A stretch of 53,663 bases of DNA from Pirellulales bacterium (GTDB taxonomy: Bacteria > Planctomycetota > Planctomycetia > Pirellulales > JALHPA01). The stretch is from NCBI GenBank assembly GCA_033762255.1, contig JANRLT010000023.1, positions 1-53,663 of the forward strand, in the 5' to 3' direction. Below, one piece after another: positions 1 to 53,663 of this stretch (the stretch's first letter is position 1; the number at the start of each line of letters is the position of its first letter). The notes beneath the pieces were generated by a model. It did no database searches and was not told the DNA's origin. It saw only the letters and a program-made list of their open reading frames with translations. The position numbers and the translations under genes are program-made.

Positions 1-203
1 ACTGTATGGAGCGCATGGGGCACCTCCCCTATTAAGCAACGAACTCAGCTTTTATAGAAACATCCCTCCCTCCAGGATTCATTATGGCAGTCCGGATAAG
101 CAATTGGCAAATTTTTAGAATTTATTGCTACTGTAAAATCCGTCCAACAGAGTTTGTTTTGATGGACTGGGAACACATTTGCACGGAGTCCTAGATAAAC
201 CAT

Positions 204-414
204 GCATCCCGCAGGGATGCCAGCAATTAGCCGGTGGTCGCGCAGCGCACCACCGGATGGAAAAAAACATTTCTGATTTGGCATCCCGCAGGGATGCCAG
301 AGAATAAAATAGCCTGCCATCCCTGCCGGGATGAAAAGAATCGTTCGGGGATATTTTTCCGGTGGTATCGCTGCGCTCAACCACCGGCTAGGGGCGGTGA
401 TCCCTGCCGGGATC
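204..414. repeat. Cluster of palindromic intergenic repeats
   Basis: Two kinds of short GC-rich palindrome alternate here. One kind is built on GCATCCCGCAGGGATGC (204-220, 280-298) and its variants GATCCCTGCCGGGATC (about 317-333, 399-414). The other has CCGGTGGT and ACCACCGG arms (231-256, 359-387). Each can form a hairpin. The order palindrome A, then palindrome B, occurs twice. No convincing gene is seen in 1-484, and the short ORFs that cross the palindromes have no recognisable protein features. The arrangement resembles REP-like elements, but no transposase is present in the window. Confidence 0.7.
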
Positions 415-484
415 GGAGATAGTGGGTAGTGATAAAATGGGGCTGTCCACGTTCCCCTGACTACAATCCACTCACCACTTCCTA

Positions 485-1951
485 TCAGCCCCTTAGATTC
501 TTTTGCATGTGCTTTTTGTAGCCTTCCACGCCTGGCTGCCCGTAAGGATTGATGCCAATCAAACGCCCCTCAAGCACGGTGGCCAGCATCAACATTTGAA
601 AAAACTGTCCCATCGAGTATTCATCCAAACCAGGTAAGTTTAGGTCGGCGGTGGGACGGCAATCATCCGCGTAGGCCTGGTTGGTGCCGTCGATCGCGGC
701 GGTCAGGATCTGAGGGACGGTCTTGCCCGCAAGTTCATTAAGCTTGTCCTGGTCCAAATCGCTAGCTTCGATGGCCAGCCGGTCGCGCCGCACGCTATGG
801 GAAATGACGTTGGTGATGACCTTGTCCCGGCGCCCTTCTTGGTGTTGTTGGCCGCGGGAATGCAGGTCGCGCGTGTTGACCACGGTCAGTGGCGTTGCTC
901 CATGTTCTTTCTTACCCAGGCTTTCGCTGAGGAGTTGGTCGTACCACATCCCCGCGGCCTCGAGCCCCTTCCCCCAGGTGCTCAGGATGCGGATGGTCGC
1001 GCCTCGCTGGACTTCTAGTAAATGGCACACGCCGACGTAATCAAGCACGGGGTTGGAACCCAGTGGGGTGCGATTGCTAAACGCCCCCGCCGTGCGATAG
1101 CGCGCATTCATGGCGGCAGCTCCTTCCAGCAAGCGGACAATATCGATGCCAATCACCGCGGCTGGCAACAGGCCCACGGCGGTTAAGATTGAAAACCGCC
1201 CGCCGACGCCATCGGGAATATCAAAGATCTCCGGACAGCCCAGCGCGCGACTCAGTTCAAAAAGGCGGCCGCTTTTACCGGTGACAGGGACAATGTATTC
1301 CGCCAAGGCCGAGCGTTCCCCACCCAGGGATTTTTGCAGGGCATTCCAAAACAGGCGAAACGCGGCGGCGGTTTCCAGGGTGCCGCCGCTTTTGCTAATC
1401 ACCACGATTCCCCAGCGGTCTTCAACGGCGGTTGCCACCGCTGGCGTGGCGCGGTTGCAGCCCAAGAGATCCAGCAACCCCTGCAGGCTGTCGTTATCGA
1501 CGTTGTTTCCTTCAAAGTAAATCCTGGGTTTGCCTCCCCGTTCACCCCGGGACAGTTCATTATGGTAGGGGTGGCAGCAAGCCTCTAGCAGTGCCCGGGC
1601 GCCCATGTACGATCCGCCAATGCCCAACACCACGACGCGATCGATCGCCTCGCGCAGGCGGGCGGCCGTGGCTAAAATGCGGCCCAATTCGCTGGTGTGG
1701 CGGTTGGTCTTGTAATCGGCCAGGAGGCGGTCGGGCAAATCCATGAATCCCGCGTCCAACGGCTGTTTGTCGGCGGGGACGGGACCCCCGGAGTGCCACA
1801 ACTCGAGATCGGCCAGGGTTTCCGCGCGGGCGGCTTCGAGTTTGGGGGCTAGGGCCGCCAGGTCGGCCTTGTCGATGCCCGTTTGGGGGATGAAACAGGC
1901 CGTGGGATCGTAAGAAAGCTCGCGATTGGTGGGATTAAAGCGCAACGTCAT
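485..1951 (-). CDS. pgi: Glucose-6-phosphate isomerase
   Basis: Cytosolic enzyme interconverting glucose 6-phosphate and fructose 6-phosphate in glycolysis and gluconeogenesis. The protein shows the sugar-phosphate-binding motifs of the family: GIGGSYMGA, then a SKSGGTLET loop, then the catalytic region QLLSESLGKKEHG with a nearby RGQQHQEG histidine. The C-terminal signature NPYGQPGVEGYK carries the active-site lysine. The length of about 488 residues is normal for the bacterial type. The reading frame extends to a TTG at 1969, but the ATG at 1951 begins a normal N-terminus (MTLRFNPTN) and is preferred. It appears to be a single-gene unit, with repeats downstream and a long non-coding region upstream. 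Confidence 0.95.
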   Translation of the reverse strand: MTLRFNPTNRELSYDPTACFIPQTGIDKADLAALAPKLEAARAETLADLELWHSGGPVPADKQPLDAGFMDLPDRLLADYKTNRHTSELGRILATAARLREAIDRVVVLGIGGSYMGARALLEACCHPYHNELSRGERGGKPRIYFEGNNVDNDSLQGLLDLLGCNRATPAVATAVEDRWGIVVISKSGGTLETAAAFRLFWNALQKSLGGERSALAEYIVPVTGKSGRLFELSRALGCPEIFDIPDGVGGRFSILTAVGLLPAAVIGIDIVRLLEGAAAMNARYRTAGAFSNRTPLGSNPVLDYVGVCHLLEVQRGATIRILSTWGKGLEAAGMWYDQLLSESLGKKEHGATPLTVVNTRDLHSRGQQHQEGRRDKVITNVISHSVRRDRLAIEASDLDQDKLNELAGKTVPQILTAAIDGTNQAYADDCRPTADLNLPGLDEYSMGQFFQMLMLATVLEGRLIGINPYGQPGVEGYKKHMQKNLRG

Positions 1952-2228
1952 GGCAAATTTGCGGGTCAAGGGGGAAAAATGATCAACAACCTGGGCGGGC
2001 GTGCGTCAACAGGTAGTGTAACGCCGGGTTGGCGTAGGGAAAAGCGGGCGATGAAAAGAGCAGCCAGCCATCACCGCAGTAATACAGCAGGTGATAAGAA
2101 GGTATTCGTCCCGCAACTCATTGGGCACACAGATAAAAATGGATAAATTTTTTGGAAAACACAATTTCTGGTGATTGACAAAACTTTAATTGTTAAGCAT
2201 ATTCTACGAAGCTTATGGAAGCTGCGAA

Positions 2229-2362
2229 GGGCAGATTCCAGATGGGATAGCAGGGCAGTTCTGAGTTTTGGGCAGATTCTTTTTTTGTGTTGGGGCAATT
2301 CTGTTGGTACTGGGCAGGTTTCTTAGTTTTTTGGGCAATTCTGGTGTTTAAGGCGATTCCTA
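2229..2362. repeat. Array of degenerate ~20-bp direct repeats
   Basis: Seven degenerate direct repeats with core GGGCARTTCTG start at about 2229, 2253, 2270, 2293, 2312, 2333 and 2352, so the spacing is 17-24 bp. The array ends about 65 bp before the ATG of the downstream PEP-CTERM gene. The fourth unit is closely related to units of the array in front of scpB (28502-28599, opposite strand). The rest of the 1952-2428 gap, apart from the array, shows no gene. Confidence 0.6.
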
Positions 2363-2428
2363 TCTGACTCAATTAGAGTCGGCTTTGATTTGCTAGTTGA
2401 CTTCACTTTTTTGTATAAGGGGCAGCTT

Positions 2429-3340
2429 ATGCGGCTGGCAATCTGGGCGTGCGCGCTTGTATGGACTTTTACACATGTTTGCCATGCTGAACTTGTATGG
2501 GACCCCCTCTCGGTCGGCAACTGCAATCTCTATTTGGATGCCCGTGACTTGTCCACGCTCACACTGACCCCCGCGGGTAAAGTGCTGGCCTGGAAAGACA
2601 AGGCCACGGGATTGGTCTTTTCCGCCCCGGATGAAGATCGTGCACCGCAGTATTTGGCAAATTCCCCGCTCGGCCCGGCGGTCTACTTTGAGCCGATCCA
2701 CTACCTCAAAGCGACCATTGCGGATTGGATGACAACCCAAGGCCAGATCGGGATGAACGTCCACTGGCTCGAGCAATCGTCCGAAACGTTCCCGCTCTCG
2801 AGCGCGGATGAGCAATCCAACTCAAAGTACACGATGTTTTACACCCGCCAAGTAGGACCGAATTACCGATTTGGCATGCGTATGCGTAATCAACCAGACG
2901 TACCGGCGTTTAACGGCGGGATCGAGGCGGACGGGTCCAGCCTGCAACTGGACACCAACTATTCGCTCAACATCCGCGCGCACGGGACGGGGGGAACATC
3001 CAGCTACGAACTGTGGGGGAACGGGATCAATTATCCACCCACCTATGGCAGCAACGCGGCGATGCTCAATTCGTGGATGGGGTCAATCCCCGGCCGCGAC
3101 AATCTGATCCTAGGGGCGTTTCAGCTTCAGGATAGCGTCCAGCAAACGGGCAAGTTCTACATTGGCCAGGCCGTGGCGTTTAGCTCGCCATTGAATAACC
3201 AACAAAATGCCGAGTTCCAGGAAATGCTACTGACGATTGGCAGCACGCCGATCCCGGAACCGGGGAATGGTATTACATATATAACTATATTGGCTAGTCT
3301 ATCAGGCTGGCTACTTCGACAGTGTAAGAGAAATATTTAG
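2429..3340 (+). CDS. PEP-CTERM-like exported protein, function unknown
   Basis: A secreted protein of 303 residues. The ATG at 2429 follows a ribosome site (AAGGGG) and begins a clear signal peptide (MRLAIWACALVWTFTHVCHA). The body looks like a concanavalin/LamG-type beta-sandwich domain of the kind common in planctomycete exported proteins, but I cannot assign a ligand. The C-terminus has the PEP-CTERM layout: a PIPEPGNG motif, a hydrophobic segment, and the basic tail RQCKRNI. Such proteins are normally processed by an exosortase, which is not encoded in this window. The reading frame also allows an earlier start at 2390, which would bury the signal peptide. The gene stands alone and converges on the next gene. 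Confidence 0.8.
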   Translation: MRLAIWACALVWTFTHVCHAELVWDPLSVGNCNLYLDARDLSTLTLTPAGKVLAWKDKATGLVFSAPDEDRAPQYLANSPLGPAVYFEPIHYLKATIADWMTTQGQIGMNVHWLEQSSETFPLSSADEQSNSKYTMFYTRQVGPNYRFGMRMRNQPDVPAFNGGIEADGSSLQLDTNYSLNIRAHGTGGTSSYELWGNGINYPPTYGSNAAMLNSWMGSIPGRDNLILGAFQLQDSVQQTGKFYIGQAVAFSSPLNNQQNAEFQEMLLTIGSTPIPEPGNGITYITILASLSGWLLRQCKRNI

Positions 3341-3507
3341 CAGCACAGAGATAGGAATTGAGGATTTAGATTATCCCCTAATTGCGTGTTGAAATTCGAA
3401 CGGCCAACCCTGCAAAGCATTGATGAGAGGGTGTTTAGGACAAATAGGGGACATAAGGTGTCGGCGAGACAAGTTATGCAAGGAGAACGAAGCAGAGGAA
3501 TCCTAAA

Positions 3508-3531
3508 CTTCGTCGCTGGAGCTCGACGAAG
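3508..3531. repeat. Hairpin between convergent genes
   Basis: An 8-bp perfect inverted repeat (CTTCGTCG / CGACGAAG) with an 8-nt loop lies between the plus-strand PEP-CTERM gene and the minus-strand epimerase gene. There is no T-run on either side, so a classical rho-independent terminator is not supported. It may be another small palindromic repeat. Confidence 0.35.
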
Positions 3532-3581
3532 CACAACGCGGTCGTAGCCTGCCAGAACGACACAGATAAATTATACGCTCT

Positions 3582-4514
3582 CTAGCAGAGTTTTTCGTTC
3601 CCCAACAGATCCCGCAGCAACTCCGCCAGACCCGTGTCAAAGGTCGCGTAGCGGGGCTGCCAGCCCAGTCGGGCCTTGACCAGCGCATTGCGCATCCGTA
3701 GGGAAACATTCAGCGCCTCGACCAGGGGAAATCCCAGCAGCAGCCCGACAATCCAGCCGGGCGCGTTTCCCACGCGCGGCAGACCCAGGGCGGCGGCCAG
3801 GCGGCAAATGACCTCGGCGCGGCGCAATGGCAGGTCGTCGCCGACAAAGTGGTTCTGCCCCGCTTGGCCGCGCTCGAGCGCTAGGACGTACACCTGGGCC
3901 AGGTCATCCACCTGCACCAGTCCCCAGTAGTTTGCCCCCTTGCCCACAATGCGATATTGGCCGCGCCGCAGCAGGGAGATGGTTTCTTGCATAAATCCCC
4001 CCGGTCCATACACAAATCCCGGCGTGACCACTTGTGCTTGCAGGCCGTGTCGCTGGTGGAGGGTCCATAGTTCGTAGACCATTTCGGCGTGTCCCCGGGC
4101 CAGCAGACACGGACGCAGGGGGGCGCTTTCATCCATCCACGACTCTCCTCCGCCAGCATGGGCCAAGGCTCCGCTAGTATAGATGAGCGGTTTATTTTGC
4201 AGCAGGCACTCGGTCGCCAGCGCGCGGGTCATGGTGGCGTCAGAACGATGCATGGCCACGATTTTGCCGTTCGTCCAGCGTCCCCGCGGTTTGGCCTGGG
4301 CGGCATGGATAACGGCCTGGGTTTGGGCCACCAACGGGGTGTAGGTTATCGGTTGGGTCATCTCGCCCACGGCGATGCGCATTCCCCGCGCCTGCAGGTT
4401 AGCGCCTCGCGCGGGATGGCGCACCAGTCCCGTGACCGCGTGCCCCCGCGCTAATAACGCTCGGACAATCGCCGAGCCAATAAATCCGGTCGCGCCGGTA
4501 ACCAGGACATGCAT
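3582..4514 (-). CDS. Atypical NAD-dependent epimerase/dehydratase (extended SDR)
   Basis: About 310 residues with the N-terminal Rossmann nucleotide motif TGATGFIG at residues 7-14, followed by the usual extended-SDR pattern (VIHAAQ, then a YTSGALAHAG strand). The family normally uses a YxxxK catalytic pair. At the equivalent position this protein reads LARGHAE, so both Tyr and Lys seem to be replaced (Leu and His). It may therefore bind NAD(P) without standard SDR chemistry, or use other residues. Related planctomycete proteins are annotated only as NAD-dependent epimerases. The ATG at 4514 is chosen because the Rossmann strand starts at once; the frame is open back to 4661. Substrate unknown. 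Confidence 0.8.
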   Translation of the reverse strand: MHVLVTGATGFIGSAIVRALLARGHAVTGLVRHPARGANLQARGMRIAVGEMTQPITYTPLVAQTQAVIHAAQAKPRGRWTNGKIVAMHRSDATMTRALATECLLQNKPLIYTSGALAHAGGGESWMDESAPLRPCLLARGHAEMVYELWTLHQRHGLQAQVVTPGFVYGPGGFMQETISLLRRGQYRIVGKGANYWGLVQVDDLAQVYVLALERGQAGQNHFVGDDLPLRRAEVICRLAAALGLPRVGNAPGWIVGLLLGFPLVEALNVSLRMRNALVKARLGWQPRYATFDTGLAELLRDLLGNEKLC

Positions 4515-4932
4515 GGGAGTTCGTCGAGGAAAGGATTCCGACCTGGGGATGGTAATTACAATCGGGAAGCGGGCTGATCCACCAGGAAGACGCAATGCGC
4601 CGCGCTTTCCCCCTCTCCAGAGCGAATTTAGGCCGCGTCTGTTACAATAAGCGCTAATCACGCCCAGGGAGGCTGATCCGTAAGGTCCAGAAGGTACAGC
4701 CGTGTGGTGATCAATTTTGGCAAGTTCTGCGCAAGACGCCGGGCAAAATGACCAAAATTGCCGAGAAATAGCCTGCGGTTTACAGCAAAATTATTATGAG
4801 TTTGTTAGTTTTGGGGAGTAATAGGGCTAACTCATCAGGACTTAACATTTACCGTATAACCTATGGGGGCAAATTCGATTTGCAATGACATTCTCGTTTC
4901 TAGCTCCTTCATCGCGCCCCTGGAGTCACATC

Positions 4933-6963
4933 ATGCCAGTTCGGATTCAGCGATTTGCCCGGTTGTTTTTTCAGTCCGCCGCCACAGTCGCGTTTTCGCT
5001 TTGCGCGGGGACGGCTTTGATCGCCGACACTCGGCCCGGTGATTTGGATTTAGATGGCGATGTGGACTTTCAAGACGCCTTCGTCTTGAACGGAAATTAC
5101 GGTACCACCTCAGGCGCGGCTTGGGCTGATGGAGATATCAACCAGGACGGAGCAGTAAACTTTGCCGACGCCTTTGCCCAGACGAACGAGTCCGGCACTT
5201 CCTACGCCACCACTCCGGGGACGCTGGGTGATAACATTTTGACGCTGATTTATGACGCCGCCACGGGGGTGGTCTCGGTGGAAGGCCCCGTCACCGAGCA
5301 ATATAAATCGTTGAGCATTCAAAGCGCATCAGGCAGTTTCGCGCTCAATCAGGCCAATTGGCTAAACGGCACCGGCGGGCCTAATCCGGGCGTGGGCTTT
5401 GTGGTCAACACCGCCGCCCAACAGGGATTTGCCTCTAACACCGCGCTGGGCCACACGTTTTTGATTTCCAATGGTTACAATGTGGGGGATATTCTGGGAA
5501 CGGGCTTGACCGAGTCATTCTTGCTTTCGGATTTGACGATTTCTTACGGGATTCAGGGCGTGGTGGGAACCAAAGTTGGCGATTTCCGCATGAGTGGCGC
5601 GATGGTCGTCAATCAATGGGTTGGCGCGAGCGGCGCAAACTGGACGGTCGCCGGCAGTTGGGCCGGACCCGTCCCCAACAGTAACACCGCCGAAGCCAGC
5701 TTTTTGGGAATGGGCGGGGCTAATGCCAACCTTAACGCCAGCCAAACCGTCAATAAGCTCACCTTTAATTCCAGCGTCGGCTATGTGTTGGCGGGTCCCG
5801 CAGCCAATGTTCTCAGCTTAGCAGGGACGAATCCGGTCATTAGCACCGCTGGTACGGGCAGCCCGTCGGTTAATACTTCGCTCAACCTGGGTAATAACAC
5901 CGCGATCACGGTCGGTGGCGGGGGATTGAGCTTTGCTCTGCCAACAGGTTCCACGAGCACTGTGGGTACCGGTGTCGCCGCCACGGTGGCCGGGGGAAGC
6001 ACATTAACCCTAGGAGGAGCTGTCAGTGCCTTGGGAAGCACCGCCGGCAATAAAGCCAATATCACCACCAGTGCCGCAACTAGCACGCTCAGTGTGACCA
6101 ATGGCGATCAGGTGGTCGGCCATGTCGCGGGACCTGGAGCGGGCGCGGGGACCGCGGTTGGCTCCACTAGCATCACGGGACAAAAGTCACTGACCGTGGA
6201 TGGGCTGCGGCAACAAAGGCTGACATTATCCGCCGGAAATGCCACCACCTTTACCCGGCTAAATGCCCGGGCCGTGGATGGCGGGGCAAATGGCCTAATC
6301 CTGATTAATAACACCCTTTTGAATGGCGGTTCCGGGACCCCCGGCATGTCGTTGGGAAATGAGTCCTATTTGGACCTGAATGACAACGATTTGATCTTGT
6401 ATCACTCGGACAATGTGGGTGACCCCAATCCGTTGGCCACAATCACCCAATATGTGGATAATTTTTATAGTTTTGGCTCGGCTCCGGGGAATAACGTCCC
6501 GGTCATTGGCAGCTCCACGGTGGAGAACTCTGGCGGATCGCGGATCTTGATTCCCGTGGATAACAACAATAGCCAATTTGGAGATGTCGGCAATCCGTTT
6601 TATGATTTGACCCTGGGCAATAGCACGCTGGGGACCGGCTTTAATCAAATTATCGTCCGCTTTACCTATCCCGGCGACTACAACCTGGATGGCAAAGTTG
6701 ACGGCTCGGACTATATCGTGGTTGACTCCAATTTGGGAACGCCGACCCCGGGATTATCCGGTGGCTGGTTGTTGGGTGACGGGGACTTTGACGGGATCAT
6801 TACACCCGCCGACTATCTCCCGATCGACAGCAACTTTGGCCAGGGGGTCAGCAATCCGCTGGGGATCGCCGCCACCGCCATTCCCGAACCTAGCGTCTGG
6901 ATGTTGGGCGCGGTCGGGTTATTTGGTTTAGCCGCCTGGGGTCGGACCCGCAGGCGTGGCTAA
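4933..6963 (+). CDS. Dockerin-like and PEP-CTERM surface protein
   Basis: Exported protein of about 676 residues. The start at 4933 has a GGAG ribosome site nine bases upstream and opens a signal peptide ending near ALIADT. Directly after it comes a dockerin-like pair of calcium-loop motifs (GDLDLDGDVDFQDA and DGDINQDGAVNFADA). A central region of Gly/Asn/Thr-rich beta-strand repeats resembles autotransporter-type passenger sequence. A second dockerin-like pair (PGDYNLDGKVDGSDY, GDGDFDGIITPADY) comes near the end, then the PEP-CTERM signal (IPEPSVWM, hydrophobic helix, RTRRRG tail). A segment starting at QWVGASGANW is closely similar to the truncated gene at the right edge of the window. It is likely a cell-surface or matrix protein; partner unknown. 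Confidence 0.85.
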   Translation: MPVRIQRFARLFFQSAATVAFSLCAGTALIADTRPGDLDLDGDVDFQDAFVLNGNYGTTSGAAWADGDINQDGAVNFADAFAQTNESGTSYATTPGTLGDNILTLIYDAATGVVSVEGPVTEQYKSLSIQSASGSFALNQANWLNGTGGPNPGVGFVVNTAAQQGFASNTALGHTFLISNGYNVGDILGTGLTESFLLSDLTISYGIQGVVGTKVGDFRMSGAMVVNQWVGASGANWTVAGSWAGPVPNSNTAEASFLGMGGANANLNASQTVNKLTFNSSVGYVLAGPAANVLSLAGTNPVISTAGTGSPSVNTSLNLGNNTAITVGGGGLSFALPTGSTSTVGTGVAATVAGGSTLTLGGAVSALGSTAGNKANITTSAATSTLSVTNGDQVVGHVAGPGAGAGTAVGSTSITGQKSLTVDGLRQQRLTLSAGNATTFTRLNARAVDGGANGLILINNTLLNGGSGTPGMSLGNESYLDLNDNDLILYHSDNVGDPNPLATITQYVDNFYSFGSAPGNNVPVIGSSTVENSGGSRILIPVDNNNSQFGDVGNPFYDLTLGNSTLGTGFNQIIVRFTYPGDYNLDGKVDGSDYIVVDSNLGTPTPGLSGGWLLGDGDFDGIITPADYLPIDSNFGQGVSNPLGIAATAIPEPSVWMLGAVGLFGLAAWGRTRRRG

Positions 6964-7037
6964 AGAAATCTGCTTGTCATGTCTGGGTCAATTTTATTTT
7001 TGATCTTTGGCGGGGATGTCGACTTAGCCCTGGAAAA

Positions 7038-7730
7038 TTATTCCTCGGACTGGCTGCGTCCCCCGCCTAAAAAGATCATGGCATAGTAAGCCACTGTCAA
7101 AATTGACTCTAAGGTCCCCGCGACATAGGTCAGCGCGGCGGCATTAAGCACTTTATTTATGTGCGGCATCTCGGTCGAGGGGACGATGCCGCTGTCGACC
7201 AGGATCCGCTTGGCCCGGGCGCTGGCGTCATACTCCACGGGCAAATTGATAATCTGAAATAACGCGACGACCGAAAATAAGCCAAGGCCCGCCCAGATCA
7301 GCGGTTGAATCTGCATGACAGCCCCTAGCAGCATCAGGCCAATCCCCCCCGAACCGCCAAAGTTGGCGGCGGGAACGGCCAAATTTCGGATTACCAGGGG
7401 CGCATAACGCTCCGCGTCTTGAATGGCGTGCCCCGCCTCGTGCGCGGCGATGCCCACCGCCGATAGCGACCGTCCGACAAAGTTGGGTTGGCTAAGGCGG
7501 AGCGCTTTGGCCGTGGGATCATAATGGTCGGATAACTGTCCCGGCACGGCCTCGACGCCGACATGGTGCAACCCGGCCGAATCCAATATATACCGCGCCG
7601 CCGCGGCGCCGCTCAGCGGGGCGGGCATTTGACTGGCATCGTTATACGCGCTCATCATGCGCGTGCGGGCCCACAACGCTAACAACAGCGCGGGTGCTAA
7701 AAAGACAAAGTACATTGGGTCAAAAAACAT
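7038..7730 (-). CDS. YugP-family neutral zinc metallopeptidase
   Basis: Membrane-bound protease-like protein of 230 residues. It has an N-terminal membrane segment (about residues 6-20), the zinc-binding motif HEAGH (His97, Glu98, His101), two more hydrophobic segments near 118-160, and the family motif LPVEYDASARAKR, whose Glu166 is a likely third ligand. Length and motif order fit the YugP/Zn_peptidase_2 family, whose substrates are mostly unknown. The ATG at 7730 has an AAGGA ribosome site. It appears to be a monocistronic gene. Confidence 0.88.
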   Translation of the reverse strand: MFFDPMYFVFLAPALLLALWARTRMMSAYNDASQMPAPLSGAAAARYILDSAGLHHVGVEAVPGQLSDHYDPTAKALRLSQPNFVGRSLSAVGIAAHEAGHAIQDAERYAPLVIRNLAVPAANFGGSGGIGLMLLGAVMQIQPLIWAGLGLFSVVALFQIINLPVEYDASARAKRILVDSGIVPSTEMPHINKVLNAAALTYVAGTLESILTVAYYAMIFLGGGRSQSEE

Positions 7731-7856
7731 GCTGACGTTCCTTATCGCTAGCGAATAACCAGAAACCTCCCGTGAATCACGCTACGGTGCCAAAATGGCA
7801 GTGGCTTGCGGTGGGGTTAAAGTTATGCCATCTTCGCCCTCCTAAGGGAAAACACG

Positions 7857-7991
7857 CTAGTTCTGTGCCATCAATTAGTTTTGATTGAGCCGCAGTGTGC
7901 TAGCCCAAACGGTTAGAGCGTCAAAAACCTTAGGCTAGTGTCCTGCGGCTGATCAGCTCCACTCGAATCCTTAACTTTGACACAGCACTAG
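7857..7991. mobile_element. MITE-like element with terminal inverted repeats, copy 1
   Basis: A non-coding element of about 135 bp bounded by CTAG at both ends. Its left end (CTAGTTCTGTGCCATCA) is an imperfect inverted repeat of its right end (reverse complement CTAGTGCTGTGTCAAAG). The interior contains an AGCCCA..AACGGTTA..GCGGCTGATCAG block that recurs at 20463-20588. There is no ORF inside. It lies in the 530-bp gap between the yugP-like gene and the large secreted protein; 7992-8262 shows nothing further that I recognise. Confidence 0.5.
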
Positions 7992-8262
7992 TCCTCAACC
8001 TGTAATACGCTAGGCGTTCATTCTTGGCAGTCCTGGCTGACTAAAATTTACCGCAATCCATCACTGCGATTTACGTGCCAAGGAGAAATGGGTGTTCTCA
8101 GATATTTGTATTCGGGTTGGGTATATCAGATGTAAGTGTAATTGCAACAATGGCTTATGGAAAACAGTTAGGATAGTTCCCGAGCTGCCAAATCGTAAAA
8201 AACCCACAAGATTTGGCTAGTTTGCAAAAGGCAGGCTCAGTATACTTTGCCCCGCATCTTTT

Positions 8263-11200
8263 GTGCTCTTTTTGCATAGTTTCGCTCGAGACAAACGGAT
8301 TTGTCCGCTTGGTGCTGTTTTGAAATCCTCGCGCAAGGCCGAGACAGGGGAGCATGGCTGCTCCCTCCGGGCAATTTGCCGGCCTGGAACCGCCAATAAC
8401 TGGTGCCGTCGCGGCGCTCCCGCTGGTGGGGGCGTGGGAGCCTTTGCGCGCGCTTGGCGGGGAGTGGTTTGCTGGTTGGGATTAAGCTGGATCGGCATGG
8501 CCCTGGCCTCAGGAACACTCATTGCACAAACTCCGGCGGGGCCGGCGCTTTCCCCTTCGACAGCCCCTTCCGCCCCCCCGGGAATTGATTTGACGATCCG
8601 CCCCGCTCCTGCCCAAGCTTTGGGAAAAAATGAACTTGCACAAAAGCCGCGAGCAAATCCCGTTTTAAGGCTCTCGCCGGGCGAACCCTCGGCTTCATCG
8701 GATCATTTGCCGATGAACGCGCCGTCTGGTCCTCTCACCCTGGGGGCCGCGTCCGCCGCCGCGCCAGTCAGCACGCCGCATCAAACAACCGGGGATCAGC
8801 CTGGCGTGGCTAGCCAATCTGTCGCCGCGCAGCCGTTTCCGCCCGTACATGCGACAGCTCCGCCCGGTGCCGGTGGGGGCATGCTCACGGTGGACGCGGA
8901 CCCGCCGGCGGACGACCTATCGGCCAAGGATCGGGGGTGGACAATTCAGGTGCGGGCGGCCTGGGGCGGGGGAGAGGAGCAAACTTGGCAGGCCGAGTTT
9001 TCCTGGTCGGCGGGGCCGATCGTGCTCATTCGCGCCCTCGGGATTGAAGCGGACGAGCCGGGTTCGATGTGGACGGAGGATGGCGTGCTGCATGTTCGCC
9101 AGCCCAGTGCGCGCGCCTATGACGGAGTGGACATGCGAATGCCCTTTGATGCCGAAGGGGTGTTGCGGTATCGCTTTACGACTAAAACAGGCGAGACAAT
9201 CAACGGGCAGGTCACCGTGGCCGAGCTACTGGGGAATACCTGGCAAAAGCCGCTGGACGAGTCGGGGAATAGGCTCTTTTTACGACGTATGCCGGGGGAC
9301 GCGCTGCGGGTTCATTGCGAGCGCGGGCACTTGGTATGCGACGTGGGGGAGGAATTTCGATTTGAAGTGACGCCGCATCTGTTGCCCGTGGCGGATGGCG
9401 CGGGGTTGCGCATCCGGCCAAAACTGGTGCTCAAGTCCAGTGGGCAGGAAGTGGGCGCGCAGGAATACCAGATCCATAAATACACGCGCAACTGGTCGCG
9501 TCCCGCCGCCGCGGGGGGGGCGCAACCTTCGATACCTTTTACTTTGCGCATCCCGGAACAAGAGGGAGTGTACGAAATCCAAATCGAAGTGACCGAAAAA
9601 GGCCCTTTGCGCTGGGGCAAACCCCTGATGAGCCGCACGGTGCAATTGGTGGCGGTGGCCGAATTGTCCTCGCGGCCCTCGACCGGTAAGCAGCAAAACC
9701 CCTGGGTTAAGGTGCAGGAAATAGATCCAACCAATAACAGTTGGACGGAAAAATTTCGCGGCAACTGGTCATTTTGGCCTGGCAGCCGACCCGGTTCCCT
9801 GGGAAATGGCAAATCCCAGGTGATCGAGGTCGCGGGTTGGGGAAACTATTTGCAATTAAACAACAACGATCCAGCGGGAGAGACCGCATGGGAGGCCTAT
9901 CCGCTGACGATTGCCCAGCCGGGAATGCCGCACATCCTGGAGGTGGAATATCCGACGCAATTAGCGCAGCGGTTAGGGATCAGCCTGGTCGAGCCGAATG
10001 CCGCCGGCCAGGTCCAGCCGATTGGTCTGGATAGCGGAGTATTAGTAACCCCCGAGGGGGTGACCAGTCAACCTGGCTGGGGTCGCCAACGGGTGGTGTT
10101 TTGGCCGCGAACAAAGACCCCTGTGTTATTGTTGACCAATCGCGGCGCGGCGGGTGTGGCGGCCTATGGCAAAATTCAGGTTTTGGCGGGACCGGCCCAT
10201 TTGCCAGCGGCGGGGAGCGCGGCGAATTTTGGGGAACGGCTGTGGGGAGCGGGCTGGCTACGGCCTCTTTTTCCTGAAAATTTTTCCGCCGCCGAAGCGC
10301 TTGACCCGTGGAGCGGGCGCACCTTGGATGACTGGCAGACATTTTGGGAGGGGTCGCAGCGGATGCTGGAATATCTGCGGCATCACGGCCACAATACCCT
10401 GGTCTTGGCCGCCTATGCGGATGGCAGCGCGATTTTTCCCGCCTCGGGACTGGGGGCCACGCCCCGCTATGACACGGGCGTCTTTTTTGACGCGGGCCAG
10501 GACCTGGAACGCAAGGATGTCCTGGAATTATTATGCCGCCTGTGCGATCGCGAGCAGGTGCAACTGTTCGCGGGATTGCAATTTGCCGCGACCATCCCCG
10601 CGCTAGAGCGGCAACTTCGGGAGGACCCCGTTGCGGCGGTTGGTATTTCCCTGGTGGGGGCCGAGGGACGCCCTTGGACCGCGGTCCATCCCGCGCGGCG
10701 GGGGCTGGCCCCTTATTACAACCCGCTTGATCCGCGCGTACAGGACGTGATCCGCCGAACCGTGCGCGCGACGGCAAGGCGCTACGCCCCGCATCCCTCT
10801 TTTCGAGGATTGGTATTAGAAGTCTCCGCCGACGGCTTTTTGCAATTTCCGGGTGAATACTGGGGATTGGATGATCGGACCGTGGCGGAATTTGAACAAT
10901 CCGCCCAACTGCAAATTCCCGCATCCGGTCCCGAGCGACATTGGCAACGCGCGCGCTACTTGCAGGCAAATCCCGCCGCCCGGCAGGCTTGGCTCAATTT
11001 TCGCGCGGAGCGATTGAGTGATTTTTTTGCCCGACTCACAGCCGATGTTCGCGATGCGCGGGGGGACCTGCAATTGGTCTTTTTGCCCACGAATCCGTGG
11101 GAATCCCCCGATTTGCCCGCCGCCCGCCAGCCCACGCTGGTAGGGGCGCGGTCGCCGCGGGATTGGACCCTGCCGATTGGCGGGCAGGGGTGGGGAGCGG

Positions 11201-12837
11201 CAGGGACCGACGGCGATCTGCGGGACGCCGGTCCATCTTCCCCGCGGGCCGTGATCACTGTCAGTCCGGAGTCACGAGAACGCACAGCGAGCGCGGCCCC
11301 GTTGTGGCTGCATACCGCGCGACAATTTGCTTCGACGGAACTGCTTACCGGTGATAGCGAACGGGAATTTCTGGCGGAACTGCGAAGGCCGGAAGAATCG
11401 CCACGCGGCTCGGCGCCAAACTTGGCGGACATGGTGGCTGGTACGGTGTTTTTGCACGAACCGCAACGGCTGCGTCTGGCCTCTTTTGACGAAAAAAGCC
11501 CTTTTGGCAAAGAAAAGACCTTTACCTGGCAGGTAACGCAATTTTCCCCCGCCGCGTGGGGAAATCGCCGCCGCTTTGCGCTGGCCCTGGCCGAACGCGA
11601 CCAGCCCTGGTTGATCGACGCCGGCTGGCTGCTCCCCCTGGGTCAAGAAGAACACCTACAGGAAATGGGAGCCGCGTTTCGCCGCCTGCCGGCTGAAACA
11701 TTTGGCACGCTTGATATGGCAAGCGAGCCGGTCACCCTGCGGTGGCTGGTTCTGAATGGCCAAACCTGGCTGTACGCGGTCAATAGCGCTCCCTTTGCGG
11801 TCAAGGTCAAACTGGGGATCAATTTACCCACAGGGTCGCGCCCCGTGGAGCTAAGCGGAATGCGGGTGGTGGCCCCAGTGCAGGGAAATACCTGGACGCT
11901 GGAGCTAAAACCATACGACCTGTTGGCGGTACGTTGGCCGGGAAATGTGCAGATTATCTCCGCGGAAACGCAATTTCCCGGGGAATTGGCCGACACACTG
12001 CAATCGCGCCTGGGGGAAATGCGCGCCCGGCGGGCCACCCTGGAAAATCCACCCCCCTTGACCACACTTCTCAATGGTGACTTGGAACGTCCCGTGGACA
12101 AAAACGGCGCGTCTCCCCATTGGCAATTGTCAGCCAGCGAGGACGCCGAAGCGGCCGCCGCCCCCGAAATGCGAGTCGTTTTTGACAATCCCCAGCAAGG
12201 TACCCAGGCACTGTTAATATCCAATCCCTTGGCGCAAAGCGCTACTCTGCAAAGCGAGCCCCTGGCCGCGCCGATCAGCGGGCGTTTGGCCTTATCGGTA
12301 TGGTTGAAAATTGCGGACCCCCGTGCCCAACCCCAGGTCCGTCTGGTGATAAGCGGCTTACTCCGCGATGAGGAATTCGTGCGCTACGCCCCGATCGGCG
12401 CTCAGCAGCCCGCGGCTCCCCTGCGCGACTCTTGGGCCCAATATGTGCTGCAGGTGGATGACCTGCCTACCCAAGGTTTAACACAACTGCGCGTGCGCAT
12501 CGAACTGTTAGGGGCAGGCCAGTTATGGGTGGACAATGCGCAACTGTTTGATTTGGCATTTAGCGAGGCGGAACGACGACAGTTTGACAAACTGCTGGCC
12601 CTGGCCGACTTTCAACTACAAAATGGCAAATTGGGGCGTTGTTGGACGCATTTGCAGGGATATTGGTCGCGGTATTTGCACGAAGTTGTCCCGCCGCCAA
12701 AGATGGAAGTCTTTCCCGCGGCAAAGTCGGATCAGCCGCAAAATACGACTCCGCCGCCGGAATCAACTCCCACCAAGACCGGTGAGCAAGCGGCTAAACC
12801 GACCATGTGGGACAGAATGCGCGACTGGTGGCGATAA
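8263..12837 (+). CDS. Very large secreted glycosidase-like protein
   Basis: Up to 1,524 residues. The first usable codon is a GTG at 8263, but a GTG at 8434 places a typical signal peptide (VGAFARAW.. to ..LASGTLIAQT) right at the N-terminus; the true start is uncertain. A Pro/Ala-rich stretch is followed by beta-sandwich-like regions. Around residues 660-1,000 there is a TIM-barrel-like segment (LRHHGHNTLVLAAYADG, YNPLDPRVQDVI) reminiscent of family-10-type or glycosyl-hydrolase-like barrels. Near residue 1,270 an LLNGDLERP segment begins a carbohydrate-binding-like beta-sandwich. I cannot identify catalytic residues or a substrate. The C-terminus ends in a short basic and aromatic tail (WDRMRDWWR). 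Probably an exported polysaccharide-interacting protein. Confidence 0.75.
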   Translation: MLFLHSFARDKRICPLGAVLKSSRKAETGEHGCSLRAICRPGTANNWCRRGAPAGGGVGAFARAWRGVVCWLGLSWIGMALASGTLIAQTPAGPALSPSTAPSAPPGIDLTIRPAPAQALGKNELAQKPRANPVLRLSPGEPSASSDHLPMNAPSGPLTLGAASAAAPVSTPHQTTGDQPGVASQSVAAQPFPPVHATAPPGAGGGMLTVDADPPADDLSAKDRGWTIQVRAAWGGGEEQTWQAEFSWSAGPIVLIRALGIEADEPGSMWTEDGVLHVRQPSARAYDGVDMRMPFDAEGVLRYRFTTKTGETINGQVTVAELLGNTWQKPLDESGNRLFLRRMPGDALRVHCERGHLVCDVGEEFRFEVTPHLLPVADGAGLRIRPKLVLKSSGQEVGAQEYQIHKYTRNWSRPAAAGGAQPSIPFTLRIPEQEGVYEIQIEVTEKGPLRWGKPLMSRTVQLVAVAELSSRPSTGKQQNPWVKVQEIDPTNNSWTEKFRGNWSFWPGSRPGSLGNGKSQVIEVAGWGNYLQLNNNDPAGETAWEAYPLTIAQPGMPHILEVEYPTQLAQRLGISLVEPNAAGQVQPIGLDSGVLVTPEGVTSQPGWGRQRVVFWPRTKTPVLLLTNRGAAGVAAYGKIQVLAGPAHLPAAGSAANFGERLWGAGWLRPLFPENFSAAEALDPWSGRTLDDWQTFWEGSQRMLEYLRHHGHNTLVLAAYADGSAIFPASGLGATPRYDTGVFFDAGQDLERKDVLELLCRLCDREQVQLFAGLQFAATIPALERQLREDPVAAVGISLVGAEGRPWTAVHPARRGLAPYYNPLDPRVQDVIRRTVRATARRYAPHPSFRGLVLEVSADGFLQFPGEYWGLDDRTVAEFEQSAQLQIPASGPERHWQRARYLQANPAARQAWLNFRAERLSDFFARLTADVRDARGDLQLVFLPTNPWESPDLPAARQPTLVGARSPRDWTLPIGGQGWGAAGTDGDLRDAGPSSPRAVITVSPESRERTASAAPLWLHTARQFASTELLTGDSEREFLAELRRPEESPRGSAPNLADMVAGTVFLHEPQRLRLASFDEKSPFGKEKTFTWQVTQFSPAAWGNRRRFALALAERDQPWLIDAGWLLPLGQEEHLQEMGAAFRRLPAETFGTLDMASEPVTLRWLVLNGQTWLYAVNSAPFAVKVKLGINLPTGSRPVELSGMRVVAPVQGNTWTLELKPYDLLAVRWPGNVQIISAETQFPGELADTLQSRLGEMRARRATLENPPPLTTLLNGDLERPVDKNGASPHWQLSASEDAEAAAAPEMRVVFDNPQQGTQALLISNPLAQSATLQSEPLAAPISGRLALSVWLKIADPRAQPQVRLVISGLLRDEEFVRYAPIGAQQPAAPLRDSWAQYVLQVDDLPTQGLTQLRVRIELLGAGQLWVDNAQLFDLAFSEAERRQFDKLLALADFQLQNGKLGRCWTHLQGYWSRYLHEVVPPPKMEVFPAAKSDQPQNTTPPPESTPTKTGEQAAKPTMWDRMRDWWR

Positions 12838-12976
12838 GGCCCGTAGATTTTCTGCCGTTTCGGCGGGAGCAAAGGGGGGGACTGGCCGGAAATGTCGCGC
12901 CGGAATTGCTATAATCAGGCAGGTCTCCGCCGTAGCGGAATGGTCCTGTTGATGATTTTTTGGCGCGCGAGAATTT

Positions 12977-13630
12977 ATGCCACGTCGGAAAGTTCGCAAA
13001 TTAAAATCCACCCCGCGTCTCGAGCGGCACTACGTCGAATTGAGCCAGCTCACGCCGGAAAATTTACTCTCGCGCCTATTTGCCCATTCCGTTGCGGGGC
13101 CGGACGCCCCGGTGGAGTTTGAGTTAGGCAGCGGCAAGGGGCTGTTTTTGCGAAACTTTGCCGCGCGGCATCCGGAGCGGAATTTTCTGGGTAATGAGGT
13201 CGCGCCCAAGTACGCCCTGTTTGCCGCGGGCCAGTTGGCTCAGCGGGAATTGACCAATGCGGTGATGATCCAGGGGGACGGCCTGCGCTTGCTGCGGGAA
13301 TTTTTACCGACGGAGTCGCTCGCCGCGGTGCATGTGTACTTTCCCGATCCGTGGTGGAAAGCTCGTCATAAAAAGCGTCGAGTGCTTACTCCCGCCTCTC
13401 TGCGGGATATCCAACGAGTCTTGTTACCGGGGGGGAAACTACACTTTTGGACCGATGTGCAGGAATATTATGAAACCAGTATCGAGCTAATGATGTCGGT
13501 CACGCAACTGCGCGGCCCTGTGCCGATGGCCGAACCCCCCGCGCTACACGATCTGGACTATCGGACGCACTTTGAACGCCGCACCCGCCAAGCGGGCGAG
13601 CCGGTCTTTCGTTGCTGGTTTGAGAAATGA
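12977..13630 (+). CDS. trmB: tRNA (guanine-N7-)-methyltransferase
   Basis: SAM-dependent enzyme that makes m7G46 in the variable loop of tRNAs. The 217-residue protein has the TrmB motifs in order: ELGSGKG (SAM binding, about residues 47-53), NEVAPKYA, QGDGLRLL, and the hallmark YFPDPWWKARHKKRR with the catalytic aspartate. The C-terminal THFERR motif is also present. Length is normal. It lies 139 bp after the large secreted protein, and a strong palindrome follows the stop codon, so it is probably transcribed separately. Confidence 0.95.
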   Translation: MPRRKVRKLKSTPRLERHYVELSQLTPENLLSRLFAHSVAGPDAPVEFELGSGKGLFLRNFAARHPERNFLGNEVAPKYALFAAGQLAQRELTNAVMIQGDGLRLLREFLPTESLAAVHVYFPDPWWKARHKKRRVLTPASLRDIQRVLLPGGKLHFWTDVQEYYETSIELMMSVTQLRGPVPMAEPPALHDLDYRTHFERRTRQAGEPVFRCWFEK

Positions 13631-13643
13631 GAGACGGGAGTAG

Positions 13644-13664
13644 GTCCCGTCCGCCGGACGGGAC
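13644..13664. repeat. Perfect palindrome after trmB
   Basis: GTCCCGTCCG and CGGACGGGAC form a perfect 10-bp stem with a 1-nt loop, 14 bases after the trmB stop codon. No T-run follows, so it is more like the small palindromic repeats elsewhere in the window than a rho-independent terminator. The rest of the gap to fabH (to 14063) is purine-rich (repeated GGGAGACGGGAG), holds other short imperfect palindromes near 13765 and 13833, and shows no gene. Confidence 0.55.
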
Positions 13665-14063
13665 TAACGCTACGGGTGGGTAGCGTCGGGAGGTAGAACG
13701 GGACGCGGGAGACGGGAGATGGGAGACGGGAGAGCAGGGGAACAGGAATGCCTAGCCGCGACGCGCAGCGAAGCGCGACTGGGGGCTGGGAAACAGGGCA
13801 TAGGCAGAAGAGCGCGACAGCGGAGAATTAGCTCCAGCGGAGCGCAATCTTTAAAGCTGGTGACAAACAACCCCTTATTCATTTTTCATTTTTAATTCTT
13901 AATTGACTTGCCTCCCCAACCGTATTCAGCGGCCCGGCAATATGGTAATTTATTTATCTTGCAATCAAGGCTTTGTGGAACGCGGCATCGTTTCCCAGGC
14001 CGTTCATGAGTGGGCGTATAATCTCTGATTTAGGACGCGAAATTGTCATTTCCGGTGGAACGG

Positions 14064-15071
14064 ATGCTGAATGTCACTTCAGCCCCTTTGCGGCAGTTGG
14101 GGGGGGTGCGAATTTTGGCTACGGGCAGTTACGCCCCCGAGCAGATCGTCACCAATGCCGATCTGGCCAGTCTGGGCTGTGATCCCGATTGGATTGTACA
14201 GCGGACCGGCGTCCACGAGCGTCGCCGGGCGCCCCCGGAAATAGCCACCAGCGATCTGGCCGTGAGTGCCGCCCAGCGTTGCCTGGCCAGCGCAAATTGC
14301 CCCCCCGGCGATGTCGATCTGGTTATCGTCGCCACTTTTACGCCGGACTTTCCCGCTCCCGCCACGGCTTGTTTGGTGCAGGATCGGTTGGGGATCAACG
14401 CTCCCGCCTTTGACCTGAATGCCGCTTGCGCGGGGTTCTTTTATGCGCTGGTCACTGGCATGCAGTTTGTGTCCAGCGGCTGCGCGCGTCGGGCCCTGGT
14501 CATTGGCGCTGACACCAACACCCGCGTGGTCGATCCGCGCGACCCCAAAATTTATCCCATCTTTGGTGATGGCGCGGGGGCCGTTCTATTAGCTCCAGGC
14601 GAGCCGGACCAGGGATTTTTGGCTTATACACTGGGTGCCGATGGTAGCGGCGTGGATCTGCTACGCATGCCCATGGGGGGGACGCGGGAACCGCCGCATG
14701 TCCCCGGTGTCGAGTCCGGCAGGCATTATTTGTGGATGGAGGGGCGGCCGGTCTTTAAATGGGCGGTGCGGATTATCCCCCAATCCACGCGCGAAGTCCT
14801 GGCCGCGGCGCAGGTGACGTTGGATCAGGTCCGGGGCGTGATTTTGCACCAGGCCAATGCACGAATTATTGACGCGGTCGCGGCCGAGCTGGAAATACCA
14901 CCCCAGAAGGTGTGGCGCAATATCGAGCGTTACGGCAACACCTCGGCCGGCAGTATTCCGCTTGTGCTCGATGAGCATGTCCGCGCGGGAGAGTTGCGTC
15001 GGGGAGATTTACTCTTGATTAGCGGATTTGGGGCGGGGCTGGCGTGGGGGACGGGGCTGTTGCGGTGGTAG
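14064..15071 (+). CDS. fabH: 3-oxoacyl-ACP synthase III (KAS III)
   Basis: Condenses acetyl-CoA (or another short acyl-CoA) with malonyl-ACP to start fatty acid synthesis. From the ATG at 14064 the protein has 335 residues and the complete Cys-His-Asn triad: Cys122 in AACAGFFYAL, His262 in ILHQANARI, and Asn292 in RYGNTSAGS. The frame is open back to a TTG at 14043, but the ATG gives the expected N-terminus. The oxyanion and loop regions look normal. It is followed 30 bases later by a secreted protein gene; whether they share a transcript is unclear. Confidence 0.93.
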   Translation: MLNVTSAPLRQLGGVRILATGSYAPEQIVTNADLASLGCDPDWIVQRTGVHERRRAPPEIATSDLAVSAAQRCLASANCPPGDVDLVIVATFTPDFPAPATACLVQDRLGINAPAFDLNAACAGFFYALVTGMQFVSSGCARRALVIGADTNTRVVDPRDPKIYPIFGDGAGAVLLAPGEPDQGFLAYTLGADGSGVDLLRMPMGGTREPPHVPGVESGRHYLWMEGRPVFKWAVRIIPQSTREVLAAAQVTLDQVRGVILHQANARIIDAVAAELEIPPQKVWRNIERYGNTSAGSIPLVLDEHVRAGELRRGDLLLISGFGAGLAWGTGLLRW

Positions 15072-15101
15072 TCATTGAATACTTTTGAACACTCTTTTGT
15101 A

Positions 15102-16703
15102 ATGACTCGTTCTATGTCTAATTTACAAAAGTTGGTTTGGCTGTTGCCTTTCTACGTGTTTGGTATTTGCCTGCCAAAAGCGGTGCAGGGGGCGGATGTG
15201 ACGCCCCAGCCCCGCCCCGCACTAGGCATGAATCTGGCCGGTCCGGCGGATTGGAGCACCGAACTGCCGTTTGTCGATGTGTTTCGCCTGTCGCGGGAAT
15301 GGATCAGCCAGCGGAAGGGGGCGGAATGGGGCAAAGGGCCCGCGCTGGCCCTGGATGAACAGGGCTGGGTCAAACAGCTAGAGCCTGATTGCTTTGCCGA
15401 GACTGCGCTCTGCACGATCGATGGCGGCCATTACCCCAGCGGACCCTGGACTGTCCTTTGGGAAGGCGAGGGAAAACTCGAATTATCCAAAGGGAAAGTC
15501 ACCGTTACCGAGCGTAATCGTTTGGTGGTCAATATCGACGCCGCTGGTGGGGGATTTTTTCTACGCTTGCTGGCCACCAATCCCGCCAAGCCGGTTCGTA
15601 ATATCCAAGTTCTCATGCCCAGCGTGACCGCCGCCCAAGCGGCCAAGAACCCCTGGAATCCCAAATTTTTGAACCTCTGGCGAGGCATGGCCTGCCTGCG
15701 GTTCATGGATCTGCAATTGACAAATAACTCTCCCCAAAAGCACTGGGCCGATCGCCCCCGGGTTTCCGACGCCACGTTCACCCGCCGGGGCGTGCCCGTG
15801 GAGTTGTTGTGCGACTTGGCCAATCGCCAGCAAGCCGACGCGTGGTTTTGCCTGCCGCATCAGGCCGATGATGAGTATGTGCGGGAATTTGCCAAAGTGG
15901 TGCGAGAGCGGCTTGACCCCCAGCTGCGCGCGTACATCGAATACTCCAACGAAGTCTGGAATGGCCAGTTCGAGCAACACCGCTATGCGGGCGAACAGGG
16001 GCAGCGGCTAAAACTGGCCGAAAAACCCTGGGAAGCGGCCTGGTACTTTACCGCGTATCGTTCGGGACAAATTTTTGACATTTGGGAAGAAGTTTTTGGG
16101 GGCCGGACCCGGTTGGTGCGGGTGCTGGCCAGTCAGGCGGGGAACAGTTATGTCGCCGAACAGATTGTTAATTGGCGCGATGCCAATCGCCAAGTAGTCG
16201 AGGCCGATGTCCTGGCGATTGCGCCGTATATTTCGCTAAATTTACCCAACGAGGGCGAAAACCTTACCGCCGCGGAAGTCGCCCAATGGTCGGTAGAACA
16301 ATTGCTTGATCATGTGGAACAACAGGCCTTGCCGGAATGCATCGACTGGATGCGGCAGCATCAAAAAATCGCCACGGAACGCGGATTGAAACTTGTCGCC
16401 TATGAGGCAGGTCAGCATTTTGTGGGCGTGGCCGGGGGCGAAAATAACGAGGCCTTGACCAAATTATTATTAGCGGCCAACCGGCATCCGCATTTGGAAC
16501 GGATTTATACAGCGTACTTTGCGGGTTGGGAGGCTAACGGCGGGGATTTGCTGTGCTATTTTTCCAGCGTGGGGCAATGGAGCAAATGGGGAAGCTGGGG
16601 CGTCGTGGAACACCTGGACGAGGATGTAAACAAATCGCCCAAGCTGCGGGGGGTGCTGAGGTGGGGAACGCGTGTGAATGAACAGTTAAAAGTTAAGAAA
16701 TAA
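15102..16703 (+). CDS. Secreted glycosidase-like protein of unknown specificity
   Basis: About 533 residues with a signal peptide (LVWLLPFYVFGICLPKAVQG, cleaved near GADVT). The motif YIEYSNEVWNGQF around residue 290 resembles the strand-4 Asn-Glu pair that carries the acid/base residue in clan GH-A glycosidases. A later LVAYEAGQHF motif could supply the nucleophile glutamate on strand 7. These are pattern matches only. Related planctomycete proteins are usually annotated as hypothetical or cellulose-binding. The start could be the ATG at 15102 or 15114; the frame opens with TTG at 15075. It begins directly after fabH. Confidence 0.75.
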   Translation: MTRSMSNLQKLVWLLPFYVFGICLPKAVQGADVTPQPRPALGMNLAGPADWSTELPFVDVFRLSREWISQRKGAEWGKGPALALDEQGWVKQLEPDCFAETALCTIDGGHYPSGPWTVLWEGEGKLELSKGKVTVTERNRLVVNIDAAGGGFFLRLLATNPAKPVRNIQVLMPSVTAAQAAKNPWNPKFLNLWRGMACLRFMDLQLTNNSPQKHWADRPRVSDATFTRRGVPVELLCDLANRQQADAWFCLPHQADDEYVREFAKVVRERLDPQLRAYIEYSNEVWNGQFEQHRYAGEQGQRLKLAEKPWEAAWYFTAYRSGQIFDIWEEVFGGRTRLVRVLASQAGNSYVAEQIVNWRDANRQVVEADVLAIAPYISLNLPNEGENLTAAEVAQWSVEQLLDHVEQQALPECIDWMRQHQKIATERGLKLVAYEAGQHFVGVAGGENNEALTKLLLAANRHPHLERIYTAYFAGWEANGGDLLCYFSSVGQWSKWGSWGVVEHLDEDVNKSPKLRGVLRWGTRVNEQLKVKK

Positions 16704-16878
16704 CAAAGAAGTACACAGAGAAATGCGCTTTCTAGCTTAATCTAACGCGGCTAGCAATTTGTAAAATGAGCGAAGAATTAATGGTTAATCGCGATATGAC
16801 ATAACCGCGTTGCGGTAGGATTTTTGGCTTTCGGTATTCCCTGGGTAGCCGCTGCGCGGCAACCCAGGGCTGAGTTTC

Positions 16879-17055
16879 GCAACCGCGTTGCGGTACCCAG
16901 ATACCGCAACGCGGTTCTGGATCATAGCCCAGCGGTTGGAGCGCAGCGACTACCCTGGGTGAGAGGAAAAAATAAGGGTCCCGTACTCCAACGGAGTTCC
17001 GTAAATTCTGGGTAAACTGGGTAAAAACCGCGCTATGTTTACTTGCGATTGGTAT
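16879..17055. repeat. Multi-hairpin dispersed repeat, copy 1
   Basis: A unit of about 177 bp made of consecutive hairpins: an AACCGCGTTGCGG / CCGCAACGCGGTT pair, then an AGCGGTTGGAGCGCAGCGAC block, then CTCCAACGGAG, then a tail GGTAAACTGGGTAAAA..GATTGGTAT. The same blocks in the same order and orientation occur at 33233-33429. A partial extra unit lies at about 16802-16870. The 486-bp gap between genes holds no ORF of interest. Confidence 0.7.
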
Positions 17056-17189
17056 AAGATGAAATAAACTCTGTGAAGATACTACACGGTGTTGATTTTC
17101 AATAGAACAAGTGAATGTGAAGCACGTCAATTAAGTTAATCATTTTTTTAATTGCAAAACGATAAACGCCCAAGCTGGGCGGATTTCTT

Positions 17190-17468
17190 TCAGGTATTTT
17201 CCCGCGCGGCCAGGATCGCTTGGACCAGTTCTTCCGGCAATTGCGGCAGCGAGGCGGCTGATTGATCGTCGTGGCTGGATTTGACTAATCGTAGCGTGGC
17301 CTGATAACTGTCCAGATAATTCCGGCATGCGGCGCAAATGGCCAGATGCGCGTCAAAAATCGCCTGTTCGGACGCGGGCAATTCCCCATCCAAATAGGCC
17401 AAGAGAAAATCCAGCACCTGTTGGCAGCTACGCTGAGTTCCAAGTTCCCGCAATTCCGCCTGTGTCAT
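17190..17468 (-). CDS. Zinc-binding anti-sigma factor (ZAS/zf-HC2)
   Basis: A soluble protein of 92 residues with the anti-sigma zinc motif HxxxCxxC (His41, Cys45, Cys48) and an upstream Cys15. This is the fold that sequesters ECF sigma factors, and in RsrA-type members releases them when the thiols are oxidised. No membrane segment is visible. Its ATG overlaps the stop codon of the sigma gene (ATGA), so the pair is translationally coupled. The divergent neighbours encode methionine-oxidation defence, which makes an oxidant-sensing role plausible. This role is inferred, not shown. Confidence 0.85.
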   Translation of the reverse strand: MTQAELRELGTQRSCQQVLDFLLAYLDGELPASEQAIFDAHLAICAACRNYLDSYQATLRLVKSSHDDQSAASLPQLPEELVQAILAARENT

Positions 17469-18082
17469 ACCGCTTCCCCCTGAAAGTGCCGGTCCAAAAT
17501 TTCCCGCAAAGCTTGTCGCGCACGGTGCAATCGGGTTTTAACGACCCCCTCGCTAATCATCAGGAGGTCGGCAGTCTCCGCCGTGCTCCGCTCTTCCAGG
17601 TCCCGCAACAGGATCACCGTGCGATAACTCTCGGGCAATTGATCGACCGCCCGCCGTACCAACTGCCGCATTTCAACCGTCACCAATCCATCCAGGCTCG
17701 ACGCATTCCACGCGGGACCGGGATGCAGCCGGTGCCCATCGGGCAAGTATTGCGGCAATAAATCTCCAATCGCCGTCTCGGGATGTCGTTTTTGGCCGCG
17801 CAGTTTCATGAGCGCGGCGTTGACCGCGATCCGGTGCAACCACGTTCCCAATGTTGATTCTGCTTGAAAATTCGCCAACCCCCGAAATGCCGATATAAAT
17901 GCTTCTTGCAACACATCCTGGGCGGTCGATTCGCAATGGATATAACGCCCAATAACCGCTAGCAGCTTTGGTCCGTAGTCGCGCACCAATTCTCCATAAG
18001 CCGTGGCCTCTTGCCGGCGCAGGCGATCCAAAAGTGTTCGTTCAGCTGAGTTGGGGGTTTCACGTGTCGGTGGGGTAGACAT
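17465..18082 (-). CDS. ECF RNA polymerase sigma factor
   Basis: About 205 residues with sigma region 2 (AQDVLQEAFISAFRGLANF and STLGTWLHRIAVNAALMKLR, DNA melting and -10 recognition) and region 4 (LPESYRTVILLRDLEERSTAETADLLMISEGVVKTRLHRAR, a helix-turn-helix for the -35 box), which together define group IV sigma factors. The ATG at 18082 is preferred over one at 18100. It overlaps the anti-sigma gene downstream by four bases. It is transcribed away from the methionine-rich lipoprotein, thioredoxin, msrP and msrQ genes, with about 340 bp between, and is the natural candidate to control them and itself. Confidence 0.92.
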   Translation of the reverse strand: MSTPPTRETPNSAERTLLDRLRRQEATAYGELVRDYGPKLLAVIGRYIHCESTAQDVLQEAFISAFRGLANFQAESTLGTWLHRIAVNAALMKLRGQKRHPETAIGDLLPQYLPDGHRLHPGPAWNASSLDGLVTVEMRQLVRRAVDQLPESYRTVILLRDLEERSTAETADLLMISEGVVKTRLHRARQALREILDRHFQGEAV

Positions 18083-18291
18083 ACCACCACCATAAACCAC
18101 ACCGCCTGAACTGTCTAGCGCGCAAATAACCTCTTCCCACGCTTGCCTGAAGATTGGATGCCGGTCGATAGCCTGGGGTTACACCGTCGCTGATAATTTG
18201 CCGATATCAGGGACTTTCTCCTAAGCCCCAGGGAAAAATTGGGAAATTTGGCGTGAAAGAGCCGCCTTTCGGCGTTCCCGCCCATTTTTTT

Positions 18292-18319
18292 GTAACCCGC
18301 CCCGGCGGTTGGCATCAAA
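18292..18319 (+). promoter_or_regulatory. Candidate ECF-type promoter
   Basis: GTAACC at 18292-18297 resembles the -35 box of several ECF regulons and is followed after 16 bases by ATCAAA. The -35 part is a fair match and the -10 part is weak. It sits about 100 bp before the lipoprotein start, in the divergent region of the sigma/anti-sigma pair. Low confidence, from pattern only. Confidence 0.25.
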
Positions 18320-18331
18320 ACGGACGGAAAA

Positions 18332-18345
18332 GGGACACGTGTCCC
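18332..18345. promoter_or_regulatory. Perfect 14-bp palindrome, possible operator
   Basis: GGGACACGTGTCCC is a perfect 14-bp palindrome centred on CACGTG, lying between the sigma gene and the lipoprotein gene, about 77 bp before the lipoprotein ATG. Its position suits an operator for a dimeric regulator, but no regulator of that kind is encoded nearby. The remainder of the 18083-18421 gap contains no ORF on the plus strand; other inverted repeats are GCCTGGGG/CCCCAGG (18170-18231). Confidence 0.4.
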
Positions 18346-18421
18346 GTTGGCTCAATGGAGGGTGGCTTTTATGTAAAGGCAAACCGCCGAGCCGCAATCA
18401 TTCATTAAGGGTTTTTGGCAC

Positions 18422-18658
18422 ATGCAAGCGTATTTGAAAGTGGTCGCCGTGGTCGGCGTTTTGGCGGGATTGACACTTCCCCTGACGGGCTGCGGCGGCG
18501 GCACCCCCAAGGAAAAAATGGGTGACGGCAAAATGATGGACGGCAAGATGCAGGATGGCAAGATGATGGATGGAAAAATGGGCGATGGCAAGATGGAAGA
18601 TGGCAAGATGATGGACGGGAAAATGGAAGACGGGAAGATGGGCGAGGGGAAGATATAG
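18422..18658 (+). CDS. Methionine-rich pentapeptide-repeat lipoprotein (MXKDX-like)
   Basis: A 78-residue protein with a lipoprotein signal peptide and lipobox LTGC (Cys24). The mature part is almost wholly nine pentapeptides of the form GK-M-x-D (18521-18655), giving 12 Met among about 55 residues. It resembles the MXKDX-repeat family. The 15-bp DNA units differ mainly at synonymous positions (GAC/GAT, GGC/GGA/GGG, AAA/AAG), so the peptide pattern seems to be kept by selection. It precedes the thioredoxin-like, msrP and msrQ genes. By analogy with MrpX of Azospira it may be a sacrificial oxidant scavenger whose Met residues are repaired by MsrP. A metal-binding role is an alternative. Confidence 0.8.
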   Translation: MQAYLKVVAVVGVLAGLTLPLTGCGGGTPKEKMGDGKMMDGKMQDGKMMDGKMGDGKMEDGKMMDGKMEDGKMGEGKI

Positions 18659-18709
18659 TTTGGCGGCAACTTGGGGTCGTATGGTTGATGTCCGTTGTGT
18701 CATCAAGGC

Positions 18710-18744
18710 GTCCCACGCGGTGGCTGTAAGTGGCCGCGTGGGGC
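18710..18744 (+). promoter_or_regulatory. Intercistronic hairpin
   Basis: CCCACGCGG (18712-18720) and CCGCGTGGG (18734-18742) form a perfect 9-bp stem with a 13-nt loop, extendable by a wobble and a G-C pair. It lies between the lipoprotein stop and the thioredoxin-like start. There is no T-run, so it could be an attenuator or an mRNA-stabilising structure that lets the first gene be made in excess. The role is inferred. Confidence 0.4.
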
Positions 18745-18791
18745 ATTTATATATGCCGTTTCCCAGAGTTTTTTCATCAGGAAAATTCGTC

Positions 18792-19418
18792 ATGATGAAT
18801 TCCACGCATGCCTGGCCCACGCCCAAGTGGCGGTTAGGGATCTGGTGTCTGCTGATTTTGCTGGCTGGGGGAGGGATATTGAGTCTGGCTGTTGGAGGGG
18901 GCGAGCAGAAAGAGACAGCCAGTTCCCCGGGATCAGCAACGGTCAAGCCGGAGGAATCGAGCATGGCTCCCGAGCTTACCGGACTGCGTACTTGGTTTAA
19001 CTCCGAACCCCTCGAGCTTCGCAACTTGCGCGGCAAAGTCGTGCTGGTTCACTTTTGGACCTTTGGTTGCATCAACTGCCTGCGCAACCTCCCCCTGTAT
19101 AACCAATGGCAAGCAGACTTTGCCAAGCAGGGCGTGGTCATCATTGGCGTCCATACCCCGGAATTTGACCACGAAGCCGATTCCCAAGCGGTCGCGGAAC
19201 AATTAAAAAAGCACAAAATCGATTACGCCGTGGCGACCGATCCCGATTCTAAGACATGGGATGCGTTTAAGAATCGGTATTGGCCGGCGATTTATGTCAT
19301 TGATCGGCAGGGCCACATCCGCCACCGCTGGGAAGGAGAATTAGAGCATAACCAAGCGGGGGGCGATGGGCAAATTCGGACGTTGGTGGAGCGTCTTTTG
19401 GCCGAACAACCTCGTTAA
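18792..19418 (+). CDS. Membrane-anchored thioredoxin-like protein (TlpA/DipZ-C type)
   Basis: 208 residues from the ATG at 18792 (AGGA ribosome site upstream). A single membrane anchor (about residues 14-36) puts the domain in the periplasm. The redoxin domain has WTFGCINCLRNLP, with a CxxC pair at Cys93 and Cys96. The context matches the redoxin domain found at the C-terminus of DipZ-like proteins (WT.GCINC). A cis-Pro site is present in RYWPAIYVID. It sits between the Met-rich lipoprotein and msrP, so it may supply or handle thiol electrons in the envelope, but its partner is unknown. The frame is open upstream to 18660, without a better start. Confidence 0.85.
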   Translation: MMNSTHAWPTPKWRLGIWCLLILLAGGGILSLAVGGGEQKETASSPGSATVKPEESSMAPELTGLRTWFNSEPLELRNLRGKVVLVHFWTFGCINCLRNLPLYNQWQADFAKQGVVIIGVHTPEFDHEADSQAVAEQLKKHKIDYAVATDPDSKTWDAFKNRYWPAIYVIDRQGHIRHRWEGELEHNQAGGDGQIRTLVERLLAEQPR

Positions 19419-19482
19419 ATCTGGCTCTCATTGTGCAACGCCACCGCGTCCTTTTGCTCTCCCAAATAACAATATCACAACC

Positions 19483-20466
19483 ATGGACAGCACTCGACCC
19501 ATTCCCGGCAGTCAGATCACTTCGGAACGGCTCTATTTCAATCGCCGGGATTTACTGCGGGCGGGTGCCATCGCGGCGACCGCCACCGCGACTGGCTTTG
19601 GTTACCGTTGGCTAAACTCTCCCGGCGGCATGGCTTTAGAATTACCGCCATTGCCCGGTTACACCCCCCGTGCGGCCACGCCCGCGGATTTGGCCAGTGG
19701 TTTTCGCACCACCGAGCCGGCCAACACCCTCATGCACATCACCAACTACAACAACTATTACGAATTCACGACCAATAAAGAGATGGTCTCTTCCAAATCG
19801 ATGAATTTTCGCGCGCGTCCCTGGACATTGCGGGTGGATGGCCTGGTGCATAAGCCGCGAACCTTTGACCTGGATGAACTCTATAAGCTGTTTCCCCCCG
19901 TGGAGCGCGTCTATCGGATGCGCTGTGTCGAAGGGTGGTCGATGGTCATCCCCTGGAACGGCTTTCCCCTGCAACAGTTGCTCAACCTGGTCGAACCGAC
20001 CAGCGCGGCCATGTATGTCGCCTTTGAGACGCTGCTCGATCCCGCGCGCTTTCCGGGCCAGCGGACGATGGTCCTTCCCTGGCCCTATATGGAAGGGCTC
20101 CGCCTGGATGAGGCCATGCATCCGCTCACGCTGATTGCCACGGGTATTTACGGGAAGGAACTCCCCGCCCCCAACGGCGCGCCCCTGCGCTTGGTCGTCC
20201 CCTGGAAATATGGCTTTAAGGGTATCAAGGCAATCTCGCGGATTACCCTGACCGAAATGCAGCCCAAGACCACCTGGAACGAAGCCGCCATGCAAGAATA
20301 CGGCTTTTTGGCCAATGTCAACCCCGCCGTCGATCATCCCCGCTGGAGCCAAGCCACCGAACAACGCCTGGGCGAGGCGGGTCGCAGGCCCACGTTGCCG
20401 TTTAATGGTTACGCGGATCAAGTTGCGGATTTGTACCGGGGTGTGGATTTGCGTCGCTATTTCTAG
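19483..20466 (+). CDS. msrP: Protein-methionine-sulfoxide reductase catalytic subunit MsrP
   Basis: Periplasmic molybdopterin enzyme that reduces methionine sulfoxide in envelope proteins, in both R and S forms in known members. The 327-residue protein starts with a twin-arginine signal (RRDLLRAGAIAATATAT, Arg21-Arg22), as expected for a cofactor-containing Tat substrate. The Mo-coordinating cysteine is Cys148 in MRCVEGWSM. Family motifs TNYNNYYEF, PWTLRVDGL and PWKYGFKGIK are intact. The ATG at 19483 lies 64 bases after the thioredoxin-like gene. Its stop codon coincides with the left end of a MITE-like element, and msrQ follows 170 bases later. Confidence 0.95.
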   Translation: MDSTRPIPGSQITSERLYFNRRDLLRAGAIAATATATGFGYRWLNSPGGMALELPPLPGYTPRAATPADLASGFRTTEPANTLMHITNYNNYYEFTTNKEMVSSKSMNFRARPWTLRVDGLVHKPRTFDLDELYKLFPPVERVYRMRCVEGWSMVIPWNGFPLQQLLNLVEPTSAAMYVAFETLLDPARFPGQRTMVLPWPYMEGLRLDEAMHPLTLIATGIYGKELPAPNGAPLRLVVPWKYGFKGIKAISRITLTEMQPKTTWNEAAMQEYGFLANVNPAVDHPRWSQATEQRLGEAGRRPTLPFNGYADQVADLYRGVDLRRYF

Positions 20467-20588
20467 TGCTCCGTCAGTATTTGGTCTTCGGATGGGTCGT
20501 AAGTCCTTAGCCCACGGTTACAGCGGCAAAAACCCGTGGGTTAGCGCCCAGCGGCTGATCAGTCAACTCGAATCTATTGCTTTGACAA
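20463..20588. mobile_element. MITE-like element, copy 2
   Basis: The left end CTAGTGCTCCGTCAGT overlaps the msrP stop codon. The interior shares with the element at 7857-7991 the sequence AGCCCA..CGGTTA.AGCG.CAAAAACC, then GCGGCTGATCAG, then CTCGAATC and CTTTGACA. The right terminal repeat seems degraded. It contains a strong hairpin (CCCACGG / CCGTGGG). Insertion here would have separated msrP from msrQ and supplied the end of msrP. Confidence 0.5.
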
Positions 20589-20636
20589 GAGACTTTTTTT
20601 ACAAAGTTCCGTGATTTGTTTCTGGAGAAATCGGCA

Positions 20637-22565
20637 ATGTCCGAAATCCGCTTTTTTAAGGGAATGCTGTTAATCAATGCCGCCGTCCCGGCACTATTGC
20701 TGGCTTGGGATGCATGGTGGCGCGATCTGGGGGCCAATCCGGTCAATTTTGCCCTGCGCTCGACGGGACTATTAGCGCTGGTATTTCTCATTCTGACCCT
20801 GGCCATTACGCCATTGGCCCGCCTGACCGGTTGGAAAACACCCATCCCGCTACGGCGCATCCTGGGCGTGTATGCGTTTTTGTACGCCGCCGTGCATTTC
20901 GCGATTTTTGTGGTCTTTGACCGGGACCTAAGTTTGGCCAGCACCGCCAGCGAGATTGCCTCGCGGCTGTATTTGACGATTGGCGCGGCGGGATTACTGG
21001 CAATGCTGCCATTGGCGGTAACCTCGACTAATGGGATGATCCGCCGCCTCGGCCCGCAGCGCTGGAAATTGCTGCACCGGCTGGCGTATGTGGCGGCCAT
21101 CGCGGGAGTGGCGCATTACATCTTGTTGGTCAAAGCCGATCTGGAACAACCGCTAGTCTTTGCGGCGGTATTGGCGGCACTGCTGATTTATCGGCTGGCG
21201 GCGCATTATTGGCAACTACGAAGTTTTTATCATGCCGCGCAGCGGACGGGGCAGGGGGGGGATCATCCTGTCACCATGGCAGCCACATCCGCTGTCTCGA
21301 CAGTCGGCGGCTCCGGGGCGACACAAAATGGGACCGCGGCCGCCTTGTTGGGCAGGGAGGGGCACGAACAAAACACCCCCGCGACCGCGCGCGGAAAAAA
21401 CTGGATGGGCCAACTGACCGTGACCCGCATCTTTCAGGAGACACCGCACGTGCGGACGTTTCGCCTGGCGGGGAATGGGGGTGAACTGCCATTTGATTAT
21501 CTGCCGGGACAGTTCTTGACATTATCGCTCAATATCGACGGCCGTCCGGTCAAGCGATCCTACACGATCGCCTCCAGTCCCACGCGCGGCGCTTATTGCG
21601 AATTAACCGTCAAGCGGGAAGAGCAGGGACTGGTGTCACGGTATTTGCATGAACGCATACAACCTGGGGATGAGCTGACGGTCACCGCCCCGGGGGGAAA
21701 ATTTGTGTTCACCGGCGAGGAAGCCCCGGGAATCGTGCTGATCGCGGGGGGGGTCGGCATCACGCCGCTCATGTCCAAGATTCGCTATCTGACCGATCGA
21801 GCCTGGCCGGGAGAAATCCATTTGATCTATGCGGTGCGCGACGAGTCCGATGTGATCTTTGAAGAGGAATTAGCCTATCTGCAAAAACGCCATGAAAATC
21901 TGCGGGTCTGCGTGACCTTATCCCAAGCGACCAGCGAACTGTGGACTGGCGAACGGGGACGGGTGTCGCTAGAGCTTTTGGAACGCAAAATTCCCCGTTA
22001 TCGCGATTTTCCGCTGCACATTTGCGGACCGGGCGAAATGAACAAGGCGGTCAAGCAACTCTTGTTAGACGCGGGTATCCCGGCCGAGCAGATCCGGCAG
22101 GAATCGTTTGGAGCGGCCAAGGCCAAACCCGCAACCCCCCACGAACCCGCAGAGGCAAGCATGGCGACCGCCCCCGCGACAAACAACACCGCGGGGGGAT
22201 CCCCACGCGGCGTGACGCGGCATGCTGCGCTGGCCGGGTCCATGCCCAATGCCGCGCAGGCGGCGACGACAGCCCCGGCAGCATTGTCTGCCCCGATGGC
22301 CAACCTGGCGCGAATAGAGTTTGCCCGTTCGGGCAAATCGGTCAGTGTGGGTCCGACGACAACGATTCTAGAAGCGGCTGAGCAGATTGGCGTGCCGCTG
22401 GATTATGATTGCCGTTCCGGAGTGTGCGGCACGTGCAAGGTGAAACTGCTGCGCGGCCAGGTGCGGATGGCCAACCGCGACGCCCTGGAACCGAGCGACG
22501 TCGCGGCCAATATCATCCTAGGCTGTCAGGCGGTTTGCCAGGGACCCGTGAGCATCGACGCGTAA
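20637..22565 (+). CDS. msrQ: MsrQ membrane haem subunit fused to FNR reductase and 2Fe-2S ferredoxin
   Basis: 642 residues in three parts. Residues 1-200 are an MsrQ/YedZ-like ferric-reductase membrane domain with candidate haem histidines His87, His147 and His160. Residues about 255-495 form a ferredoxin-NADP reductase-like module: RSYTIAS for FAD, GGVGITP and ICGPGE for NAD(P)H. Residues about 555-642 form a plant-type 2Fe-2S domain with Cys592, Cys597, Cys600 and Cys630. An Ala/Thr/Pro-rich linker precedes the ferredoxin. Classical MsrQ relies on a separate flavin reductase, so this chain could carry electrons from NAD(P)H to MsrP in one polypeptide. The ATG at 20637 follows a GGAG site; the frame opens with TTG at 20616. 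Confidence 0.9.
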   Translation: MSEIRFFKGMLLINAAVPALLLAWDAWWRDLGANPVNFALRSTGLLALVFLILTLAITPLARLTGWKTPIPLRRILGVYAFLYAAVHFAIFVVFDRDLSLASTASEIASRLYLTIGAAGLLAMLPLAVTSTNGMIRRLGPQRWKLLHRLAYVAAIAGVAHYILLVKADLEQPLVFAAVLAALLIYRLAAHYWQLRSFYHAAQRTGQGGDHPVTMAATSAVSTVGGSGATQNGTAAALLGREGHEQNTPATARGKNWMGQLTVTRIFQETPHVRTFRLAGNGGELPFDYLPGQFLTLSLNIDGRPVKRSYTIASSPTRGAYCELTVKREEQGLVSRYLHERIQPGDELTVTAPGGKFVFTGEEAPGIVLIAGGVGITPLMSKIRYLTDRAWPGEIHLIYAVRDESDVIFEEELAYLQKRHENLRVCVTLSQATSELWTGERGRVSLELLERKIPRYRDFPLHICGPGEMNKAVKQLLLDAGIPAEQIRQESFGAAKAKPATPHEPAEASMATAPATNNTAGGSPRGVTRHAALAGSMPNAAQAATTAPAALSAPMANLARIEFARSGKSVSVGPTTTILEAAEQIGVPLDYDCRSGVCGTCKVKLLRGQVRMANRDALEPSDVAANIILGCQAVCQGPVSIDA

Positions 22566-22610
22566 AGCCTAATTACTTCCCACTCCCCACTTTCCACTCC
22601 TCACCATCCA

Positions 22611-23867
22611 CTACCCCACTTCCACCAGTTTACTAGCCGGGACGGGGAATTGTCGGCACAGGTCAAAGACTTCGCCATGCAGCCGGCGGTGCATTTTTTC
22701 ATCCTCCGGCTGGCGCAGCGCCTGCAAAATCCAGCCCGCGATGGTCTTCATTTCTGTCACGCCCATGCCGCGGGTGGTGAGCGCGGGAGTCCCCAGGCGG
22801 ATGCCGCTGGGGTCCATCGGTTTGCGCTCGTCATAGGGGATCATGTTTTTATTGCAGGTGATGCCGCACTTATCTAGCGCCTGTTCGGCCACTTTGCCGC
22901 TGGTTCCCAACACCGTCACATCGACCAAGAGCAAATGGTTTTCGGTGCCGCCGCTAACTAGCCGCGCCCCGCCCGACAGCAGTTCCGCGGCCAGGGTTTG
23001 GGCGTTGGCAATGACTTGTTGGATGTACAATTTGTAATCGGGGCGGAGCGCCTCGCCAAAGCAGATCGCCTTGCCCGCGACCACATGCATCAGCGGGCCC
23101 CCCTGGAGGCCGGGGAACACGTTGCGGTCCAGGTCCTTGGCGTATTCGCTTTTGCACAAGACCAGCCCCGCGCGCGGGCCGCGCAGCGTTTTATGCGTGG
23201 TCGTGCTGACAAAATCCGCCACCGGCACGGGATTATGGTGCAGGCCCGCCGCCACCAATCCCGCATAATGCGCCATATCGACAAACAGCTTGGCCCCCAC
23301 GGATTTAGCAATCTCCGCGAATTTGTCATGGGGAATTTCACGCGGATACGCGCTTGCCCCGGCGACGATCAGCTTGGGACGATGTTCCCGCGCGAGCGCC
23401 GCCACCTGGTCAAAGTCGATTCGGTGGGTGTCGCGGGTCACGCCATAACTAACAAAGTTATACAAAATGCCGCTGATGTTCAGCTTCATGCCGTGCGTCA
23501 GGTGGCCGCCATGGGCCAGGTCCAGGCCCAGCACCGTGTCGCCGGGTTGTAGCGTGGAGAGGTAGACGGCCATATTGGCCTGGCTGCCGGAGTGGGGTTG
23601 CACGTTGGCATGTTCCGCGCCAAACAGTTGCTTGGCCCGGTCGCGAGCCAAATTTTCGACAATGTCGACGTACTCGCACCCGCCATAATACCGTCGGCCG
23701 GGATACCCCTCGGCGTATTTGTTGGTCAGCACGCTGCCGACCGCCTGCATGATGGCGGGACTAGTGTAGTTCTCGCTGGCGATCATCTCCAGCCCTTCCT
23801 GCTGGCGATTGATTTCCGCTTCGATGGCATCCCAGACGGGGCGGTCTTCGATTTCGATAAAATTCAT
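22611..23867 (-). CDS. glyA: Serine hydroxymethyltransferase
   Basis: PLP enzyme converting serine and tetrahydrofolate to glycine and 5,10-methylene-tetrahydrofolate. The 418-residue protein has the full family pattern: [14 protein letters not shown] at the N-terminus, [11 protein letters not shown], the AGASAYPRE region, [14 protein letters not shown], and the PLP lysine Lys226 in [12 protein letters not shown]. The length is typical. The gene is convergent with the msrQ fusion, whose stop lies 46 bases away with no clear terminator between them. Confidence 0.97.
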
Positions 23868-23968
23868 AGTGCGCGTGGCAAGTGAAGAAAACGTGTTAAA
23901 ACCCTATTGTCGCCAAAGGGGAAAAAACGTCAATTGGGCGCGGGGAGGTAATCCTAATGCAGAATTCA

Positions 23969-23995
23969 GAATTCAGAATGCAGAATTTTTAATAC
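23969..23995. repeat. AT-rich repeat, left of ldhA-like gene
   Basis: A run of AGAATTCAGAATGCAGAATT type repeats. A 12-bp part is inverted at 25228-25239, beyond the other end of the dehydrogenase gene. Similar AATTCTTAATT spacers occur at 13890-13910 and 25010-25040. It may be a simple intergenic repeat rather than a defined element. Confidence 0.35.
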
Positions 23996-24004
23996 AAGCT
24001 GCAG

Positions 24005-25003
24005 TTACTTATCAGCCGCCACTTGATTTACCAGCGACTCCCCCCGCTCAAAGGCGGTCAAATTGGCTACCGTGGTCAGGGCGATCTGTTTCAGGGCGTC
24101 CGCGGTAAAAAAAGCCTGGTGCCCCGTGATCAGCACATTATTAAAAGTGAGCAGCCGCGTGAAAATGTCGTCGTGGATCACTTTTTGGCTAAAATCCTCA
24201 AAAAACAGGTCCCCTTCTTCTTCATAGACATCCAGGCCCAGGTAGCCCAGGTGCCCCGATTTGAGGGCGCAAATAGCCGCCGCGGCATCCACCAGCGCGC
24301 CGCGACTGGTGTTGATCAACATGACCCCCCGTTTCATCTGGGCAAAAGCCGCTTCATTGATCAAATGATAGGTACTGGGTAAGAGCGGGCAATGTAGCGT
24401 GATAATATCCGCCTGGGCCAGTACATCCGGAAGAGATGCATATTGCACCCCCGCCGCCACACAGGCGGGATTTTCCACAACATCATGGGCCAGCACCCGG
24501 CAGCCAAATCCCAGTAAGATGCGGGCCGCGCACTCCCCTATTTTACCCGTGCCGATCACGCCGACGGTCCGCCCATGCATGTCAAAGCCCAGCAGTCCGG
24601 CGAGGTTAAAATTTCCCTCGCGGACGCGGTTGTACGCTTTGTGAAATTTACGATTGAGGGCGAGCATCATCCCGACGGCATGTTCGGCGACGGCATAGGG
24701 ACTGTAGGCGGGCACGCGGAGAATGGTCAGTCCCAGCCTGGCCGCCGCGCGCAGGTCGACCTGGTTAAAACCCGCGCAGCGCAGGGTAATGAGCCGCGTT
24801 CCCTCGGCGGCAAGATACTCCAGCACGGGCGCGTCGAGTTGGTCGCTGACAAAAGCGCAGATCGCCGGAAAGCCCGCCGCCAGCTTAACGCTTTCGGGAG
24901 TGAGCCGCGGGGAATAAAAGACCAGTTCGTGCCCCGCCTGGGTGTTGGCCGCCAGCAGGGACTCTTGGTCATACGGTTTGGTGCTAAAAACGGCGGTGCG
25001 CAT
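24005..25003 (-). CDS. D-lactate dehydrogenase-like 2-hydroxyacid dehydrogenase
   Basis: 332-residue NAD-dependent D-isomer-specific 2-hydroxyacid dehydrogenase. Visible motifs are the Rossmann [11 protein letters not shown] (about residues 147-157), the substrate arginine region [10 protein letters not shown], and the catalytic histidine in [12 protein letters not shown]. The substrate-binding loop [11 protein letters not shown] and the length fit the LdhA branch (pyruvate to D-lactate) better than glycerate or phosphoglycerate dehydrogenases. It is a single gene flanked by AT-rich inverted repeats. Confidence 0.9.
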
Positions 25004-25220
25004 GGAATGAGAATTAAAAATTAAGAATTATCAATTAAGAATGGGGACAATGGTTGAAACCGAATTACAAAAAAGATCTTTTTGTTGTCATGCTTTCCCA
25101 GCTTATCAGATAGCGCATTTTTATACAAAGATGAGAATAATTTTATCGATAGCCAAGTGTAGATGGGTTCTAAAACGCAAAGCCTTTTTTCAAGAATACA
25201 TAATGTCCGCAACAATTTTT

Positions 25221-25250
25221 ATTTTTTAATTCTGCATTCTTAATTTAAAT
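25221..25250. repeat. AT-rich repeat between coiled-coil gene and ldhA-like gene
   Basis: TTTTTAATTCTGCATTC is an inverted, near-identical copy of the repeat at 23977-23992. The two flank the dehydrogenase gene plus about 220 bp of AT-rich non-coding sequence (25004-25220). Confidence 0.35.
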
Positions 25251-27038
25251 TCACTCCCCCAATTCACTCAGCAGCCGGCGGATTTCCCGTTGATAGCCCA
25301 GGCGTTCGTCGGCCAGCGAATCTTCTTGGGCTTGCAGGCGCTGGCGTTCCCGCGCCAATTCTTGTTCTTGCATCGAAAGCCTGGCCGCCAATCCCGCAAA
25401 ATCCTGTTCCCGCTCGCGCACCCATTGCTCGAGCGTTTGTTGCCGCTGGGACAGTTTATGTTGTTCGCTGGGCAAAGCGGTGAGAATGGATTCCAGTTTG
25501 CGGCGTTCCTCGGCCAGTTGGTCGGTCTGCAACCGGTAAAATTCAGCCAGCCGGCCCCGCGCCCGCAATAGTCCCTCGGCCAGTTGCGCGGCGGGTAGCC
25601 TGCCCGATAACTCCGTGGCAATTTCCTCGAGCGCCAGGCGATCCTGTAGCAAGTCCCGCTGCGCCAGCGTCAGTTCCGCGCGTAATTGTTCCACCGCCGC
25701 GCGACGCGTCTCCAATTGTTGCTGAGCCACGTTGACCGCCGCCAATTGTTCGATTCCGCGGGCTTGTTCCCGCGCTTGTCGTTCGGCAAAATCCCGCTCG
25801 GCCAGGCGCATCTGGCTGGCCCAGTCGCGTTCTTGGGCCAGCAATTTATCGTGGCGGAGTTCCCATTCGCGGCGGGCGCAGTCCAGCCAATGTTCGCTGG
25901 CCAAGAGGCGTTCGCGGCGACCGGCTAATTCGCGCACTTCGCGGATAAAATGTTCCAATTCTTGTTCCAGGCGATCTGCGGGGGCAACTTCGCATTCTGC
26001 AATATCAAATTCGCCGACCGCACCGGCGGTCGGTTGAGTGTTTTTTTGCTCGGCGGCTCGGAGCGGGTGGGCGGGATCGCCCGTTGAGGGCCGTGCCGCG
26101 CAAGCGCCGCGCAGGCTGCCGATGCTAATCGGCTGGGGGACTTGGCCATCGAGAAATTGCCGCACGACCATGCGCAGGGCGGCCAGACGTCGTTCCAGCA
26201 GCTCCGCCTCCACGGTGAGGCAGGCGGTCTGTTCATGCAGGGCGGTACTTTGCGCTCGTTTGTGGGTTTCGTGGCGTTCCAGCTCTCCCGCGCGCTCGGA
26301 CAGATTTCGTTCCCAGTCGCGCAATTGCGCTTCGCGGATTTCCAGTTCGGCTTGTCGCCGCGCCAGCTGGTCGGTGTCGGCCTCTAGACGCGCGGAGCGC
26401 GTGGCCAGTTCATGGTTGGCCGCTTCATAAGCCAGTTGTTGCTCGGCGCTGCGCGCGTGTTGTTCGCGCAATAGCAACTGCGTGCCTCGGGCGAATTCCT
26501 CCGCCTGGGCGGTTTGGGCCAAAATGTTGGCCTCGCGGCGGTCCAGGTCGGATTGACGTTCGGCCAGGATGCGGGCAACTTGACGGAGCTGCGTGAGCGA
26601 TGATTGCCAGGCGTTCCATTCGACCGGAGTGGGCAAATCCGTTTCGCCCGTGGTCTCTTGCCAAATTTGCCGGACATTTTCGGCAAGGGCGGGGTCGGCG
26701 TCCCAGTCTTGCCAGGCGGATTGCAGCGCGTTTTCCGCCATCCGCAAATTTTCCAACAGGCGTTCGGTGGCGGGTTGCTCCGGGGAAAGCGCTTCCAGGG
26801 GGGATGGAGTGGGGGAGGCGTGGCTAAACTCCTGCGTAGCCCGCAGTAGACCCGCGGCCTGGGAATTGGCCTTGTCGGTCGTGACCGCCAGAGGAGCGTC
26901 GATATGGGGGGCATGCGCGACATGGCTCGACTGGCTTTGGCCCAGGGGATGCGCGGTATCCAAGCGCATTTCCCGTGGGGAATCGGCCAGATTTGACCCG
27001 CTTCGCGGGTGAGTCGCGGGATCGGATGTCGCTGCCAT
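25251..27038 (-). CDS. Long coiled-coil protein, function unknown
   Basis: About 595 residues with no membrane segment or signal peptide. Residues from roughly 80 onward are rich in Glu, Gln, Arg, Leu and Ala with heptad-like patterning (for example RRQAELEIREAQLRDWERN), which predicts long coiled coils; a Pro/Gly-rich stretch interrupts them near residue 310. The ATG at 27038 is preferred over a GTG at 27047. The N-terminal 60 residues are of low complexity. It could be a structural or scaffold protein; I recognise no family. A terminator (27192-27221) separates it from the upstream acidic protein gene. Confidence 0.75.
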   Translation of the reverse strand: MAATSDPATHPRSGSNLADSPREMRLDTAHPLGQSQSSHVAHAPHIDAPLAVTTDKANSQAAGLLRATQEFSHASPTPSPLEALSPEQPATERLLENLRMAENALQSAWQDWDADPALAENVRQIWQETTGETDLPTPVEWNAWQSSLTQLRQVARILAERQSDLDRREANILAQTAQAEEFARGTQLLLREQHARSAEQQLAYEAANHELATRSARLEADTDQLARRQAELEIREAQLRDWERNLSERAGELERHETHKRAQSTALHEQTACLTVEAELLERRLAALRMVVRQFLDGQVPQPISIGSLRGACAARPSTGDPAHPLRAAEQKNTQPTAGAVGEFDIAECEVAPADRLEQELEHFIREVRELAGRRERLLASEHWLDCARREWELRHDKLLAQERDWASQMRLAERDFAERQAREQARGIEQLAAVNVAQQQLETRRAAVEQLRAELTLAQRDLLQDRLALEEIATELSGRLPAAQLAEGLLRARGRLAEFYRLQTDQLAEERRKLESILTALPSEQHKLSQRQQTLEQWVREREQDFAGLAARLSMQEQELARERQRLQAQEDSLADERLGYQREIRRLLSELGE

Positions 27039-27191
27039 ATCCACCACCCGTCGTCCTGAATTGCGTGATCGTTAAAGTTTGCCAAAGGGGAATGGCACCG
27101 GGATAATCGACGTTTGGCCGGACATACCTTAGCCAAAAGCCCGCGTCGGGGGGAAATAATCGATGTTTGGCGAATAGGCCCACGTGATTTC

Positions 27192-27221
27192 CAAAAAAAA
27201 ACCGACATGCAAGCATGTCGG
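27192..27221 (-). terminator. Rho-independent terminator
   Basis: On the minus strand CCGACATGC, a TT loop, and GCATGTCGG form a perfect 9-bp stem, followed directly by a run of nine T. It lies 53 bases downstream of the acidic protein stop codon and is the clearest intrinsic terminator in the window. It ends the scpB/acidic-protein transcript before the coiled-coil gene. Confidence 0.85.
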
Positions 27222-27273
27222 CGGGGTGGCTACGATTGTATTTTTTAAGGGAAGGATTCCCGCTAGCAGCTAG

Positions 27274-27687
27274 CTAGTCTTCTTCTGCGGCGTCATCTTC
27301 TTCATCCCATTCCTCGTCGTCATCCTCGTCATCGTCATCGAGGTCGTCGTCTTCTTCCTCGTCCCAGTCCTCGTCTTCATCCTCGTCGTCCCAATCTTCA
27401 TCGTCTTCGTCTTCATCCTCGTCTTCTTCGTCGTCGTCGACTTCTTCCCATTCATCCTCTTCTAAATCGTCACCTTCTTCGTCTTCCTCTTCGTCATCCT
27501 CCCATTCTTCGTCCTCATCATCCTCGTCATCGTCCAGATCGTCTTCTTCCTCTTCGTCCCAGTCTTCGTCTTCATCCTCGGCGGCGCAAAATGGCAGCGC
27601 CACGGATGCGACCCGGGCCGTGGCCCAAGCTTGGATCGATTCTTCCAGCCATTCCTCGAACATCAGGGGACCAGGACTTGTGGTCAT
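27274..27687 (-). CDS. Extremely acidic low-complexity protein
   Basis: 137 residues. The N-terminal 36 residues are ordinary (MTTSPGPLMFEEWLEESIQAW) and may form helices; the remaining 100 residues are almost only Asp and Glu with periodic Trp (EDWDEEE, EEWEDDE, EDWDDED). The ATG at 27687 has an AGGAG site upstream. It lies 59 bases after scpB on the same strand, and a terminator follows, so the two genes are probably co-transcribed. Very acidic tails can bind basic proteins or divalent ions; the role here is unknown. The low-complexity DNA could have expanded by slippage. Confidence 0.7.
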   Translation of the reverse strand: MTTSPGPLMFEEWLEESIQAWATARVASVALPFCAAEDEDEDWDEEEEDDLDDDEDDEDEEWEDDEEEDEEGDDLEEDEWEEVDDDEEDEDEDEDDEDWDDEDEDEDWDEEEDDDLDDDDEDDDEEWDEEDDAAEED

Positions 27688-27746
27688 CAGCGGTTTTCTC
27701 CTCATGTAAACGTATGTGATTTGCAAAGCAATTCTGATGATGTGAA

Positions 27747-28535
27747 TTACAGGACAGGTTCGCCGGAATCCGATAACGCCGCGGCCAGTGGCACATCCGC
27801 GCCGGTGGGGGACCGGCCATCGGAAATGGACGGTGCCTCCGCCAGGACACTGGATTTACGCAACTGTTCGGCCCGGGGCAGCTCGTCGAGATGCCGCAGA
27901 CCGAAAACCTGCATAAATTTTTTAGTTGTTCCGTATAATAAGGGGCGGCCAAGGTCATCGGTCCGGCCAATTATTCGCACAAAATCCCGTTCCAATAACT
28001 GACGCAACAAGTCACCGCACTGCACGCCGCGAATGGCCTCCACCTCGGACCGTAATAAGGGCTGGCGATAGGCAATCACGGCCAGCGTCTCCAACGCCGG
28101 ACCGCTGAGGCGAACCTCCAACGAGGTCTGCAGCAATTTTCTCAGCCATGGTCCAAACTGCGGCCGTGAAAATAACTGGTATCCTCCCGCGATCTCCCGC
28201 ACCACAAACGCACTACCCGAGCTATCATAAAACGCATTCAAACGGCGTATCACTGTACGGGCCGCCGTCCCGTCTGGCAAGTCGGTTAACTGCGCAATCT
28301 TGCGGCTGGTCAAAGGTTCACGCGCGATAAACAAAATCGCCTCCACCTTGGCCATCACGGGATCGCGACGAACGGGGCAGGAAACGGGTTGGGAAGAGGG
28401 ATTCTCAGCCCGCGTTGCTCCAAGTCCCTGGAAGGGACCGCTTCGCCGCCAATTACGTCGAAATTCACTTTGCCAAACCGGTTGCCCCCCCCGTACGGGG
28501 AGCCTCTGTTGCCATCGAGGTAACATATTCACCAT
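27747..28535 (-). CDS. scpB: Segregation and condensation protein B
   Basis: Winged-helix partner of SMC-ScpA in chromosome condensation. The core MAKVEAILFIAREPLTSRKIAQL, then LETLAVIAYRQPLLRSEVEAIRGV, and GRPLLYGTTKKFMQVFGL are classic ScpB motifs. The total is 262 residues. The first ATG (28535) lies inside an array of short repeats, and a later ATG at 28355 begins right at the conserved core, so the true start is uncertain. A Pro/Ser-rich C-terminal tail is present. No scpA is in the window. Confidence 0.9.
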   Translation of the reverse strand: MVNMLPRWQQRLPVRGGQPVWQSEFRRNWRRSGPFQGLGATRAENPSSQPVSCPVRRDPVMAKVEAILFIAREPLTSRKIAQLTDLPDGTAARTVIRRLNAFYDSSGSAFVVREIAGGYQLFSRPQFGPWLRKLLQTSLEVRLSGPALETLAVIAYRQPLLRSEVEAIRGVQCGDLLRQLLERDFVRIIGRTDDLGRPLLYGTTKKFMQVFGLRHLDELPRAEQLRKSSVLAEAPSISDGRSPTGADVPLAAALSDSGEPVL

Positions 28536-28599
28536 TTAGCCAACAAAATCGCCGCTTGGGTAACACAGTCGCCATTTTGGTAACACAGTTGCCACTTAG
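28502..28599. repeat. Tandem array of degenerate 20-bp units before scpB
   Basis: On the minus strand units of exactly 20 bp follow one another: TGGCAACTGTGTTACCAAAA, TGGCGACTGTGTTACCCAAG, CGGCGATTTTGTTGGCTAAA, TGGTGAATATGTTACCTCGA, then a partial unit. The array reaches into the annotated 5' end of scpB. Unit CGGCGATTTTGTTGG is close to GGGCAATTCTGTTGG of the array at 2229-2362. No gene is seen in 28600-28952. Confidence 0.65.
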
Positions 28600-28952
28600 T
28601 TGACTTCATGGTTGAGCCTCATGACAACAGGCGTAAACCATTTTGCGGATGTGAACTTTCGTTGTCTGCAAGCACGGTTAGCCGTAGCCACATTCTGGCA
28701 ATAATCGGCTTAAAAGCAAGTATTGCCTGGTGTGGCGCGGTTCAATCCATGACCACCGCCAATTCACTATCCCACCCAGTTAACCGGAATCCCCAAGAGT
28801 CTGCAAGTGGTTTTTTAGTTTGCCCGGGGAGAATTTGGACTAAGAGCGCGGCATGATCGGCACGCACTGAAAAATCGCTGTTAAATCGCGTGTTTTTTGT
28901 GTTTCAAAGGAGTAAAATTTAATTCAATTTTGCGGGCAAAAACCGGAATCCC

Positions 28953-29153
28953 TTATAATCCCGCTGTTAACCAATAAAATAACGCAAAAAATCCGCCAAT
29001 AATAACCGCTGTCCAAGCAAACGACTTGACCGCATGGGGCAGAATCACGCGAAAATCCTCAAATCGCGTAGCCGAATAAACCAGGATGACCATCACCGCC
29101 AAGGGCAAACTGTACCAAAATTGGGCAATTGTCAGACCCCATAAATACGACAT
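28953..29153 (-). CDS. Small two-helix membrane protein
   Basis: 66 residues from the ATG at 29153, which has a strong AGGAGAG ribosome site; the frame extends to 29186 without such a site. Two hydrophobic segments (FWYSLPLAVMVILVYSA, and AWTAVIIGGFFALFYWLTAG) predict a hairpin in the membrane with a basic/acidic loop (TRFEDFRVILPHAVK). I do not recognise a family. It is divergent from the thioredoxin-like gene. Confidence 0.7.
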   Translation of the reverse strand: MSYLWGLTIAQFWYSLPLAVMVILVYSATRFEDFRVILPHAVKSFAWTAVIIGGFFALFYWLTAGL

Positions 29154-29293
29154 AAAACTCTCCTGGTGGCGCGTTGCGGGAAACAATCTAAAACATTATA
29201 CAAAAGGTAGCCCGGTTCCTAGCGGCCACCTCAGGCTATTTCGCTTCAAAGTCCCATTTCTTGCCCAAAAACTTTTGCACAGGATCGCCACTA

Positions 29294-29887
29294 ATGGTTC
29301 GTACCGCCTCTACCATGCTGGCCCTGGAGACCGTGGCCCCCAATTTTCGCCTGCCGAATGTGGATGGGCGAATGGTGGAACTGGCCGATTTTGCCGGTGC
29401 ACCAGCTCTATTAGTCATTTTTATGTGCAATCACTGCCCCTATGTCAAACATATTGCCGATCCCCTGGCGGCGCTGGCGCGGCAGTGGCAGGCCGCGGGA
29501 GTAGCGGTGGTAGGGATAAGCTCTAACGATGTATCCACCCATCCCGCCGATTCCCCCGAACAAATGGTCCACGAGGCCGAGGCCCGCGGTTACACTTTTC
29601 CCTATTTATATGACGAGGATCAATCCGTCGCGCGGGCGTATCATGCCGCCTGCACGCCGGATTTCTTTTTATTTGACAAAGACCGCAAATTAGCCTACCG
29701 CGGCCAACTGGACGGCAGCCGTCCGGGAAATAATGTCCCCGTGACAGGGGAGGATTTGCAACAGGCGATTGAGGCGGTGCTAGCGGGAAAGTTGGCCCCC
29801 GTCCCACAAAAGGCCAGCTTGGGTTGCAATATCAAATGGAAAACCGGGGCCGAACCTGGTTATTTTACCAACCAGCCCGCCACCTAA
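29294..29887 (+). CDS. Thioredoxin-family protein (AhpC/TSA-like)
   Basis: 197 residues with a thioredoxin-like fold. The motif CNHCPYVKH follows the usual LLVIFMC strand, giving a CxxC pair, and PDFFLFDKDRKLAYRGQLD is the conserved second half. Proteins of this type are common soluble thiol-disulfide or peroxiredoxin-like proteins. No signal peptide is seen from the ATG at 29294, so it is likely cytosolic. The gene is 219 bases before the mla operon and may be independent of it. Confidence 0.85.
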   Translation: MVRTASTMLALETVAPNFRLPNVDGRMVELADFAGAPALLVIFMCNHCPYVKHIADPLAALARQWQAAGVAVVGISSNDVSTHPADSPEQMVHEAEARGYTFPYLYDEDQSVARAYHAACTPDFFLFDKDRKLAYRGQLDGSRPGNNVPVTGEDLQQAIEAVLAGKLAPVPQKASLGCNIKWKTGAEPGYFTNQPAT

Positions 29888-30105
29888 AAAAACCGCTACG
29901 GACGCTCCCCGCGCGTCGGGCCGCCGCCAGGGGGGCATGATAGCAACTTATGAACGGTCTTCCTGGATTGCCTAATCAAAATAACCGTTAAAATTTCTCA
30001 AGACACTTATGCGCGCACGACGATACTCCGATGCGCTCCACCGCGCTTTGGCAGCCCAGAATTGACAGGCTGTTGACTGGATTCCGTTTGCAATAGAAAT
30101 AGCAT

Positions 30106-30984
30106 ATGCCAGAGTTGGCCCAAATCCCCGTTCCAGATCGACCCGTGCGCCCTCCCGGCCTGCTGGGGGCGGTCGCGCATAGCGTGGCGGACTTGGGGGA
30201 GGCATTAATCCAGTTTGCGACTTCGGCGGGGGCCTTGACCCTGTTTGGGTTGCAAACCTTGCGTTGGCTGGTAACCCGGTTGCCGCGGCGCGAGACCTTG
30301 CTGCCCAACTTTTATCAGATTGGCGTGTTAAGCCTGCCGGTGGTGGCGCTCACGGGGTTGTTTATTGGCATGGTGCTAGCCGTCCAAAGTTATTCGCAGT
30401 TTCGGGTGATGAAGCTGGAGACGCGGTTGGGGGCGGTAATTAATCTGTCGCTCGTCCGCGAGCTAGGCCCGGTCCTGGCCGCGACCATGTTGGCTGGCCG
30501 CGTGGGGAGCGCCATGGCGGCGGAGTTAGGCACCATGCGCGTCACCGAGCAAATCGACGCGCTTTCCAGCATGGGGGCCAATCCCATCTATTACCTGGTC
30601 GTCCCCAGATTCCTTGGCTGTTTGGTGCTGATCCCCACGCTGACCATCATGGCGGATTTTATGGGCGTGCTGGGGGGGTATTTTTTTGGGGTGGTCGTGC
30701 TGGATATCGACTCGCACCATTATTGGGTGAATTCCCAAAAAGTTGTCGGCTTGTTTGACGTGGGAAGCGGTGTGTTCAAAAGCCTGTTTTTTGGAGCGAC
30801 CATCGCGCTGGTTAGTTGCCATCGGGGTTTTAATTGCGAACCGGGTGCCGCGGGCGTGGGCCGGGCGGCCACCAGCGCCTTTGTGTACTCTTTTGTGTCG
30901 ATCTTGGTCATTGATTTGATGCTGGGAATCGTGATCGACAAAGTCCATACGATTTTTTTTCCGGAAGGAATACGGTTTGTGTAG
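30106..30984 (+). CDS. mlaE: MlaE-family ABC transporter permease
   Basis: Inner-membrane permease of a phospholipid-transport system between the membranes. The 292-residue protein has the MlaE motifs: [56 protein letters not shown] (coupling helix region), and several hydrophobic segments near the C-terminus. The N-terminal extension of about 40 residues is Pro-rich. It is the first gene of an mlaE-mlaF-mlaD operon, 25 bases before mlaF. Confidence 0.93.
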
Positions 30985-31009
30985 CCCCCGCGGCTACCCC
31001 GCGCTGTTT

Positions 31010-31879
31010 ATGTCCACCGTCGCGGCACAACCCGCCGAGGAGCAAACCGATCATCCCCTGGTCGAAGTGCGGGACCTGCATGTGCAGTTTGGCCGACAGC
31101 CGGTCTTGCGCGGGATTAACCTGCGGGTGCCCCGCGGACAGACGCTGGTCATTTTAGGCGAAAGCGGTTGCGGCAAGACCGTCCTGCTAAAGTGCCTGAT
31201 TGGACTGATCCGCCCCACATCCGGAAGCGTGATATTTGCGGAGCGGGACCTAAGCCGGCTATCCGAGCGGGAACTGGCCCAGTTGCGCGTGCGGTACGGT
31301 TTTTTGTTTCAGGGGGCGGCCCTGTTTGACAGCCTGACCGTGGCTGAAAACATCGCCTTTCCCTTGCGCGAACATACGCGAAAAAGCTCCGCCGAGATCG
31401 CCGCCATTGTCCGGCAACTGGTGGCCGTGGTCGGACTTGGCGAGGCGACCCTGACCAAATATCCCGCCGAACTTTCGGGCGGCATGCGCAAGCGCGTGGG
31501 CCTGGCGCGGGCGTTGACGCTCAATCCCGATTTGATGCTGTATGACGAGCCGACCACCGGTTTGGACCCCATCATGAGCGATGTGATTAATGAATTGATC
31601 ATTCGCGCGCGGCAGCAGCACCCCTTGACTAGCATCGTGGTGACGCACGATATGCACACCGCCGCCAAGGTTCCCGACCGGGTGGTAATGTTGTATCCCT
31701 TGGCGCGTTTGGGGGCGGGGGAACCACAAGTGATTTATGATGGTCCGCCGCGCGACATGGCCCGTTGCCGCGACCGACGGGTAACACAATTTATCAAAGG
31801 GGAGGCCGGGGAACGCTTGCAAGAGATGCATTTGGAACAGGCCTCCGCCGATAGCTTGCTGCGGGGCGTCGCGCGGTGA
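31010..31879 (+). CDS. mlaF: MlaF-family ABC transporter ATP-binding protein
   Basis: 289-residue ATPase of the phospholipid transporter. It has Walker A GESGCGKT, the signature LSGGMRKRVGLARAL (the GMRKR form typical of MlaF), Walker B LMLYDEPTTGLD, and the switch histidine in VVTHDMH. The ATG at 31010 is preferred over a TTG at 30977 that would overlap mlaE. The C-terminal part after the switch region is slightly longer than usual (ends EQASADSLLRGVAR). Confidence 0.95.
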   Translation: MSTVAAQPAEEQTDHPLVEVRDLHVQFGRQPVLRGINLRVPRGQTLVILGESGCGKTVLLKCLIGLIRPTSGSVIFAERDLSRLSERELAQLRVRYGFLFQGAALFDSLTVAENIAFPLREHTRKSSAEIAAIVRQLVAVVGLGEATLTKYPAELSGGMRKRVGLARALTLNPDLMLYDEPTTGLDPIMSDVINELIIRARQQHPLTSIVVTHDMHTAAKVPDRVVMLYPLARLGAGEPQVIYDGPPRDMARCRDRRVTQFIKGEAGERLQEMHLEQASADSLLRGVAR

Positions 31880-32000
31880 AGGTATTTTGCTTTTGTCGGT
31901 TTCACATACAATTCATATTACACCTTTAGTTGCCGTTCGCGGGATGACATTGCCACCTAGTCGCGCTCAACGACACTGACAGACAGCCGGAGATATTGCC

Positions 32001-33086
32001 ATGGATGAACGCTTGATGCAATTTCGCGTGGGGGTGATGGCGGTGGCCACCGTGCTGATCGCCGGGATCTTGATCGTGCTGTTTGGCAAGGTCCCCGCCT
32101 TTACCCAGGGAAGCTACACCCTGCAATTCAAATTCGCCGAGGCTCCCGGGGTTAGTGTGAATTCCCCCGTGCGCAAAAGCGGCATCCTGGTGGGACGAGT
32201 CAGCCAGGTCGATTTTGCCGATGATGGAGAGGTGATCGTCACCGTCACCATGAACGGGGATATCAAAATTCGCCGCAGTGAGACCGTGCGGATCAAAAGC
32301 ACTTTATTGGGTGACGCCGAAATCCAGATTGTCGCGGCAAAAAAAGACCAAGCGGGGGAATTTTATCAACCGGGCGAGACGATCGTCGGCCAAACGGCTT
32401 CCGATCCGCTCAATGCGCTGACCAACCTGGAGGAAAGCGTCAAAGGAACGGTCAAATCCCTGGGAAACGCCAGTGACGAGATTGGCAAGCTGGCCGCCAG
32501 CATCAATGAACGATTCGAAAGGAACAAGGAACGGTTTGACAGCATAGTCATTAACGCGGACAAGACCCTGCAGGGAATTAATCGGACACTGGATGGTATT
32601 AAGGATGTCCTAGGGGGGGACGAATTAAAAAATGATCTGCGCAAGGCCATTCAGGAAGTGCCGGAACTGCTGCGCACGACCAAGGACGCCATTCAAGGAT
32701 TGCAGTCCGCCACCGCCGGCGTGGAACGAAATGTCCGCAACCTGGAAGGTCTAACCAAACCGCTGGGAGACCGGGGAGAGCAAATCGTGGCCAATGTCGA
32801 TCAAAGCGTCGCCCGGCTGAATGAACTGGTGGGCCAGGTAGAGACCTTTAGCCGTCGCCTCAATTCCGACCAGGGGACCGTGGGGCGGCTGCTCAACGAT
32901 CCGGCACTGTATCAACAACTTAACGAAGCGGCGGCCAATATCAACGACGTTTCCAAACGGCTGCGGCCCATCGTGGAGGACGCCCGCATTCTGACGGATC
33001 GACTGGCCAGAAATCCTGGGATCATTATTCGCGACGCGGTCCAGCCCGGTCCCGGCACAAAATTCCTGACGCCGCAAGACCGTTAA
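32001..33086 (+). CDS. mlaD: MlaD-family MCE-domain substrate-binding protein
   Basis: 361 residues with a single N-terminal membrane anchor (about residues 9-28), followed by an MCE domain (YTLQFKFAEAPGVSVNSPVRKSGILVGRV.., residues about 38-115) that forms the hexameric lipid-binding ring. The long C-terminal part (120-361) is helical (SVKGTVKSLGNASDEIGKLA.., NLEGLTKPLGDRGEQIV), like the extended periplasmic tails of other MCE proteins. The ribosome site GGAG precedes the ATG. It completes the mla operon with mlaE and mlaF. Confidence 0.92.
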   Translation: MDERLMQFRVGVMAVATVLIAGILIVLFGKVPAFTQGSYTLQFKFAEAPGVSVNSPVRKSGILVGRVSQVDFADDGEVIVTVTMNGDIKIRRSETVRIKSTLLGDAEIQIVAAKKDQAGEFYQPGETIVGQTASDPLNALTNLEESVKGTVKSLGNASDEIGKLAASINERFERNKERFDSIVINADKTLQGINRTLDGIKDVLGGDELKNDLRKAIQEVPELLRTTKDAIQGLQSATAGVERNVRNLEGLTKPLGDRGEQIVANVDQSVARLNELVGQVETFSRRLNSDQGTVGRLLNDPALYQQLNEAAANINDVSKRLRPIVEDARILTDRLARNPGIIIRDAVQPGPGTKFLTPQDR

Positions 33087-33232
33087 TGGACGGCAAAAAA
33101 AGCCACAAAAAAATTATATTTGCCGCGAAAAAAGTAAGAATAGCAAAAAGTATCTTATACGCATTCTATCCAAATATAGCGCAGATAGCATTTTTGATGA
33201 CGTGAACTATTGAAGCTAAATTATGGTATGAC

Positions 33233-33429
33233 GCAACCGCGTTGCGGTACCCACCTACCGCAACGCGCCTTAATTTATTGGCAATACAGTGGAACAAAGC
33301 CCACGGGTTGGAGCGCAGCGAACAACCCTGGGTCAGTTGAATCAACTAAGGTTCCTGTACTCCAACGGAGTTCCGTAAACTCAAGTTAAACTGGGTAAAA
33401 GCCGCGCTAGGATTACTTGGAATTGGTAT
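33233..33429. repeat. Multi-hairpin dispersed repeat, copy 2
   Basis: Same order of blocks as at 16879-17055: AACCGCGTTGCGGTACCCA / TACCGCAACGCG, GGTTGGAGCGCAGCGAAC, GTACTCCAACGGAGTTCCG, then TAAACTGGGTAAAAGCCGCGCTA..GGTAT. Copies differ mainly by small insertions and substitutions between hairpins. The gap 33087-33521 contains no gene. Confidence 0.7.
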
Positions 33430-33521
33430 TATTCACTTCTTTGCCTTTTTTGCTTTTCTTGCGGCTATCAAAATTAGGGCTTGCTTTTCTTGTTGCTATG
33501 TACCGTTGCCGCTCTGTGCGG

Positions 33522-34745
33522 CTACTCTTGGCAAATGATCCCCGCCGCCGTCAGCGACTCTCGCAGGTTCGTGGCTTGTTGAGTGTCCGTGGTTTCGACC
33601 GTGCAGGCGATGTGCACCGTGGCCAAGTCCCCGTCCGCAAACGCCCGTTCATGTTCGATATCCCGCACATTTGCTCCGGTGGCGGCGATCAGCTGGCTTA
33701 AGTGGGCGAGCGCGCCCGGCCGATCGGGCATGATGGCGATAAATCGGTACAGCCGTCCCGCCAAGACCTGTCCCCGTTCCAACACCCGGCCCAAGAGCGT
33801 CAGGTCGATGTTGCCGCCGCACAGGACCAGGACCACCCGCTTGCCATGTAAAGAGTTTAGCTCGGGCCGGACCGCCGCGGCCAATGTCGCCGCCGCCGAA
33901 CCTTCGACCACGCATTTTTCCAGTTCCACCAGTCGTAAAATCGCCAGGGCCAACTCATCTTCGCTGACTTGCAGCAATTCATCATAGCGCGGCAGCGCCA
34001 GCGCCAAAGATAGCTCCCCCACCTTGCCCACGGCCAGGCCGTCCGCCAGGGTTGGCCGGGCGGGGACTTCCACGGGATGTCCCGCCCGTATCGCCGCGGT
34101 AAAGCTGGGCATGCGGTCATCCTCCACGGCAATCACCCGCACTTCTGGGCGGAGGGTTTTGATGGCCACGCTCATCCCCGCCAATAGCCCCGCTCCGCCC
34201 ACGGGGATAATCACGGCTTCCAGGTCGGGGACTTGTTCCAAAATTTCCAGGGCCATGGTCCCTTGGCCGGCGATAATCGCCGGGTTATCAAAGCCATGGA
34301 TATAGGTCAAGTCTTCGGTCCGGGCAAGTTCCAGGGCGGCGTGACGCGCGGCGACAAAGGTATCCCCCGCCAGGATCACCCGCGCGCCAAAAGTGCGACA
34401 GGTGGCGACCTTGATCAACGGGGCATAGCGCGGCATGACAACGGTGACGGGAATCCCCAGCGTCGAGCCGTGATAGGCCAGGCCCAGGGCGTGGTTGCCG
34501 GCGGAGGCGGCAATGACTCCCCGTTGGCGCGCCTGGGAATCAAGCAGCAGTAAGGCGTTGCGCGCGCCTCGTTCCTTAAAGCTGCCGGTGCGTTGCAGCG
34601 AGTCGAGCTTGCAGGCGATCCGCATCCCCGTGAGCCGCGACAGGGCCAGGGATTCGGGGCAGGGGGTCAAAAGAACCCCCTCGCTAATGCGCTGCCGCGC
34701 GGCCAGGATGTCCTCCAAGGTGACGGTGGGGGCCGCGGGGGGCAT
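33522..34745 (-). CDS. ilvA: Threonine ammonia-lyase (deaminase)
   Basis: PLP enzyme converting threonine to 2-oxobutanoate and ammonia, the first step toward isoleucine. The 407-residue protein has the PLP lysine Lys57 in RTGSFKERGA, the SAGNHALGLAY motif, the glycine-rich phosphate cup PVGGAGLLAG, and a C-terminal ACT domain (about residues 325-407, MPDRPGALAHLSQLIAATGANVRDI). The single ACT domain and the length fit the tdcB-like/short IlvA class, so biosynthetic versus catabolic role is not settled by sequence alone. Confidence 0.92.
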   Translation of the reverse strand: MPPAAPTVTLEDILAARQRISEGVLLTPCPESLALSRLTGMRIACKLDSLQRTGSFKERGARNALLLLDSQARQRGVIAASAGNHALGLAYHGSTLGIPVTVVMPRYAPLIKVATCRTFGARVILAGDTFVAARHAALELARTEDLTYIHGFDNPAIIAGQGTMALEILEQVPDLEAVIIPVGGAGLLAGMSVAIKTLRPEVRVIAVEDDRMPSFTAAIRAGHPVEVPARPTLADGLAVGKVGELSLALALPRYDELLQVSEDELALAILRLVELEKCVVEGSAAATLAAAVRPELNSLHGKRVVLVLCGGNIDLTLLGRVLERGQVLAGRLYRFIAIMPDRPGALAHLSQLIAATGANVRDIEHERAFADGDLATVHIACTVETTDTQQATNLRESLTAAGIICQE

Positions 34746-34939
34746 GGTTAATTAGTATTGGCAAGCGGAGCGTGGCGGAGCAGGTGGGGAAATTAGATCC
34801 CAGAAAAAATTATAGCCCGCCGCCACGGTACGGGAAATGACATTCCCGCAATGCGGCGACGGGCTACCACCGTGATAATGATTTTACGAGCCGAATTCAC
34901 GACAGGGCGATAATTATGCCCCGCGGCGCAAATGACAGG

Positions 34940-36037
34940 CTACTTGGACTTTTCCAGTTCTTTCAGCATTTCCTCTCGCGACTTTTCCATTTCCTCTTGC
35001 ATGGCCTTTAATTGGGCTTGCATTTGCTCCATCTGGCGCTGGATTTGAGCGTTGTGAAGTTGGTTCAAACCCTCAGGCAACTCCACCCGCAGACCGGCTT
35101 GCGGCGCTCCGTTCGGCGGAACGGCCTGAATCAAAAAATCACGCGGGGCAAATTTGTCAAATAGCATAAGCTGCGGATTTTGCCTCCCCAGCATGTGCTG
35201 GACATGTGGGCGGATATCTTCGGGCAGCTTGTCCAACTCTTTGTCTGTCAATTCCCAGGTTTTGTCGTCCCGTTTAACGGTAATCTTGGCCGGTTCATCC
35301 CCCACGCGGGTGATGGTGATGCTAAGGTTGGCAGGCAGTTTGGGAGCCAACGGCTGCATGTAGGGGTCATCATTAAGCGAAGGAGGTGCCAAGCCAGGAC
35401 CTGGAAACGCAAAGGCAAAGGCATTTGCCTGGCCTTGGGGGGGAAGATTAATTCCGTGCCGCGCCATTTTTTCACGCCACTTAATGATGGCCTGGTCGTC
35501 TTGCGTCTGAAATTTTTGGGCGGGATCAAACTCGGCGGGACGTTCCGCGGGGGACACTTTGACCGTGGTAACTTCGCGGTCGCGCCACACCTTAAAGGAA
35601 AGTTCCTTGCCTTCGCTTTTGGAAATATTCTCGATCAAGGATTCCCGTGTGGAGAGGTTGGTTTCGCCCACTTGCAAGAGAATATCGTTGGCCTTGAAAC
35701 CGGACTTTTCGGCGGGGCTATCGGGCAGCACGCGTAACACCAAAACCCCCTGGTTTTCCGACAGCTTCAGCAATTTGCGGACATCCTCATCCAGACTTTT
35801 GACCTCGACGCCAATCCAATACTTGCTGAGCGTATCGGGGGTTACCCCGGCGCTAGTATTCAAATCCAAAAGCACATCCGCGCCACCGGGAAGTCCGGGG
35901 GGCAACGGCTGGACATTCTTGGAAGGTTCCAATTCGACGGCAACTTGGGAAACAGCGGCCCCGGCCATGCCCAGGGACACGCTAGCGGCTAAAACAGCCC
36001 GTAATGCTAGCGGTGAACGCAGAAATTTTTGTAACAT
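34940..36037 (-). CDS. Exported PDZ-domain protein
   Basis: 365 residues from the ATG at 36037, which has a CCGGAG site; the longer frame to 36091 is not needed. A signal peptide (LALRAVLAASVSLGMAGAAVSQ) is followed by a PDZ domain (about residues 80-165, WIGVEVKSLDEDVRKLL.. GVLVLRVLPDSPAEKSGFKANDILLQVG). The C-terminus is a coiled coil (NAQIQRQMEQMQAQLKAMQ). No protease domain is seen, so it is probably a scaffold or a binding partner. It lies downstream of an ECF sigma factor and its anti-sigma gene on the same strand. Confidence 0.85.
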   Translation of the reverse strand: MLQKFLRSPLALRAVLAASVSLGMAGAAVSQVAVELEPSKNVQPLPPGLPGGADVLLDLNTSAGVTPDTLSKYWIGVEVKSLDEDVRKLLKLSENQGVLVLRVLPDSPAEKSGFKANDILLQVGETNLSTRESLIENISKSEGKELSFKVWRDREVTTVKVSPAERPAEFDPAQKFQTQDDQAIIKWREKMARHGINLPPQGQANAFAFAFPGPGLAPPSLNDDPYMQPLAPKLPANLSITITRVGDEPAKITVKRDDKTWELTDKELDKLPEDIRPHVQHMLGRQNPQLMLFDKFAPRDFLIQAVPPNGAPQAGLRVELPEGLNQLHNAQIQRQMEQMQAQLKAMQEEMEKSREEMLKELEKSK

Positions 36038-36174
36038 AAACACTCCGGTAAAAAAGTCATGTGCAAAAGCACAAAGGGAATCACGCGTCACAGTATCAGA
36101 GTTGCCGCCCTGGTGGTTATCTTGCCCAAGAATTGCTGATTTATTCTCCGCCGCTGGGGGCGGAAAAAAAGCGG

Positions 36175-36203
36175 AAAACCTGATCGCGACGCAGCGAGGT
36201 TTG
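36175..36203. terminator. Possible terminator between anti-sigma and PDZ genes
   Basis: AAACCT and AGGTTT form a 6-bp stem around a GC-rich loop that can pair partly within itself. In the plus direction it is followed by GTTTTTT; in the minus direction by TCCGCTTTTTTT. It lies between the anti-sigma stop and the PDZ start and could attenuate transcription into the PDZ gene. The stem is short, so confidence is low. Confidence 0.35.
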
Positions 36204-36215
36204 TTTTTTCTACGA

Positions 36216-37076
36216 TTACAAGACGCAGGTGGTTTTGGGGATGACCTGCGTATGTTGAAAAGGGACTAAAATTTGCCGTCCATCGGGGAGCACTTTGAGA
36301 TAAAAAAAGTTTTTTTGTTCGACTTGGTAGCCGGCCTTGGACAGTTCGTCGATCAAGGGGGATTCCAGCGCGGGGATATGGGAAATGTGTTGCCAGTTTC
36401 GCAGGGATTGGGGGTTGATGCTGTCAACTTTGATGATGGGAATATCAAAATTTTGCGGAGGAAGGCGACCCGATTGATCGACCAGTTGAAATTGCATCCG
36501 TTCCGGAGCGGGGAAGGGGGAGTTGGTATCCACGGGATTGGCATCTGGTTGCCCGCTCACCGCGGGGGGGCTGATCACGGCGGGAGAAACCAGGTTGGCA
36601 AACCACTGGCCACGGGCACCAGGAACGTATTCCCGCGTCACAGCCCCCAGGGTAAACGCCACCAACAGCGCGGCCGCCAACGTTCCTCCCACGTACCACC
36701 CGCGGGTGCGCGGAGCGCTCGACAAAGATGCGGGCGGCGACACCGGCCGCGTGGTTTCTTGCGTCGCGGGGATAGCCGTTCCAGCGGTGAACTTTGCCGC
36801 CACGGCCATCGGATTGGTCGGGGGAGTGGGTGGCTCCTGGTGGCAAACCGCCCCAAGATAGCGGTGCCATGTTTTCGCTTCCCAAAAGGCCAGCGCGCAG
36901 GCCCGCCAGCGCTCGGGCTGGCGATCAAGTTGGCGTAATAACTGCTGTTCCTCGGCGGAGGACAGTTCGCCGTCCACCGCGCGATCCAACCAAATTTGCC
37001 ATTCATGGGGGCTTAACACAGCAACACCACTGGCCAGTGAAGAAGGTGTGGCGTGGGGGTCGGGTGTCGTTGACAT
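36216..37076 (-). CDS. Membrane anti-sigma factor-like protein
   Basis: About 286 residues. The N-terminal region (VDGELSSAEEQQLLRQLDRQPERWRACALAFWEAKTW) follows the planctomycete anti-sigma pattern, and a single membrane segment follows (about residues 135-155, WYVGGTLAAALLVAFTLGAV). The C-terminal periplasmic part is Pro/Asn-rich with no recognised domain. The ATG at 37076 is preferred over a GTG at 37085. It lies 41 bases downstream of the ECF sigma gene, as expected for the cognate pair. Confidence 0.75.
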   Translation of the reverse strand: MSTTPDPHATPSSLASGVAVLSPHEWQIWLDRAVDGELSSAEEQQLLRQLDRQPERWRACALAFWEAKTWHRYLGAVCHQEPPTPPTNPMAVAAKFTAGTAIPATQETTRPVSPPASLSSAPRTRGWYVGGTLAAALLVAFTLGAVTREYVPGARGQWFANLVSPAVISPPAVSGQPDANPVDTNSPFPAPERMQFQLVDQSGRLPPQNFDIPIIKVDSINPQSLRNWQHISHIPALESPLIDELSKAGYQVEQKNFFYLKVLPDGRQILVPFQHTQVIPKTTCVL

Positions 37077-37117
37077 AAAACTCACTAACGGACAATAAAA
37101 AAGGCCAATCGAAACAA

Positions 37118-37768
37118 TTAATCGCCGGTATCCACCACCTGCAGCTTGGCCAACACCTGTCTCAAGCGGCTCCGCGCCCGGTGCAGGCGGGTTTCGACCG
37201 CGCTATGGCTAATGCCTAAATGCGCTGCAAGCTGCTGGTAATTCCAATCTTCGGTGTATTTCAATAGCAGGATTTCCCGATCCTGGGTATTGAGCTGCTC
37301 CAGCCCCTGGCGGATCAGCTTTTGTCGCTCGACGGCCAGTAACCACTGCAAAGGTTCAGGGTCGGGATGGCTATCTTGATCGTCGGGAATGCGCTGCGCA
37401 TAACGCTGCGTCAGTTTGCGGCGACGCCCATGCGTGCGGCGGTACAACAGGCATTGGGTCACCGCCAGCCGATACAGCCACGGGGCCACTTTAGTGCTGT
37501 CTTGCAAGGGAGCCGCCTGCCGTACCGCCGCCAAGGATATTTCTTGCAACACGTCATCCACCCCTTGGGCGTCCCCCAAGCGGGCAATCACAATCGTCCG
37601 CAGCCACCGCCCATGCTGCGCAAGCGCAGCCTCCCAATCGACAGGCACCACCGGAGCCGGTTTACCACTGGGCAGCGATTTTTGCAGGACTGCCACGGGT
37701 AAGGGTTGAGCCGGAGGTGGCCGCACAGAACGGGCAACAGGTACGGCAAAAGGAGAATTCACGCGCAT
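37118..37768 (-). CDS. ECF RNA polymerase sigma factor
   Basis: 216 residues. Sigma region 2 is seen as GVDDVLQEISLAAVRQAAPLQ and APWLYRLAVTQCLLYRR. Region 4 is seen as LNTQDREILLLKYTEDWNYQQLAAHLGISHSAVETRLHRARSRLRQVL. There is an unusual Pro-rich N-terminal extension of about 40 residues before region 2. An AGGAG sequence is present inside the frame near 37755, which might indicate a shorter start, but no ATG follows it closely. It is followed by the anti-sigma-like gene and the PDZ gene. Confidence 0.9.
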   Translation of the reverse strand: MRVNSPFAVPVARSVRPPPAQPLPVAVLQKSLPSGKPAPVVPVDWEAALAQHGRWLRTIVIARLGDAQGVDDVLQEISLAAVRQAAPLQDSTKVAPWLYRLAVTQCLLYRRTHGRRRKLTQRYAQRIPDDQDSHPDPEPLQWLLAVERQKLIRQGLEQLNTQDREILLLKYTEDWNYQQLAAHLGISHSAVETRLHRARSRLRQVLAKLQVVDTGD

Positions 37769-37931
37769 GGAATGTTACCGCATCGTGCCAATTCTTGCGG
37801 GTTATTTTGTCTGAGAGGCGGATTTTTTGTAAAATAATCGTATTAGTGATGGTACGCAGCACGATTTTGGGCTGATCGCCTCTTTTTACAGGGGGGGCAG
37901 TTTTTTCTAATCTATTATCCCACAAGACTTT

Positions 37932-38531
37932 ATGAATTATTGGCTATTCAAGTCCGAGCCGGAAAGTTATTCCTGGGCCGACCTGGAAAAAGAACGCCAC
38001 CAGACAACTTACTGGAACGGCGTCCGCAATTATCAAGCCCGCAATTTTTTGCGGGATCAGATTCAGGTGGGTGACCAGGTGTTTTTTTACCATTCCAATA
38101 ATCGCGAACGGGCGATCGTGGGCCTGGCAAAAGTGGTGCGAGCGGGCTATCCCGACCACACCGCTTGGGAGCCGGGGCATCAATACTTTGATTCTGACAG
38201 CCAACCCGAATCGCCGACCTGGTACATGGTGGATATCAAACAAGTGCGGCCATTCGCGCGAGCGCTTACATTAGATGAGTTAAAAGCGGAGACCCGGTTG
38301 GCGGGGCTAGAACTTTTGCGACGCGGATCGATGTTATCCATCCAACCCGTCAGTGTCGCGCACGCAAAGGTGATTTTAGAACTGGCCGAGCGCCCCGTCC
38401 CGGAACAGACCAAACCCCAGCGCCCCGCGCGTCCGTCCCGAAAAACCACGATCACAGCGCCTGCTAAAAAATCAACACCGGCCAAAAAACCAACCGTCAA
38501 AACTGCTCCGCGCCGCAAATCGACCTCTTAG
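37932..38531 (+). CDS. EVE-domain protein with histone-like basic tail
   Basis: 199 residues. Residues 1-150 are an EVE domain (YWLFKSEPESYSWADL, then WNGVRNYQARNFLRD, then DQVFFYHSN), a PUA-like fold that binds modified nucleobases in known cases. The C-terminal 45 residues are very basic and of low complexity (PAKKSTPAKKPTVKTAPRRK), resembling histone-H1-like AlaLysPro tails and suggesting nucleic-acid contact. It lies 17 bases before bioF, so the two are likely co-transcribed. The real substrate is unknown. Confidence 0.88.
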   Translation: MNYWLFKSEPESYSWADLEKERHQTTYWNGVRNYQARNFLRDQIQVGDQVFFYHSNNRERAIVGLAKVVRAGYPDHTAWEPGHQYFDSDSQPESPTWYMVDIKQVRPFARALTLDELKAETRLAGLELLRRGSMLSIQPVSVAHAKVILELAERPVPEQTKPQRPARPSRKTTITAPAKKSTPAKKPTVKTAPRRKSTS

Positions 38532-38548
38532 CCAGCACCTCCCTTATA

Positions 38549-39730
38549 ATGTCATTCTCATTGGATTGGCTGGCGGCGGAATGGACCGATTGGCAAGCCC
38601 GCGGCTTGGCGCGGCGCAGCTCTTCGCGTGAAAACGCCCAAGGCCGCGAAGTTTTGATTGAAGGGCGTAGCTATCTTAATTTTGGCTCAAATGATTACCT
38701 GGGCCTGGCAAACGACCCGCGATTGAAGGAGGCCGCGCGCCAAGCATGGGAATCGGAAGGTTGGGGCGCGGGGGCAAGTCCGCTGGTGACAGGCCAATCG
38801 ACCGCCCATGCCCGGTTGGAGCAAGCGTTGGCCGTATGGCTGGGGACGGAGGGAGCGCTCGTGTTTAGCAGCGGCTATGCGGCCAATACGGGGACCATTG
38901 CCGCCCTGGTTGGGCCAGGTGATGTGATCTATAGCGATGCCAAAAATCACGCCAGCTTGATCGATGGCTGTCGACAAAGCCGAGCCGCGACGCGGATTTA
39001 CGCGCATGCGCGTGTGGACGATTTGCGAAGCCAACTACGGGAATCGGCGGGGGACTATCGCCGCGCGCTCATCGTCACGGATAGCCTGTTTAGCATGGAT
39101 GGCGATCTCGCGCCTTTGGCGGAGATTTGTGATTTGGCCGACGAATTTGGAGCCATGCTACTGGTCGATGAGGCCCATGCGAGTGGAGTGTGGGGGAGTC
39201 GCGGCAGCGGTTGGGTGGAAGAGGCGGGCGTGGCGGATCGCGTGCCGATTCGCCTGGGGACGCTGAGCAAAGCCGTGGGGAGCGCGGGAGGCTTTGTCGC
39301 GGGATCTCGGCTCTTGATAAATTGGTTGAGCAACCGCGCGCGGTCGTATGTGTATTCCACGGCACACCCACCAGCGGTCGCCGCGGCCGCGCAGGCGGGA
39401 ATAGAACTGATCATCGCCGAACCCTGGCGGCGGGAACGGTTGCAGGCCCTGGCGGTAAAAGTGCGGCACGCCCTGATCGACCAGGGTTGGCGTGTCGGCC
39501 AGGCTAAAACGCAAATTATTCCAGTTGTGATTGGCGACGCGGCCAGCGCGATGGAATGCGCGGCGCGGCTGCGCGGGGCTGGTTTATGGGTGCCGGGAAT
39601 TCGTCCTCCGTCGGTCCCGCCGGGAGAGTCGCTCTTGCGGATTAGCTTGACCGCGGCGCACACCGATGATGATGTTGATCGCCTATGCGCGGGATTGGCG
39701 GATCTGCGAAAAATTCAACCCGCCGCGTGA
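38549..39730 (+). CDS. bioF: 8-amino-7-oxononanoate synthase
   Basis: PLP enzyme that condenses pimeloyl-ACP (or -CoA) with L-alanine in biotin synthesis. The 393-residue protein has the alpha-oxoamine synthase pattern: NFGSNDYLGLANDP, SGYAANTGTI, SDAKNHASLIDG, VDEAHASGVWG, and the PLP lysine Lys241 in GTLSKAVGSAGGF. No other bio genes are present. A related function (2-amino-3-ketobutyrate CoA ligase) cannot be fully excluded, but the motif choices favour BioF. Confidence 0.9.
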   Translation: MSFSLDWLAAEWTDWQARGLARRSSSRENAQGREVLIEGRSYLNFGSNDYLGLANDPRLKEAARQAWESEGWGAGASPLVTGQSTAHARLEQALAVWLGTEGALVFSSGYAANTGTIAALVGPGDVIYSDAKNHASLIDGCRQSRAATRIYAHARVDDLRSQLRESAGDYRRALIVTDSLFSMDGDLAPLAEICDLADEFGAMLLVDEAHASGVWGSRGSGWVEEAGVADRVPIRLGTLSKAVGSAGGFVAGSRLLINWLSNRARSYVYSTAHPPAVAAAAQAGIELIIAEPWRRERLQALAVKVRHALIDQGWRVGQAKTQIIPVVIGDAASAMECAARLRGAGLWVPGIRPPSVPPGESLLRISLTAAHTDDDVDRLCAGLADLRKIQPAA

Positions 39731-39806
39731 GGCAGATAAGCCCGCCGCGTGAGCTAGGGAGAGATCTAACCCGGCACGAAAGGTAGAGACCTGGTGTGCT
39801 GGTTGA

Positions 39807-39857
39807 TCCCTTGCTGACGCTGCGGGCTGAGATGTGTGTCCCTTGCTGACGCTGCGG
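39807..39857. repeat. Direct repeats after bioF
   Basis: TCCCTTGCTGACGCTGCGG occurs twice (39807-39825 and 39839-39857), 32 bp apart. The bioF stop region also has a direct repeat (CCCGCCGCGTGAG at about 39719 and 39741). They look like small intergenic repeats with no gene. Confidence 0.55.
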
Positions 39858-39858
39858 T

Positions 39859-40884
39859 TTAGGCCATTTCCACTAATTCCGCCGTGACATCCTCTTGCTC
39901 GCTAACCACGGCCAAAAACTTTTCCTCTGACTGCAAAAACGCCTCAACCACGTCTGGATCAAAGTGGCTGCCGGTCCCCTCTAAAATGATCGATTTGGCG
40001 ACTTCATGGGAATACGCCGATTTGTACACCCGCTTACTGGTTAAGGCGTCGTACACATCGGCCAGCGCCACAATCCTTCCACACAGCGGGATTTCTTCTC
40101 CCTTTAGTCCTTGGGGATATCCGGTGCCGTCAAACCGTTCATGGTGGGTCATGGCAATATCGCGGGCCATGCATAAAAATTTGGCGTGCGGAAACTGCCC
40201 CAGCGCGGCCTCCAGGGTCTCGGCTCCCAGTTCCACGTGCGACTTCATGATTTCATATTCGCGATCATTGAGATGTCCCGGTTTAAGTAAAATCCGGTCT
40301 GGCACGCCCACCTTGCCGATGTCGTGCAAGGGGCTGGTGGCATAGATGAGGCGAATATATTCGGCGTCGATTTCCGCGGCATAGGTGGGCAGCCTCCCCA
40401 AGTATTCGGCCAAAATGCGGCAATAATCGCGGACCCGTTCCAGGTGCGTGCCGGTTTCGGGATCGCGGGATTCGGCCAGCCGCGCCAGGGCAAAGATCGC
40501 GACATCGCGTGTTTCCAGGGCCAGGACGCGCTCCCCCGCGCGAATCCGCACCAGCAATTCCGCCGGATCGAGCGGTTTGCGGATAAAGTCATCCGCCCCG
40601 GCATCCAGCCCGGCAACCATTTCCGCCCCGCCTTCGCGGCTTGTGATCAGAATCACATAAATGTATCCGGGAAAGTTTCCAGAACGAATTTCCCGGACCA
40701 GATCCAGCCCGTTCATTCCCGGAAAATCCCAATCCGCGATGACCACGCGACAATCCTGGTTTTCCAGCTCGCGCAGCACTTCGGCTTTGCCGCGCGCGTG
40801 CCGCAACTCATAAGCCTGCCCGCGCAACGAATTTTGCAACAACTCGCAGGTTATTTCGTCGTCATCCGCGATTAATAGTTTCAT
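39859..40884 (-). CDS. Response regulator with HD-GYP phosphodiesterase domain
   Basis: 341 residues from the ATG at 40884. Residues 1-120 are a receiver domain (acidic pocket DDD at 7-9, phospho-acceptor Asp51 in IADWDFPGMNG, Lys103). Residues about 130-330 are an HD-GYP domain, with LHDIGKVGVPDRIL (His188-Asp189) and HHERFDGTGYPQG (GYP 255-257), predicting cyclic-di-GMP hydrolysis when phosphorylated. It is the last gene after the degenerate HPt protein, whose stop codon is 68 bases away. Confidence 0.92.
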   Translation of the reverse strand: MKLLIADDDEITCELLQNSLRGQAYELRHARGKAEVLRELENQDCRVVIADWDFPGMNGLDLVREIRSGNFPGYIYVILITSREGGAEMVAGLDAGADDFIRKPLDPAELLVRIRAGERVLALETRDVAIFALARLAESRDPETGTHLERVRDYCRILAEYLGRLPTYAAEIDAEYIRLIYATSPLHDIGKVGVPDRILLKPGHLNDREYEIMKSHVELGAETLEAALGQFPHAKFLCMARDIAMTHHERFDGTGYPQGLKGEEIPLCGRIVALADVYDALTSKRVYKSAYSHEVAKSIILEGTGSHFDPDVVEAFLQSEEKFLAVVSEQEDVTAELVEMA

Positions 40885-40952
40885 ATTGCCCCAATCAGGC
40901 TGACAGACATTTGAGGAAAAAAAGGAGGATCGCCATATCGGCTGGAATGAAA

Positions 40953-42323
40953 TCAAATTCCCAATAATTCCGAGTTCGCCTCGAGATCACCCACGCCCAC
41001 GGCAAAGGGAAAAGTCTGTTGGCGTGCTTCGGCGTCAGCCGGGCCTGGGGGGTTGGCGGCTGTTTCCCGCCATTCGCGGATTTTTTCGAGGCAGCATTGC
41101 AATTCGGCCTTAACCCCATACAGCAGGATTTCGGCCCTGGCCCAAGAACCTTCGCCGCAGGCATATTCCAGGTCGCCGGCGATGGCGCGTAAATTTTCGG
41201 CGGTGAGGTTGGCGGCCATGCTTCTGAGCAAGTTGGCCTGACGGGCCGCCGCGGCGTAGTTACGGTTGACCAGGGCCGTGGCCAATTCACCAACGGTTTC
41301 GGGACCGCGCGTGGCAAATTTTTGCAAAATGCGGTGCATAAAATCCCGGTCATTGAGGCAGCGATGCAACAGATCGGCCTGGTTGAAGGCGTGGTCATCG
41401 CGGCGGCGTTGGAGGGATTGTCGCTGCTGCGCCGAACCCGGATCGCCGTTGCGGAGCTGCCGCGCGGGGTGATTGTCGGATTGCACAGCGGTCCCCGCGG
41501 GAGTCGCCGCGGGCTCGACCGCCATTACCGCTGGCTCGGCTACAGTTTGATTGTTCTCCACCTCCGCTACCAACAGTTCGATTTCCGTTAGTTGCGCCGA
41601 CACGGATTGGGTAACTTCGACAACGGGGAGAGCCGGGGCGGGCTGGATATTCGCGGCGGAAAGATCCTCGGCAACGCGAAGCTCTTGGCAGCATAATCGC
41701 AATTGCGCTGGTGGTTGCCACAAGGGAGGATACGCGACAGCGTCCGCGTCAGTCGCCGCGGTTTCTGCTTCCTGATTTTCCGTCGCTGGCGGGATGGCCC
41801 CGTTGAGGGCTTCCTCTGCCGGGGGCATCGACTCGGCGATCTCCCCTTCCACGGGAGGCACCGACTCGGCAGCAACTGCCGTGGGGTATTCGGACTCGGG
41901 CTTTTTCTGGTCCGGGTGCACTCCCCAGGAATTCATTCCCGCCAGCGTGTCGCGGGCGATTTGTACATAGCGATTGGCCTTGGGCGGGAGATCCGTTCCC
42001 GACAACAAGCGCAGGACTTCTTGCATTTGCCGTAAAGCGCGGGTGGGATCAAGCTGTCCCTGCAAAAGAGCGGCGGCCGATTCCAATTCGCAAGCCTCCG
42101 CGGTTTCGTTAAAGGTTTGATCGACCTCGGCCCAGGCGGCCAGCCGGCGTTCTGAATCCGTATGATTGGCGGGTGTCGGGGAGGTTGGCACATCGTCCTC
42201 GTGTGTCACGCGAACTTGCCAGGGCCAATATTGATTGCAGAGCCAGACCATGGCCACCGCAATTCCGACTGTCAGTAGATTGACCAACAGCGGCAGCCAC
42301 AGATTGGTAAGCGCAAGCTGCAT
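40953..42323 (-). CDS. Membrane protein with degenerate HPt domain
   Basis: 456 residues from the ATG at 42323 (AAGGAGAGG site). One N-terminal membrane helix (about residues 6-25, LPLLVNLLTVGIAVAMVWLC) is followed by an acidic and Ala/Glu/Pro-rich region. Near the C-terminus (about residues 325-425) there is an HPt-like four-helix segment: LLHRCLNDRDFMHRILQKF, then AAAARQANLLRSMAANLTAENL, then GDLEYACGEG. At the position of the phospho-accepting histidine (A-H-x-L-K-G) it has A-N-L-L-R-S; the Asn codon (AAC) is at 41232-41234. So it looks unable to carry phosphate. It precedes the HD-GYP regulator. Confidence 0.75.
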   Translation of the reverse strand: MQLALTNLWLPLLVNLLTVGIAVAMVWLCNQYWPWQVRVTHEDDVPTSPTPANHTDSERRLAAWAEVDQTFNETAEACELESAAALLQGQLDPTRALRQMQEVLRLLSGTDLPPKANRYVQIARDTLAGMNSWGVHPDQKKPESEYPTAVAAESVPPVEGEIAESMPPAEEALNGAIPPATENQEAETAATDADAVAYPPLWQPPAQLRLCCQELRVAEDLSAANIQPAPALPVVEVTQSVSAQLTEIELLVAEVENNQTVAEPAVMAVEPAATPAGTAVQSDNHPARQLRNGDPGSAQQRQSLQRRRDDHAFNQADLLHRCLNDRDFMHRILQKFATRGPETVGELATALVNRNYAAAARQANLLRSMAANLTAENLRAIAGDLEYACGEGSWARAEILLYGVKAELQCCLEKIREWRETAANPPGPADAEARQQTFPFAVGVGDLEANSELLGI

Positions 42324-42601
42324 CGGCCCCTCTCCTTTTACGAAATTGAATTGGGCATAACTCCAAAGTGGCCGCGCGACCGGTGCCGCCGCCGAGATTG
42401 CTCCATGCAAAATTTAGCTTGTAAAGCCGGGAGAGGGCGTCCGGGAAAAATCAGATTACCCCCCGGCCGCTTTGGCAAATGAAGTTACCGGTCGGCATAA
42501 TCGCTAAAGACGGCAAGAGCGGGCGGGGGAACGGCACAAAATGGAAGAAGCGCCCCATCGTCGCTCAGGACGCCGGGTAGCTAACCGGCCACGCCAGGAA
42601 A

Positions 42602-43876
42602 CTATTCCTCCAGGCGAAACAGCCGTTTGAGCGCGTCGAGCAAGCCGTGCGGCGTTCCTTGGCGGGCTTCGGCCCGCAGGGATTCCAGCGGTGGATGCAG
42701 CAGCTTATTAACAAAACGCTCAAAGGTTTGTTCAATCTCTTGCCGCGCGGCGGCGTCCAAGTCGGGCAATTTGTGGTAGAGACGCTGCAATTCCGCGTCA
42801 CAGATCGCGTGCCAGCCGCTGCGCAATTGTTGAATAATGGGTCGCGTGGCGCGGTGATAAACGTCTGTCATAAAGCGGGCGGTTTCATCCTCGATAATGG
42901 ATAACGCGCGGGGTAGCTCCCCTTCCCGCTCCTGGCGATTCCGCTGGCAGGCGGCTTGCAGGTCGTCCAGGGTATATAGAAACACATTTAACTCATCGCC
43001 GATCCGGGGATCAAAATCCCGCGGCACCGCCAAATCTAGAATAATCAGCGGTCGCTGGTAGCGGCTATCCTTGAACCGCTCATACCGTTCCAGCGTCACC
43101 ACCGGTTGGCTGGCCCCGGTGGTGCTAATAATCAAGTCCGCGGCGGCTAATTGCTGGTCTAATTCGGCCCAGGGTACCGCCACTCCGTGGTGCTTTGCCG
43201 CCAAATCGATCGCCCGCGCGTCATGCCGATTCACGATACGGGGCTGCCGCGCGCCAGCCGCGCGAACATAGCTCAGTGTTTCATCGGCCATTTCCCCGGC
43301 GCCGATCACGACCACGACTTTGTCATCAAAGCGGGCAAAAATTTCCTGGGCAAAATCCCCCACGGCCACACTGGGAATACTCACCCGCTTTTCATGGATG
43401 CGGGTCTCGCCGGCAACCCGCTTGGCCGCGCGTAGGGCCGATTGAAAGGCGTCATGTGTCAAGGGACCCGCGCAATTCTGCCGCTGGGCCAAATGATAGG
43501 CCTGTTTAACCTGGGCCAGGATTTGTGGCTCTCCCACGACCATACTATCCAGGCTGGCGGCCACGGTAAACAGATGTCGAACCGCGGTTTCACCGGAATG
43601 TTCAAATAACTGGTTGAATATGTCGTGGGGGTTCAGCCCTTGGCAATCGGCCAAAAATTCGGCCACTTGGCGATGCGTGGGGAGGTCCCCCTTGTGGTCG
43701 GCGGCGGCGTACATTTCCACCCGATTGCAGGTCGAGATGAGCACACCTTCTGTCGCGGGAAAGGCGTCCCGCCACCGCGCTAGGGCCTGCTCCGCCTGGT
43801 GCGGAGAAAAGGCCAATCGCTCCCGCAGGGCGACTTCAGCGGTTTGGTGGCTGCAGCCAACAAGCAGCAATTTCAT
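42602..43876 (-). CDS. hemA: Glutamyl-tRNA reductase
   Basis: Reduces glutamyl-tRNA to glutamate-1-semialdehyde, the first step of tetrapyrrole synthesis. From the ATG at 43876 the protein has about 424 residues. It shows LLLVGCSHQTAEVALRERLAF at the N-terminus, the catalytic Cys50 in LISTCNRVEMYA, and the NADPH-binding VVVIGAGEMADETL. The ATG overlaps the stop codon of the upstream hemX-like gene (ATGA), so the two are translationally coupled. The frame extends further upstream to 44107 without need. Confidence 0.94.
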   Translation of the reverse strand: MKLLLVGCSHQTAEVALRERLAFSPHQAEQALARWRDAFPATEGVLISTCNRVEMYAAADHKGDLPTHRQVAEFLADCQGLNPHDIFNQLFEHSGETAVRHLFTVAASLDSMVVGEPQILAQVKQAYHLAQRQNCAGPLTHDAFQSALRAAKRVAGETRIHEKRVSIPSVAVGDFAQEIFARFDDKVVVVIGAGEMADETLSYVRAAGARQPRIVNRHDARAIDLAAKHHGVAVPWAELDQQLAAADLIISTTGASQPVVTLERYERFKDSRYQRPLIILDLAVPRDFDPRIGDELNVFLYTLDDLQAACQRNRQEREGELPRALSIIEDETARFMTDVYHRATRPIIQQLRSGWHAICDAELQRLYHKLPDLDAAARQEIEQTFERFVNKLLHPPLESLRAEARQGTPHGLLDALKRLFRLEE

Positions 43877-44784
43877 GCGCAGGCCTCCCCGGCGCAACGC
43901 CTGCAAGCAGCCATTCCCCGGTTGACGGCTTCGATACGGACTCTGTTGACCAGCGGCTGCGGAGCCTTGTGTTCCGATTTGAATACCAGGCCCAACAAAA
44001 CGCTGACCATCAAAAATAAAAAGCTGGCGATTGTCAGATAGGCGACTTTGCGGCCGCGCTGGGCGGGGCGGTATAACGCGCAAAACAGCAGCGCGCAGAT
44101 TAACCATCCGGTGATGATGGCCGAACGCCAGATGACCGGATCATGCCAGGGGATGATCCCTTGCTGGACCAGGTTAAAAATTACTCCGGCCACGATGCCC
44201 AGTATAATCAAAATCGCCGCCCCCACCACCGAGCGTTGATTGGCTAGTTCCAGCCATTCCAGGTTTGGCAGCCGAAAGCGGGCGGTGGGGGGCTGTTTGG
44301 CTTTGAGCCGAGCCGCCTGCAGCAAATACATGATCCCCATGGCAAAGCCAAACACCACCACCACATATCCCAGCAGCAACAACAGGGTGTGCAGGGTAAA
44401 CCAAATGGAAGCGGCCCGTTCCTGGGGAAAGGGTTGTCCATCGGCAAATCGGGAAGTGGCAATCAACAATAACACCAACGGGAGAAAAAAAATCCCGCTC
44501 CGGGCGCGGGGTTGCAAAGCCAAGGTCAACAAATACATCACCCCCAACACCCAGGCGGCCAGCAGGTAGTACTCGGCGGAACTGGACAGCGGCGTATGGT
44601 GTGTCAGGACCGCCTCGTAGCCGCGATAACCCAGGTACAGGGTGTGGGCAATTAAGCCAGCCAGGGCAAAGATCCACAACAGCACATTTCGCCAGGCGCT
44701 GTGAAAGATCAGCCGGGAAATCTCCAACCCCAGCGCAACGCCGTAACTAGCGGCAAAGCAGGTGATGGAGATGCGTTCTAACAT
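43873..44784 (-). CDS. HemX/CcsA-like cytochrome c assembly family membrane protein
   Basis: About 303 residues from the ATG at 44784 (the frame extends to 44847). At least seven hydrophobic segments are seen, with the family region FTLHTLLLLLGYVVVVFGFAMGIMYL and a WHDPVIW motif. It belongs to the CcsA/HemX superfamily: some members help haem delivery for c-type cytochromes and others regulate HemA levels. The tight ATGA overlap with hemA favours the HemX-like role. Confidence 0.85.
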   Translation of the reverse strand: MLERISITCFAASYGVALGLEISRLIFHSAWRNVLLWIFALAGLIAHTLYLGYRGYEAVLTHHTPLSSSAEYYLLAAWVLGVMYLLTLALQPRARSGIFFLPLVLLLIATSRFADGQPFPQERAASIWFTLHTLLLLLGYVVVVFGFAMGIMYLLQAARLKAKQPPTARFRLPNLEWLELANQRSVVGAAILIILGIVAGVIFNLVQQGIIPWHDPVIWRSAIITGWLICALLFCALYRPAQRGRKVAYLTIASFLFLMVSVLLGLVFKSEHKAPQPLVNRVRIEAVNRGMAACRRCAGEACA

Positions 44785-45000
44785 GCGCGATCCGATAACA
44801 AAATTAAACGTGTGTGGACGCCCCGCGGAGAGTGGACTAATTGTCATTTTAGGCTAACTCCCCCGTTTCGCGAATGGGCGGAAAACCCTGCGGAATTTGT
44901 CGATTCTAACCGTTAGCGAAGGCGTGGATGTCCTGGAATTTGCCGTCGAGGGCATTTTATCCCTAATTGCGGGGCAATTTGCGGGCAAAAAGAGCGCTAT

Positions 45001-45029
45001 TTTATCGGCCAAGGGACTTTGCCGATAAA
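45001..45029. promoter_or_regulatory. Hairpin in front of the large exported protein gene
   Basis: TTTATCGGC and GCCGATAAA form a perfect 9-bp stem with an 11-nt loop, about 50 bases before the ATG at 45080. It may be part of the 5' untranslated region or a terminator-like end of upstream transcription; no T-run follows on the plus strand. Confidence 0.35.
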
Positions 45030-45079
45030 GTTAATCGCGGTTTGCTAGGGATATAACAATTATTTTGGCCTGGGTGTTC

Positions 45080-48049
45080 ATGCGGCGGATCTACAGCCTG
45101 GTGCTGATCTTGGCCGGGAGCTGGCTGGCGGCGGCGACAGAGTCTCCGTCCCCCGACACCGCTGCGCCCCCCGTCGCTGCCCAGACGGCGCGCTCCCCCG
45201 CCCGGCCGGAACGGGTGGGGGGCGATCTTATGGCCGCCCGCCCCCAACGCGAAACCCCCGACCGTCCAGAAGAGGCGGTGCCGGTCTTTACCTGTGATTT
45301 TGGAGAGGCCTGGGACCAAAATTACGACCAGTGGCCCGACCGTTGGACCAGAGTGACATCTTCGATCTATCCACATTATTTGCCTGTAAAAATTGTGCCG
45401 GAGGTCCCCAATACCGATGCGGAGGCCGATGCGGCGGCACTATTGGCGGCTACTTCCGTGCCATCGTCCCCGGAGGCGACTTCCACCGTTCCCCCCGCGC
45501 CGGCAGGGTATGTCCTGCGGATAGAGCTGGATGGCGGCGGCGCGTTGGTACAGTCCCCTTTTATTCCGATTGTGGCTGAATTTACGTACATGCTCGAGGC
45601 CAATCTGCGGACGGCCGGCCTGCGGCAAAGCGCGGCGTTTGTCAGCATTACCTATTTCGACGCCAAGCGCCAACCGGTCGAATCAATGCGTTCCCCTCCC
45701 TTGGTGCTGGTCGAAAATTGGCATACGGTGCGCATTGCGACGGGCAGCCCGCCACGTGCGGGTGTCACCCACGCGGTGATAGGCTTGCATCTCGAACCCC
45801 TGCCGGGTCAAGCGGGGGATTTGCGCGGCCAGGCGGATTTTGCCGAACTCTGGCTGGGAAGGCTCCCCCGCATTACCTTAACCGCCAATCGGCCCAATCT
45901 GATCTATCTGGACGCCGAACGGCCCGAGATTATTTGCCGCGCGTCGGGTTTGAACCAGTCCTCGGCCAAGGTGGTGTTTGAATTGCTAGATCACCAAAGT
46001 CGGCAAATGCAAGAACTGGTTGAGTTGGAATTGAAGCCTGAACGAAATAATCAGGAGTATTCTTCCCCGCAAAAAAAGTTGTTTCCCCCCCAGGCGCCGT
46101 TGGGTGCTCCGCTTCATACGGGAATGAACCCTTCCCCCCTGCAAAAATCGTCCCACCCCCCCGTGACAGAAGTGGACCCCGGCCACCCGCAGACACCTTC
46201 GGTTGCCGTTGGTGCGTTGGCAAATCCTGGGGAAAAGCAGCAGGTTTTTTCCGGTCAAGTCACGTGGAAGCCCCCCATCACCCAACCCGGCTTTTACAAG
46301 GTTCGGGTGCAAATGCCCGGCGAGCTAGGCTCGGTCACCTTGCGGGAATTGACACTGGTGCTGATGAATTCCAAGCCCGCTGTCTCTGGCGGGGAATTTG
46401 GCTGGAGCCTGCCGCGCGGAGAAGCGGGAATTAGCTTTGGCGAACTGGCCGATCTGGCGGGCAATAGCGGTATCAGTTGGCTGAAGCTGCCGGTCTGGAA
46501 CGCCGCCAACCAACCGGGCCGCGAAGAGCAAATCTTGTGGCTGGCCGAACGCCTGGGCCTGAAGAAAATTGAAATGGTTGCCATGCTGACGGATCCGCCG
46601 GACACGGTGCGGGAGGCGATCTCGGGCGTGGATACCAGCCATGCGGCCGGTGTGTTTAGCGCGCCCAGCACGGTCTGGTACCCCACGTTAGAGCCGTTGG
46701 TCAGCCGCCTATCCACGCGGGTCCGGCACTGGCAGTTGGGGACCGACCAGGATTTTAGTTTTATTGGCTTTAGCGAGACCGAACCCCTGGTTCAAAATAT
46801 TCGCAAACTGTTTGCCCGATTTGGCCAGCGGATGCAGTTTTTGGTGGCTTGGGATTGGCTGCGGGAACTTCCCGCGGAAAAACCCGCGTGGGACATCGCC
46901 GTGCTTTCCACCCGGCCCGCCTTGACCGCCGCCGAACAGCGGCAATATCTGCAGGGTCAGACTGGTCAGATGGTAAAAAAATGGACGGTCATTGAACCAC
47001 TTTCCGCCGAGGAATACGCCCAAGAAACTCGCATCGCCGATCTGGTCCAACGCATGGTTGAAGCTAAAACCGGCGGCGCGACCGCGATCTTTGTGGGGGA
47101 TTTGATCGACTCGCGCACGGGCCTGCTTAATAACGACGGCACGGCCTCCCCTTTGTATCTTCCCTGGCGGACAACCGCCTATGAACTGGCTGGAGCCGAA
47201 TACCAAGGGGAGCTGGCACTCGCCCCCAATGTCCAAAATCGCCTGTTTCAGCGGGGAACGGATGCGGTCTTGGTCTTGTGGGCTGACGCTCCCCAACAGG
47301 TGCGGCTCAATGCCGGGCCGGGGACGCGCATCGTTGATGTGTGGGGCCGGGTCTCCACCCCGGTGCGGGATGGAGAGGAACTGGTGCTGCCGCTAGGGGC
47401 CGAACCGATCTTTTTGACGCGGGTCAATGTCGGGCTGTTGCGTTTTCAAATGCATGTGCAATTCGCCCAAACCCGCCTGGCCAATTTATTTGGCAGACCG
47501 CAGACCAACGGTCTGGTGCTAAGCAATTCTTTTAACCAATCAGTTTCAGGAAGCGTAAAATTTGAGTGGCCGGAGTCGTGGCGGACCGCTTCGCGCGAGA
47601 TCACGTTTAAACTAGCCCCCCGGGAAACCGCCACTTTTCCCGTGGAATTGATTTTGCCCATCAATGCCGGCACGGGCAAACAGACCGTAAAAATGCGGGT
47701 CTTTATTGACGCCGAACGCGCTTACGAATTTCGCACCGAACGCGAACTGGAAGTCGGGTTGGATGACATCTTTGCCGAATACACCACGCGGCTGACACCC
47801 CGCGGCGACCTGGAAATTGAGCAACGCCTGACCAACCAGACCGAGGAAGCCGTCAGTTTCAAATGCTATCTCTTTGCCCCGGAACGCAAACGCCTGGCCC
47901 TCCAGGTGCAGGATCATGGGCGGGGGATTGACTTAAAGACGTTTTTTTTGCCCAATGCGTCAGATTTGATCGGGGAAGAGATTTACGTCCGGGCGGAGGA
48001 AGTCAGCGGCTCGCGGGTGCTAAATTACCGGTTCAAGGTCACGCCGTAA
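45080..48049 (+). CDS. Large exported protein with glycosidase-like region
   Basis: About 989 residues with a signal peptide (MRRIYSLVLILAGSWLAAATE). After a low-complexity Pro/Ala region comes a beta-sandwich-like part, then a region (about 455-710) with ISWLKLPVWNAANQ, HWQLGTDQDFSFIG and FLVAWDWLRELP that looks like a TIM-barrel glycosidase-like domain, though I cannot place catalytic residues. The C-terminal part has two or more beta-sandwich-like regions (PRETATFPVELILP). The protein shares overall architecture, but no obvious close similarity, with the 1,524-residue protein at 8263. A TTG start 15 bases upstream is less likely. Confidence 0.72.
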   Translation: MRRIYSLVLILAGSWLAAATESPSPDTAAPPVAAQTARSPARPERVGGDLMAARPQRETPDRPEEAVPVFTCDFGEAWDQNYDQWPDRWTRVTSSIYPHYLPVKIVPEVPNTDAEADAAALLAATSVPSSPEATSTVPPAPAGYVLRIELDGGGALVQSPFIPIVAEFTYMLEANLRTAGLRQSAAFVSITYFDAKRQPVESMRSPPLVLVENWHTVRIATGSPPRAGVTHAVIGLHLEPLPGQAGDLRGQADFAELWLGRLPRITLTANRPNLIYLDAERPEIICRASGLNQSSAKVVFELLDHQSRQMQELVELELKPERNNQEYSSPQKKLFPPQAPLGAPLHTGMNPSPLQKSSHPPVTEVDPGHPQTPSVAVGALANPGEKQQVFSGQVTWKPPITQPGFYKVRVQMPGELGSVTLRELTLVLMNSKPAVSGGEFGWSLPRGEAGISFGELADLAGNSGISWLKLPVWNAANQPGREEQILWLAERLGLKKIEMVAMLTDPPDTVREAISGVDTSHAAGVFSAPSTVWYPTLEPLVSRLSTRVRHWQLGTDQDFSFIGFSETEPLVQNIRKLFARFGQRMQFLVAWDWLRELPAEKPAWDIAVLSTRPALTAAEQRQYLQGQTGQMVKKWTVIEPLSAEEYAQETRIADLVQRMVEAKTGGATAIFVGDLIDSRTGLLNNDGTASPLYLPWRTTAYELAGAEYQGELALAPNVQNRLFQRGTDAVLVLWADAPQQVRLNAGPGTRIVDVWGRVSTPVRDGEELVLPLGAEPIFLTRVNVGLLRFQMHVQFAQTRLANLFGRPQTNGLVLSNSFNQSVSGSVKFEWPESWRTASREITFKLAPRETATFPVELILPINAGTGKQTVKMRVFIDAERAYEFRTERELEVGLDDIFAEYTTRLTPRGDLEIEQRLTNQTEEAVSFKCYLFAPERKRLALQVQDHGRGIDLKTFFLPNASDLIGEEIYVRAEEVSGSRVLNYRFKVTP

Positions 48050-48294
48050 GGAGTAATAAAATTACAGTAGAAATCTAGCAAATATTACAGGCTGATAGCT
48101 ATTAAATTTAACGGATAACTGTGTTATTTGAGCAAGTGAATAACTTGTGGAGTATGGAAGTATTAAAATTATGACTATAATTCTTGTAATACAAAGGATT
48201 GTAATATCTGGCACAAAAGGTGCATAGGTTAATTTGTAAGTTCTGCTGACTGGATTAGCCAGAGGCTTTGTAATTCCCCATCAAGGGTTTTCCA

Positions 48295-49710
48295 ATGCCT
48301 CATTCTCATAAGCTTATCCAATCATTTGGTAAATACGCCTTACACCATGTTAGCTCTGGGCAAGCGCATACGATTTTGCGTCGCCTTTGGCAAATTTTGG
48401 CGATTTTGGCTTTCTTTCTGGTCCAAATCTTTTGGATGGGAGAAGTTCGGCGAATTTCTGGCGAAGAAATTTCCCGTGTCAATCTACCTGGTGAAGCATG
48501 GCGGCGGCATGTGATAGACGATCGTTATGACGGACCCGATGGAACAAAACTGGGTGATGTCAATGGCGATGGACGCTTGGATGTGGTGACTGGGTGGGAA
48601 AGCGAGGGGTTGACCGTTGCCTATTTGCAGCCGGAATCACAATTTATCCGCCGTTCTTGGCCATCTGTCGTGGTGGGCAAAACTCCCAAGGCGGAAGATG
48701 CGGTTTTTTTGGATTTGAATCGAGATGGTAATTTGGATGTTATCAGTTCTTGCGAACAGCATGTGGAAAAAGCTTTTGTGCATTGGGGTCCGGTCCGGGA
48801 TAAGATCCTGGACCCGCACGCTTGGCGACAACAGGAACTGACGCCGATTAGTGGTATCTCGCAGTGGATGTTTGCCGAACCGATTCCCTTGCGGGATGGC
48901 GATCGAGAAGTTACCGCTGTTGTTCTCGGTGGCAAAAACTATGAACGCAATCAAACAGCCAAGCTTGGATTGGTGGTACCGGGTGATGATTTGGGGGCCG
49001 TCCAGGATTATCGCTGGCAGCCGTTAGCGGATGTATCTTGGGTCATGTCAATTATTGTCGCCGATCTCAATGGTGACAAACATGCTGATATTCTTTATTC
49101 AGATAAACATGGTCCCGGTTGCGGTGTGTGGTGGTTGGAAAATCCTGGTTCCGTAAAGCCCTCTGAATCTTGGTCAAAGCATGCCGTGACCACTGGGGTT
49201 TTGGACGGTTGCATGCTCATTGCCTATGCCGATTTTGATGGTGATGGCCTGCGGGATGTGGTGGCTCCCGTGGATTTTCCCGTAGTGGAGGGGCAGACTC
49301 GACAGCGGTATTTGCGTCTACTCCGGCGGCTGCCATCAACGGAAGTCGCGTGGCAGCAACAAGATCTCATGCTTCCGCCACTTACAGGCCAGCCCAAGGC
49401 TGTCACGGTGGGAGATATCAATTTGGATGGCAAGGCGGATTTGGTTGTGAGCAGCACAGGGGCGGAAAATGGCCAGACAGGCACGTATTGGTTGGAGCAA
49501 GGTAACACTGTCTCGGCGCATGATTGGCAACCTCGGCGAATCGCGGCACCGACGGGTATTAAATACGACTTGGTGCATGTTGTGGATTTGGACGGCGATG
49601 GCGACCTGGATACGCTGACTAGCGAAGAAAAGGTGGAGGGCCGTGGCCTGGGAGTGTTTTGGTACGAGAACCCCGTACGTGCCAGAGCGGTACAGGAAGC
49701 GCCGCAATAA
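48295..49710 (+). CDS. FG-GAP/VCBS repeat protein
   Basis: 471 residues with one membrane helix near residues 29-48 (LWQILAILAFFLVQIFW), probably a signal anchor, then six or so FG-GAP-type calcium-binding blades, each with a DxNxDGxxD core: GDVNGDGRLDVV, LDLNRDGNLDVI, ADLNGDKHADIL, ADFDGDGLRDVV, GDINLDGKADLV, VDLDGDGDLDTL. Such a beta-propeller usually mediates surface binding. The gene is more AT-rich, especially at wobble positions, than its neighbours, and the gap before it is also AT-rich. Confidence 0.88.
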   Translation: MPHSHKLIQSFGKYALHHVSSGQAHTILRRLWQILAILAFFLVQIFWMGEVRRISGEEISRVNLPGEAWRRHVIDDRYDGPDGTKLGDVNGDGRLDVVTGWESEGLTVAYLQPESQFIRRSWPSVVVGKTPKAEDAVFLDLNRDGNLDVISSCEQHVEKAFVHWGPVRDKILDPHAWRQQELTPISGISQWMFAEPIPLRDGDREVTAVVLGGKNYERNQTAKLGLVVPGDDLGAVQDYRWQPLADVSWVMSIIVADLNGDKHADILYSDKHGPGCGVWWLENPGSVKPSESWSKHAVTTGVLDGCMLIAYADFDGDGLRDVVAPVDFPVVEGQTRQRYLRLLRRLPSTEVAWQQQDLMLPPLTGQPKAVTVGDINLDGKADLVVSSTGAENGQTGTYWLEQGNTVSAHDWQPRRIAAPTGIKYDLVHVVDLDGDGDLDTLTSEEKVEGRGLGVFWYENPVRARAVQEAPQ

Positions 49711-49748
49711 TCGCGGGACACACGTTTTTCAACTTGAAAGGAACGCAA

Positions 49749-50600
49749 ATGTCACACAATCGCAGATTCTTACACAGGTCCAACCGCCTAGTATTAGCTG
49801 GAGCACTCGCCCTGGCATGCGGTTTTTGCACGAGCGCGGCGCTGGCCGTACCGACCATCGTCACCGCTGGCTCCACGCCTAATAGTACAAATTACAGTGA
49901 CAGCGGATTAAACATCGGGAATAGCGGTTACTGGTTCGCCAATTTTGGGGCAGCCACCGCGGTGAGCGGCGCGCCGGTGGATCAGAACGATGCGAATGCA
50001 TTGCCAAGTTGGGTGCAGGTGGATTTTGATCCTGCCAGCGTGGCGTATTCATTTTCTTTAAATTCTCCTTCATCGGCCAGTTCCACCGGGGGCGTTACAA
50101 CTTACAACAATTTAATTTTGCCCGATGGATCCAGTGGTTTATCCGGGCAATTGGTCGACAATACCAACGCCAGCGGCACGCAAAGCAACAACATCATCAC
50201 CGCCTGGCGGTTTGGGGCTAACGCGCCTCCCGCGGCATTTATCCATGTGGTGTTGGATAACGCCCCCACCAGCGCCGAAACCATCGTCCAACGCTTGCGG
50301 GTGACGCATCGGAACGCCGCCCAGACCCTCAACCCCACTGCCACCTTTGACAATTTGGCGGCGGGCGCGAACGGCACGGCGGATGTCTATACGTTTCGCT
50401 TGGATGGGATTGAACCAGGAGGATCGTTCGCCGTGCAACTGCGGACAAACGGTAACACGGCGGGCACTGCGGATACCGCGCTGGCGGGTATTGCCTTTGA
50501 CGCCATTCCCGAACCTTCCAGCTTAGGATTGCTGGCATTAGGCGGCGCGGCAGCTGGCTTGATAGTTATCCGCCGTCGTCGGCAAGCAGGGCAGTACTAA
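49749..50600 (+). CDS. PEP-CTERM exported protein
   Basis: About 283 residues. The ATG at 49749 has an AAAGGAA ribosome site; the longer frame from 49659 overlaps the previous gene. A signal peptide (LVLAGALALACGFCTSAALA) is followed by a beta-rich domain (function unknown). The C-terminal signal AIPEPSSLGLLALGG, hydrophobic helix, and RRRRQAGQY tail is a full PEP-CTERM motif. It follows the FG-GAP gene by 38 bases and may be co-transcribed with it. Confidence 0.88.
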   Translation: MSHNRRFLHRSNRLVLAGALALACGFCTSAALAVPTIVTAGSTPNSTNYSDSGLNIGNSGYWFANFGAATAVSGAPVDQNDANALPSWVQVDFDPASVAYSFSLNSPSSASSTGGVTTYNNLILPDGSSGLSGQLVDNTNASGTQSNNIITAWRFGANAPPAAFIHVVLDNAPTSAETIVQRLRVTHRNAAQTLNPTATFDNLAAGANGTADVYTFRLDGIEPGGSFAVQLRTNGNTAGTADTALAGIAFDAIPEPSSLGLLALGGAAAGLIVIRRRRQAGQY

Positions 50601-50621
50601 CTATTGATTCAAAATATCTTG

Positions 50622-50704
50622 ACGCCTCCCCCCCGCGATTGATGAAGTTGTAAAGCAATCTTCCCCCCGAACGCTCCTTCTTCATCATCGCGGGGTCTGG
50701 GCGT
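50622..50704. promoter_or_regulatory. Large stem-loop between PEP-CTERM and DUF1559 genes
   Basis: CCCCGCGATTGATGAAG (50631-50647) pairs with CTTCATCATCGCGGGG (50680-50695), a 16-bp stem with a one-base bulge, and beyond a 4-nt internal loop ACGCC pairs with GGCGT (50622-50626 with 50700-50704). The loop is about 32 nt. It may be an intercistronic regulator or transcription-ending structure; there is no T-run. Confidence 0.5.
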
Positions 50705-50737
50705 TTATAAATCCATTACAAATCCAAGGAGAATTGA

Positions 50738-51694
50738 ATGGCACGAAATTCCCTTAGAGCCTTTACGCTCGTGGAATTGCTTGTTGTGATCGCGATAATC
50801 GGCTTGCTAATTGCATTGCTGTTGCCGGCAATTCAACAAGCTCGCGAAGCCGCCCGCCGCGCGCAGTGTATCAATAACCTTAAACAGACAGGCTTGGCAA
50901 TTCAAAATTACCACGATTCCCAGAAACGGCTCCCTAATTCCCGCAGGATCTGCGATTACATCACTTGGGCGGCCGAAATCTGGCCCTATTTGGAGGAAGG
51001 GACCGTGCGGGCCTTATGGAAAAAGGATGCTGATTATTACGGCCAGGCCCCCGCTGTCAGACAATACCAAGTGACGACCTACCTTTGTCCCTCCCGTCGC
51101 TCCAGCCCGCAAATCAGCTTGGACGGCGATTCCAACACCGACGCGGGGCCTCATACACCCGGTGCCTTGGGCGATTATGCGGCTAATTTGGGGGATACGC
51201 GCACATTGATGGATCGCCCGGAAGACCCCACCAATCGAAGTACATATCCCAACGGCCCCTTTATATACTCTGGAGCCAGTGAATCGGATAATGATTGTCA
51301 AAATTGCAAAAACTTTGAAGAGCTTCGCCCCAAATTTGTCGTGCGATACAAGAACATCACTGACGGGCTTTCCAAGACTCTGTTTATCGGCGAAAAGCAC
51401 GTGCCAGAGACAGCCTATGGTTTGGGGAGAGCCGGCGACAATTCAATTTACAATCCCGATTACCGCACTAGCCACGGCCGCTTCGGCGGACCAGGCTATG
51501 GTTTGGCTGAAGCCAACGAAGGATCAAATGCTCCCAATATCACAAAATTTCGTTTTGGCAGCGCACATCCGTCAATTTGTCATTTTTCTTGGGGGGATGC
51601 CAGTGTCCGATCGCTGAGAACAGACATCGATACCCTCACGTTGGCCTACTTATCCAATCGCGCTGATGGCAAGACGTTTACATTACCCCAGTGA
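50738..51694 (+). CDS. DUF1559-family pseudopilin-like protein
   Basis: 318 residues. The N-terminus has a type IV pilin-like methylation motif ([22 protein letters not shown]), preceded by Ala rather than the usual Gly at the cleavage site. The DUF1559 body ([27 protein letters not shown]..) and C-terminal H-x-G-like region ([19 protein letters not shown]) are typical of planctomycete families that are greatly expanded. The ribosome site is AAGGAG. The stop codon overlaps a possible GTG start of the next lipoprotein gene. Function in planctomycetes unknown. Confidence 0.93.
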
Positions 51695-51735
51695 CATTGA
51701 TCAGATCCTATCTCAGCATACAGGTGAATTTTAAG

Positions 51736-52176
51736 GTGAAGTACAAACTCCCTTTGATTAAACGGGTCGCCTACGCGCTCTGGCTGGTACTCATCATTGG
51801 TTGCGGGTCAAGTGTGCCGGTCTATGAGGTCACCGGTGAAGTTGTCTTTCCCGATGGCAAGCCGTTGACTACGGGTATGGTTGAGTTTCGATCCATTGAT
51901 TTGCCCCTCACCTTCTTGGCCTCTGGCCCGATCGGGAAAGATGGCAAATTTCGCTTGGAGGGAGGCAAGCACGGGGCGGGGGCCACTCCCGCGAAATACA
52001 AGGTTATCGTGGTGGTTGATAAAGTTGCCCATGTTGATCGGCAAACGGGAAAACGCAAATCGCAATTCCCAATAGCTGCCGAATTCCGCGATTATCAATC
52101 CACACCCCTGGAATTCCGGGTCACGGACAATCCCGCGAATAATCACTTTCGCATTCAAGTACGCTCGCCGAAATAA
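51736..52176 (+). CDS. Small exported lipoprotein
   Basis: About 146 residues from a GTG at 51736 with an AGGTGA site; a GTG at 51691 that overlaps the DUF1559 stop is the alternative. A signal peptide ends at the lipobox LIIGC. The mature part has a carboxypeptidase-regulatory-like fold (YEVTGEVVFPDGKPLTTGMVEF) and an ending FRIQVRSPK. Such lipoproteins often follow DUF1559 genes in planctomycetes; the pairing suggests a shared surface structure. Confidence 0.85.
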   Translation: MKYKLPLIKRVAYALWLVLIIGCGSSVPVYEVTGEVVFPDGKPLTTGMVEFRSIDLPLTFLASGPIGKDGKFRLEGGKHGAGATPAKYKVIVVVDKVAHVDRQTGKRKSQFPIAAEFRDYQSTPLEFRVTDNPANNHFRIQVRSPK

Positions 52177-52253
52177 ACCGTATGACACGGCTTTCGGCAT
52201 TTACAGAATTAAATTTTTGCTACCCGTCACACGCATTGATTGGAGTTTTTGCT

Positions 52254-53663
52254 ATGCCCCGTCCAGAAGTTCGTTTCAAGAAAGTTTTATTCACAATGGC
52301 CGTTTGTGGGTTGGCGGTCAATGGACAAAAATTCTCATTTGCTGGAAACGCCTATCAGAATCCCATCGGCGGTTGGCGTTATTTATACGAAGGCACATTT
52401 AACGGCAGCATCAACGGTTTTCCAGCGGGGTGGGGGAGCGGGAACTCTTTTTTGGGCGAGGCTTTGGACGGAACTTGGCGGCATAACCAAGGTGATAAAT
52501 GGGATGGTTCTGGTATTGGCGATACCGGGCCCAAGCCCGGCGGACCTGCTCCGGGAGGTGTCAGTCAATTCACCACGGGGGACTTGAACTACATCCGTTT
52601 GCAGGATACGGGTAATCCGGAAGTCCATGGTTGGTTGCAGGGAAGCACCCGCCCCCAAAATAGTAATCGGCGTATCAACTTTGCCCATAAGATCGAAGAA
52701 GACGGACCACTGGCGAGTGAATTGGTTCTGGACGAGGGGATCACGATAACGTTTCGCGCGCGCATCCCCAACACCGGTCCGCTCGATCCGATTTACACTG
52801 TGGATGCCAATAACCAACCTGTGGAGTTGCCTTGGGGAAGCGTGGGCGGGGGTGGTTACGCCATTCATGACGAGGGACGGGGGATGTTTTATGTTGCGCA
52901 GAATGATTTGAACAACTTCAATCAGGATAGCGCGGTGGCATTTTCGCTGGCGACGAGCTCCGATCTTGCCAACTATGCCGCCCTCAACCCTAATTTGGCC
53001 GGTAAATCCGGCGGGTTGTTGCTGAACAATTTAGTGGGGAATGTGGCCACCCCGCAAATTGACACCTTTGATTATAATCCCGCGGCGGGAGACGTATTTA
53101 ACGTTGTGCCGATTAGTGACGAGGATTTAAGGGAATGGCAGGAGTTTTGGATTACCATCCAAGACGACCTAACTGATGCGGGTACCCATCAAATCAAAGT
53201 TTATCTCAATGGATCCACAACTCCTCATGTGTTTTCTGTAACCGCCACCAGTGATGGCAATGCCGAATATAATAATGACGCATGGTTGGCTATGGGCTTA
53301 TCCAGTACGAATTTATTCGGTGCGGTGGATGTCGATTTTTACGGGTATTCGCTGGGTGTGATCGCGCCGGTGGCAAATATCACCGGTCCCCCCGAATGGA
53401 TCGGCGCATCGGGGGCGAACTGGACCACGGCGGGGAGCTGGTCTCCCGCCGGCGCGCCGAATAGCGCGACGGCCGAGGCGCGGTTTTTGGGGATGGGGGG
53501 CAGCCCGGTCAATCTGGATGCTAGCCAAACCGTCAATAAGTTGACTTTCAACACGGGCGTGGATTACACGCTTAGTGGACCCGCGGCCAATGTGCTCAGC
53601 CTGGCGGGGACCAATCCTGTGATTAGCACGGCGGGCGCCGGTGATCAAAATTTATCTGTCAGC
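52254..53663 (+). CDS. Truncated surface protein with lectin-like and repeat regions
   Basis: An open frame of 470 codons from the ATG at 52254 (GGAG site 9 bases upstream) runs to the right edge without a stop. Residues 1-25 look like a signal peptide (VLFTMAVCGLAVNGQKFSFA). Residues about 30-365 resemble a LamG/concanavalin-like beta-sandwich. From residue about 380 a segment beginning WIGASGANW is closely similar to a middle part of the dockerin/PEP-CTERM protein at 4933-6963 (GPAANVLSLAGTNPVISTAG is identical). The missing C-terminus may hold a dockerin or PEP-CTERM signal. Confidence 0.8.
   Translation, partial: MPRPEVRFKKVLFTMAVCGLAVNGQKFSFAGNAYQNPIGGWRYLYEGTFNGSINGFPAGWGSGNSFLGEALDGTWRHNQGDKWDGSGIGDTGPKPGGPAPGGVSQFTTGDLNYIRLQDTGNPEVHGWLQGSTRPQNSNRRINFAHKIEEDGPLASELVLDEGITITFRARIPNTGPLDPIYTVDANNQPVELPWGSVGGGGYAIHDEGRGMFYVAQNDLNNFNQDSAVAFSLATSSDLANYAALNPNLAGKSGGLLLNNLVGNVATPQIDTFDYNPAAGDVFNVVPISDEDLREWQEFWITIQDDLTDAGTHQIKVYLNGSTTPHVFSVTATSDGNAEYNNDAWLAMGLSSTNLFGAVDVDFYGYSLGVIAPVANITGPPEWIGASGANWTTAGSWSPAGAPNSATAEARFLGMGGSPVNLDASQTVNKLTFNTGVDYTLSGPAANVLSLAGTNPVISTAGAGDQNLSVS

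Follow-up and report, generated by a model that had tools for sequence, protein, structure and literature searches.

A candidate oxidant-defence island in a Pirellulales bacterium with a Met-rich lipoprotein, MsrP and a one-piece MsrQ-FNR-ferredoxin fusion

In a 2015 account by Melnyk, the sigma factor SigF of Azospira suillum, paired with the anti-sigma factor NrsF, reportedly controls the Met-rich peptide MrpX and YedY1 (MsrP), the peptide acting as a sacrificial methionine sink. In Brucella, BcrS induces bcrXQP upon HOCl exposure via a TGTAAC –35 element (PMC8315932). MsrAB, another Met-sulfoxide reductase, is controlled in Neisseria by SigmaE with the zinc-type (ZAS) anti-sigma factor MseR (PMC2893595) and in Haemophilus by RpoE2 with the small cytoplasmic anti-sigma factor HrsE (PMC7907618). 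Electron flow in E. coli MsrPQ runs from NADPH over flavin and haem, from Fre to MsrQ to MsrP (PMC11031084). Each element of the locus described here has a precedent, MrpX-MsrPQ in Azospira and Brucella and ZAS-governed ECF control of MsrAB in Neisseria; in the open-licence literature we found no earlier description of their combination, of a lipid-anchored scavenger or of an electron line in one piece.

We analysed a 53,663-nucleotide stretch of a Pirellulales bacterium (GCA_033762255.1, contig JANRLT010000023.1; hereafter the window). A first-pass annotation had read part of it as a planctomycete relative of MrpX/MsrPQ with three changes, a lipoprotein for the periplasmic peptide, a soluble zinc-thiol anti-sigma factor for NrsF and a self-contained MsrQ, and gene content, domains and linkage bear this reading out in part. 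ORF and domain scans placed all six genes, with every noted feature, at the expected positions (Table 1), after correction of the start codons of the sigma factor, MsrP and the fusion, which differ from those of the longest ORFs (for MsrP, ATG at 19483, not 19366). A Met-rich exported protein lies beside msrP and msrQ, which encode orthologues of MsrP and MsrQ. The genes, their domains and residues, their linkage and a common promoter motif, all read from sequence, make it probable that the island is an oxidant-inducible envelope defence, in which induction, scavenging and recycling would follow the scheme set out below.

Table 1. Island features and their positions in the window
Feature	Position	Strand	Basis
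Soluble zinc-type anti-sigma (ZAS), 92 aa, Cys15-His41-Cys45-Cys48	17190..17468	-	zf-HC2 above gathering score
ECF sigma, 205 aa, overlapping anti-sigma start	17465..18082	-	Sigma70_r2 + r4_2
ECF-type promoter-like site of sigma gene, TGTAACC-N15-GCATC	18157..18183	-	pattern search
ECF-type promoter-like site of lipoprotein-msr operon, TGTAACC-N14-GCATC	18291..18316	+	pattern search
Perfect palindrome GGGACACGTGTCCC	18332..18345	.	between promoter site and lipoprotein start, read directly
Met-rich lipoprotein, 78 aa, 8 DGKM copies, lipobox LTGC by eye	18422..18658	+	
DipZ-type redoxin, membrane-anchored or exported, CINC active site (CxNC)	18792..19418	+	AhpC-TSA (Pfam)
MsrP, molybdopterin methionine sulfoxide reductase with twin-arginine start	19483..20466	+	PRK05363 equivalog
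MsrQ-FNR-[2Fe-2S] ferredoxin fusion, 642 aa	20637..22565	+	MsrQ model, then FAD_binding_6, NAD_binding_1, Fer2

As is reported for Azospira, a sigma factor with an anti-sigma partner would control MsrP and a Met-rich protein serving as a sacrificial sink, but the window has a DGKM lipoprotein, a soluble ZAS protein in place of NrsF, an MsrQ-FNR-ferredoxin fusion and an added redoxin. Brucella BcrS/AbcS-bcrXQP likewise has its sigma operon adjoining the msr operon (in the order X-Q-P) and uses TGTAAC –35 promoters, whereas AbcS is of the six-helix NrsF type and BcrX is an MXKDX repeat protein (PMC8315932). In Neisseria and Haemophilus a Met-sulfoxide reductase is likewise paired with an ECF sigma whose anti-sigma is small and cytoplasmic; however, theirs is MsrAB and the accessible parts of the two papers mention no Met-rich scavenger, in contrast to MsrP/MsrQ plus lipoprotein here (PMC2893595, PMC7907618). 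Fre and MsrQ, described for E. coli as two proteins (PMC11031084), are here one chain with an additional ferredoxin domain.

The anti-sigma protein has zf-HC2 as its sole Pfam match (47.3 bits, gathering cut-off 22.2) and no membrane stretch by eye, and is thus not an NrsF-type membrane anti-sigma. Its Cys-His-Cys-Cys spacing is exactly that of RsrA (Cys11-His37-Cys41-Cys44), and Cys-N25-His-N3-Cys-N2-Cys recurs in 7/8 aligned homologues, although the RsrA equivalog TIGR03988 gives 35.5 bits, below its cut-off of 62.5. The ZAS protein that the first-pass annotation put forward as the sensor is present, but as a means of controlling a Met-sulfoxide reductase it is not new, since MseR already fills that role; MseR also has RsrA-type spacing (PMC2893595), yet neither peroxide nor diamide nor singlet oxygen elicited a response in its regulon transcripts, so such spacing is no proof of sigma release on thiol oxidation.

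The divergent sigma/lipoprotein interval carries an ECF-type promoter-like motif, TGTAAC(C/T)-N-GCATC, on both sides, here and in G021, a genome of the same order and another family, and further genomes have it too. Two copies were observed in the window against 0.02 expected. The –35 element agrees with the ECF16 promoter (T/C)GTAAC-N17-CGAA (PMC8315932), but the –10 is GCATC rather than CGAA. Within 2.1 kb upstream of MsrP the motif occurs in 7/44 relatives, versus 0.005 on average over 200 shuffles, and in none of four additional loci (L355-L358). Six further genomes, each with a close sigma homologue, have it ahead of their cassettes, and it also lies upstream of some relatives' lipoproteins. 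Among 30 hand-picked genomes, 12 have a close sigma (E 1e-44, a cut-off chosen after the gap in scores was visible), and the motif was found in 8/12 of these versus 0/18 of those without; leaving out the two genomes of its first sighting, the counts are 6/10 versus 0/18. It is not specific by itself, occurring somewhere in 115/396 genomes of the order, and reversed-pattern controls gave comparable genome-wide counts, which makes genome-wide counting uninformative. Since most cassettes lack the motif and 18/30 genomes lack the close sigma, other regulators must act there. A third exact match in the genome (C65:23309) was rejected as a regulon member, as it lies by eye inside coding-like DNA. 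The palindrome GGGACACGTGTCCC has a single exact copy in the genome and none in the 5 relatives searched.

From the lipobox Cys onward, the lipoprotein has 55 residues with 12 Met, 11 Lys and 15 Gly. The NCBIfam scan gave it no family name, and TIGR02953 (the MXKDX repeat family) left it unmatched at E 0.1; among seven relatives the best match to that model, L261, reached 35.8 bits, under the cut-off of 41. Methionine clusters bind Cu(I). The protein could on that account be a Cu(I)/Ag(I) buffer whose methionines MsrP keeps fit for metal binding, making this a metal-stress system and not an oxidant sink, and a study of E. coli MsrPQ under copper stress is centred on the metallochaperone CusF (PMC9302797). 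We consider this unlikely: the mature lipoprotein lacks His and has only the lipobox Cys, and none of the eight window proteins scanned is a copper protein. At L337 and L340, both in g211, a carboxymuconolactone-decarboxylase-family gene follows the motif (L340 25.7 bits, over the cut-off of 23; L337 21.9, just under), and the promoter-linked g211 genes scanned belong to that family and to PNPOx, although a metal P-type-ATPase-like ORF, by eye, lies near L340. Two other g211 promoters are followed by proteins of 142 and 140 aa, neither with a Pfam match. The neighbouring redoxin has DipZ as its best PDB match (2hyx, E 1.5e-32) and is 39% identical to its G021 counterpart. In DipZ a redoxin is fused to a CcdA membrane domain, of which Pfam found none in the 208-aa window protein.

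We surveyed 49 planctomycete MsrP loci: all 46 matches stronger than E 1e-130 (three from G324, two from G199), together with L109 and L110, both named loci, and G236, which is partial. L134, the same contig as L236, was counted once; L231 and L270 were kept despite having fewer than 130 bases upstream of MsrP; a Myxococcales MAG (L108) stood outside; and L355-L358 are among the 49 but outside all tree, shuffle, residue and sigma counts. In 21/49 loci a small Met-rich lipobox lipoprotein is encoded on the MsrP strand, no more than 1.7 kb upstream of that gene (the window, 19 of the main survey and L261, whose MsrP is cut by a contig end and whose lipoprotein came from a separate look), with 0/4 in L355-L358. 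The other 28, only L231 and L270 of them cut by a contig end, would suit ordinary envelope repair by MsrP/MsrQ, in which the lipoprotein would be no dedicated sink but a substrate among many, or else a surface linker of low complexity. We regard this as improbable, because the lipoprotein precedes MsrP on one strand in those 21 loci and is nearly absent from controls, its repeats vary among relatives while richness in Met with Lys, Asp, Gly or Ser is retained, and in G429 it shares a single gene run with sigma, ZAS and redoxin. Ten loci drawn from the weaker MsrP-like matches, the paralogue control, had neither such a lipoprotein upstream nor a fusion, and G037 and G049 (L067, L068; also weaker and outside the 49) had neither MsrQ nor Met-rich lipoprotein. 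One common filter for Met-rich exported proteins gave 25/44 cassette loci (L355-L358, which gave no match, excluded), 0/10 paralogue loci and 1/22 other planctomycete loci (excluding L335, with such a protein beside a sigma). One paralogue locus, L272, does contain a Met-rich frame of 49 aa, which lacks a signal sequence.

The conserved linkage on which the annotation let its reading depend is found in part: the lipoprotein recurs next to MsrP, but a close sigma linked to the msr genes was seen only in the window, G021 (sigma 56% identical) and G655, where the sigma lacks the usual ZAS gene; in other close-sigma genomes the link, where seen, is the common motif, as in G429, whose msrP is unlinked to the sigma run yet bears it. 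With the full six-gene set again in G021 and its core in other genomes of the class, the island is more than a chance assembly.

MsrP scores 436 bits against NCBIfam PRK05363 (cut-off 207) and its alignment with 1xdq (E 2.1e-98) retains the RCVE cysteine; its twin-arginine motif, NRRDLLRAG, was seen by eye, Pfam TAT_signal giving 14.5 bits, under the cut-off of 22.7. The fusion occurs in 37/49 loci, and across 37 aligned fusion rows neither the MsrQ-part histidines His87, His147 and His160 nor the four Fer2 cysteines vary; in G021 an insertion element separates it from MsrP. In a weak structure model from four sequences (pLDDT 64.6, pTM 0.43), a helical region precedes FNR-like and ferredoxin-like ones. 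That the fusion is an NADPH-oxidase-like or ferric-reductase-like enzyme beside MsrP by chance is very improbable, for although its Pfam domains have the FRD plus FNR layout of the NOX core (PMC5676040), it exceeds the MsrQ equivalog cut-off (NF003831, 156.8 bits against 130), follows MsrP on its own strand in all fusion loci seen, and is confined to one MsrP clade (all 37 fusion-bearing rows within 46 of a 126-row tree, SH-aLRT 98 by a quick method).

For an oxidant-inducible defence, we propose that the ECF sigma would be bound by the soluble ZAS protein while the cell is at rest, and set free once the zinc-site thiols of that protein are oxidised. The sigma could then transcribe its own operon and, from the divergent promoter with its matching motif, the operon of lipoprotein, redoxin, msrP and msrQ. 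At the membrane, the lipid-anchored Met-rich protein would absorb strong oxidants such as hypohalous acids or chlorite as methionine sulfoxide, and MsrP would reduce it along with other oxidised envelope proteins. NAD(P)H would feed electrons into the fused flavin domain, and the MsrQ haems would hand them on to MsrP, so that a separate reductase would be unnecessary; the ferredoxin domain may provide another point of entry or storage. The redoxin may keep envelope thiols reduced or remove peroxide.

We give roughly even chances to a broader reading, in which planctomycetes have a rechargeable, lipid-anchored Met sponge, probably evolved once, that draws on its own single-chain electron line across the membrane, from NAD(P)H over flavin/FeS and haem to MsrP, with a cytoplasmic thiol sensor turning it on in some lineages; two further stand-alone MsrQ proteins, among L355-L358, count slightly against it. 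The sponge would be replaceable, as differing repeats or larger Met-rich exported proteins may substitute, and the recharging enzyme constant. The island would extend the Met-sink idea from the proteobacteria Azospira and Brucella to another phylum, in a version with a different kind of anti-sigma factor and a single-chain power supply. The lipoprotein, MsrP and fusion form a small set for asking whether envelope methionine buffers recharge, and the fusion may be a natural answer to what feeds MsrQ.

The six-gene island proposed in the first-pass annotation is present in the window: family scans place MsrP and the MsrQ part of the fusion, both above curated cut-offs, and assign the anti-sigma factor to zf-HC2. 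The plus strand carries, in order, the Met-rich lipoprotein, a redoxin whose best solved relative is DipZ, MsrP and the MsrQ-FNR-ferredoxin fusion, with an oppositely oriented serine hydroxymethyltransferase gene next. The genome holds no other full MsrP copy.

Positions of island features in the window (start codons judged by eye)
Feature	Position	Remark
Divergent interval	18083-18421	between the sigma/anti-sigma operon (-) and the four-gene run (+)
ECF sigma start codon	18082	
Redoxin start codon	18792	
MsrP start codon	19483	
Fusion start codon	20637	
Perfect 14-base palindrome GGGACACGTGTCCC	18332-18345	leader of the lipoprotein gene; single exact copy in the genome

MsrP was matched at E 1e-50 in 15/396 genomes of the order and 90/397 of the class, many of the latter scoring like a more distant group. 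The 49 planctomycete loci compared here comprise every match better than E 1e-130 from the order and class searches (46), the partial locus of G236, and the named loci L109 and L110. A search for the same gene order, suggested by the annotation, upheld both the linkage and the order in part. In G021, a genome of another family, all six genes lie within 8.4 kb (identity to the window: sigma 56%, zinc-type anti-sigma (ZAS) 55%, MsrP 61%, fusion 54%, redoxin 39%), the redoxin being displaced to the end of the set; the window's order of lipoprotein, redoxin and MsrP recurs at locus L261. Two insertion elements, putatively IS66-like and IS5-like as named by eye, interrupt the G021 set. In this genome the sigma operon is transcribed in the direction of the cassette (lipoprotein, MsrP and fusion) and the matching promoter site points away, suggesting an inversion.

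That MsrQ, FNR and ferredoxin form one protein, as the annotation held, is borne out by predicted fusions in 37 of the 49 loci (the window; 34 loci that remain of 36 once the duplicate L134 and L108, a Myxococcales MAG, are set aside; and two found later). At six of the other twelve the contig ends within MsrP or ≤1.4 kb past it (L110, L247, L249, L250, L254, L261), the copy at L241 (G236) is broken or incomplete, L235 and L240 join MsrQ to ferredoxin without FNR, and L267, L355 and L356 encode MsrQ with neither. At L235 (6977-7942) and the matching L240, the MsrQ-ferredoxin gene adjoins a divergent MsrP, and a Met- and Cys-rich protein is encoded 4.2 kb upstream. Among the best 80 of 578 confirmed named MsrP loci, the fusion was seen only at L108, L109 and L134. 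In a quick-method MsrP tree of 126 rows (L355-L358 left out), all 37 fusion-bearing rows fall inside one 46-row clade (SH-aLRT 98) and none outside it. His87, His147, His160, Cys592, Cys597, Cys600 and Cys630 are invariant across the 37 fusions, and the histidine spacings of 60 and 13 match what we take to be those of the haem ligands in E. coli MsrQ. E. coli MsrQ is supplied with electrons by Fre, a standalone protein of the FNR family (PMC11031084), whereas in the window the FNR is fused to MsrQ.

A small Met-rich protein with a lipobox is encoded on the same strand, ≤1.7 kb upstream of MsrP, at 21/49 loci. L258 has a small Met-rich lipoprotein 5 kb upstream; at L110, L234, L235, L240 and L252 the Met-rich protein encoded within 5 kb is instead a large one that begins with a signal-like stretch. 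Under a uniform filter, Met-rich matches occurred at 25/44 cassette loci versus 0/10 paralogue loci (weaker MsrP-like matches serving as control), at 1/22 other planctomycete loci (a set without L335) and at 8/80 named MsrP loci, L110 being counted in two of these sets. One of the eight named matches, L120 (Anaerolineaceae UBA8523), is a genuine Met-rich lipoprotein. At L120 (5618-6304) the Met-rich lipoprotein is continuous with a redoxin-like domain, 3.4 kb from MsrP, possibly a parallel invention in Chloroflexi. At L070 (7449-9434; G038), an FNR-ferredoxin protein without MsrQ bears GKM repeats in its N-terminal part, after a signal-like start.

In the window, L063, L244 and L261 the redoxin lies at the cassette or after it, and in G429 it adjoins sigma and ZAS; weaker redoxin-like matches occur near several other loci. 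Outside planctomycetes, a redoxin stands directly upstream of MsrP in the Anaerolineaceae genome (L120), where it is a separate CINC lipoprotein; in a proteobacterial MAG (L144, Centralia_MAG_52) one is found downstream of MsrQ. In the L144 gene (10579-11109), which follows MsrP-MsrQ, TGA replaces the first Cys of CxNC (WTYG-TGA-INC), making it a candidate selenoprotein or possibly a sequencing error; the genome has a SelB match above cut-off, and the fold downstream is unremarkable (z -1.2).

The ECF-type motif TGTAACC-N-GCATC occurs twice in the window (0.02 expected), both times within the divergent interval, and G021 also has a divergent pair. Upstream of MsrP the motif, as TGTAAC(C/T)-N-GCATC, was found in 7/44 relatives (G021, G663, G429, and G583, G512, G533 and G537, these four from one genus; mean 0.005 in 200 dinucleotide shuffles) and at none of four further loci. 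Twelve of 30 genomes searched encode a close homologue of the window sigma (E below 1e-44); the motif is present in 8 of these and in none of the remaining 18 (one-sided Fisher test: 8e-5 counting genomes, 0.001 counting genera, from genomes that are not phylogenetically independent and with a post hoc sigma cut-off). In G429 a single run of genes encodes sigma, ZAS, redoxin and Met lipoprotein; msrP lies far from it but nevertheless bears the motif. In G655 sigma adjoins MsrP with a near-match site only, and a ZAS of the usual form is absent. The motif occurs somewhere in 115/396 genomes of the order, which counts against over-reading it. In the genus g211 it precedes a carboxymuconolactone-decarboxylase-family gene at L337 and L340 (one over the Pfam cut-off, the other just under), followed at L337 by a PNPOx-family gene, and several other g211 matches precede nothing recognisable. 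Behind the motif, two congeneric genomes encode small proteins (L341:3793-4221, L342:3733-4155) that resemble each other, begin with a signal-like stretch and match no Pfam family, and at L329 (G021:C177:9000-19000) a second sigma paralogue and a 370-aa redoxin lie behind a divergent motif pair.

In Brucella, bcrXQP is driven by BcrS upon HOCl, and the ECF16 promoter consensus is (T/C)GTAAC-N17-CGAA (PMC8315932); the -35 is common to this and the window motif, whereas the -10 differs. The predicted zinc-type nature of the window anti-sigma factor agrees with the annotation, its Cys15-His41-Cys45-Cys48 repeating the pattern of RsrA Cys11-His37-Cys41-Cys44. The Cys 26 residues before the His is present in the window and 7/8 homologues, the eighth (G663) being one residue shorter between Cys and His. 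RsrA requires Cys11 for redox sensing (PMC4960319), and MseR shares the Cys spacing yet showed no response to the oxidants tested (PMC2893595). Among solved structures RsiW (E 5.7e-6) outscores RsrA (2.3e-4), which means that RsrA is not picked out by score alone. Neisseria and Haemophilus already provide cases in which a small cytoplasmic anti-sigma factor controls a Met-sulfoxide reductase.

Among the open-licence papers listed in literature searches, none described this gene set in planctomycetes. The set in the window is a genuine system that recurs elsewhere, a new form of the MrpX-MsrPQ type, for which the parts, their linkage and the promoter motif are established; it would act as an oxidant-inducible envelope defence, in which the Met-rich lipoprotein may serve as an oxidant sink recharged by MsrP via the fusion.
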